Origin: Colwellia sp. PAMC 20917
GTDB lineage: Bacteria > Pseudomonadota > Gammaproteobacteria > Enterobacterales > Alteromonadaceae
Direction: 5' to 3'
Assembly (NCBI RefSeq): GCF_001767295.1
Contig: NZ_CP014944.1
Coordinates: 1,054,001 to 1,118,000, forward strand
Length of the DNA stretch: 64,000 bases
The notes under the pieces were generated by a model. That model saw nothing but the letters and a program-made list of their open reading frames with translations. It was not told where the DNA came from and made no database searches. Shown here piece after piece: positions 1 to 64,000 of this stretch. The number at the start of each line of letters is the position of its first letter. Positions within the stretch are counted from its first letter, which is position 1. Both the position numbers and the translations under genes were made by a program.

Positions 1-1
1 C

Positions 2-235
2 GACGGATTTTTGGTCGACCCTGTAACGATGAAAGTTTTCTCTGAAAAATACTTTTTGCAAGATGAGTTTGAGATGCACTCATTAAAAATATACCAAGAT
101 AATATTCATATTATGTTAAGCCGTGAATCCTGTACTATTGAAACCCTTAATCTTATTAATAAAGCCATTACCAAATTAAAACAAAGTGGCGAAATTGCTA
201 AAATAATTAACCGCTGGACAGCAAACAATCAGTAA
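2..235 (+). CDS. Periplasmic solute-binding protein (SBP_bac_3 type), C-terminal fragment
   Basis: The reading frame is already open at the left edge and ends at TAA 233-235, so only about the last 77 residues are seen. The tail, with an N-x-AI-x-KLK-x-SGE-x-x-K-I-x-x-RW pattern, resembles the C-terminal helix of family 3 extracellular solute-binding proteins (amino-acid ABC transporters and related periplasmic sensors). Without the N-terminal two thirds the ligand cannot be guessed, and an orphan SBP-like protein, common in Alteromonadales, is as likely as an ABC transporter component. A strong terminator follows at once. Confidence 0.55.
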   Translation, partial: DGFLVDPVTMKVFSEKYFLQDEFEMHSLKIYQDNIHIMLSRESCTIETLNLINKAITKLKQSGEIAKIINRWTANNQ

Positions 236-300
236 TTAACACATTATTGTATTTCGTAAATCATCTAATTTAAAAAGTAACATCCCTTTTAAAACAAAAA

Positions 301-336
301 ACCTCAATAACAATGTGTTATTGAGGTGTCATTTTT
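301..336. terminator. Bidirectional rho-independent terminator
   Basis: Perfect 12-bp stem (301-312 with 316-327, loop ATG), preceded by an A-rich run and followed by a T-rich run. It lies between the convergent solute-binding gene and cysS and can serve both. Confidence 0.85.
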
Positions 337-366
337 TTTATCAACTGGCTGTTAACCGGCTATAAA

Positions 367-1752
367 TTAGCTTTTACGCCAAGTGGTTTTGCCAGCACTG
401 TCTTCAACGATAATATTCATCGCCGCTAATTTATCTCGAGCTTCATCAGCTAATAACCAGTTTTTACTTGCTCTCGCATCATTACGTTGTTTTATTAACG
501 CTTCAACTTCAGCGACTTCATCGCTGTCACCTTTTCCTTGTAAAAAACTTGCTGGAGATAGTTGTAATAAACCAATCAATTCTCCCAAACCTTTAAGCGT
601 TGCAGCTAAATAAGGCGCCTTATCACTACTTTCATTTTTAGCGACATTTAACTCTTTGGCTAAATCAAATAATACCGCTAACGCTTGTGGTGTATTAAAG
701 TCGTCATTCATTACTTTAATAAATTGAGCAACAAACGAGTCATCCTTATCTAGTGAAAAATCAGCAAGCACCTCAACATCACGCAAAGCCGTGTAAATTC
801 GTTCTAGAGCAGAACGTGCCTGCTCCAAATTATCTGTAGAATAGTTTAGCTGACTACGATAATGTCCAGAGGTTAAAAAGAACCGAACGGTTTCTGAGTC
901 ATACTGGCTGAGCACATCACGAATTGTAAAAAAGTTATTGAGTGACTTTGACATTTTTTCTTGGTCAACTTGCACCATACCCGTATGGATCCAATAATTC
1001 ACATAAGGGGAATCAAGCGCACAACAACTCTGTGCTACTTCATTCTCATGGTGTGGAAACTGTAAATCTGAGCCACCACCGTGAATATCAAAATGATGAC
1101 CTAGTTCTTTAGCGCTCATCGCTGAACATTCAATATGCCAACCAGGACGCCCTGCTCCCCAAGGTGATTCCCAACTTGGATCGCCTGGTTTAGCTGACTT
1201 CCACAAAACAAAATCCAGTGGTGACCTTTTACTTTCATCGACTTCTACACGAGAGCCGGCTTGTAATTGCTCTAAATTTTGACCGCTGAGTTTGCCATAG
1301 TCTGCAAAGCTCGACACAGCAAACAACACATCGCCACTAGCGGCGACATAGGCATGCTCTTTTTCGACAAGTGTGACGATCATGGCAATAATTTCGTCCA
1401 TGTGCGTCGTTACTCTTGGTTCTATATCTGGTCGTTCAATATTCAAACTATCAAAGTCTTCATGCATTAATGCAATAGTACGCTCGGTAAGCTCGTCTGG
1501 TGTTTCGTTATTTTCTTGTGCCCGTTTAATTATTTTATCTTCAACATCGGTGATATTACGGACATAATTTACGTCATAACCAGAAAACCTTAGGTATCTA
1601 GCAATGTTGTCAAAGCTAATATAAGTACGTCCATGACCGATATGACATAAATCGTAAACCGTACAACCACACACATACAAACCGACTTTACCTGCTTCAA
1701 TTGGGGTAAAAACTTCCTTCTGGCGGGTCAATGTATTGTATATCTGTAACAT
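367..1752 (-). CDS. cysS: Cysteinyl-tRNA synthetase
   Basis: Class I aminoacyl-tRNA synthetase that charges tRNA-Cys in the cytosol. It has 461 residues, the same length as the E. coli enzyme. The HIGH signature is at residues 37-40 with the zinc ligand Cys28 just before it in the VCGCTVYD stretch. The zinc-site region [10 protein letters not shown] and HHENEVAQS follows, then the KMSKS loop. The C-terminal DALR/anticodon-binding part is present up to the TTWR end. ATG start. The gene is divergent from ppiB, a neighbour pair (cysS-ppiB-lpxH) that is conserved in gammaproteobacteria. Confidence 0.97.
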
Positions 1753-1942
1753 AAGATTTTCTGGCTCCGATCACGATTAAAATAGGGGTAATTAATAGTT
1801 AATAAAAATTATATCAATTTTCGATAATTGTACCCGAACAAAGCGCTAGGGTCATTATTTACCTACACATTATCCATAAGTTTGCTTTACAGTTCTGTGC
1901 TTTCGTTTACAATTCCCACATCGAAATTGAAGAGTAAATAAA

Positions 1943-2434
1943 ATGATCATTTTAAAAACAAACTTAGGCGATATCAAAATTGAATTAAATTTTGATAAAG
2001 CACCTCTTACAGCAAAAAACTTTCAGCAGTATGTTGAAGACGGTTTTTACAACGGCACTATTTTTCATCGTGTCATTAAAGGTTTTATGGCACAAGGCGG
2101 TGGTTTTGCTTCTGGTTTAGAAGAAAAAGATTCTCGTGAAACCATTCAAAACGAAGCAAGTAATGGCTTAGAAAATAAGCGTGGCACTTTAGCGATGGCA
2201 AGAACACAAGAGCCACATTCAGCTTCAGCTCAGTTTTTTATCAACTTAAGCGACAACGATTTTTTAAATTTTAAAAACGAATCTGTGCAAGGTTGGGGTT
2301 ATTGTGTATTTGCCGAAGTTGTTGAAGGCATGGACATTGTTGATAAAATGACTCTGGTTGAAACTGGCCGTATGGGTTTTCATGACGATGTACCAACAGA
2401 AGAAATCATTATTGAATCAGCGATTGTTGAATAA
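1943..2434 (+). CDS. ppiB: Peptidyl-prolyl cis-trans isomerase B (cyclophilin)
   Basis: Cytosolic cyclophilin of 163 residues without a signal peptide, hence PpiB rather than PpiA. Cyclophilin hallmarks are visible: [13 protein letters not shown] with the catalytic Arg, the [10 protein letters not shown] core, and [17 protein letters not shown]. It catalyses proline isomerisation in protein folding. The ATG follows a GAAGAG Shine-Dalgarno. lpxH starts 9 nt after the stop, so the two are probably co-transcribed, as in E. coli and Vibrio. Confidence 0.96.
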
Positions 2435-2443
2435 TAAAAATTA

Positions 2444-3199
2444 GTGACTAACGCAATAAACAACAAATCAGTAACCTACTTTATTGCTGATTTGCATTTA
2501 GCGCAAAACAGGCCCGATATAACGGCCTGTTTTTTGTCATTCCTTGAAAAAGATGCCCCTAACGCCGAAACACTATATATATTAGGTGACTTATTTGAAT
2601 ACTGGATTGGTGATGATGATAAAAATCCTTTTGTCGTCGAAGTAGCCCTCGCGCTAAAAGCATTAAGCATGCTAGGTACTCGTATTTATTATATTCATGG
2701 TAACCGAGACTTTCTCTTAGGGAAGCGCTATGCCAAAGCTTGTGGCATGACGTTATTACCTGAAGTGGATGTTATTGATCTCTATGGTAAACCCGTCGTT
2801 ATTATGCATGGTGACACTTTATGTACACGTGATATCGCTTACCAAGCCTTTAGAAAGAAATCTCGTTCTTGGTGGTGGCAAACGATGATTAAAAACTTAC
2901 CACTGTTTATACGTAAGAATATTGCTGAAAATTATCGCTTAAAAAGCGCCAGTGCAACGGCAATGAAGTCACAAGAAATAATGGATGTCACCGAGACAGA
3001 GGTTATTGACAAGCTTGAATTACATCATTGTCAGTTACTTATTCATGGACATACTCACCGCCCTAACATTCATCATATCCAAGCCAATAACCTTCCTGCT
3101 CAGCGCATTGTTTTGGGTGATTGGTATGAGCAAGGCGCATGGTTAAAGGTAACAAAAGACAGTATAGAGTTACTTTCTCAAGCCTTTAAAACGCCTTAA
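2444..3199 (+). CDS. lpxH: UDP-2,3-diacylglucosamine diphosphatase
   Basis: Calcineurin-like metallophosphoesterase of the lipid A pathway. It cleaves UDP-2,3-diacylglucosamine to lipid X and UMP at the inner membrane surface. The metal-binding motifs are in order: D16-x-H18 (ADLHL), GDLFEYWIGDD, HGNRDF, MHGDTLCTRD and the C-terminal HGHTHRP. The start is GTG; no ATG occurs before the first metal motif. The 251 residues are close to the family norm (about 240). It is coupled to ppiB by a 9-nt gap. Confidence 0.95.
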   Translation: MTNAINNKSVTYFIADLHLAQNRPDITACFLSFLEKDAPNAETLYILGDLFEYWIGDDDKNPFVVEVALALKALSMLGTRIYYIHGNRDFLLGKRYAKACGMTLLPEVDVIDLYGKPVVIMHGDTLCTRDIAYQAFRKKSRSWWWQTMIKNLPLFIRKNIAENYRLKSASATAMKSQEIMDVTETEVIDKLELHHCQLLIHGHTHRPNIHHIQANNLPAQRIVLGDWYEQGAWLKVTKDSIELLSQAFKTP

Positions 3200-3349
3200 A
3201 CTTATTTTCTCAATAAATTAAATACTACTGTTATAAATAAGTAATATCACGACAAAAAAAATGATTAAACCAGCTATTGTGTCGCATTTTCCATTGAGTT
3301 TTCTTTTAATTAACTGTTATTATGTAGAAAAATAATAAAGAGAATTACG

Positions 3350-4363
3350 ATGCAGGGAAGTTTTGATCAAGCGATCAAAGTCGCAGAACAAGCTAAAGAA
3401 TTTATGCTTTTGCATCTAATTGCGCCCATACCGAGCCATTACGCTGTTGCCTACTGTTATTTTTCAAAAGAAAACTTGTCACTCATAAAAAAAATAGATG
3501 GGCAATTAACCAGCAAAAAACCACTCGACGCTATTTTTATCGACGCATTGTTTAATGAGTTTCTTTCTAACAGCCAAAATATCGAAGATAATATTTTTAC
3601 ACCTTTTGGCGAGACACTGAACAGTACCTTAGCGCAACTTGATAACCAAGTTTCAAGCGGACAAGCAGCAATAAGTCACCTCAATAAAATAGAAAAAACG
3701 CTTGCTCAGCTAAGTGTAGAAAAGCCTCTCCAAAATATCACTACTTTTTTACTTAATGCTATAGGACAATCGACAGCTCAACATGAGTCTTTATCTACTG
3801 AGCTATATAAAGCATCTGAAGAAGTATCACAGTTAAAACTTAAGTTAGAAGAATCTCGTCAAGAAGCCCTAATTGATACCTTAACAGGATTATTAAACCG
3901 TCGAGGTTGTGATAAAAAATTACAGGCACTATCACTTGATAACATTCATTCATCATTAGTTATCGATATTGATCACTTCAAAAAAGTGAATGATTCTTTT
4001 GGACACAGTATTGGCGATAAAGTGATTCAGTTGGTGGCAAAAATCATCAAAGAACACGTCACACCTGATGACATTCCTGTGCGCTACGGCGGTGAAGAGT
4101 TCGTGGTGGTATTATCAAATAAGTCGCAACAATTTGCTCATACGATGGCTGAAAAAATACGTTTGGCTATTGCGAAGTTAAAATTAGTGCAACGTCAAAG
4201 TAATACTCAGCTTCCGTCTATTACGGTATCTATTGGGATTGCCGAATTACACAATAACATGACATGGGCAACATTATTTAATAATGCCGACCAAGCGTTG
4301 TACCAAGCAAAAAATTCTGGCAGAAATCGTTGCGTATTAGCAAGCGCCAATACTGCTGCTTAA
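3350..4363 (+). CDS. Soluble diguanylate cyclase (GGDEF domain)
   Basis: 337-residue protein without membrane segments. Residues 1 to about 165 form a helical region with heptad-like stretches, followed by a C-terminal GGDEF domain: DTLTGLLNRRG, the DIDHFKKVND metal and substrate motif, and the RYGGEEF active site. It should synthesise cyclic di-GMP. There is no RxxD inhibitory (I) site five residues before GGEEF, so product feedback inhibition is not expected. The N-terminal region resembles the helical leader seen before GGDEF domains in other marine gammaproteobacteria; the signal it senses is unknown. It has its own upstream gap of 150 nt. Confidence 0.9.
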   Translation: MQGSFDQAIKVAEQAKEFMLLHLIAPIPSHYAVAYCYFSKENLSLIKKIDGQLTSKKPLDAIFIDALFNEFLSNSQNIEDNIFTPFGETLNSTLAQLDNQVSSGQAAISHLNKIEKTLAQLSVEKPLQNITTFLLNAIGQSTAQHESLSTELYKASEEVSQLKLKLEESRQEALIDTLTGLLNRRGCDKKLQALSLDNIHSSLVIDIDHFKKVNDSFGHSIGDKVIQLVAKIIKEHVTPDDIPVRYGGEEFVVVLSNKSQQFAHTMAEKIRLAIAKLKLVQRQSNTQLPSITVSIGIAELHNNMTWATLFNNADQALYQAKNSGRNRCVLASANTAA

Positions 4364-4383
4364 CTTGAAAAAACTAACTAAGC

Positions 4384-5151
4384 TTAAAGAGTCGCTGCAG
4401 GTAAGCCACTATGAAACTTAAAGTCTTCATCGGCACTAATAATTAACGTCGCTTCGATATCAGCAAAATATTTTATCCGCTCAGAAATATCGGTTCCAGC
4501 AATCTCTGTCGCTAATGATAAGTAGTCTTGATAATGGCGAGCCTCAGAGCGTAATAATGATATATAAAAATCACCCAGACGTTTATCAACATGAGGGGCT
4601 ATTTTAGCAAAACGTTCACACGACCTAGCTTCGATAAAGGCACCGACAATTAACTTATCAACCATAGCATCAGGTTCAAAAGATTTTACATGGCGAAGTA
4701 AGCCTTTCGCGTATCGGCACGGCGTAATACTTTGATATTCAATACCATACTCATCCATCATTTCTAATACTTGGTAAAAATGATGTAACTCTTCTTTTAT
4801 CAGTAAGACCATTTTGTCGATAAGGCCTTGCCCATGCGCTGAACCTGACTTAGGTAATATGGCTTTAGTTAACTTGTTTTTCGACGGTAATGAGCGCCAA
4901 TCCCCTTGCCTTTTATAGATTAATTGCTCAAATGGCTGCAGCCATGCCAACAAAGCATCACCGCTTTCTTTATCAACTGCATATTTTCGGATCAAAAACA
5001 TAGCAGACTGAGCTGCTTTTAATTCACAGACGAGGTGATCAATTAATAGCACGGGTAAATTTTCAGGCTTAACGGCTTCATCAAGCCATGCTTGTGGTGT
5101 TTCACACTTTAAGAATGACAATATTGGAGATAATAATTTTGTAGTCGACAT
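4384..5151 (-). CDS. miaE: tRNA-(ms2io6A37) hydroxylase
   Basis: Carboxylate-bridged di-iron monooxygenase that hydroxylates the isopentenyl chain of ms2i6A37 in tRNA. Four helices carry the iron ligands: E in DHLVCELKAAQ, EELHHF, the E of EARSCERF, and SEARHYQDY. The length of 255 residues fits the MiaE family. It is convergent with the upstream diguanylate cyclase, with only 20 nt between stops, and is monocistronic as far as can be seen. Confidence 0.93.
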   Translation of the reverse strand: MSTTKLLSPILSFLKCETPQAWLDEAVKPENLPVLLIDHLVCELKAAQSAMFLIRKYAVDKESGDALLAWLQPFEQLIYKRQGDWRSLPSKNKLTKAILPKSGSAHGQGLIDKMVLLIKEELHHFYQVLEMMDEYGIEYQSITPCRYAKGLLRHVKSFEPDAMVDKLIVGAFIEARSCERFAKIAPHVDKRLGDFYISLLRSEARHYQDYLSLATEIAGTDISERIKYFADIEATLIISADEDFKFHSGLPAATL

Positions 5152-5474
5152 TTGGTGAAATTCTTCACTATATACACTAGATGGATATCGATTTTATCAT
5201 ACCCTTATTAATAATTGCGCGGCTATTTTAGAGAAAGTTAACGAGAAAATAATATTGAGTACTTTGATGCGACTTTAAGCGCTACCAACACAAAATAACG
5301 GCTTTTTGTGAAACAAAATTATCTCATTCAATCCCCTTATTAGACAGCAAAGAAAGAAAGTAATATTATCAGGCAATAATGACTGCAACTTTTACATATA
5401 ACTTACGGATGACTTCTTTATTAGTCATTTGACCATGATTTTACAAAATAAAATAACAACTTAATAATGAATAA
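5152..5474. other. Intergenic region without recognised features
   Basis: 323 nt of AT-rich sequence between the miaE start and the attH stop. No open frame of note, RNA gene or strong hairpin is visible. It should contain the miaE promoter and the 3' end of the attH transcript. Confidence 0.6.
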
Positions 5475-6584
5475 TTAATGGCCAGTAATTTCGGCATAGC
5501 CAATACCATTAAAACCACCCGTTGCTTTTACTCGTCCTTCCCAGTAAGGGATTGTTAATTGATTACGCGAATCTTTGGTAATGCTTTCAATAATAATGGT
5601 TGGTCTATTCGTTAATTCAACTTGCCATTTACTAGGATAATCGTGGTTATTTAATGTCACGGTTTCAATAATAGATAGTTTAATATCTTCTTTAAAAAGC
5701 GGTGTTGTATCGCCATTGGGGTCTATCTCAGTACCGCTACAATAGTAATAATTATTATTATTACCTCTAATACAAAAGAGCATGAGTCCTTGCTTTTCTG
5801 ATTGAGTGGCTGATTGAGCGTCAACAATACTGAACCAATCCCAACCGAGTTGATTTTTATCAAGTAAACTCGCCGACCACTCTCTGTCATACCATGCATT
5901 ACCCGTAACGTTATAGGTGTTACCCGCAAAAGTTAGACGGCCTTTTACTTTTAAAAAGGGATAACTAAAGTAATAAGACGCATGACCACTTTGTGTTTTT
6001 TGGCTATAGCCCTTGTCGCCATGCAAAACTATTGGGCTATCGCTTAGTGTCAGTGCGATTTCATAGTTTTCATGTGCTGCGGTTAAATTGAGTGGCAAAA
6101 ATTCGTTGTTGATACTGCTCAACTGCCAATCATCAATACTGGCATCAAACGGCGAGCTAATGACCTTAGCTTGCCTTGCTCGTGAAAACCGTTCAAACGC
6201 AACATGATCTTCTTGGTGTTGCATGGCAAAATGAGCGAAATAAAGATTGTTATCCCACCATTTTGACTCAAGATTACCTGGCATTAATGTGCGAAATAAT
6301 GTCCATTGAACGCCAAAAGTCTCGCCAGTGTCACTTTGCAAATTAGCCGTTACATACCACCACTCAATACCTTGTTCAGCATGAATACCATGATCAGCGG
6401 GGAAGATAAGAGGAGTGCCCTGTATTACCGGTTTGCCAATAGCCACTTGTAATTTAGATGATGATGTTGTTTTTTGCTCAGCAGGTTGACACGCAGACAA
6501 TACAAAAATTAACAACACAAGCGTAAATCGTACAAAAACAAACGGAGTCAATAATACCCCGGCCAAAACGTGTCTTTTTATCAC
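5475..6584 (-). CDS. AttH/CrtC-family lipoprotein (lipocalin-like carotenoid hydratase fold)
   Basis: 369-residue predicted lipoprotein. After a hydrophobic leader it has the lipobox VLSAC near residue 32. The body has the HGIHAEQGIEWWYVTANL and GVQWTLFR motifs and the late Y-x-REWS-like DREWSASLL motif typical of the CrtC/AttH family (PF07143). The function of bacterial AttH members is unclear; they usually accompany an ABC transporter, as here. GTG start with GGAG upstream. Only 4 nt separate it from the permease gene, so it is the last gene of a three-gene operon. Confidence 0.85.
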   Translation of the reverse strand: MIKRHVLAGVLLTPFVFVRFTLVLLIFVLSACQPAEQKTTSSSKLQVAIGKPVIQGTPLIFPADHGIHAEQGIEWWYVTANLQSDTGETFGVQWTLFRTLMPGNLESKWWDNNLYFAHFAMQHQEDHVAFERFSRARQAKVISSPFDASIDDWQLSSINNEFLPLNLTAAHENYEIALTLSDSPIVLHGDKGYSQKTQSGHASYYFSYPFLKVKGRLTFAGNTYNVTGNAWYDREWSASLLDKNQLGWDWFSIVDAQSATQSEKQGLMLFCIRGNNNNYYYCSGTEIDPNGDTTPLFKEDIKLSIIETVTLNNHDYPSKWQVELTNRPTIIIESITKDSRNQLTIPYWEGRVKATGGFNGIGYAEITGH

Positions 6585-6588
6585 GCGA

Positions 6589-9000
6589 TTATGACTCCTT
6601 AGTCGCTAAGTTAGTTAATTTTCGGATCGGTAAATAGGCACATAAAACAGAGACTCCAACTAGCGTTAAGCACGTTATTAATAAACTGCTTAAATCTAAA
6701 CTAAAGTGAATAGTCCAGCCAAAGGCAATTGGCATGACAAACTTCAATAACGCAAAGCCCAATGCGAAGCCAAGCGGAATAGCAAACAATGCGGTAAAAA
6801 CCACTACGCCTGCTGTTTGTAGCAATTTCATGGTTAATAATTGCCCTTGTGTCACGCCTAAATTACGTAATATGGTTAATTGTTTTAATTGATTAACACT
6901 TAAACTTAATAGGCTGGTACACAAACTTAACAATGCAATAGCGAGAATAAAACCATTGAGTGCTTTGGTCACTACAAACGTATCTTCAAACAAGGCATTA
7001 GCTATTTCTTTAAATCTTTTATTGGCTAAAATTTTTGTACTGTCTTGTTTAAATTCGTCAATTAAACGCTCGCTAAAAACAGCAACGGAAGTGCTACTTT
7101 TTAGCCGTATTGAATAACCAAAAATATCACGATTTAGTGCCGCTGTTTTCTGGCGTTCCTCTAACGTAAGTAACGATATTTTTGGGTTACCATAATCATA
7201 AAAGAACCCTGTTATACGACAAGTAAATTTAGTTGAATTTTGCTTAAATACCATCACGTCATTTAATGAATAATTAAACTTAATTTTACTTTGTTCGTTA
7301 GCCAAGCAACCTTGACCATAAAAATTTTCTACATTAATGGCTGAGCCTGAAGTCAGCGAAATATGTTGATAATGTTCAAAGCTATAACCAAAGCTTGCAA
7401 GATTCGCAGGTACTTTATTTACATCACCATCACTTTGCATATAGATACTCAACTTCTCAACTTCAGGCAAGTTAGTGAGCGCTTGCCTTAAAGTATTATC
7501 GAGCTTATCTGAACGTAAATAAATATCTGCACTTAGTTGTTTTTCAAGATGGGCATTTAACGTATGGCTAAAGCTTTTCACCATAATTTGCATGCCGATA
7601 GCACTACCAAGCGCGACTAAAATTGCAATAATAGCAATATGAAGATCTTTTACATGAAGTCGGGTATCGGCATGAAGCCATTGTGTTAATGGATTTGTGA
7701 TGGTGAACGGTAATGAAACCAAGAGAGACAGTACTTTAGGCACAAGTAAAATAAACAACATTAAAAGCGCAAAACACAGCAGCAAGGCTTGATACTCATT
7801 AGTCGCATAATAGAGTAACCCTATGACTGCCGCTAATGTACTGACCAACAAACTATAGAACATCAGTTGACTTTTTTGGGCAACTTGTTTGGCTTGCGCC
7901 AAAAGTATTACCCCCAAAGCCGAAATATTAAGGGCAAACCCTAATAAGACATTTGACCATTGCCAATTGATCACAAGCGCTTTATCAAGTTGATACAAGC
8001 CAACTAAAGTGCTGTTCACATCAAGCACTAATGCATTAGCAATTAAATAACCACCTAATGTGCCTAATAAAGCAGTGCAAACACTGACAATAATAAGTTC
8101 AATGACAAGACTCAATTGAACACTTAACTTAATGCAACCTAATAGCTGCATTTGCTCTATTAATTTTTGTCGCGCAGTTAAGGTCAGTTTTATCGCATTA
8201 AAACTCAAAAATGCCGCAACAATATAACCAAGCATGGCAAGTGCAGTCAGATTAAAAAAGAAGGCTTCAGATAAAACATCGAACGATTGTTGCTCTGCAT
8301 CAATCAACTGTGCTTGCCCATCAATTAGCTCTGCTATTTCTATTAATTGCTGATCGTTAACATGCGAGAGCTCAATAAAACTGAGTTGCCCTTTTGCTGC
8401 TAATAAATAATCAGCATTGGCGATATCGGTGATCGCCCAAAGTCCAATATTGTCAGCTAATACAACTTCAGGTTGTTGCTGAGCGTTTTGCAGCGAAAAA
8501 TTTATCGGCTCACCTGTTTTTGTCACGATGCGTTTTGCAAATTTCGAGTCAACTAATAAAGTAGAAAGGGAAAAGCGTTGAGCTGTTTTGTCAAAATTTT
8601 CATCACTTTGTTGGTATTGCGCACGGTTTAACCACAGCAGAGTATCCACACCTTGAATGGCAAGAGTTTCCCCTTTGTTGGTTTTTAATTGACCTCGTAA
8701 AACGGGTTGAGTATTGATAAAGCCATGTTGTCGTAAAGTGAGCCATATATTGCCATCAATAAAGTACTTTCCTGTTAATGGCTTAATTAAATGTGTAACG
8801 GGGTTATTGATTAATGCGGAAGAATTTTCATAGCGTGTATTAGCCTCTTGATTAAGGCCAGAAATTGCGGTTAATAGTGCACTACCTAGACTAAAACCAA
8901 GAAAAAATAACGCCATTAACCAAGGATGTCTTCGATAGAAGGCTAAATGAGTGGCGAGAATAAGTTTAATTTCATTGGTCAAATTATTCAAAATGCCCAT
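6589..9000 (-). CDS. FtsX-type ABC transporter permease (AttF/AttG-like)
   Basis: 803-residue inner membrane protein with two FtsX-type halves. The first membrane helix at about residues 28-48 is followed by a large periplasmic domain. Two groups of helices follow (about 245-430 and the C-terminal four), separated by a second periplasmic domain. The layout is that of MacB/LolE-like and YbbP-like permeases that extrude or extract lipids and hydrophobic compounds. The 5' end overlaps the ATPase gene by 17 nt, showing translational coupling. With the AttH lipoprotein it forms the ABC system annotated elsewhere as AttEFGH, here with F and G fused in one chain. The substrate is unknown. Confidence 0.85.
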   Translation of the reverse strand: MGILNNLTNEIKLILATHLAFYRRHPWLMALFFLGFSLGSALLTAISGLNQEANTRYENSSALINNPVTHLIKPLTGKYFIDGNIWLTLRQHGFINTQPVLRGQLKTNKGETLAIQGVDTLLWLNRAQYQQSDENFDKTAQRFSLSTLLVDSKFAKRIVTKTGEPINFSLQNAQQQPEVVLADNIGLWAITDIANADYLLAAKGQLSFIELSHVNDQQLIEIAELIDGQAQLIDAEQQSFDVLSEAFFFNLTALAMLGYIVAAFLSFNAIKLTLTARQKLIEQMQLLGCIKLSVQLSLVIELIIVSVCTALLGTLGGYLIANALVLDVNSTLVGLYQLDKALVINWQWSNVLLGFALNISALGVILLAQAKQVAQKSQLMFYSLLVSTLAAVIGLLYYATNEYQALLLCFALLMLFILLVPKVLSLLVSLPFTITNPLTQWLHADTRLHVKDLHIAIIAILVALGSAIGMQIMVKSFSHTLNAHLEKQLSADIYLRSDKLDNTLRQALTNLPEVEKLSIYMQSDGDVNKVPANLASFGYSFEHYQHISLTSGSAINVENFYGQGCLANEQSKIKFNYSLNDVMVFKQNSTKFTCRITGFFYDYGNPKISLLTLEERQKTAALNRDIFGYSIRLKSSTSVAVFSERLIDEFKQDSTKILANKRFKEIANALFEDTFVVTKALNGFILAIALLSLCTSLLSLSVNQLKQLTILRNLGVTQGQLLTMKLLQTAGVVVFTALFAIPLGFALGFALLKFVMPIAFGWTIHFSLDLSSLLITCLTLVGVSVLCAYLPIRKLTNLATKES

Positions 9001-9637
9001 CTCTAAGTACTTTTACATGATCAAAGTAATCGGTTAATTGATGGCTGTGAGTCACCATCACCAAATTGATTTTTTGCTCAGTGCATAACTCAGTAAGAAG
9101 TTTAACGACTTGGTGCGAGCGCTGCCGATCTAAGTTACCTGTTGGTTCATCTGCAAAAATTATCTGAGGTTTGTTGAGTAAAGCTCTTGCGATGCCAACT
9201 CTTTGTTGTTCTCCACCTGAGAGTTTTTCTGGCAGTGAATCAAGCTTACTTTGGAGCCCGAGTTTATTGACGATATGGTCAAATTCATCCGCAGGTTTTT
9301 TGGGGTAATTGAGTTTGTGTTGAAAGAGAATATTTTGCTTTACGGTTAAACAGTCAAGCAACTGGTAATGCTGAAATATTAGCCCTATTTTACGACGATA
9401 AAGCGCAAGTTCTGTTTCATTCAGTGATGAAAGCTCTTGATTGTTAATATTTACCGAGCCACTATCTGCTTGCAAGAGTCCCGCTAAAATATGCAAAAAA
9501 GTTGTTTTACCTGAACCACTATCACCAAGTAATGCGAGGTGCTGTGCTGCAGGTACAAATAAATCGAGTTTATTTAAAATATTTTGTTTGTTGCCGCCAT
9601 CATTACGGCTAAAAGATAAGTCTTTCACGCAAATCAC
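8984..9637 (-). CDS. ABC transporter ATP-binding protein (LolD/MacB-like, AttE)
   Basis: 217-residue ATPase of the LolD/MacB subfamily. It has Walker A GDSGSGKTT, a Q-loop in FQHYQLLD, the signature LSGGEQQR, Walker B IIFADEP followed by TGNLD, and the switch His in MVTHSH. It powers the FtsX-type permease encoded next. Its GTG start has a GGAGTTACC Shine-Dalgarno. First gene of the three-gene operon. Confidence 0.9.
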   Translation of the reverse strand: MICVKDLSFSRNDGGNKQNILNKLDLFVPAAQHLALLGDSGSGKTTFLHILAGLLQADSGSVNINNQELSSLNETELALYRRKIGLIFQHYQLLDCLTVKQNILFQHKLNYPKKPADEFDHIVNKLGLQSKLDSLPEKLSGGEQQRVGIARALLNKPQIIFADEPTGNLDRQRSHQVVKLLTELCTEQKINLVMVTHSHQLTDYFDHVKVLRDGHFE

Positions 9638-10153
9638 GGTAACTCCTTATTATTAGGTAGAATATCATGGTAAAAATACTACAAAAGCACCCCAAAGTAT
9701 TTAATCCCCTCAAATTACCCCTTCATTTAGCCGACACTAAGTGAATAATTAACAATATAAATAAATTTTTTACGGCTCCATTAACTCATACCTCGTGTTT
9801 AACACTGATAAAAAAGAAGATAGGCGCTAATAGTGTTGTGGCCGAAATTTCGTAAATAACTAAGCTATGGGGACTAAATTAGTGTCTACTTATCATAACC
9901 ATATCAAGAATTATCGCTTATTTGCACAAGATGATCAGAAGTGTCTATACTCAAAGTAAGCTTTAAAACAGCGATATCACTTATATCATACCTTATAGAT
10001 TTATAAATCTATAAGGATACTCGTTTCGATAAACTCAACGCTTAATAAAAGTGTCTGTAAAATTTTAATTTCATGGTTAGACTTTAATGAATGAAATAAG
10101 TAAATAGTATCAACTGTGTACTATTGCATAGCTAACACCAAACCAATAGGTTA
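9638..10153. other. 516-nt intergenic region with a perfect 26-bp palindrome
   Basis: Divergent gap between the ABC operon and the membrane diguanylate cyclase. No coding potential is seen. The one clear feature is the palindrome at 9991-10016, listed separately. Promoters for both sides should be here. Confidence 0.6.
9991..10016. repeat. Perfect 26-bp AT-rich palindrome
   Basis: Each half-site is CCTTATAGATTTA; the 13+13 bp match exactly across the centre with no spacer. It lies about 140 bp before the diguanylate cyclase start and 350 bp from the ABC operon start. No T-run follows on either strand, so a terminator is unlikely. An operator for a dimeric regulator or a cruciform-forming site is possible. 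Confidence 0.6.
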
Positions 10154-10156
10154 TTG

Positions 10157-11563
10157 ATGAATATTTCTACTGGCAATAAAATCGGTTTTTTATGCTTCAT
10201 CGTCATATTAAGCATGTGGGGTTATGTTGTCTCTCATATTATTGGTATTTTTGATCTGCAAGCAATTAAAGATAAAAAGCACCATATATATTCGCTAAGC
10301 ATTGCTAACGAACTACGTCAAAGTTCAGATGACCTAACACGTATGGCACGTACCTATGTGGTTACCGGGGATGAAATTTATAAAGAGTATTACTTTGATA
10401 TCATTGCAATACGTAACGGGGATTCTCCTCGACCAAACAAATACCCTTCCACTTACTGGTATACGTCACTTACACCAGAACGATTTACTTCAGATAAATT
10501 AGGCATACAAGTCCCATTAAAGACCCTTATGGGAAATATGGGCTTTACAGAAAGTGAGTTGTTACTACTTCAACAGTCCCAAGCCCGCTCAGATAATTTA
10601 ATGTCTATCGAAAAACAGGCTTTTGCGTTAATGAAAGGACTCTACAATGATGGTAAAGGTACGTTTACCCTTAAAGGCGAGCCTGATAGGGCTTCTGCCG
10701 TTAAGTTATTGTTTTCACATCAATACCAGCAAGAAAAAACTGCCATCATGCAACCTATTCAAAAATTTATCGAAGCAGTGGAGACTAGGTTAATCGTCGA
10801 AGCTGATGAGTTTAACATTAAGCAAAATAAATATTTATGGTACGTCATTTTATTATTGGTTATTTCAACGCTTATGGCGTTAATTATTACTTTTTATGTC
10901 AGAAATAAAATTGTTCTCCCCATATTTTCACTGGTTCACGATGCACAAAATATAGCCGAAGGAAATTACCAAGCACGTAGCAAGGTCCTCGTAAAAAATG
11001 AAATTGGCTCACTGAGCAAAAATTTAAATAAAATGGCTAACCATATAGAACAAGACATTAATAAATTAAAAAAAATGGCGACAACAGATGAGTTAGTCGG
11101 CATTGCTAACAGACGCGCCTTTATGAAATCTTTGCAGCTTGAATTAGAGCGATCCCATCGTTATCAAGTTCCACTGTGTTTATTAATGTTAGATGTAGAT
11201 TATTTTAAAGTATTTAATGATACCTATGGTCATTCGATTGGCGATGATGTCTTAAAACTTATTTGCAACGTAAGCCAATTGGTACTGAGGGAGAATGATC
11301 TGATGGGGCGGATTGGTGGCGAAGAGTTTGCATTCATTCTTCCCGCTACCAACATCGACTTCGCATTAATTGTTGCTGAGCGCATCCGCGCGGCTGTTGA
11401 TAATGCCTTTCTTATTATTGATAATAAAAAAGTAAAGGTCACCGTAAGTATGGGGGCAACTCAATTAACTAACGCAGATGATGTTGGTTTATTTCTCAAG
11501 AGAGCGGATGTAGCCATGTATAAATCAAAGGAAAACGGGCGTAACCAAACCAGTTCTATTTAA
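10157..11563 (+). CDS. Membrane-bound diguanylate cyclase (sensor-HAMP-GGDEF)
   Basis: About 468 residues. The first membrane helix is at residues 10-30, followed by a periplasmic sensor of about 195 residues, a second helix near 225-247, a HAMP linker (residues about 250-305) and a GGDEF domain. The domain shows TTDELVGIANRRA, DVDYFKVFND and RIGGEEF. RxxD (REND) lies exactly five residues before GGEEF, an intact inhibitory I-site, so this cyclase should be product-inhibited. The start is ATG 10157 with AGG upstream; a TTG one codon earlier is the alternative. The periplasmic ligand is unknown. Confidence 0.9.
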   Translation: MNISTGNKIGFLCFIVILSMWGYVVSHIIGIFDLQAIKDKKHHIYSLSIANELRQSSDDLTRMARTYVVTGDEIYKEYYFDIIAIRNGDSPRPNKYPSTYWYTSLTPERFTSDKLGIQVPLKTLMGNMGFTESELLLLQQSQARSDNLMSIEKQAFALMKGLYNDGKGTFTLKGEPDRASAVKLLFSHQYQQEKTAIMQPIQKFIEAVETRLIVEADEFNIKQNKYLWYVILLLVISTLMALIITFYVRNKIVLPIFSLVHDAQNIAEGNYQARSKVLVKNEIGSLSKNLNKMANHIEQDINKLKKMATTDELVGIANRRAFMKSLQLELERSHRYQVPLCLLMLDVDYFKVFNDTYGHSIGDDVLKLICNVSQLVLRENDLMGRIGGEEFAFILPATNIDFALIVAERIRAAVDNAFLIIDNKKVKVTVSMGATQLTNADDVGLFLKRADVAMYKSKENGRNQTSSI

Positions 11564-11586
11564 CCGCTATTGACTAATTTTTATAA

Positions 11587-11610
11587 GAGAACAAACATAA
11601 CTTTGTTCTC
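11587..11610. terminator. Possible weak terminator hairpin between convergent genes
   Basis: Nine-bp stem, GAGAACAAA paired with TTTGTTCTC, loop CATAAC. It sits between the convergent cyclase and hydrolase genes. No clean T-run follows, so termination is only a guess. Confidence 0.4.
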
Positions 11611-11634
11611 AAGGGCTAGATATATCTTATAAGA

Positions 11635-12429
11635 TTAGTGTTGTTGAGCGATAAACTCTAACGAATGTTGATTAAAGAGTTCTGGGCTCTCAACATTGCA
11701 GACATGACCACATTTATGAATGGTGTGTAATAAACTGTTTTTATGTTGTTTAACCATTTCCATCACCGGTCCCAAAAACATATGGTCTTCCTTGCCCATA
11801 ATATAAAGGATAGGTATATCAATTTCTTTCTCTTTGAAATAACGCATCAAGGGGTTTACGTCCATCGCTAACTTAAACCAACGAATAAATTCTTTTTGGC
11901 ACAAACGTTTAGCTTCACGAACAAATAAGTGCCGCGATTCCTTATGGCGCTTTTTCGGCATCATAATAAAAGCAAATAAACGATACAACCACATGTATGG
12001 CAGAAAATGCTTAAAGGTATTTCCCAAATAAACCAAGATATTACTACGAGCATTAAAACGAGTGATAGCGCCACCTAGCACCATACTTGATACATATTGA
12101 GGCGCAATTTCAGCTATATTACGAATAATTATAGTTCCTAAAGAAATACCAACAAAATGTGCACATCTAATATTGTTATGATCTAAAACATCGATGATAT
12201 CTTCAGAGACTTTATTAAAGGAGTAATTACTATCAACAAAAGTTTGTACCAGATGACTGGACTTTCCGTGGCCACGAAGATCAAGTAAGAGCACATTATA
12301 AGTTTTTTGATAATCTCTGATCTGACGAAACCAAATTGCCGAACTACCGCCAGCACCATGGACAAAAACAACCCATACTTTACTGGTTTTATGTGGATAA
12401 ATAGTATGGAAAAGAATTGATTTGCTCAT
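11635..12429 (-). CDS. Alpha/beta-fold hydrolase
   Basis: 264 residues from ATG 12429, which has GAAG upstream; a GTG four codons earlier is possible. Features are the oxyanion segment FVHGAGGSSAIW, the LLLDLRGHGKS strand-loop, the nucleophile elbow GISLG with catalytic Ser, the acid in IMGKEDHMFLG, and the catalytic His in KCGHVCNVESPE. It belongs to the large serine hydrolase family; esterase, lipase or other hydrolase activity cannot be told apart from the sequence alone. It has no signal peptide, so it is cytosolic. Confidence 0.85.
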   Translation of the reverse strand: MSKSILFHTIYPHKTSKVWVVFVHGAGGSSAIWFRQIRDYQKTYNVLLLDLRGHGKSSHLVQTFVDSNYSFNKVSEDIIDVLDHNNIRCAHFVGISLGTIIIRNIAEIAPQYVSSMVLGGAITRFNARSNILVYLGNTFKHFLPYMWLYRLFAFIMMPKKRHKESRHLFVREAKRLCQKEFIRWFKLAMDVNPLMRYFKEKEIDIPILYIMGKEDHMFLGPVMEMVKQHKNSLLHTIHKCGHVCNVESPELFNQHSLEFIAQQH

Positions 12430-12689
12430 TACTTCAAGCACCCTATTACGATGAGTTATACAAACTTAAGAGTAGCTAGTATAGCTAAATTTAAAAAAAA
12501 TCTCCTAATAAGTTCGCTAATATACCGCCTTACTAGGTTAATACTTTAATGATGTACCCGTCTTAATTGACTATTTTGCGAAAAGATATAATAAAGTTTA
12601 GAATAGTTTATCTTCTTAATAAAAAGCCAATATCAATGGCGCTACTATTTTAGGTCCGGGCATTAAAACGTCTAGTCAAGGTAATCAAG

Positions 12690-12968
12690 ATGAAAAAGAA
12701 AACAGTAAACAGTCTCTTAAAAAAGCATGACAAACTTGTTCATAGTGAAAATGTTACTGTCGTCTCTCATGTTCAACGCGAACAAGATGAGTGGTTTATT
12801 AATACGGTAATGATAAAAGGCTGTGATGCTCCGTTCAAATATAAGCGGAAAAAAGCTTATAAATCGCTTAGCAAACAACAAGTGAATATGACCTATTATA
12901 CAAGCAATGAAATGATTGCCGGCTTTGAGATAGAAGTTATGAATATTGTTAGAATAAAAGTTGCCTGA
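12690..12968 (+). CDS. Small conserved-looking hypothetical protein
   Basis: 92-residue basic protein (many Lys in the first third and around residues 50-58) with no membrane segment and no domain that I recognise. It has an ATG start with a GGTAATCAAG stretch upstream, a plausible if weak Shine-Dalgarno. Its alternation of charged and hydrophobic residues suggests a real small folded domain rather than a chance frame. It stands alone between the hydrolase and the Yip1 gene. Confidence 0.6.
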   Translation: MKKKTVNSLLKKHDKLVHSENVTVVSHVQREQDEWFINTVMIKGCDAPFKYKRKKAYKSLSKQQVNMTYYTSNEMIAGFEIEVMNIVRIKVA

Positions 12969-13237
12969 TTTTCAATTAACACTGATATTTTTAATAGCTC
13001 ACACTTTTCTTTGAAAGAACAAAATAATATATCACTATATAAACATCTGTTATTTTCGGTATAAAAAGAAGTTATTTGCATTTAATTTAGCTTAATTGCT
13101 ATTCATCTCTTGACGAAAGCTTCGCCATCTTACATAAATAAGCTATCAATAATAAAAACATTGATCGACACAGACATTTATTAATAAAAAATAAAAAGCA
13201 ATAAATGTTATTTTGGGGACAGCGAGAGGATTTTATT

Positions 13238-13837
13238 ATGATATTAAATCATATATGGGGATTGTATACTGACCCTAAGAAAGAGTGGCACACAATTGAA
13301 AGGCGCCACGAAAGCTTAATGTATAGCATGGTTCATATTCTAACCATAGCGTTAATACCTGCCATTTGTAGTTATTTTGCCGCCGCTCATATTGGTTGGA
13401 CAATAGGCGTAGGAGATCCAATAAAATTAACTCAGGCAAGCGCAATGACCATGTCTGTCGGTATGTATTTTGGTTTGATCTTTGGTGTTATTGGTTTAGC
13501 TTTTTTAATTCAATGGATGGCAAAAACTTTTGATGCTAAGCCAGATTTTACCCAGTCTTTAGAGTTAGCCGCTTACACTGCAACACCGTTATTAATGGTT
13601 GGCGTAACCGCGTTATTTCCTGTTTTATGGTTTGTTACTTTAGCTGGACTAGCCGCACTTTGTTATTCTGTCTATTTACTTTACTCTGGCGTACCCATTA
13701 TGATGAATATTCCAGAAGAAAAAGGCTTTATTTATTCAAGCTCGGTAGTTACTTGCGGATTAGTTCTTTTAGTCTCTTTAATGGCATTTAGCGCTATTAT
13801 GTTAGGTATGGGGTTTGGCTCTGAATATATATCTTAA
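13238..13837 (+). CDS. Yip1-family inner membrane protein
   Basis: 199 residues from ATG 13238, which has a good GAGAGGA Shine-Dalgarno 7 nt upstream; an upstream in-frame ATG lacks one. The N-terminal stretch ILNHIWGLYTDPKKEWHTIE is typical of bacterial Yip1-domain proteins and is followed by about five hydrophobic helices. The role is unknown; homologues in gammaproteobacteria are uncharacterised membrane proteins. A strong terminator follows. Confidence 0.8.
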   Translation: MILNHIWGLYTDPKKEWHTIERRHESLMYSMVHILTIALIPAICSYFAAAHIGWTIGVGDPIKLTQASAMTMSVGMYFGLIFGVIGLAFLIQWMAKTFDAKPDFTQSLELAAYTATPLLMVGVTALFPVLWFVTLAGLAALCYSVYLLYSGVPIMMNIPEEKGFIYSSSVVTCGLVLLVSLMAFSAIMLGMGFGSEYIS

Positions 13838-13905
13838 CGCTTTTGTTATAAATTTAAGTCGATAAGTCATTTATTATAAATATATATCTTTAGCATTTGA
13901 TGATA

Positions 13906-13950
13906 AAAAAGCCCGCTTAGTGATAAACTAAGCGGGCTTTTATTTTATTT
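13906..13950. terminator. Rho-independent terminator
   Basis: 13-bp stem (AAAGCCCGCTTAG at 13908-13920 with 13928-13940), 7-nt loop, then a long T-rich run. It is bidirectional between the convergent Yip1 and purF genes. Confidence 0.92.
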
Positions 13951-14000
13951 TATTTTATTTTACTTTATTTTTCTATGGTGTCGTTCAGACAAGTCTGACG

Positions 14001-15518
14001 CTATTCAGCACCTTCATTGTGCATATCTATAATTGAATCAGCATTTTTATCTGAGTCTTCTTTATTCTCATTATTTCTCATCGCATCTAAACGCTCTAAA
14101 TAGCTCTGAGTAATGTCTTTAGTTATATATTGACCATCGAACACAGATGTCTCGAATTGTTTAATTTCAGGGTTTACAATGCCCACAGCACTAACTAAGT
14201 CTTCTAAGGTTTGAAAAATAAGTTTATCTGCACCAATTAATTGGCAAATATCGTCTAATTCACGGCCATGGGCAATGAGCTCATTGGCACTTGGCATATC
14301 AATACCATAAACATTAGGAAAACGAATTTCTGGTGCGGCTGAGGCAAAATAAACATTTTTTGCCCCCGCAGAGCGAGCCATTTCAATGATTTGTCCAGAA
14401 GTCGTCCCTCTTACAATAGAGTCATCGACTAACAATACATTTTTACCAGCAAACTCAGTTGTTATCGCATTAAGTTTACGGCGAACTGACTTCTTGCGCT
14501 GCTCTTGACCCGGCATAATAAAGGTACGGCCAATATAGCGGTTTTTCACAAAACCTTGACGGTATGGGATGCCAAGGTGTCGAGCAATTTCTAAAGCAGT
14601 ATCACATGATGTTTCTGGAATAGGGATAACAACGTCGATCTCTACGTCTTCCCATTCTTTTGCTATTTTATCACCCAATTTTTTGCCCATTTCAACACGA
14701 GAGCCATAAACAGAAATTTTATCAATTGCTGAATCAGGACGCGCAAAATAAACATATTCAAAAATACACGGGTTGTATGTTGGGTTCTTTGCACATTGCT
14801 GGCTGTGAATTTGTCCATCTTCAGTGAAATAAATAGCTTCGCCAGGCGCAACATCACGGACAAATTCAAAGTCGTTTGCATCAAGCGCTACCGACTCAGA
14901 AGCAATCATATATTCGATACCCGTAGCCGTTTCACGCTTACCAAAGACTAAAGGACGAATGCCATTAGGATCACGAAACGCCACCATGCCATGGCCGATA
15001 ATCAAAGCAACCGTTGCATAGGCACCACGAATGCGCTCATGTACATTAGATATTGCAGTAAAAATGTCATCAGGTGTTAATTTCAAATTTTCAGTCAATT
15101 GTAATTCATGACCGAGAATGTTGAGTAACAATTCAGAATCAGAGGTAGTATTTACATGACGACGTGCGACATTAAATAACCACTCTTTTAATTCAATCGC
15201 GTTGGTTAAATTACCATTGTGTGCAAGAGAAATACCAAAAGGAGCATTGGCATAAAATGGCTGAGCTTCTGAAGAACTTGAAGTACCTGCGGTTGGATAT
15301 CTAATATGACCAATACCCATGTTACCTTGTAATCGCAACATATGACGCGTATGAAACACGTCTTTTACTAAACCATTTCCTTTACGTAGTCTAAAGGTAT
15401 TGTTGTGAATAGTCACAATACCAGCAGCGTCTTGACCACGATGTTGAAGTACAGTTAATCCGTCATATAATGCTTGACCTACCGATGTTTTACCAACAAT
15501 GCCAACAATACCACACAT
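14001..15518 (-). CDS. purF: Amidophosphoribosyltransferase
   Basis: First committed enzyme of purine synthesis: PRPP plus glutamine gives phosphoribosylamine. The start is ATG 15518, because the mature enzyme needs Cys next to Met (MCGIVGIVG) as glutaminase nucleophile and GGAG lies upstream; an earlier in-frame start would bury the Cys. The Ntn glutaminase half ([10 protein letters not shown]-like motif, GHIRYPTAG) is followed by the PRPP-binding loop [14 protein letters not shown]. The length of 505 residues equals the E. coli protein. It lies downstream of cvpA, as in E. coli. Confidence 0.97.
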
Positions 15519-15630
15519 GCGTTTATTCTCCACAGAACTAAGTTTAAGGGCGTTTTAATAACATAAACGCTAAGTAAATAAAAATTATACTAATGAACAT
15601 CAGCCCCATTTTCATGGCACTACAATAACG

Positions 15631-16113
15631 TTATTTCAAAAAGCTTGATGAATTCTTTAGGTATTCGAAAAACCATTCAACAATGAGTGTAAACTCGGGG
15701 ATGAGTTGAGAACTTGCCCACCATGCGGTTGATGACGCTGGCGTAAATGCATCCATAAAAAATAATACTGCGCTGATAACTAACACGCCACGTAATGCAC
15801 CAAAAACAAGCCCTAGCAGGCGATCGGTTCCAGACAAACCGGTTTTACTGACCAATTGACCAATAAGATAATTTACCATAGCGCCAAGAATTAACGTGGT
15901 AATAAAAAGAATAGCAATTGCCGCGGCATTACGTAGGACTTGATCGGAAATGTTTGTCAATAAACTAGCAAGATTTACATAGAAGTGGCTGGCAATAAAG
16001 AAGGCACTGATCCAGATAACTAGCGAAACTGCTTCTTTAACAAAGCCGCGAACCAAGCTAATTAATGTTGAAATGCCTACAATTGCCAAGATGGCATAGT
16101 CTATCCAAACCAT
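15631..16113 (-). CDS. cvpA: CvpA-family inner membrane protein
   Basis: 160 residues with four predicted membrane helices and the family signature around [13 protein letters not shown] and [17 protein letters not shown]. In E. coli CvpA is needed for colicin V production and contributes to envelope homeostasis; its exact role is unresolved. The conserved position directly before purF supports the name. Confidence 0.93.
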
Positions 16114-16271
16114 AAATTAATCGTTACCAATGAATATTTACCAGCATAATAAGGCGCGCATTCTAACAGAAACGCCCCTTATTTTACCAATGTTTTATTT
16201 AAAATAGCCATTGCCATTGAAAGTGCTTAACTACTTTTTACACCGTATTATTGAGCAGTGGTTATAACTTA

Positions 16272-16895
16272 TTATTTTGTTGGGTAAAAACGAGCAATTT
16301 TACCTTCAACACCGGTTAATTTTTTCAATGCTGGGATTTTTTTTATCAATGAGTTTTTGATAAGTTCAGGGCCAATGAAAACTTTAATTAATGGGCCGTT
16401 TTTTGTTTTTATCGGTTTTGTGAAAGCGGTATAACCATTATCTTTAAGCTTGAGTAATAACTGTGCAACATTTTTTTTATGACGAAAACTGCCCAGCTGT
16501 ACTACCCATGCTTGTTGCAACACGGACTTTTCTGGCAAAATATTATCTACTGCTTGCTCAGTTAACGCTTTATCGTCTTCTTTGGTCGCCACAGCGTTAT
16601 TTAAGCTCGGGTCACTCTCTATTTCGCTCGTATCTTTTATTGCTTGTTCAGTCGAAGAGATATCGTCATCTAACGCCGCTTCATCACTCAGCATTTCGTC
16701 GGTATTTATAACAATTTTATCTTCAGGAAAGCTTGGAGTGTTCTTAACAAACTCGACCTTAGGCGGAGCTGGAATTTTTTCAAACTCATCTTGATAGGTC
16801 TTTTTATTACCATCTAGTAAGTCTGGCAAAATAATAATAGCAACCGCAGCCACAATAATGGTGCCAACTAAGCGGTTTTGAAAAGGTGTAGACAA
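16272..16895 (-). CDS. dedD: DedD-like SPOR-domain cell division protein
   Basis: 207 residues: a cytoplasmic N-terminus, one membrane helix (residues about 9-25), an acidic, low-complexity periplasmic linker and a C-terminal SPOR domain from about residue 128 (AWVVQLGSFRHKKNVAQLLLKLK ... IKVFIGP, abridged) that binds denuded septal peptidoglycan. The start is TTG 16895, supported by GGGAG seven nt upstream and the absence of an ATG before the membrane helix. Position between folC and cvpA as in E. coli. Confidence 0.88.
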   Translation of the reverse strand: MSTPFQNRLVGTIIVAAVAIIILPDLLDGNKKTYQDEFEKIPAPPKVEFVKNTPSFPEDKIVINTDEMLSDEAALDDDISSTEQAIKDTSEIESDPSLNNAVATKEDDKALTEQAVDNILPEKSVLQQAWVVQLGSFRHKKNVAQLLLKLKDNGYTAFTKPIKTKNGPLIKVFIGPELIKNSLIKKIPALKKLTGVEGKIARFYPTK

Positions 16896-16925
16896 ATGGA
16901 ACTCCCAGGCTGCAGTTAATAAAAA

Positions 16926-18218
16926 CTACAGCAATAAACGTCGGACTTCAGCTACGGTGTAAAATGATCCAAACACTAAGATCAAATCTGTTGCTGTTGA
17001 ATTTTTGTTAGCCATTCTAAATGCCTCAGTGATATTGTCAAAACAATTAGCTGAATCTTCATTTAATAACAATTTTTCGGCTAACTCTTTTGCGGTAGCT
17101 CCACGAGGCATAGATAAACTGCCTAAATACCATTGATCAACCAATGCAGATAATGGCCCAAAGGTGTTAGCAATATCTTTGTCTTTTAACATACCAGTAA
17201 CCGCATAAAGCTTGTCATACTTTTGCGTCTTTAAATACTCAACTAAATAACGTGCTGCTTGAGGATTATGACCCACATCAAGTAGCACCGGACTGTTTAA
17301 CGATTTTTTACTGATAAGCTCAGTTCGACCGGCAACTTTTGTTTGGTTTATTAAGACATTTACACTTTCAGTATTAAAAACAACAGAACAATCATTAAGT
17401 AAAGCCAATACCGTTAGTGCTGTTGCTACATTATCTTGAGGTATAAAAGGCTTATTTAAATCATTGATTTGGTACTCGCCAAATGTCCAACGCCACAAGG
17501 AGTGACAAGCGGGTACTTGGTGCTGTTCAATAGAGAAATCATCACCTCGCAGACTGACCACGGCTTTAAGTTTTTTAGCATGGGCAAGTACTGATATAGG
17601 ACAATCGGTATCACCAATAACAACTTTTTGATGCGCACGCATGATACCCGCTTTTTCAAAGCCAATACTTTCGCGATTATCACCTAGGTACGCTTGATGG
17701 TCTAAGTCTATCGTGGTTATAACCGCAATATCAGCGTCAATTAAGTTTGTGGCATCTAAACGCCCACCCAAACCTACTTCCAAAATAATAAAAGCAGGTT
17801 TTCTTTCCATTAAAACTAAAAATGCGGCTAATGTTGTGTATTCATAATAGGTTAGTGAAATATCACCACGTTGTTGCTCTATTTGCTCAAAGGCGTTGAT
17901 CAATGACTGACTGTCAACGTCAATATTATTAATACGTAAGCGTTCATTGAACTTTTCAATATGTGGTGAAGAATAAACCGCAACTGTTTTATCATCACCG
18001 AGCAAAGCATTTTCAATAAAAGCACAGGTAGTGCCTTTACCATTAGTTCCTGCAACCGTGATCACTTGAGCAAAACTGAAATCAATATTTAATCGCTTAG
18101 CCACATGCGAAATGCGTGTGAGCCCCAAGTCGATCTCAGTTAAATGTATTGTTTCTAAATAAGAAAGCCATTGAGCTAGCGACTTGCTAGCAAAATGGCT
18201 TTTGTTGTTTATTGGCAT
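16926..18218 (-). CDS. folC: Dihydrofolate synthase / folylpolyglutamate synthase
   Basis: 430-residue Mur-ligase-family enzyme that adds glutamate to dihydropteroate and to folates. P-loop VAGTNGKGTTCAFIE, the Omega-loop and YSSPHIEKFNERLRIN, GLGGRLDATN with metal ligand, and the C-terminal HNPQAARYL motif are all present. It lies 7 nt after accD, in the conserved accD-folC-dedD-cvpA-purF order. Confidence 0.95.
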   Translation of the reverse strand: MPINNKSHFASKSLAQWLSYLETIHLTEIDLGLTRISHVAKRLNIDFSFAQVITVAGTNGKGTTCAFIENALLGDDKTVAVYSSPHIEKFNERLRINNIDVDSQSLINAFEQIEQQRGDISLTYYEYTTLAAFLVLMERKPAFIILEVGLGGRLDATNLIDADIAVITTIDLDHQAYLGDNRESIGFEKAGIMRAHQKVVIGDTDCPISVLAHAKKLKAVVSLRGDDFSIEQHQVPACHSLWRWTFGEYQINDLNKPFIPQDNVATALTVLALLNDCSVVFNTESVNVLINQTKVAGRTELISKKSLNSPVLLDVGHNPQAARYLVEYLKTQKYDKLYAVTGMLKDKDIANTFGPLSALVDQWYLGSLSMPRGATAKELAEKLLLNEDSANCFDNITEAFRMANKNSTATDLILVFGSFYTVAEVRRLLL

Positions 18219-18225
18219 AGTGTTG

Positions 18226-19086
18226 TTATGAAACGTTAAGGCTTGGATGTCCCATGAATTTAGCTAACATACGAGAAAGCGTACTACGCATTTCACGTCG
18301 GTCAACAATAATATCAATAGCACCCTTTTCTTTTAAAAATTCACTACGCTGAAAACCTTCAGGTAACTTCTCTCGAACAGTTTGTTCAATAACACGTGGA
18401 CCCGCAAAGCCAATTAACGCTTTAGGCTCTGCAACGTTAATATCGCCGAGCATGGCTAAACTTGCAGATACGCCGCCCATCGTAGGGTCAGTTAATACCG
18501 AAACGTAAGGCAAGCCTTTTTCGCTCATTTTCGCTAATGCTGCACTTGTTTTTGCCATTTGCATTAATGAAAATAATGCTTCTTGCATACGTGCTCCGCC
18601 ACTTGCAGAAAAACAAACAAGTGGTAGGTTATGCTCAAGGCAGTATTCAACACCTTTAACAAAACGAGCGCCAACAACTGATGCCATTGAACCACCTAGA
18701 AAAGCAAACTCAAACGCAGCAGCAACGATAGGCATACCATTAAGTTCGCCTCTCATAACAACCAGTGCATCTTTTTCACCGGTACTTTTTTGTGCAGCGC
18801 TTAAACGGTCTTTATAACGTTTTGAATCTTTGAACTTTAAAATATCCTGTGCTTCAAACTCTTCACCTAATTCAGCGCGATTATTTGCATCTAAAAAGCA
18901 ATCAATACGTTTGCGTGCTGAAATACGCATATGGTGATCACATTTTGGACAAACAGATAATAATCTATCGAGTTCTGCTTTATAAAGTACTGCATTACAA
19001 GAAGTACACTTGCTCCAAACGCCTTCAGGGATATTACGTTTTTGGGTGGTTTTTGCTTTTGGGAGAATTTTTTCTATCCAGCTCAT
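18226..19086 (-). CDS. accD: Acetyl-CoA carboxylase carboxyltransferase subunit beta
   Basis: 286 residues. The N-terminal C4 zinc ribbon (CTSC ... CPKC, residues about 28-50) is followed by the carboxyltransferase domain with [11 protein letters not shown] and the [10 protein letters not shown] oxyanion region. It works with AccA to transfer CO2 from biotin to acetyl-CoA in fatty acid synthesis. It has an ATG start and heads the minus-strand run accD-folC-dedD-cvpA-purF. Confidence 0.96.
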
Positions 19087-19301
19087 AATTTATTTTTGCC
19101 TTCTTTTACCTAATATGTTCATGGGAACATAGGAAAACTTGCCAATATTGGTTTCGAACCTATCAGCAAATTGTTAATTTTTTGAATTATTCTAACTATA
19201 ACCGACAATTAAAGCACATTTAACCCTACTATGAATACAAAAAACTGGTCTGTTTTGTTGGAATTAGCAGTTTGTAATTACTCATTCTGTCACTATTTAT
19301 C

Positions 19302-20084
19302 TCAAAGTAAAAACAGTGGCCCCAGCGGAGGTTTTGGAATGTTGAACTCTTGTGGGTAGTCAACACCAACAAAATACAAACCTGCAGCAGATGCCATCAT
19401 GCCAGCTACACAACGATTTTTAGCTTCAAGTACTTCGCCCAACCACGCTACTGTTTCTAATTGTTGGCCTATACGCATTAAACTACCCGCAATATTTCTC
19501 ACCATATGATGTAAAAAAGCATTGCCTTTAACATCAATAATAACAAAATCACCTTGACGTGAAACATTACAGTGAATCAATGTTCTAACCGGTGAATGTG
19601 ACTGACAATGAACGGTACGAAAGGAAGTAAAATCATGTTTACCCAATAAAGACTGTGCCGCTTGATGCATTAACTTTTCATCAAGTGGATAATGACAGCA
19701 GGTTATTCCTTGGCTTAAAATTGCAGATCTTAAACGATTGTTATTAATAACATAGCGATAACGACGTGCTGTGGCGCTAAATCGAGCATGAAAACTGTCG
19801 TCCACTTGCTTAACCCAAGACACAGCAATATCACTAGGTAGATTGGTATTTACGCCCAGTGTCCAAGCAACATCTTTACGAACTTTGTCGGTTTCAAAGT
19901 GAATAACTTGGTTAGTCGCACTAACACCCGTATCAGTTCTGCCTGCACAAATAACTTCAATTTTTTCATCAGCAATTTTTGATAAAGCTTTTTCTACATT
20001 TTGCTGAACACTAACCGCATTTTTTTGTCGTTGCCAACCGTGATAACGGCTTCCATCGTATTCAATACCTAAAGCGTAACGCAT
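19302..20084 (-). CDS. truA: tRNA pseudouridine(38-40) synthase
   Basis: 260 residues from ATG 20084, which has GGGAG six nt upstream; a TTG one codon earlier is in frame but less likely. The catalytic Asp is in the [11 protein letters not shown] motif. The N-terminal [14 protein letters not shown] and [11 protein letters not shown] motifs are typical of TruA. It modifies U38-U40 in the anticodon arm of several tRNAs. Located between fimV and accD as in related bacteria. Confidence 0.96.
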
Positions 20085-20152
20085 CAATAACTCCCGATTA
20101 TAATGGGCGCATTATCCAATATTTTAAGGTTTATGCCAATCAGGTTCTTTGA

Positions 20153-20458
20153 TTATATAAAAAAAGCCACAACAGTAGCTTTTATAGAATGAAATAACGT
20201 CTCTTGATTAGCTAATATTATCAAGTAGTTGCTGAGCATCAAATTGTTGCTGGGCATCACCTTTTGCTACTACATCTTGTAATATTACTTCGGCGTTTTC
20301 TATTATTGCGCCTATTTCTTTTATAGAGTGAAATAACGTCTCTTGATTAACTAATATTATCAAGTAGTTGCTGAGCATCAAATTGTTGCTGGGCATCACC
20401 TTTTGCTACTACGTCTTGTAATATTACTTCGGCGTTTTCTATTATTGCGCCTATTTCT
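20153..20458 (-). pseudogene. Two tandem extra copies of the fimV 3' end
   Basis: The last 35 or so codons of fimV, including the stop, recur twice downstream of the real gene. Copy A occupies about 20153-20317 and includes a decayed copy of the fimV terminator hairpin (one stem mismatch). Copy B occupies about 20318-20458 and lacks the hairpin. Both encode the same peptide ending QQLLDNIS. Against the real gene the substitutions I see are synonymous, and both copies share a 3-nt in-frame length change near the start of the block (EIGAIIENA instead of EIGDNENA). No start codon, ribosome site or promoter is apparent, so they are probably not expressed as proteins. Confidence 0.85.
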
Positions 20459-20464
20459 ATTATA

Positions 20465-20495
20465 TAAAAAAAAGCCACAACAGTGGCTTTTATAG
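20465..20495 (-). terminator. fimV rho-independent terminator
   Basis: Nine-bp stem (AAAAGCCAC at 20470-20478 with GTGGCTTTT at 20483-20491, loop AACA); read on the minus strand it ends in an eight-T run. It lies 25 nt after the fimV stop. Confidence 0.85.
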
Positions 20496-20515
20496 AATGA
20501 AATAACGTCTTTTGA

Positions 20516-23500
20516 TTAACTAATATTATCAAGTAGTTGCTGAGCATCAAATTGTTGCTGGGCATCACCTTTTGCTACTACGTCTTGTAGTATTACTTCG
20601 GCGTTTTCGTTATCTCCTATTTCAATATAAACTTTCGCCAAATCTAATTTAGCGGCAATACCGTTATCATCTTCTTCTTCGGCGGCGTTTTCACCAGAAA
20701 ACTCAGGGAACTCATTAAGCCCAACATTAAAATCCGTTTTATTGTAGGGCTCTGCGTCTTCTGTGTCGCTTAAACTATCGGATAATAAAGAGTCGACAGA
20801 GACAAAGTCATCTTCATCATCATTGTCAAAATCAACATTTAAATTATTATCACTACCGAGGTCATCGCCAATATCTAAAACATCATCTAAGTCAACATCG
20901 AAATCATCTTCGCCGTCGACTTCAATGTTAATCTCATCATCGGTATCAATAGCGTCTAAATCAATGTCATCAGCATTGAAGTCAGTTGAAAAGTCGAGAT
21001 CATCTGAAAGTGTTGTCTGACTCTCTTCTGCTATGTTTGCCAATAAGTCATCAAAGTCAACATTATCGAGTGCTTCGATCTCATCAATTTCACTATTGTC
21101 ATCAACTACATCATCAGAGGTATTTTCATCGGCTAGTAAATCAGCTAATACATCACTATCGGTATAATCAGTTGCTTCTTCTGGCGCTAGTTCATTAACT
21201 TGTCCATCAATGAGTATGTCGTCACCTATATCTAACTCATCAGCGTTTGAATTGTCACCGTCAGCCACTTCAGCTAAAAGTGCATCTATGTCTAAATCAT
21301 CTGACAAGTCATTATCTTTCTTGCTGATTTTTTCATTTATACTTTCCTCACGACTTGCATGAGTATCATCAACTAACTCTTCAGTATCATCTTTAAGAAG
21401 CTCACTAAAATCTACCGATAAAAATGGCGCTACGTATTCATTGGTAAAATTATCGATAAGCGCTTTATTTTCATCTTCTGTGGTCTCAGCGTCATCTGCA
21501 GCTTCATCCCCCTGAATATCACCTAATAAACTATCAATATCATCAGGATCAGTTAACGCTATATTTTCATCTAACTTATCAGCAGCCATTTCATCAAGAG
21601 GATCAATGATATCATCGGCGGTGATAGGTTTTGACATCTGTTCTGGGGCTGACATTGAATCTAGCAAGGCGTCGATGTCATCAGGATCTGATATTTCAAA
21701 ATTCTCAGCTTGTTCATTTAATTCAGCAACGGCACTTTCTTTAACCATTGAATCCATCAGTGCGTCTATATCGTCAGGGTCAGTTAACTCTGCAGAACTA
21801 TTGTCGACTATAGCTTCTTCTGGCGTAGACTCTACGGGTTCAGGCTCTGCTGCTATCGAGTCGTCTGTTAACGAGTCCATCAGTGCATCAATGTCGTCAG
21901 GGTCGGTTAACTCTGCATTGCTATTCTCAGCTATAGCTTCTTCTGGCGAAGACTCTAAGGGCTCAGGCTCTGCTGCTATCGAGTCGTCTGTTAACGAGTC
22001 CATCAGTGCATCAATGTCGTCAGGGTCGGTTAACTCTGCATTGCTATTCTCAGCTATAGCTTCTTCTGGCGAAGACTCTACGGGTTCAGGCTCTGCTGCT
22101 ATCGAATCGTCTGTTAACGAGTCCATCAGTGCATCAATGTCGTCAGGGTCGGTTAACTCTGCATTGCTATTCTCAGCTATAGCATCTTCTGGCGTAGATT
22201 CTACCGGTTCAGGCTCTGCTGCTATCGAGTCGTCTGTTAACGAGTCCATTAGAGCATCAATGTCGTCAGGGTCGGTTAACTCTGCATTGCTATTCTCAGC
22301 TATAGCATCTTCTGGCGTAGACTCTACCGGTTCAGGCTCTGCTGCTATCGAGTCGTCTGTTAACGAGTCCATTAGAGCATCAATGTCGTCAGGGTCGGTT
22401 AACTCTGCCGAACCATCTTCTACTGGTTCTGGCTCAGGCTCAGGTTTTGGGGCTGCAGCAGCCATTGAATCCATCAGTGCATCAATGTCATCTGGGTCGG
22501 TTAACTCAGCCGAAGCATCTTCTACGGGTTCTGGCTCAGGCTTTGGTGCTGCGGCGGCCATTGAATCCATTAGTGCATCAATGTCGTCCGGGTCAGTTAG
22601 CTCAGCCGAAGCATCTTCTACGGGTTCTGGTTCTGGCGCTGCGGCGGCCATTGAATCCATCAGTGCATCGATATCGTCTGGGTCAGTTAGCTCAGCTGAA
22701 GCATCTTCTACCGGTTCTGGCTCAGGTTTTGGCGCTGCTGCGGCCATTGAATCCATTAGTGCATCGATATCATCTGGGTCAGTTAACTCAGCTGAAGCAT
22801 CTTCTACCGGTTCTGGCTCAGGTTTTGGCGCTGCGGCGGCCATTGAATCCATCAGTGCATCGATATCGTCTGGGTCGGTTAACTCAGCAGTACTATCATC
22901 AGCTGCATCTTCTACTGGTTCAGGCTCAGGCTCAGGCTTTGGCGCTGCGGCGGCCATTGAATCCATCAGTGCATCGATATCATCGGGGTCGGTTAACTCA
23001 GCAGTACTATCATCAGCTGCATCTTCTACTGGTTCAGGCTCAGGCTTTGGCGCTGCGGTGGCCATTGAATCCATTAGTGCGTCAATGTCGTCTGGATCGG
23101 TTAGTTCTGTTGCAGCTTCTTCATGTACAGATTCAATTGCCTCTAAAGCACTATCGTCGTCCTCGTCGCCAATGTCATTTAATAGGTCATTCAATAAATC
23201 CTGATCTAATTCGCCACCTTCTAATGCTTCGCCTGGCAGTTCTTCTTTACTTTCATTGTTATTAGTTTGGCCTTTGTCCGCTGGAACTTCGTCATCATCG
23301 TCATCAAGGCCTGAAAGTAAGGAGTCTAAGTCGCTTTGGTCTAACTCACCACCTTCTAACTCGTCGCTATCAAGTGATATGTCTTCTAAATCATCTAAAT
23401 CATCGAGTCCGTCCAAGTCATCTAGATCATCATCTAAATGAATTACATCATCGTCATCATCTAATGAACCTAATCCATCATCTGCGTCGTCAGCAAACAA

Positions 23501-24571
23501 TGAATCATCTAAATTAAGTTCATCCTCACCTAGGTCCATTGACAGTTCATCATCAAGCGATAATTCATCATCAAGTGAAAGTTCGTTATCTAAAGCAGTA
23601 AGAGGTGCTTCTGCCGTGACTGCTGGTTTTGCTTTTTCTTCAGCAACAGTTTTTGATTTTTTAGGCTTAGCGACAGCTTCAGTTTCTCCACCTTTTTGAC
23701 GGCGCAAGAACCAAAATACAAGACTCAAGACAAAAAATGCTGGTAGCGTTGACATTAAGATCTGAAACCAAAGCTGCGAGGTTATGCCTTCATTTTCAAG
23801 TTCAGCTTTTTGCTTCTCTAATAATAACGCTTGCTCACTCGCTTCTGCCATTTTCAATAGTTCTTGCTGAAGTGACATGATCAGTGCTAATTGAGCGTTT
23901 TGTTTTTCATCTTCTATAGTTGAAGCTTCTTTAAAAACATTGAGCTGCTGATTCACCGTTGATATTTTTTCATCAACAACTGCATTTTCTTTAAGAATAG
24001 CCTGCAAGCCATCAATTGAATCTAAAACATCATTTTGGATAGTTTCTAAACGAACGGTTTGCTTAGAGTTTATTTCTTCAAGCTGTGCATTAATTTCTTT
24101 TTTAGTCGCGTCTAAATCTTCCTTTTTAATGGCAAGTTCAGCAGGAGGAACAATTTTTTTCTTAACGGTTTTAGCAACTTTCTTTTGCCATGTTTCATCA
24201 TCGGAAGTTGACTTACTTTTTGCCGCAAGAGGATTTATGGCACGCATCTCACTAACAGACGGCAATTTTAAGTACTGACCATTGTTAAGATGGTTTAAGT
24301 TATTTTCTTTAAATGCTTGCGGATTTTTTTGATATAACGCCTGCATCACTTGATAAACAGACAAAGTAGGGTCTGGACGAACTTTTAGCGCAATATTCCA
24401 CAGGGTATCTTTTGAGGTAATAGGCCCGTATTGATCGTACGGAAACATATCCGTCGCCTTGGGGCCCCGAATACGAATACCGCCTTCTTCAAAGGCGAAC
24501 AAAGAAACACTATACGTGGTAATGCTTATAAATATTACCTGCCACAGGCACAGGCGTAATAATCGATGCAT
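20516..24571 (-). CDS. fimV: FimV/HubP-like polar LysM protein with giant acidic repeat region
   Basis: 1351 residues from ATG 24571 (AGGA seven nt upstream). Signal peptide to about residue 26; periplasmic part with the FimV N-terminal YGPITSKDTLWNIA motif and LysM-like segment (about 45-110), coiled coil (about 140-260), one membrane helix (about 268-289), then a very acidic cytoplasmic tail. Residues about 485-1015 contain 15 modules built on ELTDPDDIDALMDS. The last 50 residues (IAAKLDLAKVYIEIGD ... LLDNIS) are the conserved FimV C-terminal TPR-like domain. FimV/HubP proteins mark the cell pole and recruit chemotaxis, pilus and chromosome-origin proteins. asd lies upstream and truA downstream, as in Shewanella and Vibrio. 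Confidence 0.93.
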   Translation of the reverse strand: MHRLLRLCLWQVIFISITTYSVSLFAFEEGGIRIRGPKATDMFPYDQYGPITSKDTLWNIALKVRPDPTLSVYQVMQALYQKNPQAFKENNLNHLNNGQYLKLPSVSEMRAINPLAAKSKSTSDDETWQKKVAKTVKKKIVPPAELAIKKEDLDATKKEINAQLEEINSKQTVRLETIQNDVLDSIDGLQAILKENAVVDEKISTVNQQLNVFKEASTIEDEKQNAQLALIMSLQQELLKMAEASEQALLLEKQKAELENEGITSQLWFQILMSTLPAFFVLSLVFWFLRRQKGGETEAVAKPKKSKTVAEEKAKPAVTAEAPLTALDNELSLDDELSLDDELSMDLGEDELNLDDSLFADDADDGLGSLDDDDDVIHLDDDLDDLDGLDDLDDLEDISLDSDELEGGELDQSDLDSLLSGLDDDDDEVPADKGQTNNNESKEELPGEALEGGELDQDLLNDLLNDIGDEDDDSALEAIESVHEEAATELTDPDDIDALMDSMATAAPKPEPEPVEDAADDSTAELTDPDDIDALMDSMAAAAPKPEPEPEPVEDAADDSTAELTDPDDIDALMDSMAAAAPKPEPEPVEDASAELTDPDDIDALMDSMAAAAPKPEPEPVEDASAELTDPDDIDALMDSMAAAAPEPEPVEDASAELTDPDDIDALMDSMAAAAPKPEPEPVEDASAELTDPDDIDALMDSMAAAAPKPEPEPEPVEDGSAELTDPDDIDALMDSLTDDSIAAEPEPVESTPEDAIAENSNAELTDPDDIDALMDSLTDDSIAAEPEPVESTPEDAIAENSNAELTDPDDIDALMDSLTDDSIAAEPEPVESSPEEAIAENSNAELTDPDDIDALMDSLTDDSIAAEPEPLESSPEEAIAENSNAELTDPDDIDALMDSLTDDSIAAEPEPVESTPEEAIVDNSSAELTDPDDIDALMDSMVKESAVAELNEQAENFEISDPDDIDALLDSMSAPEQMSKPITADDIIDPLDEMAADKLDENIALTDPDDIDSLLGDIQGDEAADDAETTEDENKALIDNFTNEYVAPFLSVDFSELLKDDTEELVDDTHASREESINEKISKKDNDLSDDLDIDALLAEVADGDNSNADELDIGDDILIDGQVNELAPEEATDYTDSDVLADLLADENTSDDVVDDNSEIDEIEALDNVDFDDLLANIAEESQTTLSDDLDFSTDFNADDIDLDAIDTDDEINIEVDGEDDFDVDLDDVLDIGDDLGSDNNLNVDFDNDDEDDFVSVDSLLSDSLSDTEDAEPYNKTDFNVGLNEFPEFSGENAAEEEDDNGIAAKLDLAKVYIEIGDNENAEVILQDVVAKGDAQQQFDAQQLLDNIS
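21527..23115 (-). repeat. Tandem acidic module array inside fimV
   Basis: Thirteen copies with exact ELTDPDDIDALMDS plus two degenerate C-terminal ones (ISDPDDIDALLDS and LTDPDDIDSLLGD). Seven N-terminal modules carry a Pro-Glu spacer (MAAAAPKPEPEPVEDAS-like, 30-40 residues per unit). The next five carry a different spacer (LTDDSIAAEPEPVES type, 41 residues). The DNA repeats are near-identical, pointing to recent expansion and homogenisation. Confidence 0.95.
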
Positions 24572-24715
24572 CAAGTTTTCCTAATTATTTTTATTTACTG
24601 CCAATTGTTTGGCACTTCAAGCCTAGAGAAAGTAAAGCAAATTTTATTCCAACCCTACACCTGCTGTTTATATCATAGCAAGTTAATACACATTTTTTTA
24701 GTAATAATGAAACAA

Positions 24716-24752
24716 AAAACTCGTCGTTAACTATAACGACGAGTTTTGATTT
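24716..24752 (-). terminator. asd rho-independent terminator
   Basis: 14-bp stem (24716-24729 with 24734-24747; arm AAAACTCGTCGTTA), 4-nt loop. An A-run on the plus side gives the T-run of the minus-strand transcript. It separates asd from fimV. Confidence 0.9.
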
Positions 24753-24812
24753 TTCTTTAATAAATCTTAAGGTTAACTCAACTTTAACGCTAACTCATTT
24801 ATTAAAGGGGTG

Positions 24813-25832
24813 TTATGAAAGGTAGTCTTTAACCAATAATTCGGCAATTTGTACACTGTTTGTTGCCGCACCTTTACGTACATTGTCAGCAACAACCCAC
24901 ATATTGATCCCACAACTATGACTAATATCTTCACGAATACGACCAACATAAGTGGCATCTTTTCCGCTTGCATCGCCTATCTGTGTTGGAAAGTCTTCGT
25001 CATTACGACAAACAACAATACCTTCCGCTTGCTCAAGCAAATCTTTAACTTCTTCTGCTGAAATCGGTGATCCCGTTTCAATATGTAAAGCTTCACCGTG
25101 ACCAAAGAATACCGGCACACGAACCGCTGTTGGATTAACAAGAACGTTTTCATCGCCTAGAATTTTTTTCGTTTCCCAGACCATTTTCATTTCTTCTTTG
25201 GTATAACCATTATCCATAAAGACATCAATTTGCGGGATAACATTAAAAGCGATTTGACGAGGAAAATGTTTAGTCTCAACAGGTTTTCCGCTTAACAAGT
25301 CTGCAGTCTGCTTAGCTAATTCGTCCATCGCTGCTTTACCACCACCAGAAACTGATTGATAAGTAGAAACATTAATACGATTAATACCAACAGCATCATA
25401 GATAGGTTTTAGCGCGACCATCATTTGAATAGTTGAACAATTAGGGTTAGCAATAATATTACGGTTTCTATAATCAGCTAATGCACTAGGGTTAACTTCA
25501 GGAACGATTAGCGGAATATCTGCGTCGTATCTAAACTCAGAAGTATTGTCTATAACAATACACCCTGCTTCACCAGCAATAGGAGCAAACTTAGCTGAAA
25601 TTGAGCCACCCGCAGAGAAAAAGCCAATTTGCGCTTGACTAAAATCAAAATGGTCAGCATCGAGTACTTCAATACTTTGACCATTAAAGTCAATAAATTC
25701 ACCTGCTGAACGAGCACTCGCCAACGGGTATAATTTATTGATTGGGAAATCACGTTCTTCTAATATTTCAATGATGGTTTTACCCACCAAACCTGTAGCG
25801 CCTAATACGCAGACATCAAATTTCTGTGCCAT
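24813..25832 (-). CDS. asd: Aspartate-semialdehyde dehydrogenase
   Basis: 339 residues. Reduces aspartyl phosphate to aspartate semialdehyde on the route to lysine, diaminopimelate, threonine and methionine. The NADP-binding GATGLVGKTIIEIL is at the N-terminus, the catalytic Cys in NPNCSTIQMMVALKP, and the catalytic His in FFGHGEALHIET, so it is a true Asd and not the inactive Usg paralogue. It is of the shorter class typical of Vibrio Asd2 and Gram-positive enzymes. ATG start with an AGAGAG Shine-Dalgarno. Confidence 0.94.
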   Translation of the reverse strand: MAQKFDVCVLGATGLVGKTIIEILEERDFPINKLYPLASARSAGEFIDFNGQSIEVLDADHFDFSQAQIGFFSAGGSISAKFAPIAGEAGCIVIDNTSEFRYDADIPLIVPEVNPSALADYRNRNIIANPNCSTIQMMVALKPIYDAVGINRINVSTYQSVSGGGKAAMDELAKQTADLLSGKPVETKHFPRQIAFNVIPQIDVFMDNGYTKEEMKMVWETKKILGDENVLVNPTAVRVPVFFGHGEALHIETGSPISAEEVKDLLEQAEGIVVCRNDEDFPTQIGDASGKDATYVGRIREDISHSCGINMWVVADNVRKGAATNSVQIAELLVKDYLS

Positions 25833-25882
25833 GTCACTCTCTCTTTGCTTTGAAGATTAGTACTTTATATACGTTAAATAAG

Positions 25883-27016
25883 TTACTTTTTAAGAAAACC
25901 AAGATGATGTGGCACATCACTCTTGGCTTGATTTGTCATGCTTACTTTAACCGCAGAAAACTCCCTGCGAGCCGGATAAGTTTTCCGAATGTGGTCAAAG
26001 CCATGACTTAAAATTGTTTCTCTGAAAATTCCATCATCACGACGTACATCGTAAACCATTTTTACGAGCTGGTTTAGTAGTATTTGCTCGAACGGTTGAT
26101 TAATTTCAACTTCGGTTATTGAGGCGCGTGGTAAAAAATCACTTAGGTGCTTTTCTATCGGTATATTCAGTTGTTGACATAATGCCTGATAGAGCATTTC
26201 TGTACCACGTGCTTTTCCTTCTAAGCTATAACCTGCAATGTGCGCAGAAGATATTTCAGTGAAGGCAATAAGTTCATGCAATATATTAGGTTCATTTTCC
26301 CAAACATCTAAAACAACTTTCAAACCATGCCCTTGTTTTTTAAGCGCCAGTAACGATTTATTATCGATAACTTCACCGCGACAGGCGTTAATAAGAATTT
26401 GCTTTTCGTGCAATTGCTTTAAACGTTTTTCATTGAGTAAGTGAAAAGTTGGCTGTTCGCCATTTTCAATGATGGGAACATGCAGTGAAATAACATCACA
26501 AGCTAAAACATCATCAAGTGATGAGTAATGGCGTTGGTCTTTAGTATTATTTGTCTGTTTTGCGGCAAGTAATGGATCGCAAATTAAATACTTAATACCC
26601 AGTGCCGATAATTTTTCACTTAAACGAGTACCGGTATTACCGCCACCAACAATACCGACGGTTAACGAGAACAAATCAATTAAGTAACGTTCGGCTAAGA
26701 CAACCAAGGCACTGATCACATATTCTGCCACAGAAATAGCGTTACAGCCTGGCGCTGCGGTAAAGGTAATGCCCCGTTCACTTAAATAGCTCTGATCAAT
26801 ATGGTCAACACCTATGGTTGCCGTACCAACAAACTGACAAGTTGAATTGCTTGCTAATAGCACTTGGTTAACCTTAGTAATAGAGCGCACTAATAAAACA
26901 TCAGCACTTTTCACCTGTTGAGCGGTTAACTCACGACCAACAAATGCGTGCAATTCACCTAGGTCGCCAAAGAACTCTTCAGCAAAAGGCATGTTTTCAT
27001 CGTAAAAAATCTTCAT
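25883..27016 (-). CDS. pdxB: Erythronate-4-phosphate dehydrogenase
   Basis: 377 residues, D-2-hydroxyacid dehydrogenase family. Oxidises 4-phosphoerythronate in pyridoxal phosphate synthesis. It begins MKIFYDENMPFAEEFF, has the NAD-binding GIVGGGNTGTRLSEKL, the catalytic Arg (NACRGEVID), Glu and His (AHIAGYSLEGKARG) and the PdxB-specific C-terminal dimerisation domain. It sits between fabB and asd, the usual order in this group. Confidence 0.95.
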   Translation of the reverse strand: MKIFYDENMPFAEEFFGDLGELHAFVGRELTAQQVKSADVLLVRSITKVNQVLLASNSTCQFVGTATIGVDHIDQSYLSERGITFTAAPGCNAISVAEYVISALVVLAERYLIDLFSLTVGIVGGGNTGTRLSEKLSALGIKYLICDPLLAAKQTNNTKDQRHYSSLDDVLACDVISLHVPIIENGEQPTFHLLNEKRLKQLHEKQILINACRGEVIDNKSLLALKKQGHGLKVVLDVWENEPNILHELIAFTEISSAHIAGYSLEGKARGTEMLYQALCQQLNIPIEKHLSDFLPRASITEVEINQPFEQILLNQLVKMVYDVRRDDGIFRETILSHGFDHIRKTYPARREFSAVKVSMTNQAKSDVPHHLGFLKK

Positions 27017-27072
27017 GGTTTATAAACCTAAAGTAATTATTGATCTGATGAGGGTTATTGTATCTTAAATGC

Positions 27073-27100
27073 AAAAAAGCCACTATAAAGTGGCTTTTTT
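27073..27100. terminator. Rho-independent terminator
   Basis: AAAAAAGCCAC paired with GTGGCTTTTTT, loop TATAAA. It ends the fabB transcript about 120 nt after its stop and insulates pdxB. Confidence 0.88.
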
Positions 27101-27220
27101 AAATAACAAAATAATACTGAGTCTTTTAGATATAACCAAACAGAAAAACGCGGTTAATTATATTCAATGCGTATTTCTGATTTAGTTAAACACTAAATGA
27201 CAAGGTACCGTTGTTTGTCA

Positions 27221-28432
27221 TTATTTATATTTTTTCATCACTAAAGTAGCGTTAGTGCCACCAAAGCCAAAGCTGTTAGACATAATCAAGTTAAGTTCAA
27301 CATCACGTTTTTCAGTAACTATATCTAGGCCTTGCGCTTTTTCATCTAAGTTATCAACATTGATAGACGGAGCAACAAAACTGTTTTCCATCATCAGTAA
27401 TGAATAAATAGCTTCATGAACACCCGCCGCGCCGAGTGCATGACCCGTCATTGCTTTGGTTGCACTAATTGCCGGTGAATCTTTACCAAACAATTCTTGA
27501 ATTGCGCCAAGCTCTTTAACATCGCCAACCGGTGTAGAAGTACCGTGAGTATTTAAATAATCAACTTTACCTTCAACACCTTGCATGGCTTGTTGCATAC
27601 AACGTACTGCGCCTTCACCACTTGGAGCGACCATATCGTAACCGTCAGAAGTTGCGCCGTAGCCAACAATTTCAGCATAGATATGTGCACCACGAGCCAA
27701 AGCGTGTTCAAGTTCTTCAACAACAACCATACCGCCGCCGCCTGAAATAACGAAACCGTCACGGTCAGCGTCATAAGTACGTGAAGCAAGTTCTGGCGTA
27801 TCATTACGACCCGCAGATAAAGCGCCCATACCGTCAAACATCATCGCTAGAGACCAATGAACTTCTTCACCACCGCCAGCAAAAACAATGTCTTGCTTGC
27901 CCAGTTGAATAAGCTCCATGGCATTACCAATACAGTGTGCACTCGTTGCACACGCAGAGCTAATTGAATAGTTAACACCTTTAATTTTAAAAGGTGTTGC
28001 TAAACAAGCTGAAACGGTACTGCCCATAGTTTTAGGCACAGCATAAGGGCCAACACGGCGAATACCACGATTACGGAGTGTATCCGTGGTAATAACAATA
28101 TTTTCTGAAGACGCACCACCTGAGCCAGCAACAATACCGGTACGAACATTTGATACTTGGTCTTCAGTTAGTTTGGCATCATTAATGGCTTGTTCCATAG
28201 CGATGTAAGCATAACCTGCTGCATCACCCATAAAACGAAATGCTTTACGATCAATATGATCTTTAGGCTCAATCGTGGGCTTACCCCAAACATGACTTTT
28301 TAAACCAGCTTCTGCAAAGCTTTCAGATTTACTAATACCTGAACGACCTGCTTTAAGAGATGATAAAACTTCTTCCGCATTGTTACCGATACTCGATACA
28401 ATGCCTAATCCGGTGATCACTACACGTTTCAT
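27221..28432 (-). CDS. fabB: 3-oxoacyl-[acyl-carrier-protein] synthase I
   Basis: 403 residues from ATG 28432, matching the canonical N-terminus [18 protein letters not shown]; an in-frame ATG four codons upstream has no Shine-Dalgarno. The catalytic Cys lies in [17 protein letters not shown] and the two His in [11 protein letters not shown] and TGHALGAAG. It is the elongating condensing enzyme needed for unsaturated fatty acid synthesis. A FabR/DesT-like palindrome lies 70 bp upstream, suggesting control by unsaturated acyl supply. Confidence 0.96.
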
Positions 28433-28501
28433 TTGAATAACCATTTAAAAATTTAAGAATCAGGCATATCATACAGAAATTTGCCCACAAACTGGTCTGC
28501 T

Positions 28502-28521
28502 CAGTGTACACGTGTACACTG
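28502..28521. promoter_or_regulatory. Perfect 20-bp palindrome, likely FabR/DesT-type operator
   Basis: CAGTGTACACGTGTACACTG, a perfect 10+10 palindrome in the fabB-mnmC divergent gap. Its core (GTACACGTGT) matches the FabR operator of E. coli fabB, and the outer AGTG/CACT resembles the Pseudomonas DesT site. This is established for those regulators; here it is inference from sequence likeness and position. Confidence 0.75.
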
Positions 28522-28608
28522 GTTTTTACAATTTTATGACAGACACATTTAATTCACGTTAAAATACTATCTTTAGCGCTTGAAAACCAATGGATTTAAT
28601 AAATACTT

Positions 28609-29901
28609 GTGATTAAACAACAAAAAAATTTAAATACGCCGCTTGAAAGAAAAGGCTATCAAATTAGACCCGTTATTAAGCACCCCGAAAGTGTTGCTAT
28701 TATTGGTGGTGGCATTGCTGCTGCTTGTGTTGCTTATGCGTTGACTCAAAAAAACATCAAAGTAACACTTTATTGTAAAGATAAAGAAATTGCCCAAGGC
28801 GCTTCGAGTAACCATGTCGGTGCATTATTTCCACTTATTCATCAACAAGTTGATGATATTAGCTTATTTTACCAACAGGCATTTTGGCATGCACTAAAAT
28901 GCTATAAAGACTTATACAGCAAAGGGTTTGCTTTTAGTCATGATTGGTGTGGCTTACTTGAAATTTCCTACAAAACAGCTTTAGAAAAAAGACAAAAAAT
29001 TTTCGAGCAAACCAACCCTTGGTCAAAAGAATTAATTACCAGTATAAATGCAGAGCAAGCATCGCTATTAGCCGGTATTACACTTGAACACGGTGGGTTG
29101 TTTATGCCCAGCGCTGGCTGGATAGCACCCGGTGAATTAGTTCAACAGCTATTTAGTGCGGCACAGCAAACTCAGCGGTTGTCGATAAAAAATCAAGTAA
29201 ACATTACCGTACTTAACCAGCAAGATGACAAGAGTTGGCAGCTAACGACAAGCAAAGGCATAATAAATGAAAAAGTTGTTATTTTTTGCGGCGGTGCTGA
29301 ATCTATTAAACTCAATATTATTGATGAATTACCACTGAGTTCTGTGCGTGGTCAAATAACGAATATGGCAACGAACGAGCAGATTAAAAACCTATCTACC
29401 GTTATTTGCCACAAAGGTTATCTAACACCTGCACACCAGCAACAACATTGCATCGGCGCGACATTTGAAAAAGACAGTTTCGATATTGTGGCAACAGATG
29501 CTGGCGATCAATATAATTTAACTATGTTAGAAAAGTGCCTGCCTAAATTAGTATCATGGCGCGAACAAGACGTTACCTCGAGTAAAGCTCGTTTACGCTG
29601 TATGACACCCGATCACTTACCGGTTGTGGGCGCTATGCCTGATATAGCCCAGCATAAAAGCAGCTACGCCCATTTAGCAAAAGATAAAAACTGGCGTTAT
29701 CAAGAACCTGCACCTGTGATTAAAAATCTATACGTACTTACCGGCTTAGGTGCTAGGGGCTTATGTACTGCGCCGCTATTAGCCGATATTTTGACTGCTG
29801 ATTTAACGGGTGGCGAATATCCTGTTGGTAGACAAGAACTTTTTAACTTATCACCCAACAGGTTTGTTATTCGCGATATTATTCGTCGTAAATATTTATA
29901 G
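28609..29901 (+). CDS. mnmC: MnmC FAD-dependent oxidoreductase domain protein (stand-alone MnmC2)
   Basis: 430 residues. The Rossmann dinucleotide motif [17 protein letters not shown] starts at residue 29, and the C-terminal [18 protein letters not shown] and [15 protein letters not shown] segments are MnmC-type. This domain oxidatively removes the carboxymethyl group of cmnm5s2U34 in tRNA to give nm5s2U. The N-terminal methyltransferase domain (MnmC1, about 245 residues) of the usual 660-residue bifunctional protein is absent. The frame opens at GTG 28609 with an in-frame stop at 28600-28602, so it is not a frameshift in view. Divergent from fabB as in E. coli. Confidence 0.85.
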
Positions 29902-29923
29902 TATTTAATAATGGCTGTTATGA

Positions 29924-30217
29924 CTAAACCGATACAAATGATTGTTTAAGGTCTAGCCAATAGTCTTGTACTATTTTTCTATCTTGCGGGCTCAATTCGG
30001 TTCGGGCTGCTTGCAATTTTTCATCGATACTTAGCGCAAGCTCTTGAGAGAGTGCTTGCGACTCATCACCAAATTCAATAACAGATAAACTGATAAAGCC
30101 GCGTAAATAGCTGCTGGCAAATAATTGGTCATCACTGTTATCTTGATCAAATAAATTATCTAAATATAGATAAAGGGCAGCAATATTTTCAAACGATTTT
30201 TTTTCTTCAATTGACAT
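29924..30217 (-). CDS. yfcL: YfcL family protein
   Basis: 97-residue acidic cytosolic protein of the YfcL family (unknown function), recognised by the FENIAALYLYLDNLFDQD start, the YLRGFISLSV core and the DRKIVQDYWLDL end. In E. coli yfcL, epmC (yfcM), mnmC and fabB are also neighbours, which supports the call. Confidence 0.82.
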   Translation of the reverse strand: MSIEEKKSFENIAALYLYLDNLFDQDNSDDQLFASSYLRGFISLSVIEFGDESQALSQELALSIDEKLQAARTELSPQDRKIVQDYWLDLKQSFVSV

Positions 30218-30281
30218 AATTCTACTTACTGTTAAGTTTTAAAAAATTTATGATTAGTTGTAAACATAGATTGAAAGCCCA

Positions 30282-31418
30282 TTATTGTGGACTTGCTACC
30301 GGGTATAATACTTGATCATTGTATCCTGTTATTACCGGTAAATACCCTGAAAGCTCGATATCTAAATCACTATCACCGGTATCAGCAATTAAGGGTCTTG
30401 ATGCTAATGCTGTTAATTTCGCTTTCGTCGCTATAATTAAAATATTATCTTTGCCGATGGCGCGGATCACTCGTGGACTGAGCTGTTGATTACCTCGACC
30501 AAATATATGACCTTGTCCACCAATTAACGTGATCACTAACTTAATTGTTTTATTATCGGCTTTCGCTAAGGTTATCGCTTGCCATAATTGTGGCTCGGTT
30601 ACATCACTGGCAATTAAATGTTGTTGTTCAACCAGATCAACACCCAATAAAGTATTATCTAGCGCCAACTCTTCCATTAAAAAAGCGGTGGTTGAGCCTG
30701 AGCCAATCACAAAAAGCTCATCATCCATTTCATTAATTACATGAGCAGCAATATCTTGCAGCACTAGCTCATCAAGTTCTTTGCCACCAGATTTAACCGC
30801 TTGAACATAACGTAACTCAGCAGGAATTTGCATCTCACCATAGCGTTTTGCTTTAACAATACCTTCTCGAAATAACGATTCATCGATATCCATAACATCA
30901 GCTTCGGTAAGGGTAACTAACTGATTAGTTAGCATCATCTCTACTACCCGCCCCGCAGCTTTTGGCGTAACAGCATAAACACCTGAGTGAATTTTACAGC
31001 CCGCAGGAATACCTAGCACAGGAAATTTATCGCCAACAATTTTACAGACATTGCGAGCAGTGCCATCACCACCAGCAAATAATAATATATCTATGTGCTC
31101 TGCTAACAAGGCTTTTACCGTATTTTCGGTGTCTTCAGCCGTGGTATGTTCAAGCTTATCGGTTTGAAAAACAACTTGGGTTTTAAAACCAAGTGCCTGA
31201 GCGGTCATCTCTCCCATAAGATCATTAGCACAATAAACGATAATGTCATCTCGATAAGGTAGAAGTATTGACAGTGCTAAGCTTGCTCGCTGATTTGCTT
31301 TTGCGGTAGCGCCAAGCGCTAGAGCTTGTTCTGCAATGCCATCTCCATCGCTTCCTTTCAAGGCAACACTGCCGCCAATACCAGCAATAGGATTGATAAT
31401 AAAACCAAGTTTAAACAT
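30282..31418 (-). CDS. ATP-NAD kinase family protein
   Basis: 378 residues with the N-terminal GFIINPIAGIGGSV and the LLFAGGDGTARNV motif of the NAD/diacylglycerol kinase superfamily, then VLGIPAGCKIHSGVYAV. It is longer than NadK (a canonical nadK lies at 49.9 kb), and this paralogous family is of unknown substrate; a small-molecule kinase related to AcoX proteins is likely. The start codon overlaps the end of epmC by 8 nt, so the two are translated together. Confidence 0.82.
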   Translation of the reverse strand: MFKLGFIINPIAGIGGSVALKGSDGDGIAEQALALGATAKANQRASLALSILLPYRDDIIVYCANDLMGEMTAQALGFKTQVVFQTDKLEHTTAEDTENTVKALLAEHIDILLFAGGDGTARNVCKIVGDKFPVLGIPAGCKIHSGVYAVTPKAAGRVVEMMLTNQLVTLTEADVMDIDESLFREGIVKAKRYGEMQIPAELRYVQAVKSGGKELDELVLQDIAAHVINEMDDELFVIGSGSTTAFLMEELALDNTLLGVDLVEQQHLIASDVTEPQLWQAITLAKADNKTIKLVITLIGGQGHIFGRGNQQLSPRVIRAIGKDNILIIATKAKLTALASRPLIADTGDSDLDIELSGYLPVITGYNDQVLYPVASPQ

Positions 31419-31977
31419 GAGTAACAGTCTCTGAGTGATTAAATGTTGCGTTGGCAGAAAATTGGGTGATATTCAAAGGCAACGATACGTTATAAAAATT
31501 AGCCAGTGCGTCAATAAATTCTTGAGCGCGAACAGGAAACCCATGATGTAAATATTGTTGCACTTGCTGAAAAACATTTTCTTTAAAAGTAATAGTATCG
31601 CCAGCCGCACCATTGAGGTTGTCAGCTGAAACATTAAATTTTTTCCCTGCTGCCACACAAAAAGCCCACTCAATTGCTTGTGGTTTAATTTCAACTCGTT
31701 CAAATGTTTTTTGTTGCTCCGCATCTCTACCATCAGGCATATACCAATAACCAAAATCTTCTAATAACCGACGTGCTTTACCAGCCACACACCAATGTGA
31801 TATTTCATGTAAAGCACTGGCATAAAAACCATGAGCAAAAATAATTTGATGATAGTCACAGGTATCATTTGCTGGACTATACAAAGGCTCGTCGTCGCCT
31901 TTAATCAAACGAGTATTGGTGCTGGAACTAAATGTGTCATTAAAGATTTGAATTAAATCTTGGTAGGGTTCTGGCAT
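31411..31977 (-). CDS. epmC: Elongation factor P hydroxylase
   Basis: 188 residues, YfcM/EpmC family. Hydroxylates the beta-lysylated lysine of elongation factor P, the last step of EF-P modification. The metal-binding HEISHW motif, HGFYASALHEISHWCVAGKARR-type region (abridged), GYWYMPDGRD and QAIEWAFCVAAGKKF are characteristic. No epmA or epmB is in the window. First gene of an operon with the kinase-like gene. Confidence 0.92.
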   Translation of the reverse strand: MPEPYQDLIQIFNDTFSSSTNTRLIKGDDEPLYSPANDTCDYHQIIFAHGFYASALHEISHWCVAGKARRLLEDFGYWYMPDGRDAEQQKTFERVEIKPQAIEWAFCVAAGKKFNVSADNLNGAAGDTITFKENVFQQVQQYLHHGFPVRAQEFIDALANFYNVSLPLNITQFSANATFNHSETVTHV

Positions 31978-32456
31978 TTTTATATTCTGGCATATAGGTA
32001 AAAAATAGACGGGGTATTCTAACCAAAAGTCATTCAGCTTGCACTGGCTATTTTAGCTAAATAAAGCATTTAGATGACGGTAATTGGATACTTTTCAAGG
32101 GTGATTTTTTAATTATAAATGTTTATTCTTTTATAACGACATTGCGCTTTTTATTTGTTATGTTGATGTAACAAATGCAAAATTATTGTTAAGTAGACAC
32201 AAGATATCTGTGTAATTTCTTATCGGTTAAATAAGCATAAAAAGGATTGAATATTACATGGATAGGGAATTAGTTAACTATGGATCCAATAAATGGACTT
32301 AAGCTCAAAGCCTTCTTTTTAACAAATAGTGTAGTAAGTAATATTGCAAAAACCTTCACGCTCTACCGGTAAAAACCAATCGGAGTCACTTAACGCCTAC
32401 CTTTAATATTTTACTTATTTTAAGCTATAAGTCCTTCCAGTTTAATTAAACCATGA

Positions 32457-32603
32457 CACTGTCGCAATGGTGTGAAGATTGATACGGTAGAAAATGCGGG
32501 TATTTACCGTGACCGTGAACGTCGCACAACAGGTAGCCAATTCGTGTATCAAATTTGTGACGCATCTACAGCATGTTCAAATGAAGTAACCGTTAACTTC
32601 TAA
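32457..32603 (+). pseudogene. C-terminal remnant of an Ig-like/cadherin-like repeat protein
   Basis: A 48-codon open frame ends at TAA 32601 and is closed upstream by a TGA at 32454. It contains no ATG start or ribosome site. The segment FVYQICDASTACSNEVTVNF has the F-x-Y-x-(V/I)-C-D-x-x-x-x-C-S-x-x-x-V-T-V pattern of terminal Ig-like or cadherin-like domains in large marine adhesins. I infer that most of a big surface-protein gene was deleted and only its tail with its terminator remains. Confidence 0.55.
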
Positions 32604-32700
32604 GCTTCATTTAACAGAATGATGATTAGGCAATAAAACGCCAGATAATAGTTATAACACCGATATATTAAGTAGTAGATACTAATGTTCTAGCTAGCTA

Positions 32701-32740
32701 AAAATCCCTAACAATTAAAACAGTTAGGGATTTTTTATTT
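32701..32740. terminator. Rho-independent terminator (after the gene remnant)
   Basis: 12-bp stem (AAAATCCCTAAC at 32701-32712 with 32723-32734), 10-nt loop and following T-run. It probably belonged to the decayed plus-strand gene. Confidence 0.85.
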
Positions 32741-32774
32741 TAATAAGGTGTTGATATTCAGTTAAATAATGTAA

Positions 32775-32810
32775 AAAAAACACTGAGCATCAAGACGCTC
32801 AGTGTTTTAT
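32775..32810. terminator. Rho-independent terminator of the Mrp operon
   Basis: 12-bp stem (AAAACACTGAGC at 32777-32788 with 32797-32808), 8-nt loop. The A-run on its left is a T-run for minus-strand transcripts, fitting the end of the mrpG transcript. Confidence 0.85.
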
Positions 32811-32848
32811 ATTTAACAGCTACTTTATTGAGTTAACGCTAGAAAAGA

Positions 32849-33181
32849 TTAAACATCATCTTCAATGTTATCTATGCCTTTTGTGCGTTCTATACTCTCA
32901 AGCTTGTGATGAATAGCCGCTTTAATCATCATATAGGCACTGATGGGTGCAGTAAGTAATAAAAATAGCGAGATCAGTATTTCTTTTACGCTAAACCCTG
33001 TATGAGTGGTACTAAAAAAGATCATTGCAGCAGTTAGCAAGGATGCCATGCCGAGTGTTGTAGCTTTAGTGGGTCCATGAAGTCGCATAAAAAAATCTGG
33101 CATTTTTACTAAGCCAATAGAGCCAACGAGTACAAAAGAGCCGCCAATTAATAATAATATTGAAATAATCCATTCTGCCAT
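32849..33181 (-). CDS. mrpG: Mrp/Mnh Na+/H+ antiporter subunit G
   Basis: 110-residue membrane protein with three helices. The MrpG signature is GSIGLVKMPDFFMRLHGPTK-like with Pro-Asp and His-Gly-Pro conserved. Last gene of the six-gene operon; an essential small subunit of the multisubunit Na+/H+ antiporter. Confidence 0.93.
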   Translation of the reverse strand: MAEWIISILLLIGGSFVLVGSIGLVKMPDFFMRLHGPTKATTLGMASLLTAAMIFFSTTHTGFSVKEILISLFLLLTAPISAYMMIKAAIHHKLESIERTKGIDNIEDDV

Positions 33182-33191
33182 AACTTACCCC

Positions 33192-33461
33192 TTACTCTAT
33201 AATATCGCCACGCAGCAAATACTTACATACCGCAACAGTACTAACAAATCCTAACATAGCGATTAACAGCGCTGCTTCAAAATATAATGCAGTGCCCATA
33301 CTCATACCGTATAAAATGATCAATGCGATTGTATTGATATACATCGTATCGAGTGCAAGTATTCTATCGGGTATAGAAGGTCCCATTAATAAGCGCCATA
33401 CATTTAATAATAACGACAAACCTATCATGGCAAAAACAATTGAAATCACATTTTCTAACAT
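33192..33461 (-). CDS. mrpF: Mrp/Mnh Na+/H+ antiporter subunit F
   Basis: 89 residues with three membrane helices. The conserved GPSIPDRILALDTMYINTIALI segment (abridged family motif PDRILALD) identifies MrpF. The 5' end overlaps the end of mrpE by 7 nt. Confidence 0.93.
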   Translation of the reverse strand: MLENVISIVFAMIGLSLLLNVWRLLMGPSIPDRILALDTMYINTIALIILYGMSMGTALYFEAALLIAMLGFVSTVAVCKYLLRGDIIE

Positions 33462-33991
33462 TGAAACATCTCCTTAAGAGGCGCTTCATAACGTTGTTTA
33501 ATCATTTTTATTAAGGCCTGTTCATCTTTAAGATCTAAAACGTGTATTAGCAAAAACTGTTGTTCAAGCTTTTCACCTTCACTTAAACTTTCTCTCCAAG
33601 GGTACACTTCCGCACTAACAGTGCCTGGCGTTAATGACACAGTACTTGCCAAAATAGTAATGGGCAAACTGTGTGTTAAGTCTAGTGGTACTTTAACAAA
33701 CCCAGGCGTTAGTTTTTTAGTGGGCCCTAATATTAAAATAGCAACCTGAACATTCGCCGTAATAATGTCATATAAAACCAACGCTAAATGACGCAGCGCT
33801 AAACCAGGCTTAATAATGATGGGTTGCTTTGTTCTAAAAGGACTAGTCACCAAAGGAATGACTATCGCTAAAGTAGTGGCTAAGAAAATATGCCCTGCTG
33901 ACAAGCTGTTATTTAACACCAACCAGACAGTAAACAGTACCAGGCTCATTAAAGGAGCGGGTAGCCATTTAAATCGTGTTTCTAATCGCAT
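33455..33991 (-). CDS. mrpE: Mrp/Mnh Na+/H+ antiporter subunit E
   Basis: 178 residues, two N-terminal membrane segments and a cytosolic C-terminal half; motifs LALRHLALVLYDIITANVQV-like and the STVSLTPGTVS segment are hallmarks of MrpE. ATG overlaps the mrpD stop by one base. Confidence 0.92.
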   Translation of the reverse strand: MRLETRFKWLPAPLMSLVLFTVWLVLNNSLSAGHIFLATTLAIVIPLVTSPFRTKQPIIIKPGLALRHLALVLYDIITANVQVAILILGPTKKLTPGFVKVPLDLTHSLPITILASTVSLTPGTVSAEVYPWRESLSEGEKLEQQFLLIHVLDLKDEQALIKMIKQRYEAPLKEMFQC

Positions 33992-35508
33992 TACTGTCCT
34001 CCTGAAAGGATAAGTTTGATATTGTTATTAAAATCATGTAACTGGGTAGCTGCACCAATGGCATACTCACTTAATGGTCCAGCAAAAATAGTCATTAATG
34101 GTGCGCCAGAGATGAGAATAAGCAAGGCGACTAATTGCGCTGGATGAACACGTTCTTGCTTAGTATCAGTGGTTATTTTAGCATGATGATGCCAAAACAA
34201 CGTGCTACCTGCTTTAGACACAGCAAATAATATAGCTAAACTTGCAAAGAGATATATTGGCCAAAACACTAAGGTGTATTCAGCATTTAAAGTTGCTTTA
34301 AGCAGCCATACTTTTCCAATGAAACCAGACAAAGGTGGCATGCCTATCACCGCAATCGCCGCAATCAAAAAACAAGCGCCAAGCAACTTCGGCTGAGAAA
34401 CAGCAGAGCCTGCAGAAATACGGTCGGCAACATCACCACGCTGGCGGCCAATTAAATCAGCTAAAATAAAGAGCGCTGCTGTAACCAACGTTGAGTGCAC
34501 TAAGTAATAGATAGCGGCGGAAGTTGCTTCAATAGTTTGTACCGCAACTAATGCAACCAAGGTCCCCACCGACACAATCACCAAATTAGCGATTAACTTT
34601 CTTAAATCTTTACTGGCTAAAACACCTACCGCGCCCATAGCAATTGTAGCAAGCGCTAACCACCACAACCAACTTTGCGCCATATGAGTTAATTCGCCCG
34701 CTTCATCACCAAATATAAGCGTATAAACACGCATCATTGAATAGACGCCGACTTTTGTCATAATGGCAAATAATGCAGCGACAACAGGCATTGCTGTTGC
34801 ATAAGTATTGGGCAACCACAAATGTAGTGGTAACAAAGCGCCTTTTAAAGCAAATACCACCAATAATAACATCCCACCTATTTTGGCTAAGTAAACATCA
34901 TCACCTTGTAAAAGTGCTACTTTCTGAGCCATATCAGCCATATTTAGTGTACCTAATACACCATATAAAATCCCTAAAGCAATCAAGAAAATCGCTGAAC
35001 CAACCAGGTTAAGGATCACGTACTGCAAAGCAACTCGGGTATTTTTTTTATCTCCACCATGCATTAACAACGAATACGAGGCGATAAGTAAGACTTCAAA
35101 AAAGACGAATAGATTAAAAGCATCACCGGTTAAGAATGCGCCGTTGACCCCTAAAATTAAAAAATGTACAAGTGGATGAAAAAAACTCCCTTTATCATCA
35201 TCTCCGGCACTCGCATATAACACACAGACAACACCGAGCAATGTCGTTAAACACACTAATAATGTTGAGAGGGGATCAGCAACAAGTACAATACCAAAAG
35301 GTGCACTCCAATCGCCGATAGCATAAACCTGAGTACCATCAGCTTGGACTTTGAGGAGTAAAGCCAATGAGACGGCAAATGTAAAAACGCTGAGTACGAC
35401 AGAAGCCACTCTTCGGGTACTTTTATTGGAGCCAAAGGGAGGCATCAATAAAATAACACCCGCGAGTATCGGCAATAAAATCGGTAAAAAGGTCAAATTC
35501 TGGATCAT
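33991..35508 (-). CDS. mrpD: Mrp/Mnh Na+/H+ antiporter subunit D
   Basis: 505 residues, about 14 membrane helices, homologous to complex I antiporter-like subunits NuoM/NuoN. Conserved Lys of the proton path are in ALLPLHLWLPNTYATA (helix 7-8 region), and the membrane Glu in FVFFEVLLIASYSLL. Coupled to mrpC by a 4-nt overlap. Confidence 0.94.
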   Translation of the reverse strand: MIQNLTFLPILLPILAGVILLMPPFGSNKSTRRVASVVLSVFTFAVSLALLLKVQADGTQVYAIGDWSAPFGIVLVADPLSTLLVCLTTLLGVVCVLYASAGDDDKGSFFHPLVHFLILGVNGAFLTGDAFNLFVFFEVLLIASYSLLMHGGDKKNTRVALQYVILNLVGSAIFLIALGILYGVLGTLNMADMAQKVALLQGDDVYLAKIGGMLLLVVFALKGALLPLHLWLPNTYATAMPVVAALFAIMTKVGVYSMMRVYTLIFGDEAGELTHMAQSWLWWLALATIAMGAVGVLASKDLRKLIANLVIVSVGTLVALVAVQTIEATSAAIYYLVHSTLVTAALFILADLIGRQRGDVADRISAGSAVSQPKLLGACFLIAAIAVIGMPPLSGFIGKVWLLKATLNAEYTLVFWPIYLFASLAILFAVSKAGSTLFWHHHAKITTDTKQERVHPAQLVALLILISGAPLMTIFAGPLSEYAIGAATQLHDFNNNIKLILSGGQ

Positions 35509-35849
35509 ACATTTACCTTTTTATCTTTTTCTGGCTGGCCATCTACATGGTCACTGCCTAGATCTGCTCGCCCTCTGATAGCTAAAATAACCACGAAGGC
35601 AGTCATTGCAAAACCAATAACTATCGCGGTTAACACTAAAGCTTGTGGCAATGGATCGGTATATTCTGAAGAAGTTCCAAGCACCGCAGCATTATTAATG
35701 CTAAGTCGCCCAGATGAAAACAGAAATAAATTAACCGCGTAAGAAAACATTGTTAACCCTAATACGATAGGGAACGTTCTAGAACGTAAGATGAGAAATA
35801 CGCCACAAGACACTAAAAGCCCAACGCAGGATGCGTAAAGTAATTCCAT
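35505..35849 (-). CDS. mrpC: Mrp/Mnh Na+/H+ antiporter subunit C
   Basis: 114 residues, three helices, homologous to NuoK; the segment DPLPQALVLTAIVIGFAMTA (family core) is diagnostic. The ATG shares one base with the mrpA stop. Confidence 0.93.
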   Translation of the reverse strand: MELLYASCVGLLVSCGVFLILRSRTFPIVLGLTMFSYAVNLFLFSSGRLSINNAAVLGTSSEYTDPLPQALVLTAIVIGFAMTAFVVILAIRGRADLGSDHVDGQPEKDKKVNV

Positions 35850-38638
35850 TAAATTTTCACCTCTTCTTTAGGCCCGCTAGCTAATTGACCAAGACTTGCC
35901 AAAATCATTAATGTCGCGCCTACAACTGTAATATAAACACCCAGATCAAAGATCAGTGCACTGGCAAGTTCAATTTTACCAATGATGGGAATATCGAAAT
36001 AGTCAAACCAAGTAGTCATAAACGGCCTACCAAAGAACCAACTACCCACACCAGTAAGTGTCGCAATAGCAATTCCTGAGGCAATAATTTTCCGATAATT
36101 AATCGTTAAACGAGTAGATATCCAGGCTGAGCCATGTGCAATATACTGTAAAATAAAGGCAACTGAGGTCACTAAACCTGCAATAAATCCACCACCGGGA
36201 AGATTATGACCACGTAAGAAAATATAAAACGAGATCATTAATGCCAAGGGGAGTAATGACTGAGAAATACTGGCTAATAAAATAGGGTAACGCTCTTTCG
36301 CCCATAGTCGCCCTTGACTATCCCTAATAGGAAGAAGTAACGGTAGGTTGATTAAAAGCTTATAAATACCCAGTGCAGCAATACCTAATACGCAAATTTC
36401 ACCTAAGGTGTCAAAGCCACGAAAATCAACCAAAATCACATTAACAACATTGGTACCACCGCCACCTGTTTTAGCATTGGCTAAGAAAAATTCTGATATT
36501 GACTCAAATGGGCGAGTAATTAATGCATAGCAAATACTCGCGACCACAACCCCTAAAGCCGCAGAGATCCCTAAATCGCGTACCACACGCATAGAGCTAG
36601 ACTCTTTGGGGGAATGCTGTGGTAAGAAAAACAAGGCCAACATCAGTAAAACAATAGTGACGACTTCAACCGTTAATTGCGTTAAGGCTAAATCAGGTGC
36701 TGAGAAGCGAGTAAACACGACAGACACCATCAAACCGACAACTGATATCATCAACAACGATACCACTCTTGCACGATACCAAATCACCGTACTTATTGCG
36801 CCAATCATTAATAATGCTGCGCCAATCGCGTTATGAAGATCAATGGGCGTCAATTCTTTTTGACCGCCGAGTTGGTGCATTTCAAATAATGGCCAACCGG
36901 CAAAGATTAAAACAAAAACAAACATCAACATTAGATAACGTTGTAAAGAACCATTTTCTATGTCGTTTATTTTTCGCTGACTCCACTTTGTAATGAGATA
37001 TATACTGTCATCAAAAGTCTTCTTGGCGTTCAAGCTAGGCATAGATGCCTGAAATTGAAATAGATAACGTCGCTGGGTATATATAAATAAACCACCGATT
37101 ACTGCTATAGCACTCATCAAGAGTGGCAAATTAAAACCGTGCCATAACGCAACTTTAAATTCAGGAACATATCCACCGAGTACGGCAAAAGACGCTGCTT
37201 TTAAAATATCATCAATAATAAAGTTAGGAAATACTCCGACGATTAAACATAAAGCGACCAGTATTTCGATAGGCACTCGCATATAACGCGGTGGCTCACT
37301 GGGTTGTTTAGGTAAATCAATAGGGTCACCATTAAAGAAAACATCGTGAATAAAGCGAGCTGAGTAAGCGACAGCTAATGCTCCTGCAACGGTAGCAAGT
37401 ACAGGTATAAGCCAAGACATAGACCCAAGTAATTGTTGGTGCAATGTTTCAGCAAAAAACATTTCTTTAGACAAGAAACCATTTAACAGCGGTACACCCG
37501 CCATCGCGGCCGCAGCAACCATGGCTAACGTCGCCGTATAAGGCATAAATCGCCACATACCGTTAAGTTTGCGCATATCACGCGTACCCGTTTCATGGTC
37601 AATAATACCCGTTGCCATAAATAATGAAGCTTTAAATATGGCATGATTGATTATATGAAAAATGGCGGCAACAGCGGCAAGCTTAGTATCCAAACCGAAT
37701 AATAAGGTGATTAACCCTAAATGACTGATCGTTGAATAGGCTAACAGCCCTTTTAAATCATGTTTAAATAACGCAATATAAGCGCCGAGTAACATGGTAG
37801 TTAATCCGGTTAAACTCACCAGAATAAACCATATATCGGTACCCGCTAATGCAGGATAAAAGCGCGCTAATAAGAAAATCCCAGCCTTTACCATAGTAGC
37901 AGAATGTAGATAAGCACTTACCGGCGTTGGCGCAGCCATAGCATGAGGTAGCCAAAAGTGAAAAGGAAACTGTGCCGATTTTGTGAAAGCGCCCAATAAA
38001 ACTAAAATTAAAGTGATTTCATACCAAGCATGCGCTTGAATAATTTCTCTGCTCGCTAAGATCGCATCTAAATTATAACTACCAACGATATTACCCAGTA
38101 AAAGCAAACCCGCCAGTAATGCTAAACCACCACCACCGGTTACGATTAAGGCCATGATTGCGCCCTTACGTGCCTCGGGTTTATGCCACCAATAGCTAAT
38201 TAACAAAAACGAACTAATACTGGTTAGCTCCCAAAAGAACCAGAGCTGAATGATATTATTCGACATGACAATACCAAGCATCGCTGTCATAAATAACATC
38301 AAATAAGCATAAAGCTTAGGCATAGAGTCTTTACTACTGAGGTAATAACGGGCATAAAAGATAACTAATATGCCTATTCCTAAGATCATAAATACAAACA
38401 ACAGCGCTAAGCCATCTAAACGGAAGGCGATATCTATACCCAGTAAAGGGATCCAAGAGATTGTTTCCCTAATAACCTTGCCAGCAAAAATAGCTGGCGC
38501 TAAGCTAATCGTCATGAATAATGCAATGATCGGCATTAACAACGTCAACGCAGTTGATTGATTACGTGTTAATTTTCCCGTTCTTGAGGAAATAATACTG
38601 CCTAGTAACGATAGCAGGGGTATCCAAAGCAAAGTCAT
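35849..38638 (-). CDS. mrpA: Mrp/Mnh Na+/H+ antiporter fused subunits A and B
   Basis: 929 residues. The N-terminal two thirds is the NuoL-like MrpA core, with [20 protein letters not shown] and the Lys of FTKSAQFPF. The C-terminal part (from about residue 780, [13 protein letters not shown]) is a complete MrpB domain, so A and B are one chain, as in group 2 Mrp operons of proteobacteria. With mrpCDEFG it forms a secondary Na+/H+ antiporter for sodium and pH homeostasis, apt for a marine bacterium. First gene of the operon. Confidence 0.94.
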
Positions 38639-38921
38639 AGAGTAAGCCTTTTTATTTTTATTATTATTATGAGAAGTAATGGCATCGGAACATAGACATA
38701 ATATGTAGCTAAACTAAATTTAACAACATTATCTTCTTATAAAAGTGTAATTGAAATTAATTTAAAGCACTTTAGTATAAACTGAATAAAAGTTAAACGA
38801 TGAATATTCGGAAAAGCATTGTTTATTCGACAATTGTTTGATTATCAACCACAGTGCATTGGTTAATAAGAGAATAGTCGGTATAGTGTTAATTTACTAT
38901 ATAAATAGAAGACTTACCATA

Positions 38922-39395
38922 ATGAAAAAATTAGATGATATAGATTTACGCATTTTAACCATTTTATATCGCGATGCTGATATCACTAATAAAGAGTTAG
39001 CTTCTCAAATAGGGGTAGCACCTTCTACGTGTTTAGAGCGTGTAAAGCGTATGAAACATAAAAATATAATTACCGGCGCTTGTATCGAGATTGATTTCAA
39101 AAGTTTAGGTGGAAATATAGAAGCCATTGCCGCTATTCGTTTGCAGCCCTATTCTGAAGATATTGTTAACAACCTTCGCGACGATTTACTTAAACTTCCT
39201 GAAATTGTTAGCTTATATCACATGGGCGGCAGCTATGATTACTTCATTCATATGTCAGTTAAAGACAGTGAACATTTACGACAGTTTGTCTTTAATGCAA
39301 TTACCTCAAGAGACGAAGTAACCACCGTAGAAACCTCCCTTATTTTTGAGCACAGTCGCAGCGGGGTATTGCCCAACTTTGATGATGAGGACTAA
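38922..39395 (+). CDS. Lrp/AsnC-family transcriptional regulator
   Basis: 157 residues from ATG 38922, the point where similarity to the family begins (LDDIDLRILTILYRDADITN); an upstream in-frame start adds 28 unrelated residues. The winged helix-turn-helix is at residues about 5-60 (NKELASQIGVAPSTCLERVKRM, abridged). The ligand-binding RAM domain follows with YHMGGSYDYFIHMSV. It is divergent from the Mrp operon, so it may regulate it, but nothing beyond position shows this. Target and ligand are unknown. Confidence 0.9.
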   Translation: MKKLDDIDLRILTILYRDADITNKELASQIGVAPSTCLERVKRMKHKNIITGACIEIDFKSLGGNIEAIAAIRLQPYSEDIVNNLRDDLLKLPEIVSLYHMGGSYDYFIHMSVKDSEHLRQFVFNAITSRDEVTTVETSLIFEHSRSGVLPNFDDED

Positions 39396-39469
39396 TCAGT
39401 CTGAATCATTATACAATAGTGCTTTAACGCTAGAAGCCTCGTTATAAAGAAGGCTTCTATTGATAATAA

Positions 39470-40138
39470 TTATTTTTCAAAGTCTTTGCTTTCAAAATAC
39501 AGTGGACTTATTGTGCCGCAATTGAGGAACTTATACAGCAGCTCAGTTTCTTTTGGCACGGCTACTGAAGTACGAAAGCGTGGCAAGCACCCTGCTTCTA
39601 TGTCAATATTTAGTATCTGTGAAAAACTAGGTGCTTTTTGAATTTTATGAATATAAATTTTATAATTCTTTTTCAAATCAACAACGTCATACTCTTGCTG
39701 ATTACTTGAATCCTTTATATCGTCAAGTTCACGAACGTATAATTTTTTAGCAAAGGTTAAGGGTATATTTTCATAAACCAACATTCCCCCTCGAGAAAAA
39801 TGCCCTGCGTATACATCAGCCATAATGACCATTTCCTCGCCTCGCATCAAACGTTGCAAATTAAAAGGTTCGGCTTTTATCGTCGTTAATTGCCCATCAC
39901 GTACGGTTTGCAAAAGTGCTAAATCTTTATTCTCAATTTTATATAATAACTGCACATTACTTGGTCTGTCATATGTTGTCATCACCGAAGCATATATAGC
40001 AGAGCGCTGAACAAAGAGCACCATATTATGTTCACCCATAAATGAAGGATCTATTGGCGGTAACTCTTTAACTTCTTCATTAGCAAAGCTGGTTGAATTT
40101 AATATAATTAAGAGTAAAACAAGTAAAAGTCTTTTCAT
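39470..40138 (-). CDS. Periplasmic protein of unknown function
   Basis: 222 residues. A clear signal peptide with cleavage after SFA (about residue 19) predicts export. No lipobox, membrane helix or known domain is recognised. Two Cys in the last 45 residues (in EAGCLPRF and FLNCGTIS) could form a disulfide. Predicted beta-rich by its alternating pattern. The gene stands between the Lrp-type regulator and the DUF3300 gene, with no obvious operon partner. Confidence 0.6.
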   Translation of the reverse strand: MKRLLLVLLLIILNSTSFANEEVKELPPIDPSFMGEHNMVLFVQRSAIYASVMTTYDRPSNVQLLYKIENKDLALLQTVRDGQLTTIKAEPFNLQRLMRGEEMVIMADVYAGHFSRGGMLVYENIPLTFAKKLYVRELDDIKDSSNQQEYDVVDLKKNYKIYIHKIQKAPSFSQILNIDIEAGCLPRFRTSVAVPKETELLYKFLNCGTISPLYFESKDFEK

Positions 40139-40294
40139 TAAAGTTCGCTCGATAAAATGTATTTGACGTTAGACCGAAACGAGTGATCGGTCTAATTATA
40201 AAAGGTGATTATAAACCATCTATAAAAAAAGGCTAAATGAATTAACATTCAACCAATTTGTTTTAAAAAATACAGCACTACAAATATAAAGTGG

Positions 40295-41617
40295 CTAATA
40301 TCGTTGCTTATCAGCGTTTGAACGCTTTGTTTTAACAATCCTAATTTGTTTATCATGCTTTTCGTTTGAACGATGTCTTTTAGAACGAATTGAAGTATCC
40401 GCTGAACGATAAGCCTGCTGCTTGGCAATTTTTTTATCGATGCTAGTGGCAAGCTTTTTGGGCTTTTCTTTATTTACAGTTCGACTTGCTCGGTAAACCT
40501 TTTCAGCTTTAGCTTTTTTAGACTGATCATAAGTTCTATGCTGTCTTGATGTCGGTTTTGATACAGGTTTAGAAAAAGCATTTGTCGCCTTATCAGTTAT
40601 ACGGTTTACTCGTCGAGCGTTTTCATTGGGCTTGTGCCTTATGGTAGATACCGCTCGCTTGGTATTACCTTGTAGCTTATTATGCACGACAGCATGATTT
40701 CTCTTGCTAGATTCATTGCTCCTTACACGTTTGTCCTTATACTTAACGCGAGTATGCTTGTTTCGATATGCGACACCTTTACGGTGAACTGGCTGGTGTC
40801 TCCAACGTTTAGCATAGCCACCATTAGCAATTAAGTGACGAGGACGCTGTTCATAGTAGCGATATGAAGAACGACGAGTATTCGCTACAACCACCTGGCG
40901 ACTATGCCAATGAAAAGCACTAAAAAAATAATCAAACGAAATATGAACGCCAGCATGCCAATAAAAAGGATTGGAGCGACTTACATAAACACTTCGATGT
41001 GGTTGCCAGTAAACAGGAGGATAAGATGACCAATGCCAAGCACCATAAACCATGCGTGTATCATAATATGGCACATAAACAATCTCCTTTTCTCTTGCTT
41101 CAATAACAATATTACTGTCTTGATAGCTAACCTCCATATTATCCATTTCACCAAGGTTTCCGGCAAGTTGAGCTTGCTTTCTTAACCGTTGAATACTTGC
41201 TAATAATATCGACTCATCTTGTAAAAAAGCATCACCGAGCTGTTGAGTCCATGCTAAATCTTCACTAAGTCGGCTAAGAATACGCTCAAAAGGCACTAAT
41301 GCTTTAACACTGGCATCCCAATTAAAATCTTTTACCGCTTGAGCCACTTGCTCAGTATTTAGCCTAGTGTTTTTCTTTAGCCAGCGATGGGCTTCGATTA
41401 TTTCAATGGGATAGGTAGCAGCAATTAAGATATGAGTTAATAGGCTGTCGGGATAAAGTGCAATAGGTGCTAGCATTTGTGCTAATTCAGCTTCACTAAA
41501 TAGCTGCTGCTCTTGTTGCACTTGTTGCTGAAGCGCTGATTGTGCGGGCTGGTACTCAGCGAATAAATTAAAGCTAACTAAGGCAGCAAAGCTGAATAAA
41601 AACGTGACTTTTTTCAT
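40295..41617 (-). CDS. DUF3300 secreted protein with basic C-terminal tail
   Basis: 440 residues with a signal peptide (cleavage near residue 20, LFA-EYQ). The DUF3300 domain spans about 40-260: LAQMLAPIALYPDSLLTHILIAATYP-like core, a WPxxVKALxxFP-like segment (WDASVKALVPFERIL) and VYVPYYDTRMVYG. Residues 270-440 are extremely rich in Lys, Arg, Ser and His and look disordered; such a tail could bind nucleic acid or polyanionic surface polymers, which is inference. Function of DUF3300 proteins is unknown. Confidence 0.85.
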   Translation of the reverse strand: MKKVTFLFSFAALVSFNLFAEYQPAQSALQQQVQQEQQLFSEAELAQMLAPIALYPDSLLTHILIAATYPIEIIEAHRWLKKNTRLNTEQVAQAVKDFNWDASVKALVPFERILSRLSEDLAWTQQLGDAFLQDESILLASIQRLRKQAQLAGNLGEMDNMEVSYQDSNIVIEAREKEIVYVPYYDTRMVYGAWHWSSYPPVYWQPHRSVYVSRSNPFYWHAGVHISFDYFFSAFHWHSRQVVVANTRRSSYRYYEQRPRHLIANGGYAKRWRHQPVHRKGVAYRNKHTRVKYKDKRVRSNESSKRNHAVVHNKLQGNTKRAVSTIRHKPNENARRVNRITDKATNAFSKPVSKPTSRQHRTYDQSKKAKAEKVYRASRTVNKEKPKKLATSIDKKIAKQQAYRSADTSIRSKRHRSNEKHDKQIRIVKTKRSNADKQRY

Positions 41618-41722
41618 CGTTATAATCCTTATGACTAATTCTAGAACACAAAGATAACAACACTAAACTGAACGTAACCTGAACAGCTTCCTCGGTTATT
41701 TGTTAACAAAGCTTACAAAGGC

Positions 41723-43060
41723 TTAAAAGATCAGTGTAAAAACAGCACCATTCAGTGTTGTTGAGTTGCTGATGGTTAATTGGCCTTGATAACTACTGAC
41801 TAAATCATTAACAATAGCCAAACCAATACCATGACCGGCTTGATAGGTGTCTGCTCTGCCACCACGCGATAAAATAATTTCGCGTTGAGATGCTTCGATA
41901 CCCGCGCCATCATCGGCAATTTCAATCGTTAATATTTTTGCAGAACTAATCACGCTAATGGCAATTTTTTGCTTAGCCGCTTTACAGGCGTTATCGAGAA
42001 GGTTTCCTAAAATCTCCATTAAATCGGCTTCATCACCCTTAAATATCGCACTTGCATCAACATTGACGGCAAATGATAAATTCTTATCATGATATATTTT
42101 CGCTAACGTGCTGATCAGCTTGTCAACTACGGGCTTAATTTTCACGCCTAAATGCCATGAAGACTGCCCGGCACTTTGAGCTCTTTTAAGTTGATGTTCA
42201 ATGATGTTATTAATTAATGTTAATTGTTCACCAGCGCTTGCTGAAATATCCTGTTGGCTTTGAATAACGGCCAGTGGATTTTTAAGGCTATGCGCTAAGT
42301 CTGACAAGGCATTACGATAGCGTTTTCGTTGATTTTCTTCCAATGCCAGTAAGGCGTTTAGTTGCTGCGTCACCGGTTGTAATTCAAGAGGATAGTTGGC
42401 ATCTAAGGCTTTCTTTTGCCCTTTCTCTATATGCTCAAGCTCTTGAGATAATACGGTTAATGGTTTTAAGGTCCATAACAACCAGAAAATTTGTACAAAA
42501 ACAAAGACAACCATTAATGCCAGCAACCATGCCCATAATGTTTTTTCAAAGTCATTGAGGGCGTTTAACAAGGCTCGTTGGTCTTTTATCAGGTGCAGTG
42601 TTATTTCAAAGTCTTGGCCGTTATCAGAAAAACTCGCACTAAAGCTATAAAGTAGATGAGGACTGTCCGCTAGGCTTATTTTTGAAATCAGTGTTTGCCC
42701 AACATCAGGCGATGGTAATACCGCCGTTAGAGACAAGGTTAGCAGAGATTGTGATTGCCAAAGTATTTGGTTTTTTATCGCGCCTATTTGCGTTTCTTGT
42801 GACCGTTTGGTAATTAAGGCATACAAGCCTGATTGGTTAATATTGAATTGGTTTTCTAGTAAGAGCTCCGGGATTAACAAGAGATTATTTTCAACTTCTG
42901 CCACAGTAAAAATAGAATAACTATAGGCTTTTAACTCGTTTTTCAACGCTACATTTAATTGCCGTTCAAAGGCATTCGATAAGGTTAAGCCAATAATAGG
43001 CAGCATCACTACCGTCATCGCTAACGTACTTAATAATAATCGAACTTTTAAAGAGTTCAT
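41723..43060 (-). CDS. PhoQ-like sensor histidine kinase
   Basis: 445 residues: first membrane helix 8-28, periplasmic sensor about 30-170, second helix about 172-195, HAMP-like linker, dimerisation domain with phospho-accepting His257 in DLAHSLKNPLAVIQS, and an ATPase domain with the N box (EILGNLLDNACKAA), G1 DDGAGI and G2 GHGIGLAIV. The HSLKNPLAV box is PhoQ-like. It lies 26 nt after the response regulator gene. The sensed signal (divalent cations, peptides or other) is unproven. Confidence 0.9.
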   Translation of the reverse strand: MNSLKVRLLLSTLAMTVVMLPIIGLTLSNAFERQLNVALKNELKAYSYSIFTVAEVENNLLLIPELLLENQFNINQSGLYALITKRSQETQIGAIKNQILWQSQSLLTLSLTAVLPSPDVGQTLISKISLADSPHLLYSFSASFSDNGQDFEITLHLIKDQRALLNALNDFEKTLWAWLLALMVVFVFVQIFWLLWTLKPLTVLSQELEHIEKGQKKALDANYPLELQPVTQQLNALLALEENQRKRYRNALSDLAHSLKNPLAVIQSQQDISASAGEQLTLINNIIEHQLKRAQSAGQSSWHLGVKIKPVVDKLISTLAKIYHDKNLSFAVNVDASAIFKGDEADLMEILGNLLDNACKAAKQKIAISVISSAKILTIEIADDGAGIEASQREIILSRGGRADTYQAGHGIGLAIVNDLVSSYQGQLTISNSTTLNGAVFTLIF

Positions 43061-43086
43061 TTACTTGGTATATCCACGTGACCTCA

Positions 43087-43761
43087 TTAATCTAACCGCT
43101 TTAATTTATAGCCATGACCGCGCAAGGTTTCGATAAAACCATAGCTATTATCTGGGTCGAGTTTTTTTCTTAAGCGCCTGATAAATACTTCAATAACATT
43201 TGAATCGAGATCGAAGTCTTGGTCATAAATATGTTCAGTCAGTGTTGCCTTTGACGTCACTTCGTCAAGGTGAAGCATCATATACTCAAGTAACTTATAT
43301 TCTGAACTACTTAACTTTATTGCCTTATTATCGACTTCAACCTGCAAACTTTTGGTATTAAGACTTAACGGGCCATTCTTTATTAATGGACTTGCTTGCC
43401 CTGCAGAACGTCTGATCAGTGCATTTAAGCGGGCGAGTAATTCTTCGGCTTGAAAAGGCTTGGTTAAATAATCATCGGCTCCGGCATCTAAACCGGCCAC
43501 TTTATCTTGCCAACTATCTCTTGCAGTTAACACCAAAATGGGAAAGTCGATATTTTTTTCACGTAGAGATCTAATCACACTGATACCGTCTATTATAGGT
43601 AAACCAACATCTATAATAGCAGCGTCGTATGGATATTCTTGCCCTTGAAATAAGCCTGTTTCGCCATCACTCGCCACATCGACTAGATAATGAGCGGCAG
43701 TTAAGTGGGCATATAGGTTTTGCTGTAAAGCAATATCGTCTTCAATAAATAACAACCGCAT
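43087..43761 (-). CDS. OmpR/PhoP-family response regulator
   Basis: 224 residues from ATG 43761, nine nt after a strong GGAGG; an in-frame GTG three codons earlier is too close to that site. Receiver domain with acidic pocket E7-D8-D9, phospho-acceptor Asp51 and Lys of LTKPF. The winged-helix DNA-binding domain ends FIETLRGHGYKLKRLD. Most like PhoP. Its Shine-Dalgarno lies in the end of the PepSY gene, indicating one operon PepSY-regulator-kinase. Confidence 0.92.
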   Translation of the reverse strand: MRLLFIEDDIALQQNLYAHLTAAHYLVDVASDGETGLFQGQEYPYDAAIIDVGLPIIDGISVIRSLREKNIDFPILVLTARDSWQDKVAGLDAGADDYLTKPFQAEELLARLNALIRRSAGQASPLIKNGPLSLNTKSLQVEVDNKAIKLSSSEYKLLEYMMLHLDEVTSKATLTEHIYDQDFDLDSNVIEVFIRRLRKKLDPDNSYGFIETLRGHGYKLKRLD

Positions 43762-43766
43762 AGTGA

Positions 43767-44054
43767 TCACCCTCCATTAATCTTCCCTGTCTTAGCATCA
43801 ACATATATAGAAATGATATGACCATCAGTTTTAATTAATTTTACCCGATAACCCGACTTTTTATTCTCAACCTTTAACACTTTTCCACCAAAACGACTTT
43901 TAGCTAATTTTGCGGCATCTTTACTACTTTTCACTTTCAACTGTTGCTGATTATTTTTTTGCATAGTACTTGCTGATACACCCGTTCCTTGAGCCATTGC
44001 ATCAATAGAAAGTATCGCGATAAAAAGAAAAACTAACGGTAAAGCAAATTTCAT
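43767..44054 (-). CDS. Small exported PepSY-domain protein
   Basis: 95 residues from ATG 44054 (GGAA upstream). Signal peptide to about residue 21 (DAMA-QG), then one PepSY domain (SSKDAAKLAKSRFGGKVLKV ... HIISIYVDAKTGKI, abridged). PepSY proteins beside PhoPQ-like systems are common in marine and Pseudomonas species and may inhibit proteases or tune the sensor. The stop lies 5 nt before the regulator ATG. Confidence 0.85.
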   Translation of the reverse strand: MKFALPLVFLFIAILSIDAMAQGTGVSASTMQKNNQQQLKVKSSKDAAKLAKSRFGGKVLKVENKKSGYRVKLIKTDGHIISIYVDAKTGKINGG

Positions 44055-44310
44055 GGTTATTCCAAAGACAAAGTTAAAAGTGAGTCTAACTATACATAGC
44101 CATAGCTTATTTAAAATTATATACCTTGGCAACTGAATATCAGCTGAACATTCCTTTAAAGCCGCTATATCGATTTTATAACGTGGGGGTAACTGGAGTT
44201 CCCGCGGATAAATCAACAGATATATCAAAGCTTACCAATAAAGTGTTCAGCTTACATTCATCTTTACTGCGCTTTAATAGCAACACTAAACAAAGCCGGT
44301 AGGATATATT

Positions 44311-45159
44311 ATGTTAATAAATAATAAAGCAGCGAAGTCAGTTCGCGCGAATTCACTTAAAAAAATAATGTTATTGATAACCTTTAGCGTATTACCTTTA
44401 ACTCATGTCACTGCCAGCGAATTAAAGGTTTTACCCGCTAGTGTTTCTCAAGGAGCACTTAAACACAGTATCACTGAGTCACAGCGAAAAAGAATAATTG
44501 CAACGAATAAGCTAGCCGAGCTATCCGATCAAGTCAGCGGCAAAGCGAATGCCAACATAAGAGGCTCTACACTTAATAATCAAGCCAAGAACACTGCACA
44601 AGTAAAAAGTGGTGAAGCCACACAAAAAGTGAGTAACCACTATGATCAACAGTTCAGTATTTATAGTGCGGCTAGTTTTCTGCAAGAAGATTATGACAGA
44701 GATGGCTATTATCAAACTTTCAGTGTGACTTTTGATGCAGACGTATATAGCTATAGCGAAAATCACCTCGCCGAAGTGTATGCTTTACTCTATCTCAGTA
44801 AAAATGGTGGCCCTTGGCAGCACTATTTCACCACAGATAATTTTCTTATAGAAGGTGATACTGATGCCGATGAATACGAAGTAATTTCTACATTTATGTC
44901 GGGCTATGAAAGTGATCACTACGATGTGTTAATCGACTTATATCAAGTCGGTTATCAGGGGATCGCTGCGAGTTACAGTGCGGATGACAATAACGCGTTA
45001 TACGCACTGCCGTTAGAGAGTGCTGAGTATGACCAGGCTTATACTGAAGTCATCGAAGTAATAGAAGTCGTCGAGATCAGACAAACTCATGGCGGCAGTC
45101 TGTTTGGCTTATTATTGGTATTACTCAGTGGTCTACTTATGCGAGTAAAGCGCCATTAA
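44311..45159 (+). CDS. Choice-of-anchor H family protein (GlyGly-CTERM)
   Basis: 282 residues. Signal peptide to about residue 36 (VTA-SEL), a mature domain rich in Asp and Tyr with repeats of Y-x-x-x-x-L-Y/D segments typical of choice-of-anchor H proteins, and a C-terminal sorting tail: GGS at residues 261-263, a hydrophobic helix and a basic end RVKRH. The GlyGly-CTERM signal is processed by rhombosortase in Shewanella, Vibrio and Colwellia relatives, leading to surface display or release through type II secretion. No rhombosortase gene is in the window. Confidence 0.82.
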   Translation: MLINNKAAKSVRANSLKKIMLLITFSVLPLTHVTASELKVLPASVSQGALKHSITESQRKRIIATNKLAELSDQVSGKANANIRGSTLNNQAKNTAQVKSGEATQKVSNHYDQQFSIYSAASFLQEDYDRDGYYQTFSVTFDADVYSYSENHLAEVYALLYLSKNGGPWQHYFTTDNFLIEGDTDADEYEVISTFMSGYESDHYDVLIDLYQVGYQGIAASYSADDNNALYALPLESAEYDQAYTEVIEVIEVVEIRQTHGGSLFGLLLVLLSGLLMRVKRH

Positions 45160-45175
45160 TCATTAGCCAAAAAAA

Positions 45176-45209
45176 CAAAAAAGCCACAAACAAGTTTGTG
45201 GCTTTTTTA
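45176..45209. terminator. Bidirectional rho-independent terminator
   Basis: Stem of up to 14 bp (AAAAAGCCACAAAC with its complement, 45178-45207) flanked by A and T runs. It lies between the convergent anchor H gene and dnaJ. Confidence 0.9.
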
Positions 45210-45254
45210 ATGTCTATATTTTAACAAGCTTTTAGCTCATCGAATGGCAGTACT

Positions 45255-46391
45255 TTAGCTTTTCAGGTCATCAAAAAACTTTTTAACGCCATCAAAGAAG
45301 CCGGTCTCTTTAGGGCTATGCTTTATGGTGCTTTTACCCATCTTTTCGTCTAACTGACGTAATAAATCTGCTTGATCGCCAGACAAGTTAACCGGTGTTT
45401 CTAGAACAACTTTACACATCAAGTCGCCTATTGAGTGGCTGCGTACTGATTTAACACCTTTACCACGTAAACGGAACATTTTACCCGTTTGCGTTTCTTT
45501 AGGTATTTTCAGCTTCACTTTACCTTCAAGTGTTGGTACTTCTATTTCGCCACCCAATGCTGCTGTGGTAAAGCTAATAGGGACTTCACAATAAAGGTTG
45601 TTTTCATCACGGACAAATATTTTATGGTCACGTACATTTGCTTGTACATATAAATCACCTGCAGGTGCACCATGTTCACCAGCTTCACCTTCGCCTGACA
45701 AGCGAATTCTGTCACCTGTATCTACACCTGGCGGTATTTTCACTGAAAGTGTTTTAGTTTTTTCAACTCGGCCTTGACCGCGACATGAAGTACAAGGGCT
45801 AGCAATAACTTTACCTTTACCACTACATGTTGGACAAGTCTGTTGAACAGCAAACAAACCTTGACGCATTTGTACCTGACCATGACCATGACAAGTGGTA
45901 CAAGATTTTGCACTGGTACCTTTTTTAGCGCCAGAGCCATCACAAGGCTCACAACTAACAAAAGTTGGTACTTTAATTTCTAAGGTTTTACCCCGAACAG
46001 CATCTTCAAGACTTAACTCTAGGTTGTAGCGAAGATCTGAACCTCGTTGTTGACGTTGCTGACGTCCGCCACCGCGGCCACCACCAAAAATATCACCAAA
46101 AATATCACCAAAATCTTGACCGAAGCCTCCACCACCATGACCACCGCCACCGCCATGACCACCTTGTTCAAATGCAGCATGACCATATTGGTCAAACGCA
46201 GCACGCTTTTGGTCGTCATTTAGAATTTCATAAGCTTCTTTAACTTCTTTAAATAGCTCTTCTTTGTCTTTATCACCGGCATTACGGTCAGGATGAAGCT
46301 TCATCGCTAAACGTTTGTAGGCTTTTTTGATATCACGCTCAGACGCATCTTTAGATACTTCTAGCACTTCATAATAATCGCGTTTTGACAT
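45255..46391 (-). CDS. dnaJ: Chaperone protein DnaJ
   Basis: 378 residues. J domain with HPD (LHPDRNAG), Gly-rich segment with GGGHGGGG and DIFGDIFGG motifs, four CxxCxGxG zinc repeats ([32 protein letters not shown]), and the C-terminal client-binding domains. Stimulates DnaK ATPase and presents unfolded clients. It is 156 nt downstream of dnaK with a hairpin between them. Confidence 0.97.
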
Positions 46392-46499
46392 AGTGACTTC
46401 TTTTAACTGGTGTTGAAATTTTGGATATTAATTAAGTAAAATGACATTATAAATAGTTAGCTATTTTCAATGGCATTTTATAACGATTTTTAACGTAAG

Positions 46500-46525
46500 A
46501 AGCGCTGGTGTTTAAACCAGCGCTT
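46500..46525 (-). terminator. Hairpin between dnaK and dnaJ (attenuator or weak terminator)
   Basis: 10-bp stem AAGCGCTGGT with ACCAGCGCTT, loop GTTTAA. On the minus strand no proper T-run follows, so partial termination or mRNA processing between dnaK and dnaJ is more likely than a full stop. Confidence 0.5.
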
Positions 46526-46547
46526 ATATATTTTCCGTTATTGAAGA

Positions 46548-48461
46548 CTATTTGTCTTCTTTAACTTCTTCAAATTCAGCGTCAACAACATCGTCATCAG
46601 CTGGCGCAGCGCCGTCTGATTCAGGAGCGCCTTCTTGAGCACCGGCTTTCGCTTGAGCAATTTCCATTAACTTCGCTGATGCTTCGATAACGGCTTGAGA
46701 TTTAGCTTCAATCGCTTCTTTATCGTCGCCTTTGATCTCAGTTTCAAGTTCAGTTAAAGCTGTTTCAATTTTTTCTTTGTCTTCGCTTGGTAAGTCATCG
46801 CCCGCTTCTACAATTTGCTTGCGAGTGGTATGAACTAGACCGTCAGCTTGGTTACGTGCTTTAACTAATTCTTCAAACTTAGCATCTTCATCAGCGTTAG
46901 CTTCTGCGTCACGTACCATTTGTTCTACTTCTTCATCAGATAAACCAGAAGAAGCTTTAATGGTAATCTTCTGTTCTTTACCTGTGTTCTTATCTTTAGC
47001 GGTTACGTGTAAAATACCATCAGCATCAATATCGAAAGTTACTTCAATCTGTGGTGTTCCACGTGGTGCTGCATCGATACCTTCAAGGTTAAATTGACCT
47101 AAAGATTTGTTTGCAGACGCTTGCTTACGCTCACCTTGAACAACATGAACCGTTACCGCAGCTTGATTATCGTCAGCTGTAGAAAAGGTTTGTGACTGTT
47201 TAGTTGGGATAGTGGTGTTTTTATCGATAACTTTCGTCATCACGCCGCCCATTGTTTCGATACCTAATGATAATGGCGTAACGTCTAATAAAAGTACGTC
47301 AGTTACATCACCAGAAAGAACACCTGCTTGTATTGCTGCACCAGCGGCAACGGCTTCATCAGGGTTAACATCTTTACGAGGTTCTTTACCGAAAAATTCT
47401 GTTACTGCTTTTTGTACCATTGGCATGCGTGACTGACCACCAACTAAGATAACATCATTGATATCACTTACTGATAAGTCTGCGTCTTTAAGCGCTTGTG
47501 CTAATGGTATTAACGTTGCTTTAACCATGTCTTCAACTAAAGACTCTAATTTAGCACGCGTTACTTTAATGTTCATGTGCTTAGGGCCGCTGCCGTCAGC
47601 TGTGATGTAAGGTAAGTTAACATCTGTTTGTTGTGCTGAAGAAAGTTCACATTTAGCTTTTTCTGCTGCTTCTTTCAAACGCTGCATTGCAAGAGGATCA
47701 GTCGTTAAATCCATACCTTGGTCTTTCTTAAATTCAGCAACAAGATAGTTGATTAAACGGTTATCAAAATCTTCACCACCTAAGTGAGTATCACCGTTAG
47801 TCGCTAATACTTCAAACGTGTGCTCGCCTTCAACTTCATCAATTTCAATAATTGAAATATCGAAAGTACCACCACCTAAGTCGTAAACAGCAATAACTTT
47901 ATCGCCTTCTTGCTTGTCCATGCCGTAAGCAAGAGCAGCAGCAGTTGGCTCATTGATAATACGTTTAACTTCAAGACCAGCAATACGACCCGCATCTTTA
48001 GTTGCTTGGCGTTGTGAATCATTGAAGTAAGCAGGAACTGTGATTACTGCTTCTGTTACTGCTTCGCCTAAAAAGTCTTCAGCAGTTTTTTTCATTTTCT
48101 TTAAAACTTCAGCTGAAACTTGTGGTGGTGCAACGTTCTTATCACGTGTTGTAACCCAAGCATCACCGTTGTCAGCTTTAACAATACCAAAAGGCATAAT
48201 TTTAATATCACGCTGAACTTCTTCGTCTTCAAAGCGACGACCAATTAAACGCTTAATCGCGTATAATGTATTTTTTGGGTTTGTAACAGATTGGCGTTTA
48301 GCAGGTTGACCTACTAACGTTTCGCCATCTTCTGTGTATGCAATAATTGAAGGAGTTGTACGATCGCCTTCTGCATTTTCAATTACACGTGCTTTGCCGC
48401 CATCTAGTACAGCAACACAAGAGTTTGTTGTCCCTAGGTCAATACCGATTATTTTGCCCAT
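46548..48461 (-). CDS. dnaK: Chaperone protein DnaK (Hsp70)
   Basis: 637 residues. The ATPase domain has [13 protein letters not shown], the [13 protein letters not shown] phosphate-2 motif and the [10 protein letters not shown] adenosine motif. The interdomain linker [19 protein letters not shown], the substrate-binding domain and the acidic EFEEVKEDK tail are all intact. Main Hsp70 of the cell, working with DnaJ and GrpE. GGAG precedes the ATG. A sigma-32-like promoter lies 79-105 nt upstream. Confidence 0.98.
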
Positions 48462-48539
48462 CTTGAGGATCTCCGAATACTAATTAAAATAAAGCTTATT
48501 AAAGTAAGATTTTTTAATAAACCTGTTGATGAAACAAAT

Positions 48540-48566
48540 AGTGGGGGCAGTAAAATCCTTTTCAAC
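48540..48566 (-). promoter_or_regulatory. Probable sigma-32 (RpoH) promoter of dnaK
   Basis: On the minus strand: GTTGAA, 13-nt spacer, CCCCCACT. It is close to the sigma-32 consensus CTTGAA-N13-17-CCCCATNT and lies 79 nt before the dnaK start. Confidence 0.75.
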
Positions 48567-48683
48567 TAATTTCCAAGAAAAAAAGTAAATTTATTTCATT
48601 ATTTAGCTATTTGTGAAGATTTTTTTGTTGTTTCACAGCGATAGCGATAAAACGCCTTAATAAAATTGATTTGCCTGCTAAAA

Positions 48684-48732
48684 ACAAAAAAGCGGTAAGA
48701 AGTTTTATAGAAACTTCTTACCGCTTTTTTTA
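48684..48732 (-). terminator. grpE rho-independent terminator
   Basis: Long stem of about 18 bp (AAAAAGCGGTAAGAAGTTT and complement; loop TATAG) with A and T runs. It ends the grpE transcript before dnaK. Confidence 0.92.
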
Positions 48733-48742
48733 ATGATATTTT

Positions 48743-49396
48743 TTATGCTGTGGTATCAACTACCGGAGCAGATTTAGAAACCATTACCATCGCTGGACGA
48801 ATTAAACGGCCATTGAGTTCATAACCTTTTTGCATCACAGCAACAACGGTATTTGGCGCAACGCCTGGAACTTCTTGCATAGACATCGCTTGATGTAATT
48901 CAGGATTAAAAGGTTGGTCTTGTGGATCAACTCCTTTAACGCCAAATTTTTCTAACGAAGCAATTAAACCTTGTAGGGTTAATTCAAGACCTTCAATAAT
49001 GCCGGTATTGTTTTCATCTTCTTTATCTATATTCTGTAACGCACGTTCTAAATTGTCTACTGACACTAACATTTCAGCAGCGAATTTTTCTAAAGCAAAT
49101 TTACGTGCTTTATCGACGTCTTGTGCACTACGGCGGCGAATATTATCAACTTCGGCTTTAGCACGAACTACAGAATCTTTTTGATCTGCAATAGTGGTTT
49201 GCGCTGAAGAAAGGCTTAACTCAAGTTCGTTAATCTTTTCTTGCTCGGCACTAATCACTTCATGGGCATGAATATGTTGAACTTCGACTTGCTCTTCAGC
49301 TTGGTCGATTATTTCTTGCGCCATAATTTCTTCGGGCGTTAAAGCTTCTGTTGATGCTTCAGCTGTATTTTTGTTTTCTGTTGACTCATTAGTCAT
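48743..49396 (-). CDS. grpE: Nucleotide exchange factor GrpE
   Basis: 217 residues from ATG 49396 (GGAG seven nt upstream); an in-frame upstream start would add 12 hydrophobic residues. Acidic N-terminus, long coiled coil (about 45-110), then the GrpE core: [28 protein letters not shown]-like segment and [21 protein letters not shown] at the end. It releases ADP from DnaK. Confidence 0.96.
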
Positions 49397-49853
49397 GAAA
49401 GCTCCAAAATAAACTAATAATATATTTAACAATATAAAGGTTATATAAATCTGATAACGGTAATTATGGGGACTTCTTGCTACGATTCAAGCTTAAATAC
49501 CAATTTAATTAAGTTTGTTGTTACTGAGCGCTTGTCAGCGTTTTGAGAACAAATATCATTTTTTTATATATAGTCATTCTATTTAAAAGCAATTACCTGC
49601 AGTTATCCCATCGTTTAAAAACGCTTAAAGCTCTATTTTTAAAAGGCTTACAGCCTACATTGTTAGTTTCGAATAAATAAGCATTCTCTTCAATTAATGC
49701 CTTAACCCTAAATATTTTAAATCTCGATAAAAGCGAAAAATTTAATCAAAATGGTAGTCAGTAAATGATTTATAAAAAAGTCAACTTTACAAGCCATGAA
49801 AATACAGCGAAACTATTATTAATCCTAAGATACAAACAACTTACTGCGTAGAC
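49397..49853. other. Divergent grpE-nadK intergenic region
   Basis: 457 nt. Contains the grpE heat-shock promoter near its left end; the rest is AT-rich with no coding frame or RNA gene recognised. The nadK promoter should lie near the right end. Confidence 0.6.
49463..49491 (-). promoter_or_regulatory. Sigma-32 (RpoH) promoter of grpE
   Basis: On the minus strand: CTTGAA (49486-49491), 14-nt spacer, CCCCATAAT (49463-49471). It is an exact match to the heat-shock consensus, 67 nt before the grpE ATG. Confidence 0.9.
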
Positions 49854-50735
49854 ATGAGCAAAATTTATAACACCATAGGTTTAATAGGCAAACCAAATCA
49901 CGAAGGAGCCGGCGCAACAATAACAGCGCTCTATCAATTTCTTACCGGACAAGGTTATCAGGTATTAATTGAAAGCTCAGTTGCCCCATCAATCGATATC
50001 GATAATCTAACGATTAGTACCCTAGTAGAAATTGGTGAACAAGCTGACCTGGCTATAGTCGTGGGCGGTGATGGGTATATGTTAGGTGCCGCGAGGGTTT
50101 TATCATGTTTTGATATCGGTGTTATTGGTGTAAACAGAGGGAACTTAGGCTTTCTTACCGATTTATCGCCCGATGAATTAATTGAACCACTTGAGAAAAT
50201 TTTACGTGGCGAGTCGCGCGCTGAGCAACGTTTTATTATTGAAGCAGAAGTTTATCGCCACGGAAAATTAAAAAGCTCTAACAGTGCAGTCAATGAAGCA
50301 GTGCTACACGCAGGAAAAGTAGCCAGCATGATTGAATTTGAAGTTTATATTGATGGTAGCTTTATGTTCAGCCAACGCTCTGATGGCTTAATTGTGTCAA
50401 CACCTACTGGCTCAACCGCCTATTCAATGTCGGCAGGTGGTCCAATTTTAACACCCAATTTAAATGCCTTATCTTTAGTGCCGATGTTTCCGCACACCCT
50501 AACCAGCAGACCCATAGTCGTCGACGGCAATAGTGAAATAAAATTATTACTCGCCAATGAGAACTATGAAAGCTTACAAGTAAGTTGTGATGGCCATGTT
50601 ATTTTAGCGGTATTACCAGGTGATGAAGTTATTATCAGAAAAAGTGAATATACGCTGAGATTAGTTCATCCTCTAGACCATGACTACTTTAATGTACTGC
50701 GAAGTAAATTAAGTTGGGGCAATAAGCTTTATTAA
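49854..50735 (+). CDS. nadK: NAD kinase
   Basis: 293 residues, as in E. coli. Phosphorylates NAD to [17 protein letters not shown] holds the catalytic Asp motif; [15 protein letters not shown], the [22 protein letters not shown] substrate loop (abridged) and the TLTSRPIVV segment follow. The nadK-recN order beside grpE is conserved in gammaproteobacteria. Confidence 0.96.
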
Positions 50736-50804
50736 TTTTTAACAAATTCAAGCTGTTGAATTTTTATTCGATTAACACTTGCACAAAACCACTTTACTGT
50801 ATAA

Positions 50805-50824
50805 ATTAACAGTTATACATATTT
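50805..50824. promoter_or_regulatory. LexA box (SOS operator) of recN
   Basis: TACTGTATAAATTAACAGTT: the essential CTGT-N8-ACAG is perfect, and the flanking T-A and T match the E. coli consensus. It ends 20 nt before the recN ATG, where it would block the promoter. Confidence 0.88.
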
Positions 50825-50844
50825 ATACAGTCAATTGGTTTCTC

Positions 50845-52533
50845 ATGCTTTTACATCTTAACATTCAAAACTTCGCCATTGTGCGCTCCCTAGATATAGA
50901 TTGGCGCAAAGGTATGACAACCATCACCGGAGAAACAGGTGCGGGTAAATCAATAGCTATTGATGCCTTAGGTTTATGTTTAGGCGATAGAGCGCTCACT
51001 AATGTTGTAAGACCAAATACTAAAAAAGCAGAGTTAGCCGCAACCTTTGATATAAACAAAAACATTTCCGCACAAAAATGGCTTAAAAAAAATGGCCTAT
51101 CCCTAACAGACGAACACGATGCTGAGTTAGATTGTGAATGTATTTTACGCCGAGTAATATCAGCTGAAGGACGCTCAAAGGCTTACATTAACGGTAGCCA
51201 AGTTCCGCTTGCCCAACTTAAAGATATCGCACAATTTTTAATAAGTATTCATGGCCAACACGATCACCAACTCATTGTTAAGCCGGCTCAACAGCGTAAA
51301 ATACTTGATGAGTATGCCGATCATCAGCACTTATTAGACGACGTTCAATATTACTATCAGCAATGGCGAAATCTCAATACAGAACTAAAACAGTTACAAG
51401 AAAGTAAAGAGCAACGCGAAGCAAAACTGCAGTTATTACAATACCAAGTGACCGAGCTAGACGAATTTTCACTACAAACGGGTGAGTTTCAAATTCTAGA
51501 AAGTGATTACAAACGTCATAGTAACGGTCAGTCATTATTGACCGGCACTTTGAAAGCATTGCAAACTTTATCTGAAAACGAAAATCACAATATTTCAGAC
51601 AGCCTAAGAAACAACTGCGAACAGTTGAATGATTTAGTTCATATGGATCCTAAGTTAGCAAATATTGCTAACACCTTGAGCGAAGCACTTATTCTTGTAG
51701 AAGATGCTAATGATGAATTAAAGCACTACTACGATAAGCTTGAACTCGATCCAGAAGCTTATCAAATGATTGAAGACCGCTACTCGCTCGCCATTCAACT
51801 TGCTAAGAAACATCAAGTGGCACCCGAGCATTTGCCAACGTTACACTTAGAGATAAAACAAGCCTTACATGTCATAAATTCAGACGGTTCAAGACTAGAT
51901 ACAGCATACGTAGACATTGAAAAGGCTAAAGTACATTACCTACAATCTGCTCAGGCGTTATCAACATCAAGAGTAAAGTCGGCTAAAAAACTCAGTAAAA
52001 AAATCACGCTGAGCATGAAAGAGCTCAATATGAACAACGGCATATTTGACGTATCAGTACAGCAAGTTAATGTTGAAGCTTTATCGCCGTTTGGCCTTGA
52101 TGAAATAAACTTTCTCATTAGCCTTAACCCAGGGCAAAAATTAGAAGCGATGAACAAAGTTGCTTCTGGTGGCGAATTATCACGCATTAGTTTAGCCATG
52201 CAGGTTATTTTGGCGGACAAGGTGATCACACCGACCTTAATATTTGATGAAGTTGATGTCGGTATTAGTGGCCCAACAGCGGCAATGGTCGGTAGCAAGC
52301 TACAAGAATTAGCACAAAACACCCAAGTTATCTGTGTAACACATCTACCACAGGTCGCTTGCAAAGGTCATCAACAGTTATTTGTCAGTAAATTAACCGA
52401 TGGCGAGTTTACAGAAACAAAAGTAACGGAACTAAGTGCTAATGGCAGAGTCCAAGAAATTGCTCGCTTATTAGCGGGGAATAAAATAACGGATAACAGC
52501 TTGGCTAATGCTCAAGAGTTACTTGCCGGTTAA
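50845..52533 (+). CDS. recN: DNA repair protein RecN
   Basis: 562 residues from ATG 50845, the point where RecN similarity begins (LLHLNIQNFAIVRSL); an upstream start would overlap the LexA box. SMC-like ATPase: Walker A GETGAGKS, long coiled coil (about 150-340), signature ASGGELSRISLAMQ and Walker B LIFDEVDVGISG. It acts in double-strand break repair and is among the most strongly SOS-induced genes, in line with the box in front. Confidence 0.96.
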   Translation: MLLHLNIQNFAIVRSLDIDWRKGMTTITGETGAGKSIAIDALGLCLGDRALTNVVRPNTKKAELAATFDINKNISAQKWLKKNGLSLTDEHDAELDCECILRRVISAEGRSKAYINGSQVPLAQLKDIAQFLISIHGQHDHQLIVKPAQQRKILDEYADHQHLLDDVQYYYQQWRNLNTELKQLQESKEQREAKLQLLQYQVTELDEFSLQTGEFQILESDYKRHSNGQSLLTGTLKALQTLSENENHNISDSLRNNCEQLNDLVHMDPKLANIANTLSEALILVEDANDELKHYYDKLELDPEAYQMIEDRYSLAIQLAKKHQVAPEHLPTLHLEIKQALHVINSDGSRLDTAYVDIEKAKVHYLQSAQALSTSRVKSAKKLSKKITLSMKELNMNNGIFDVSVQQVNVEALSPFGLDEINFLISLNPGQKLEAMNKVASGGELSRISLAMQVILADKVITPTLIFDEVDVGISGPTAAMVGSKLQELAQNTQVICVTHLPQVACKGHQQLFVSKLTDGEFTETKVTELSANGRVQEIARLLAGNKITDNSLANAQELLAG

Positions 52534-52667
52534 TAAATTAATTTTAGCGTTGAGTAAATAACCTGAGTTGAGGCACAAAGGTGCAAAATAAATTGAAAAT
52601 AGTTTTGTATCTCTTCGCGGGCTTAGTTATCATCCCCATTCGAACTTATTAGGATAAATGAAAAAAC

Positions 52668-53015
52668 ATGTTATTTCGCATTTTAGCCATTACTATTGCC
52701 CTATCTCTTTCTGCCTGCTCAAGCTGGGTCTATCGTTTTGACATTCCTCAGGGAAACTTTTTAGAACAAAAAGATATCGACAAGCTTCAAATTGGCATGA
52801 CTAAAGAACAAGTAAAATTTGTACTTGGTAGCCCTGTTGTTAACGATGCCTTTGGCAATGATACATTGCACTATGTTTACTTATTAAAATCAGGTCGAAG
52901 TGAAGAGTTTAACGTTAAGAAGAAATTTATCCTCTATTTTGATAATGAATTATTAGCCAGCGCAGAAGGTGACTTTGTCTTAGGTGACAACTTTTACGTT
53001 CCTATGGTTAACTAA
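52668..53015 (+). CDS. bamE: Outer membrane protein assembly factor BamE (SmpA)
   Basis: 115-residue lipoprotein. Lipobox LSAC at residues 14-17, then the SmpA/OmlA fold: DIPQGNFLEQKDIDKLQIGM, VLGSPVVNDAFGNDTLHYVY and LILYFD-like strands. Partner of BamABCD in inserting beta-barrel proteins. The best Shine-Dalgarno (AGGA at 52651) is 13 nt from this ATG and better placed for an out-of-frame ATG at 52658, a small oddity. Its terminator was split by the IS4 element. Confidence 0.93.
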   Translation: MLFRILAITIALSLSACSSWVYRFDIPQGNFLEQKDIDKLQIGMTKEQVKFVLGSPVVNDAFGNDTLHYVYLLKSGRSEEFNVKKKFILYFDNELLASAEGDFVLGDNFYVPMVN

Positions 53016-53042
53016 TAAATATTTTAGTCCCATAAAAAAACG

Positions 53043-53053
53043 GCCTTAATAGC
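53043..53053. repeat. Left copy of the 11-bp IS4 target-site duplication
   Basis: GCCTTAATAGC, identical to 54472-54482. Together with the flanks (CG before, CGTTTTTTT after) it restores the original terminator hairpin. Confidence 0.93.
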
Positions 53054-53105
53054 TAATGCCGATCAGTTAAGCAATTTATAGCTTGATTAATTTGCTAATG
53101 AGATC

Positions 53106-53139
53106 AAAATCCAGTGATTGATATCACTGGATTTTTTTT
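53106..53139 (+). terminator. Hairpin inside the IS left end, just before the transposase start
   Basis: 12-bp perfect stem (53107-53118 with 53123-53134; arm AAATCCAGTGAT), 4-nt loop, then an eight-T run that touches the ATG at 53140. It looks like a rho-independent terminator, and its 3' arm also contains the only Shine-Dalgarno-like GGA of the transposase. Confidence 0.85.
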
Positions 53140-54462
53140 ATGCAACTTTCTACCGCGCTTTCTTTAGTTAATTCAAATAACGTCACCGAGTTCCAAAACT
53201 TAGCAGAAATTTTGTCTCCAGAAATTATTAGTGCGGGACTAAAAGAACACGGAATATCTACCATTCGAAAGCGTAAGCTGCCTATGGAAAATATGGTGTG
53301 GGCTGTCATTGGCATGGCATTGTTTCGCAAGTTTCCAATGCGTCAAATGCTTAATCAGTTGGATATTATTTTACCCAGCGGTATCCCCTATGTTGCATCT
53401 AGTGCGGTCACGCAAGCGAGAAAAAAACTCGGTAGCAAAGTTATAGAAACAGTCTTTCAACAAACGCAACAACAATGGAACCATGATGCTAATCATGGTC
53501 AGTGGTGTGGTTTAAACCTTTTAGGTGTCGATGGTGTTGTGTGGCGAGTGCCCGATACCGATGAAAATAATGAAGAGTTTGCCAAAACAGGGACGCAACA
53601 TGGCAAAGCCAGTTACCCTCAAGTACGTATGGTGTGTCAGATGGAATTAACGAGCCATTTATTGACTAACAGTGTCTTTGATAGTGTTGAAGTTAACGAG
53701 ATGAATCTTGCGTTAGGGTTAATTGATAAAACACCTGATAATAGTTTAACGCTGTTCGACCGTGGATTTTATTCATTAGGCTTGTTACATCGCTGGCAAA
53801 GTACAGGTAACACAAGGCATTGGTTAATGCCACTCAAAAAAAATACACAATATGAAGTTATCAATAGTTTTGGAAGACAAGATAAATTAATCCAATTAAC
53901 CACAACACCTCAGTCACGAAAAAAGTTTCCAGAATTACCTAAAACGATGCAAGCACGGCTCATCACCAAAAAAGTGAAAGGAAAAGACCTTCAAATACTC
54001 ACTTCGATGACAGATCCTATGCGCTTTCCATCCGCTGATATTGTTGATTTATATGCCCACCGATGGGAAATTGAGTTGGGATTTAGGGAAATGAAACAGT
54101 CGCTATTGGACAATCGATTCACATTACGAAGTAATCAACCAGAGCTTATTAGGCAAGAGCTTTGGGGGATATTATTGGCTTATAATTTAATCCGTTATCA
54201 AATGGTATTAATGGCTAAATCGCTAGACGGTGTCCACCCCAATCAACTGAGTTTTAATGGCGCTTCAATGCATATTATTCACGAATTAACCCAGTTGTCA
54301 TTCTGCACGCCAGGTAACATTCCCAAATACACAATGAATATTACAAAGTCGGCTAAGCAATTCGTTTTACCCGGTAGGCGAGAACGGCAATATCCGAGAA
54401 TGTTGAAATGTTCAAAGAATAGGTACCCTGTTAAAAGTAAAAATGCCGTTCACCTTAAGTGA
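53140..54462 (+). CDS. IS4-family transposase
   Basis: 440 residues. The DDE triad is Asp131 (LGVDGVVW), Asp207 (LFDRGFYS) and Glu312, the last within the IS4 hallmark Y-(2)-R-(3)-E-(6)-K at Tyr305, Arg308, Glu312 and Lys319. The N-terminal domain (residues 1-110) and a basic C-terminus are present. No frameshift or stop, so it is likely active. Catalyses cut-and-paste transposition. Confidence 0.95.
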
Positions 54463-54471
54463 ACGGCATTA

Positions 54472-54482
54472 GCCTTAATAGC
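54472..54482. repeat. Right copy of the 11-bp IS4 target-site duplication
   Basis: GCCTTAATAGC, the direct repeat of 53043-53053, followed by the right half (CGTTTTTTT) of the interrupted terminator. Confidence 0.93.
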
Positions 54483-54512
54483 CGTTTTTTTTACTTTAAA
54501 TTTTGCGAATTT

Positions 54513-54893
54513 TTAGCTGGCTTTATTTCGACGCGGGTCTACACGACCACCGGTAACTTTATCGGCACGTCCTTCATCTTTTGCTTTTTCAGCTCGGCGC
54601 TTTCTAACCTCTTTTGGGTCAGCAATTAAAGGTCGATATATTTCAATACGGTCTAAATCTCGTAAAGTATCCGTTAACTTAGCGGCTCGATTCCAAATAC
54701 CGACATTATTTACGGTTAAGTCTATTTCTTCAAAAACAGATAAAATGCCTGAAGCAATAATACCTTGCTCTAACAAGGTGCCTTCATCGACTAAAAGCGT
54801 TAATAACTCTTGTCTATCGGGTAGTCCATAAACAACTTCTATTTGTATTTTGCGTTGAGCAAGTTCTTGCTCTATCTCTATGCTATCAACCAT
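54513..54893 (-). CDS. ratB: RatB/RnfH-family ubiquitin-like protein
   Basis: 126 residues, RnfH family (beta-grasp, ubiquitin-like): KIQIEVVYGLPDRQELL, GIIASGILSVFEEIDLTVNNVGIWNRAAKLTDTLRDLDRIEIYRPL (abridged). The C-terminal KEVRKRRAEKAKDEGRA tail is basic. Function is unclear; it is encoded together with ratA in most gammaproteobacteria. Overlaps the ratA 3' end by 8 nt. Confidence 0.92.
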   Translation of the reverse strand: MVDSIEIEQELAQRKIQIEVVYGLPDRQELLTLLVDEGTLLEQGIIASGILSVFEEIDLTVNNVGIWNRAAKLTDTLRDLDRIEIYRPLIADPKEVRKRRAEKAKDEGRADKVTGGRVDPRRNKAS

Positions 54894-55326
54894 TAGAATG
54901 ATAAACCTCTTTAGCTCTTTGTGTAAAAGCTTGTACCATATTATTGGTCAAACTTGTAAAAACACGGCCAAATGCCAAATCGAATACTTTACTCGAAAAC
55001 TCATACTCTAAATGCAAACTAATCTTACAAGCTTCTTCAGATAATTCAGTTAGTTGCCAGTAACCCGTTAACTTTTTAAAAGGACCGTCAACTAAATCGA
55101 GTTGTACTTTATTATTACCAATCAAGGTATTCTTGGTGGTAAACCATTTTTTTAGAACCCCCTTCGAAACCATCAAAGCAGCGGTAACTTCATTACCTTG
55201 CTGAGAAATTATCTTACTGTCACCACAATTGGGAATAAATTGAGGATAAGCAACAATATCATTAATTAATTGATACATTTGGTCAACGCTATACATCACT
55301 AAAGCGCTGCGACTAATTACGGGCAT
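54886..55326 (-). CDS. ratA: RatA, START-domain ribosome association toxin / CoQ-binding-like protein
   Basis: 146 residues, polyketide cyclase/START fold: SALVMYSVDQMYQLINDIVAYPQFIPNCGDSKI (abridged) and the C-terminal amphipathic helix FTSLTNNMVQAFTQRAKEVY. In E. coli RatA was reported to block 70S formation; it is related to mitochondrial Coq10, so a quinone-related role is also possible. Divergent from smpB, a conserved arrangement. Confidence 0.92.
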   Translation of the reverse strand: MPVISRSALVMYSVDQMYQLINDIVAYPQFIPNCGDSKIISQQGNEVTAALMVSKGVLKKWFTTKNTLIGNNKVQLDLVDGPFKKLTGYWQLTELSEEACKISLHLEYEFSSKVFDLAFGRVFTSLTNNMVQAFTQRAKEVYHSNG

Positions 55327-55476
55327 TTATTTTCCTCAACTTTAAAGGGTAATGATAACAAAGCCGTGAGCAAAAGGCATTAAAGAGAAAAATTGAAATT
55401 AATCATTCAAATATCAATAATTCTCCGTATAATGTTTGCGATTGCTATTTTTGATGGCAAACAAAATGGAAATATA

Positions 55477-55959
55477 ATGGCACAGAAAAAAAAATCAAAC
55501 AGCAATACTATTGCGTTAAACAAAAAAGCTCGTCATAACTATTCTTTAACTGATAAGTTTGAAGGTGGGATGAGCCTGCAGGGTTGGGAAATTAAAAGTA
55601 TCCGTAGCGGAAAAGTTAATATTTCTGATTGTTATGTACACGTAAAAAACGGTGAAGCTTATTTATTGGGTGCTGAAATAATGCCGCTCAATGCTGCTTC
55701 TAGTCACGTAGTATGCGAACCTAATCGTGACCGCAAGTTACTGTTGAATCGACGCGAATTAGAGAAAATAACCGCTGCTGTAGAGCGTGATGGTTATTCA
55801 TTAATTGCCACGGCGATGTATTGGAAAGCAAATTGGGTCAAACTCGAATTTTATTTGGGTAAAGGTAAGAAAGACCATGATAAGCGTTCTGATATCAAAG
55901 ACAGAGAATGGGCTGTTGATAAAGGCCGATTAATGAAAAATAAGAATTTAGATCGATAA
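55477..55959 (+). CDS. smpB: SsrA-binding protein SmpB
   Basis: 160 residues from ATG 55477 (GGAA upstream); earlier in-frame starts lack a good site. OB-fold protein with [35 protein letters not shown] (abridged), [11 protein letters not shown], and the C-terminal [15 protein letters not shown] tail that enters the ribosome mRNA channel. It binds the tRNA-like domain of tmRNA, whose gene starts 94 nt downstream. Confidence 0.97.
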
Positions 55960-56053
55960 CAAGTTAACAATTAACACGTTGTTTATTTAAAAGAAGCGCT
56001 GTACAATGCGCTTTATAGACTGAATAAGTTTATAATTAAGATGAAAAAACTTT

Positions 56054-56403
56054 GGGGCGGATCTAGGATTCGACAAGATTCATGAAACCCGAGGTGCATG
56101 CCCAGGGGCGGTTTGCCTGGTAAAAAGCCGCAAAACTATAATTGCAAACGACGATACGTTCGCACTAGCCGCTTAGGCTAGCCATCGCCTCAAAAATTCT
56201 CCTATTGTTTAGAGGATCGATGGTCACCCCAAATAGGATAGCGAGGGAAGCACGCTTAAGGCTGAACCGCGAAATAGTATTAAGCTCACCATGACGAAGC
56301 CTGTCGATTGGCGTCTAATTGGTTAAACAAATAATCGACTAAGCATGTAGTACCAAGGATGTAGGCTTTTTGGACGGGGGTTCGATTCCCCCCCGCTCCA
56401 CCA
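56054..56403 (+). ncRNA. ssrA: Transfer-messenger RNA (tmRNA)
   Basis: 350 nt. The 5' end GGGGCGGATCTAGGATTCGAC and 3' end GGGGGTTCGATTCCCCCC...CCA form the tRNA-Ala-like domain; the acceptor stem pairs GGGGCGG with CCGCTCC with a G-U wobble at position 3, as in E. coli. CCA is encoded. The tag frame at 56144-56176 starts at the GCA resume codon and reads ANDDTFALAA then TAG. With SmpB it rescues stalled ribosomes and tags nascent chains for proteolysis. The 3' end is also the integration site of the following island. Confidence 0.97.
56370..56403 (+). other. Probable island attachment site (attL) at the ssrA 3' end
   Basis: The T-arm and acceptor end of ssrA are the classic core target of tyrosine integrases. 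Host synteny stops exactly here and island genes follow. The matching direct repeat (attR) must lie beyond the right edge, so the limits are inferred. Confidence 0.6.
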
Positions 56404-56933
56404 CATATAGAACGACAGAAGACTAACTAAATCATAGTGTTACGACTACTTACAGACCGTAAAACGACTGCAAATAGATTAAAAAGAACACTTTTAGGAC
56501 ACTCGCCAATAAATACGTGGCTTGTAGAAAGATTTTAGTTAGTTTTCTGTAGTTATTTCTATACTGTTTTTTATCATTAGAACACTCCTAGAACACTTAA
56601 AACTCTCTTAATTCATCTTAAAATCATTTTATTATGAGTGTAGTATTCGACTCTATTCTTTAGTTTTAAATATCAAGCTTAATAATATTATCAAACAAGT
56701 AAATCAGTATCATTGAACATATTTACTTCAATAAAATATTTTGCTCTCGTTTTAAAATGTTAATTAATGCAGTTCCTACTTTCATCCAATACGTCATAGC
56801 TATATAACATGGCAATTAATGACAGGTAAAGTAAGTATGGAAATACTTACCAAACAATGTGGTACTTGTGTTTGATAATTACCTTTGGATAAATCTATAC
56901 TCTTGAAAAGTTGGTTGATTTATTTAAAATGAA
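56404..56933. other. 530-nt AT-rich left edge of the island with paired 20-bp repeats
   Basis: No gene and no clear terminator after ssrA are visible. Two related 20-bp sequences (56485-56504 and 56579-56598, listed separately) are the main structure. The right end holds the 3' untranslated part of folE. No integrase remnant was recognised. Confidence 0.6.
56485..56598. repeat. Two direct repeats AGAACACTYYTAGRACACTY, possible integrase arm sites
   Basis: Copies at 56485-56504 and 56579-56598 agree at 16 of 20 positions with 94-nt spacing. Inside each, a RGAACACT-like heptad recurs after 11 bp (exactly GAACACT twice in the second copy), one helical turn apart. Their place just inside attL fits arm-type binding sites of a tyrosine recombinase or excisionase. 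Confidence 0.5.
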
Positions 56934-57482
56934 TCATGATTTAACTAACGACAACATCTCTTGTCTCGCAGAGGCATCTTCTCTCATTTCCCCTAACATT
57001 ACTGATGTTGTCATTGACGAGTTTTGCTTCTGTACGCCGCGCATCATCATACATAAATGCTGTGCTTCAATAATGACACCTACACCAATAGACCCTGTTA
57101 TTTCCTGTATAGATAAAGCTATTTCTCTAGCTAAGTTTTCTTGAATTTGTAATCGCCTGGCATACATGTCAACGATCCGAGCAAATTTTGACAAACCTAA
57201 AACTTTACCACTTGGGATATATGCAATGTGACATTTACCTATAAAAGGAAGCATATGGTGTTCACACATCGAATATAATTCGATGTTTTTTACCACTACC
57301 ATTTCATCAGCATCAGATTCAAATAAAGCACCGTTTACGACTTCATCAATATTTTGATTATACCCTTGAGTTAAAAACTTCATAGCTTTTGCTGCGCGCT
57401 TAGGCGTATCTACTAGGCCATCTCTATTAATATCTTCGCCAATTTTCTCAAGAATCTCTCGATAGTTATTTTCTATAGTCAC
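56934..57482 (-). CDS. folE: GTP cyclohydrolase I (island copy)
   Basis: 182 residues, type IA FolE. Converts GTP to 7,8-dihydroneopterin triphosphate, the first precursor of preQ0. Zinc ligands Cys73, His76 ([10 protein letters not shown]) and Cys144 ([12 protein letters not shown]) are intact, as is the SSMTTS substrate segment. GTG start with AGGA eight nt upstream. It is shorter than the E. coli enzyme (222) at the N-terminus, as in other FolE proteins. Encoded last in a minus-strand group with two unknown genes and facing the ssrA end. In this setting it probably feeds queD and not folate synthesis. Confidence 0.93.
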
Positions 57483-57502
57483 TTATTTATTCCTAGTTCA
57501 AA

Positions 57503-58477
57503 TTAATTGTTAAATTGAGATTCAACATACTTCCAAAGAGTAATATTTGGATCTTTTGTTTCTCTCCACACAGGGGAAGACAACCGTTTATCCATATAGA
57601 TTTCTAAAGCATTAAACATTTGAAAAACTTTTTTATCACCTTCAAAAGAGAAAAACTCAAAAAAATTATCTTCCAACATATCTAGGGTTTCAAAATCAAT
57701 AACCCCATTATTCAATGCCCATTGGATAGATGCAGCGGGGATAGTGTTCTTTCTAATACTAACAGGCATTATTGAATCAATACTTATGTTTAATTCTAAT
57801 GCATCACGTTTCTTATTCCTTAATACAAGTTCTTCTTTTTCTCTAAAAGACTCAACTAAATCTTCAAAGGCCTGTTCTCTTTGATTTTCAGACTCATTAG
57901 GAACTAACCTACAAAATTTTACAGCTTCAATTGCTCTATCATTACCATATAAAGTGAGCACTCTTTTCAAAAAATTTTTATTCAAAAAGAAGGTTTTACT
58001 TAAATAATTTAACATCCCAGTAAAGTTGCTAAATTCAAGGCCATCAAATTCAAATATTTCTTCAGGCAATACTTCTCTAACCGGTATACCGTCAATACAT
58101 AGATCCCACGCTTTAAAGTTGACTCTTTCTTTAGCAATAAGAAACATTTCCCAACCGCTTTTTTTGAAACCTTCAAACGCATTACCAGTAAAGTCTGATT
58201 CATTTAACTCTTTTTCTGTCCAATTTGAACCTATTGACAACTCTTTACTGCTGCGAATAATAATTTTATCTTTAATAGTTTGCTTTAGTTCTTCTAAAGA
58301 AGTCGCTAAGGGATGACATCCGTATGACTTGCATTCATCGCAAATAGGTATAGCAATTATATCTAGTCCGCCCTTTATTTCTGGGTCTTTGATTTCTACA
58401 TTTGTGTGAGAGTTTTCCCCACAGAACCAACATTTGAAGCGGCAATCAAACGGTGTATCAATTTCAAGTACATCCAT
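57503..58477 (-). CDS. Zinc-finger protein of unknown function in the dpd island
   Basis: 324 residues, not recognised beyond an N-terminal metal site: Cys12, Cys16, Cys19 (CRFKCWFCGENSH) and Cys46, Cys49, Cys54-His55 (CDECKSYGCH), best read as a treble-clef or zinc-ribbon. The remaining 270 residues are mainly helical and acidic-basic mixed with no membrane segment; a Glu/Arg-rich helix lies at about 205-235. Cys12-x3-Cys16-x2-Cys19 matches the radical-SAM spacing, but the protein lacks other QueE features. It lies 20 nt upstream of folE and 14 nt after the small gene, all three co-oriented. It may bind DNA or be an island regulator or effector; this is open. Confidence 0.75.
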   Translation of the reverse strand: MDVLEIDTPFDCRFKCWFCGENSHTNVEIKDPEIKGGLDIIAIPICDECKSYGCHPLATSLEELKQTIKDKIIIRSSKELSIGSNWTEKELNESDFTGNAFEGFKKSGWEMFLIAKERVNFKAWDLCIDGIPVREVLPEEIFEFDGLEFSNFTGMLNYLSKTFFLNKNFLKRVLTLYGNDRAIEAVKFCRLVPNESENQREQAFEDLVESFREKEELVLRNKKRDALELNISIDSIMPVSIRKNTIPAASIQWALNNGVIDFETLDMLEDNFFEFFSFEGDKKVFQMFNALEIYMDKRLSSPVWRETKDPNITLWKYVESQFNN

Positions 58478-58491
58478 GCTTAACTAATCCT

Positions 58492-58683
58492 TTAAATCAA
58501 GTTCATATATTCTTCAATTTTTTGTTCTGAAACTATATTAATCATTTCGCGAATACTGTTATGTTCAATTTCAATTCCAAGTGCTTCTTTTGCAATATTA
58601 ATAGCTTCTTCTTTACAACCATGATGATCACTTTGCAAAGTCAAAATAAGTTTAACCAATAATTTTTTCTGTTCAATTTCCAT
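58492..58683 (-). CDS. 63-residue protein of unknown function
   Basis: From ATG 58683, preceded by GGGGGG at good distance; a longer frame would run through the promoter. Short, helical, acidic protein (MEIEQKKLLVKLIL start, EEYMNLI end) with one His-His-Gly-Cys stretch. No family recognised. First gene of the minus-strand group, ending 14 nt before the zinc-finger gene, so probably co-expressed. Confidence 0.65.
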   Translation of the reverse strand: MEIEQKKLLVKLILTLQSDHHGCKEEAINIAKEALGIEIEHNSIREMINIVSEQKIEEYMNLI

Positions 58684-58830
58684 GATGTCCCCCCACTGAA
58701 TTAATTTCAATTTCGATATTGTTGACACTATAACAATCCATCGGAATTTAACAATCAATAGTAGTGGCTGGAGACTTAATTCTAGTGTACAATGCTGTTT
58801 TTATTAACAGTGACCTGAACTAGAAAAACT
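58684..58830. promoter_or_regulatory. Divergent island promoter region with inverted repeat
   Basis: 147 nt between the minus group and queD. ATTGTT-N8-AACAAT (58718-58737) is an inverted repeat. It overlaps a possible minus-strand promoter (TTGTTA at 58749-58754, 16-nt spacer, TATAGT at 58727-58732) and a TTGACA (58722-58727) on the plus strand with a poor -10. A single regulator could control both arms; this is inference from base patterns only. Confidence 0.4.
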
Positions 58831-59193
58831 ATGCATACAGCCATATATAAGGACTTTACGTTCGAAGCAGCACATAAATTACCTAATGTTCCAAATGGAC
58901 ATAAATGTGGGAGACTTCATGGACACTCATATAGAGTGAGAATTCATTTAGAAGGAACTGTAAATAAAGATTCCGGTTGGTTCATAGACTTTTCTGATGT
59001 AAAAACAATTTTCAAACCTATTTATAACCAGTTAGATCATAATTACCTAAATGACATCGAAGGGTTAGAAAACCCTACAGCCGAAGTTATTTCAAAATGG
59101 ATATGGGAACAATTAAAACCAATATTACCAGAGCTCTCTGCCATTGAACTAATGGAAACATGTACATGTGGTGTCGTTTACAAAGGTAACTAA
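58831..59193 (+). CDS. queD: 6-carboxy-5,6,7,8-tetrahydropterin synthase
   Basis: 120 residues, PTPS/QueD family, second step of preQ0 synthesis. Zinc ligands His15 (FEAAH), His30 and His32 (RLHGHSY), catalytic Cys26 in KCGRLHGH, the ENPTAE motif and the C-terminal Glu in METCTCG are present. ATG start. First gene of the plus-strand island operon; the next gene begins 3 nt after its stop. Confidence 0.95.
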
Positions 59194-59196
59194 TTT

Positions 59197-60108
59197 TTGA
59201 AGATCCATTTAATTACAAACTGCACAAACCTTAAGAAGAGTAATATTCAGGGTAAAGTGCAGGTAAAAGACCTTATGAAAGGTAACTCTCAAACCATAAT
59301 AAACTCTTGGTGGGAGCAACTTAAAAATGCTGAACAAAAGGTTTCGGCTGATGAAGTATACGCAGGTGACCATTGGAAAGTTGCTACGAGTATGATAACT
59401 CCTAATTTAGATTTGTGGGTTCTATCAGCAGGTTATGGCTTAATTCACAGTTCATCAAAAATTGGTTCTTATGACGCTACCTTTTCAAATGGAAGTGAAA
59501 ACTCAATTAACAAAACAGGGTTAACAAATAACGAATGGTGGAAAGCTTTACACCAGATAAGAAGTAGCGAAAGATTTAAATGCCACTCGCTTCATTCATT
59601 GGTTTCAACTCATACTGATGACGTTTTTATTATTGCGGCTTCTCCTGATTATGTAAGAGTGATACAAGACGAACTAAAACAATTAGTTTCAGAAAAAAAA
59701 TTAACAAATAAAAACTTCTTTATTGTTTCAAGTATTAATAACATTAACAAAACACTCACCCCATATCTTTTAGAGTCAAAAGCGGATTTCTGTAGCACGC
59801 TAAAAGGCGGTAGAGTTTCCTTAAATATTAGGCTAGCTAAATATTTATTAGAAGACTTTAAAGTTAATATATTCGATAGTAAAAGTGTAACGAACAAATA
59901 CAATTTTCTTAAAAAAAATGCAATAAAGTTGTCCGCTATAAAGCGTAAGAACATTTCAGATGAAGAGGTTCGTAGTTTCATTAGAAAAGAATTAAATAGT
60001 GCTCAAGTAGCTAAGATATCCGCTACCATGTTGATAAAAAAATTAAGAAATGAAAACTTAGCTTGCGAACAAAAAAGATTTACTCGACTACTCAAAGAGT
60101 TATCTTAA
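59197..60108 (+). CDS. YaaA/DUF6884-like protein, candidate DpdC
   Basis: 303 residues with TTG start, 3 nt after queD. The N-terminal half has the YaaA/DUF6884 pattern: LITNCTNLKK at the start, then LWVLSAGYGLIHSSSKIGSYDATFS near residues 72-95 (abridged: SAGYGL and YDATF are the key parts). The C-terminal 100 residues are Lys-rich. DpdC in Salmonella hydrolyses inserted dPreQ0 to the 7-amido form. I believe such a YaaA-like protein accompanies dpdA in known clusters, but cannot verify that this one is DpdC. It lies directly before dpdA in the same operon. Confidence 0.6.
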   Translation: MKIHLITNCTNLKKSNIQGKVQVKDLMKGNSQTIINSWWEQLKNAEQKVSADEVYAGDHWKVATSMITPNLDLWVLSAGYGLIHSSSKIGSYDATFSNGSENSINKTGLTNNEWWKALHQIRSSERFKCHSLHSLVSTHTDDVFIIAASPDYVRVIQDELKQLVSEKKLTNKNFFIVSSINNINKTLTPYLLESKADFCSTLKGGRVSLNIRLAKYLLEDFKVNIFDSKSVTNKYNFLKKNAIKLSAIKRKNISDEEVRSFIRKELNSAQVAKISATMLIKKLRNENLACEQKRFTRLLKELS

Positions 60109-60180
60109 TGTGGTTATTTAGTAAGAAAACCTTAATAAATAACCCGCAATATCCAACAACAAAGAATATATAGGTTTAAT

Positions 60181-61593
60181 GTGACAATTTTTAATTATTA
60201 CTTTCCAGACAACTTAGATTTTGTCGACCCTAAATTTAATGGTATTACCAACGAAAAAACTAAATATCATCGAAAGTATGATGATGACGCCTACCCTCAT
60301 GAAATATTAAAGGAATTGCCTTACAACGGCATGCTTGTTTCGTTAGCGGGTGTTGGCACAATGCAAAAGAAAGGGAAGTACTACACTCAAGAGCTCACTG
60401 AAGATTTCTATTATTATGGTGCTAAGAAATTTTTAAGACTAAACCAAGAAAAATTTTCAAATGTATTGCTTATGGGGGATTGTGGCGCATTTGATTATGT
60501 AAATGAACCTGAGCCACCGTTTACAATTGATGAGTTAATTGAATTCTATGACCGTGGAGGATTCGATTGCGGTATATCACTCGATCACATCGTATTCCCG
60601 TATGCCAAGGATGATGAAGCATTAAAAGCTATGGATTATGCTGACATAAGAGAAGCTGAACGCAGAATAAAAATAACTCTAGATAATGCCGTTCTATTTT
60701 TAGAACGTTCTAAGATTCTTAATACTTCTAAAGGTAAGTCTTTCATTCCTTATGGCGTAGCTCATGGTTTTAGCAAAGAGTCTTTTATTAGTTCGGTGAA
60801 AAAGTTAGAAGAGATCGGATACACTCATATTACAATCGGCGGTATGATCAAATCAAAAACGCCTGACTTATTAGATTTATTAGAAACCCTCTCTTCTATT
60901 AAAAAGAAAGAGACGCAGTTTCACTTACTGGGAATCTGTAGATTTGAGAATATACCTGCATACGCAAAATATGGTGTAACTAGCGCAGATAGTACTTCCC
61001 CATTAATGCAAGGCATTAAAGCTGGAAAATACTTCGAATTTAATGATGATGCCCATGAGCTTATTCAATCATTATCAATAAGAATCCGTCAATGTGATCA
61101 TGATAATGTTCAGAAGTTAATTGATAAACATCGCCATGAAATTCGAAGCCTAGTAGTTAAAATGCTAAACAATAATGAAATTGATATCGACCTTTCCAAC
61201 AATGCACTATCTACAAATGAATGTGTAAAAAGGCTTGAAACTGATTGTATTAAAAAATTAAAACAATATGACGCAACCGGCGAACACTTTAACGCTACAT
61301 TTAAGGCTCTAATGGCTTATGAAAAAGTAACTACGGCCGACCATTTAGCAGAAATAACGCCAGTTAAACAAGCTATTCTAAACAAAGACAAGTTAAGAGT
61401 TAAAAAGTTTTTGTTAGAAAGGCCCTGGAAAACTTGTACATGCGGAGTTTGTGAAAGTGGAATAATGAACATCATTTTTCGTTCTAACCAAACTAACCGT
61501 CGTAGAGGTATACATAACTTAGCTATGGTGACAAAACATAAAGATAAAGTTATTGATGACATGAAAAGTACGATGATTAAGGCTAATAAATAA
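60181..61593 (+). CDS. dpdA: DNA-guanine transglycosylase DpdA (TgtA5 family)
   Basis: 470 residues, TGT-like TIM barrel. Key sites line up with bacterial TGT: Asp100 (MGDCGAF, for DSGG), Asp135 (SLDHIV), Gly-Gly-Met 220-222 (TIGGMI), nucleophile-like Asp270 (SADSTSP) and zinc ligands Cys419, Cys421, Cys424 (CTCGVC) with His445. It differs from tRNA TGT around the substrate loop and has an inserted helical region (about 290-400). In dpd clusters this enzyme exchanges guanine for preQ0 in DNA. GTG start with AGG upstream. The stop overlaps the dpdB start by one base (TAATG). Confidence 0.92.
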   Translation: MTIFNYYFPDNLDFVDPKFNGITNEKTKYHRKYDDDAYPHEILKELPYNGMLVSLAGVGTMQKKGKYYTQELTEDFYYYGAKKFLRLNQEKFSNVLLMGDCGAFDYVNEPEPPFTIDELIEFYDRGGFDCGISLDHIVFPYAKDDEALKAMDYADIREAERRIKITLDNAVLFLERSKILNTSKGKSFIPYGVAHGFSKESFISSVKKLEEIGYTHITIGGMIKSKTPDLLDLLETLSSIKKKETQFHLLGICRFENIPAYAKYGVTSADSTSPLMQGIKAGKYFEFNDDAHELIQSLSIRIRQCDHDNVQKLIDKHRHEIRSLVVKMLNNNEIDIDLSNNALSTNECVKRLETDCIKKLKQYDATGEHFNATFKALMAYEKVTTADHLAEITPVKQAILNKDKLRVKKFLLERPWKTCTCGVCESGIMNIIFRSNQTNRRRGIHNLAMVTKHKDKVIDDMKSTMIKANK

Positions 61594-62792
61594 TGAAACC
61601 AGTCATTTTAAAAATCCAAGTAATTAAAAAAATTGTTAATAACGTCACTGTATTTTCTGGTTGGGTAGAAGGCAAAAAAGTAAGAGATATCGCTAAAATC
61701 GTCCATATAACAAGGGAAGGTAAATATATCCATGGATATCAAAGAAGCGAACTACCAAAACATATTGAGTCTATAAAAGATTACGTAGAATCTCCTAAGT
61801 CTACTATTTTGGCAAATCTCGTTATTGGCTTTAATAAATCAGTTACCTTTACTCCTTTAGAAGGTCAAACTGAGTTTGGACATTTAGAAGTTCCATACTT
61901 CCCTGAATCTCCATCACAAGAGTTACCAGGATCAATTGTAGATGGTCAACAACGTTCAGGGGGAGTTAAAAATAGTTGTCATGAAAGTTATCCTTTGCCT
62001 GTTTCTATTTTCATTTCTGAAGATGAAAATGACTATATTCAGCAATTTCTGATTCTTAATCTCGGCAAGCCATTAACATCCGTTCAGTTAAATGCTTTAG
62101 CACTTAATGATGACATTTATAAGCCACCGGCATTAGCTATAAAGGCCTTTCCACTATCTATTTCAGAGGAACTAGGGTTTGGGGATAATAAAAATGGAAC
62201 GCCTCCTTTAAAGGGACTTATCAAATCGAATGGCAACCCTTTAGGAAAAATTGCTGAATCATCAATTACTGAGTTTGTCTCTAACGTCGAAAGAATGATC
62301 TTGAAGTCTATTAACGTAAGAGTCCATCAAGACTTAACGAAAGAGTCAAAGCAGTTGTTTGCTCAAATAATTAATCACTTTTGGATAGCGGTTACAATAG
62401 TGTTCGAAACTGAATGGAAAAAGACCTCTAAAAGCATGAAAGATACTTATATCATTCATGGCACAAGCATATTTGGTTTCTCATTTCTATGTCGCCACAT
62501 GATAAGAGTATTTCTCGAAGACAAACCTTTGAACGCAGTAAACATTCCCACTATTGAATTTTTTACTCAAGAGTTAAAGCTTATATCTAATAAATGCCAT
62601 TTCAGTAAAACATCATGGAATTTGGGACTTATAAGAAGTGATGAAGAAGGTGGTGATGATATAAAGTTTTCTCGAAGGTGGCATGATTTTCAAAATACAA
62701 CCTCAGAAAAGCAACTATTTGCCGGAAACTTATTAAAAATTTATGAAGTAGCTAAAGAATTTAAGAAAGATTACGATGTTTACTTTAGCTAA
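61593..62792 (+). CDS. dpdB: DGQHR-domain protein DpdB
   Basis: 399 residues with the DGQQR motif at residues 117-121 in SIVDGQQRSGG, typical of the ParB/DndB-like DGQHR superfamily. In Salmonella, DpdB is needed together with DpdA for preQ0 insertion into DNA. The middle carries ILNLGKPLTSVQLNAL, the usual second block of these proteins. Translationally coupled to dpdA by the TAATG overlap; queC follows after 20 nt. All parts of the domain appear intact. Confidence 0.88.
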   Translation: MKPVILKIQVIKKIVNNVTVFSGWVEGKKVRDIAKIVHITREGKYIHGYQRSELPKHIESIKDYVESPKSTILANLVIGFNKSVTFTPLEGQTEFGHLEVPYFPESPSQELPGSIVDGQQRSGGVKNSCHESYPLPVSIFISEDENDYIQQFLILNLGKPLTSVQLNALALNDDIYKPPALAIKAFPLSISEELGFGDNKNGTPPLKGLIKSNGNPLGKIAESSITEFVSNVERMILKSINVRVHQDLTKESKQLFAQIINHFWIAVTIVFETEWKKTSKSMKDTYIIHGTSIFGFSFLCRHMIRVFLEDKPLNAVNIPTIEFFTQELKLISNKCHFSKTSWNLGLIRSDEEGGDDIKFSRRWHDFQNTTSEKQLFAGNLLKIYEVAKEFKKDYDVYFS

Positions 62793-62812
62793 TTAGGAAG
62801 GGAATTTAAGAA

Positions 62813-63472
62813 ATGAAAAAGCTTGTTGTTATATATTCTGGAGGCATGGACTCTTTTACGGCTTTAAACAAAGCAGTAAAAGAAGGCTTTGATGTATATG
62901 CTCTATCTTTCAATTATGGTCAAAAGCATAATAAAGAACTCATTTACGCACAAAATGTGTGTAAAGAACTTAATGTTCCACATAAAATTTTAGATATCAA
63001 ATCTATCTCAACATTATTCACCAGTTCGTCACTAGTTTCTGACGATATTAATGTCCCTGATGGCCATTATGAAGCTGAAAATATGAAATCGACGGTTGTC
63101 CCAAACCGTAACATGATTCTCATCTCATTGGCCATTGGTTACGCCGTGGATATTGAGGCTGAAGGTGTTTGGTATGGCGCTCACTCTGGTGATCATTTAA
63201 TTTATCCTGATTGCAGACCTGAGTTTGTGAAAGTAATGGACCAAGCTTCCAAAGTAGCTAACTTTGAACCGGTCTATGTTCATGCTCCTTATTTAGATAC
63301 TGATAAGATAGGTATTCTTAAAGATGGCCTATCGATGGGATTAGATTATTATCAAACATGGACCTGTTATAAAGGGCAGGAAAAGGCATGTGGTAAATGT
63401 GGTTCTTGTGTAGAGAGGTTAGAAGCTTTTGAAAAAAATAATTGTAACGATCCTATTACTTATACAAACTAA
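62813..63472 (+). CDS. queC: 7-cyano-7-deazaguanine synthase
   Basis: 219 residues, PP-loop ATPase that makes preQ0 from 7-carboxy-7-deazaguanine and ammonia. SGGMDS (residues 9-14) is the PP-loop; four Cys (185, 193, 196, 199; CGKCGSC) bind zinc. ATG with AGGAAGGG upstream. It closes the preQ0 set apart from queE, which is not in the window. Last recognised gene of the plus-strand operon queD-yaaA-like-dpdA-dpdB-queC. Confidence 0.95.
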
Positions 63473-63901
63473 TAATATAATGATAACAGAGTTATGGTCT
63501 AATTCTGTTATCACAAATCTATTCCCCCCTTTACTAGCTTTGTTCTTTTTCTATAAATTATTTTTATGCTTGTTCTTGAAAAATTTTTCACTGATAAATT
63601 CTAATTTATTACCCATATTAATACAAAGAACTGCGCCGTTAAGACCCTTAGTTCAAAATTTTCAAAAGTTTTGTTTGCTTGTTTGTGCTTTGTTAATTAA
63701 TCAGGAGAATTCGGTGATTAAAATACTTAAATTGGACCATAAATATACACTTCACTGCTTAATAATATGAGCTTATATAAACAAATAACGAGAAAGTTTG
63801 ATGTGGTAACACCACTTATTTGAAAATGATAAAAATTTTATTATATTCATGAAAGTTCAATGGTAACATTAGCTTACCAAAAAAATATAGGAAAAGAATA
63901 C
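63473..63901. other. 429-nt AT-rich intergenic region after queC
   Basis: No convincing gene. A small membrane-like frame that overlaps the queC end is not supported. Near the right end is an imperfect direct repeat, GAAAGTTTGATGTGGTAACA (from 63792) and GAAAGTTCAATGGTAACA (from 63851), the first with a small GTGGT-AAC-ACCAC hairpin, a possible operator for the next gene. Confidence 0.5.
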
Positions 63902-64000
63902 ATGAGTGAATTTAGATTCATCGCAGAAAGTATTTTACAAAAAATGCATGAACTTACCGAAGGGTTTGAGGGTGAGCGTGAAAACTTTATAAAGGATAGA
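63902..64000 (+). CDS. Island protein, 5' end only
   Basis: ATG 63902 with AGGA upstream opens a frame of 33 codons (MSEFRFIAESILQKMHELTE...) that runs off the window. Mainly helical and acidic. Too short to recognise; by position it could be a further dpd gene. Confidence 0.6.
   Translation, partial: MSEFRFIAESILQKMHELTEGFEGERENFIKDR

Follow-up and report, generated by a model that had tools for sequence, protein, structure and literature searches.

Does the DNA next to the tmRNA gene of the marine bacterium Colwellia sp. PAMC 20917 encode a complete system for placing 7-deazapurines in DNA (Dpd), and do its parts have a common history? The whole stretch analysed, referred to here as the window, comprises 64,000 nucleotides (genome positions 1,054,001-1,118,000; genome position = window position + 1,054,000) of a host genome that consists of a single contig of 4.68 Mb. 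Dpd islands are described as widespread, with 37,198 windows, 2,335 of them unique, counted in one source (PMC11888242). In the available descriptions FolE, QueD, QueE and QueC make preQ0, DpdA and DpdB insert it into DNA, DpdC makes ADG and dpdD-K form a restriction operon (PMC11888242, PMC12839542, PMC12707154). For comparison, a genome collection (84,980 species per its description) was scanned for DpdA relatives, which gave 336 stretches, of which the best 80, representing 79 loci, were kept. Very probably, the locus is a complete Dpd system on a 76.7-kb island that was inserted by a tyrosine integrase at the 3′ end of ssrA, and its cluster is a mosaic: since the species separated, dpdA-dpdB has been traded as one piece between this and another Colwellia lineage, alongside restriction genes whose ancestry differs.

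A preliminary description of the window had reported folE, queD and queC beside a TGT paralogue, and all three genes were confirmed by curated NCBIfam cut-offs (Table 1). With queE, located past the window end, they make up the full preQ0 set of the island, each member above its curated cut-off, and the island copy of folE is the sole type I FolE found in the genome. The TGT paralogue and an adjacent DGQHR protein had been taken for the dpdA/dpdB core; the model scores bear this out, and the overlap of the two genes by one base, also reported before, lies at position 61593. DpdB stays below the cut-off of NCBIfam NF041060 (180 vs 300 bits), and its motif reads DGQQR, as in all 83 DpdB rows examined. 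The intact catalytic Asp and zinc residues ascribed to the TGT paralogue correspond to D100, D270, C419, C421, C424 and H445 of DpdA, which are invariant in 31/31 aligned sequences (31 of the 83 DpdA) and whose roles we take from tRNA TGT. One solved structure was found by sequence for DpdA (7ui4, 'DNA-guanine transglycosylase', E 3.4e-75). A further gene in the window, dpdC, had been overlooked in the preliminary description.

Table 1. Features of the ssrA-dpd locus; positions are those of the window unless given as genome positions.
Feature	Position	Strand	Remark
ssrA (tmRNA)	56054..56403	+	integration target, gene still intact
attL, 31-bp repeat within ssrA 3′ end	56373..56403	+	exact copy is attR, genome 1187048-1187078
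folE (GTP cyclohydrolase I)	56934..57482	-	above one or more curated NCBIfam equivalog cut-offs
ORF324, CxxC...CxxC protein	57503..58477	-	family common outside dpd islands
ORF88, small protein upstream of queD	58492..58758	-	present in 3 of the 79 other dpd loci kept
queD	58831..59193	+	TIGR03367 112.5 bits, cut-off 89.25
dpdC (DUF6884)	59197..60108	+	PADLOC 333.7 bits
Low-divergence segment vs BRX10-3	60170..62886		5.5% different inside, 22.8% outside; putative exchanged writer cassette
dpdA, predicted DNA-guanine transglycosylase	60181..61593	+	NCBIfam NF041059 495.9 bits (cut-off 200); PADLOC 497 bits
dpdB (DGQHR/DndB-like)	61593..62792	+	PADLOC DpdB 804 bits
queC	62813..63472	+	TIGR00364 201.2 bits, cut-off 150.3
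dpdD	genome 1118824-1121052	opposite to dpdA	PADLOC model
dpdE	ends genome 1136513	opposite to dpdA	PADLOC model
queE	genome 1136731-1137411, past window end		TIGR04322 354 bits, cut-off 200

The preliminary description had proposed a search for dpdD-dpdK homologues beyond position 64,000, and these were located there, on the strand opposite to dpdA and in the order dpdD, dpdK, dpdJ, dpdI, dpdH, dpdG, dpdF and dpdE, followed by queE. All eleven dpd genes (A-K) match PADLOC models, most of them near full length, with dpdI as the weakest match (72 bits, partial). Judged by these matches, a complete Dpd (7-deazapurine-in-DNA) cluster is present. The chemistry and the restriction activity are carried over from studied Dpd clusters: FolE, QueD, QueE and QueC would convert GTP to preQ0, DpdA with DpdB would replace chosen guanines in host DNA by preQ0, DpdC would convert preQ0 in DNA to ADG, and DpdD-K would attack DNA without the mark. 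In DpdK, two short HxK matches are at most candidates for the nuclease motif. It is rather unlikely that the cluster is decayed or serves modification only, with an inactive restriction half and a mark of another role. Such a state would fit the divergence of dpdI and a 74-aa ORF between queC and dpdD, which, judged by eye, we take to resemble a transposase piece; however, each of DpdD, E, F, G, H and J is encoded by one uninterrupted frame that spans nearly all of its PADLOC model, and Walker A and DExH helicase motifs are kept in DpdE, F and J.

The element that carries this complete cluster is bounded by exact 31-bp direct repeats, attL and attR, at a spacing of 76,675 bp, which defines its size of 76.7 kb; the dpd cluster forms its left end and takes up approximately 27 kb. 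The earlier statement that the ssrA 3′ end is the exact start of the island is true of the element, the repeat ending at 56403; folE, the nearest linked gene, ends 531 bp beyond, at 56934. At the right end lies a tyrosine recombinase of 383 aa that contains an arm-type DNA-binding domain (matches to PF00589 and PF12167); it ends 157 bp before attR and would have inserted the island at the ssrA 3′ end. Its 13 best relatives are 36-41% identical (one is a fragment), and an ssrA-end motif or tmRNA adjoins seven of them; among the next 16 relatives this ssrA-end motif was found in none, and a different motif ending in TCCACCA in two. The site is empty in Colwellia sp. BRX10-3 and in genome G437, because the sequence 3′ of their ssrA resembles the sequence 3′ of attR. 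For BRX10-3 the alignment spans ssrA and continues right of attR for approximately 105 bp, with no further match listed beyond. This empty site came from a search separate from the 29 other SmpB loci of the family; nine of the latter matched the ssrA-end pattern, and only G437 among them has the right flank seen here. The genes next in the right flank did not turn up alongside ssrA in the loci of the relatives. On the evidence of repeats, recombinase and empty sites, the 76.7-kb element at ssrA is an integrase-borne genomic island.

Apart from the dpd cluster, the element carries genes for Cas1, Cas2, Cas10, type III-D Cas5 and Cas7, Csx19, Cas6 and two CARF proteins, a 24-repeat CRISPR array, and a DarT/DarG pair. 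By annotation, the Dpd island shares one element with two more putative defence systems, type III-D CRISPR-Cas and DarT/DarG. ORF324 was considered as a new dpd-specific component and rejected, as 104 of the order's 394 genomes, its own among them, encode relatives, one of which lies elsewhere in this genome. Among the 79 dpd loci kept it was present in one, and one more copy lies near the DpdA of genome G329. ORF324 matched nothing in plasmids or phages, and a pattern scan of viral contigs yielded no confirmed match; no Pfam model scored above its cut-off, and no PDB match was credible. In BRX10-3 ORF324 is frameshifted, for which a draft-assembly error is possible.

The history of the cluster was addressed by comparison with two relatives. 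Colwellia sp. BRX10-3, in which the dpd cluster lies on another contig than the empty ssrA, has the folE-to-queC block in common with the window at 84.8% DNA identity, and this similarity stops at queC. Across the restriction genes, one 288-bp patch aligns and nothing more. DpdA and DpdB of the two are 97-98% identical; DpdD, K, J and I, the only four restriction proteins in the compared flanks (E-H lie outside), are 24-38% identical. The closest DpdJ, DpdK and DpdD to those of the window are those of Alishewanella tabrizica (54%, 58% and 44% identical), with the same layout as the window over the compared part, the restriction comparison again covering D, K, J and I within the flanks and E-H falling outside. 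Its DpdA is 38%, DpdB 28%, DpdC 32% and DpdI 32% identical to the window's, and its queC 75%.

Phylogenetic tests gave the same division, with DpdA, DpdB and DpdC placing the window beside BRX10-3 and DpdJ and DpdD placing it beside Alishewanella. In trees of 33 rows, for which two of the 34 loci with a DpdJ hit were left out (<700 aa), the AU test rejected the grouping of window and BRX10-3 for DpdJ (dlnL 242, p 1e-73) and that of window and Alishewanella for DpdA (dlnL 159, p 2e-6). With nine hand-chosen gamma-proteobacterial rows (eight for dpdC), window plus Alishewanella was rejected by dpdA, dpdB and dpdC, and window plus BRX10-3 by dpdJ and dpdD. For dpdK, window plus BRX10-3 was rejected weakly (p 0.011) and window plus Alishewanella was neither shown nor rejected (p 0.60); queC, with four rows, does not decide the pairing (p 0.10). 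The branch uniting DpdA of the window and BRX10-3 had a support of 99 in the large tree and of 88-90 in small trees, the lower values arising because the Psychromonas DpdA is also close. Distance correlations over 28 loci were higher within modules than across (A-B 0.87, J-K 0.75, A-J 0.41), but were not relied on for a family-wide independence of modules because best tblastn hits mix paralogues, many pairs having DpdA >80% but 'DpdB' at approximately 31%. The mosaic claim rests on the gamma-proteobacterial set together with the synonymous divergence (dS) given below. From these data the cluster looks like a mosaic, in which dpdA and dpdB were probably swapped as one piece, next to restriction genes with a different ancestry.

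The segment of low divergence from BRX10-3 reaches from 11 bp upstream of dpdA to a point inside queC, 94 bp past the end of dpdB (Table 1), and dpdA-dpdB have approximately 94% DNA identity to their BRX10-3 counterparts. Values of dS were 0.27 for dpdA and 0.28 for dpdB; they were 0.86 for ORF88, 0.89 for folE, 1.07 for queC, 1.18 for dpdC and 1.76 for queD, and not computable for ORF324. Nearby chromosomal ORFs had a median dS of 1.5 (range 0.69-2.4, computable for 9 of 14); these 14 ORFs are mechanical calls from one stretch of approximately 30 kb, kept at >50% identity and >70% coverage. Agreement at four-fold sites was 230/294 for dpdAB and 636/1409 for the 14 chromosomal ORFs (Fisher p 5e-26), and 140/250 for folE, queD, dpdC and queC together, the counts for dpdAB and for these four genes being derived from rounded percentages. 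A recent horizontal exchange of the dpdA-dpdB pair, postdating the species split and involving a second Colwellia lineage, is the best explanation of this segment. Synonymous-site constraint or a low local mutation rate, with no exchange, is improbable as its cause. The very low dN of dpdA and dpdB (0.011-0.013) is as expected under strong selection, and one nearby chromosomal ORF is also at dS 0.69; against Psychromonas, however, the four-fold identity of dpdA (31%) and dpdB (42%) falls within the range of queC (33%), queD (33%) and dpdC (42%), so that the pair is not specially conserved and constraint explains the segment poorly. Moreover, the low divergence stops near gene borders (dlnL 205). 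No earlier report of a dpdAB exchange was found, a weak negative from a search that stopped short of the main Dpd papers.

Of the best 80 relatives of the window's DpdA, five are 62-97% identical, and the next is at 37%; the five come from Colwellia, Psychromonas, Vibrio, Moritella and Photobacterium, mainly genera of the sea. With the window DpdA they form a clade of six (support 100). In the same tree, a quick search with long branches, 83 DpdA split from nine tRNA TGT rows (SH-aLRT 100; one of ten, L036, was too short and left out), and DpdA did not fall inside the tRNA TGT clade, the outcome that the preliminary description had set against its own reading. That the paralogue acts on tRNA, in a neighbourhood serving queuosine synthesis, is extremely unlikely despite the adjoining preQ0 genes and a weak, below-cut-off match to the Pfam TGT model, given this separation, the specific PADLOC, NCBIfam and 7ui4 matches, the host tRNA TGT apart from the island (at 3434670, 561 bits), and a host FolE2 and second queC, both above cut-offs, the latter adjoining a QueE-like match below its cut-off.

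DpdA occurs over the cut-off in 6 of 394 genomes of the order, this one included. The available literature gives leuX as the site of enterobacterial Dpd islands (PMC12707154, PMC11888242), and an acquisition separate from these had been suggested before. This view fits the identities between the window and five enterobacterial clusters compared (DpdA 37-38%, DpdB 31%) and a tRNA scan in the flanks of 16 of the 79 dpd loci kept, in which tRNA-Leu(caa) was found at four loci, tmRNA at one, tRNA-Sec at one and none at ten. The dpd locus of Tolumonas also lies near tmRNA; therefore, ssrA may not be unique to this island as a dpd site.

The type of island is already known, and the cluster described here is one more among thousands. 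With Salmonella Montevideo-type islands it has in common the dpdA-C synthesis set, the dpdD-K restriction set, the preQ0 genes and an integrated island, as far as these are described (PMC11888242, PMC12707154); it differs in its site, ssrA and not leuX, in the full preQ0 pathway aboard, and in the type III-D CRISPR-Cas and DarT/DarG genes on the same element. BRIGADE of halophilic archaea likewise has 7-deazaguanine genes with YprA-like helicases in the available description (PMC12458937), from which the window, with a full bacterial dpdA-K set, is set apart by description and not by sequence comparison. The island is noteworthy for its divergent DpdA clade, its site other than leuX and its two additional defence systems. 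The mosaicism is the less expected result and matters more than the cluster itself.

A second arrangement bears on the separability of the writer genes. On one Moritella contig (loci L052 and L099, with approximately 1.9 kb between the pieces unread), two different dpdA-dpdB pairs flank a single set of dpdE-F-G-H and dpdI-J-K-D; one DpdA is approximately 63% identical to that of the window and of its type, the other 37%. The exchange described above suggests that dpdA-dpdB acts as one unit that can be separated from restriction. By analogy with the specificity subunits of type I restriction-modification, whose genes are described as exchanged (PMC7394358), dpdA-dpdB might be a plug-in writer cassette that is swapped under unrelated restriction operons, restriction then either sensing 7-deazaguanine with no sequence preference of its own or taking its site from DpdA-DpdB; we put this forward tentatively, as an idea with somewhat less than even prospects. 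According to the available text of a 2025 review, restriction linked to ADG 'has not been further explored' apart from a drop in transformation efficiency (PMC12707154). Cluster pairs with near-identical writers and different restriction genes are natural writer swaps, and such pairs would allow a test of which part, DpdA-DpdB or DpdD-K, determines sequence specificity.

Beyond the end of the window, the insertion at the 3′ end of ssrA that carries the Dpd cluster also holds a type III-D CRISPR-Cas locus, in which genes for Cas1, Cas2, Cas6, Cas10, Csx19 and two CARF proteins, one of them of the PD-(D/E)xK type, were found together with an array of 24 repeats. The positions of this locus and of further features of the element, its flanks and the host genome are listed in the table, which includes DarT/DarG genes in both this element and the dpd cluster of Colwellia sp. 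BRX10-3 (L049).

Features of the element, its surroundings and a related locus
Feature	Position	Remark
ORF324	window 57503-58477 (-)	CxxxCxxC at start, second CxxC
Type I FolE	genome 1110943-1111476	on island; sole type I copy found in genome
FolE2	genome 2691213-2692082	host copy outside island
Type III-D CRISPR-Cas	genome 1148441-1165663	past window end, same element as dpd
DarT/DarG pair	genome 1153721-1155051	flanked by CRISPR array and Cas10 operon
DarT/DarG-related pair	L049 4368-5692	BRX10-3 dpd cluster, ~1.1 kb from folE
MscL channel gene (scanned) and neighbour, alike by inspection	genome 1179990-1180990	right part of island
Two 440-aa ORFs	window 53140-54462; genome 1206429-1207751	one each side of element, both outside

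The two 440-aa ORFs bracketing the element are identical in their first 35 residues, and the one lying within the window matches IS4-type transposase models. ORF324, encoded between folE and ORF88, matched no Pfam family above the cut-off; its family is widespread in the Enterobacterales, and the BRX10-3 copy is frameshifted.

Among the dpd loci of other genomes, ssrA and smpB were also located near the cluster of Tolumonas osonensis (L058 17708-18068). On contig NZ_AKXQ01000009.1 of Moritella dasanensis (L052, L099), one dpdD-K set is flanked by two differing dpdA-dpdB pairs. In loci of sphingomonads, L081 and L111 among them, DpdA is 91% identical, yet the best DpdB matches are only 32% alike, a mismatch that may reflect two DpdB classes or paralogues.
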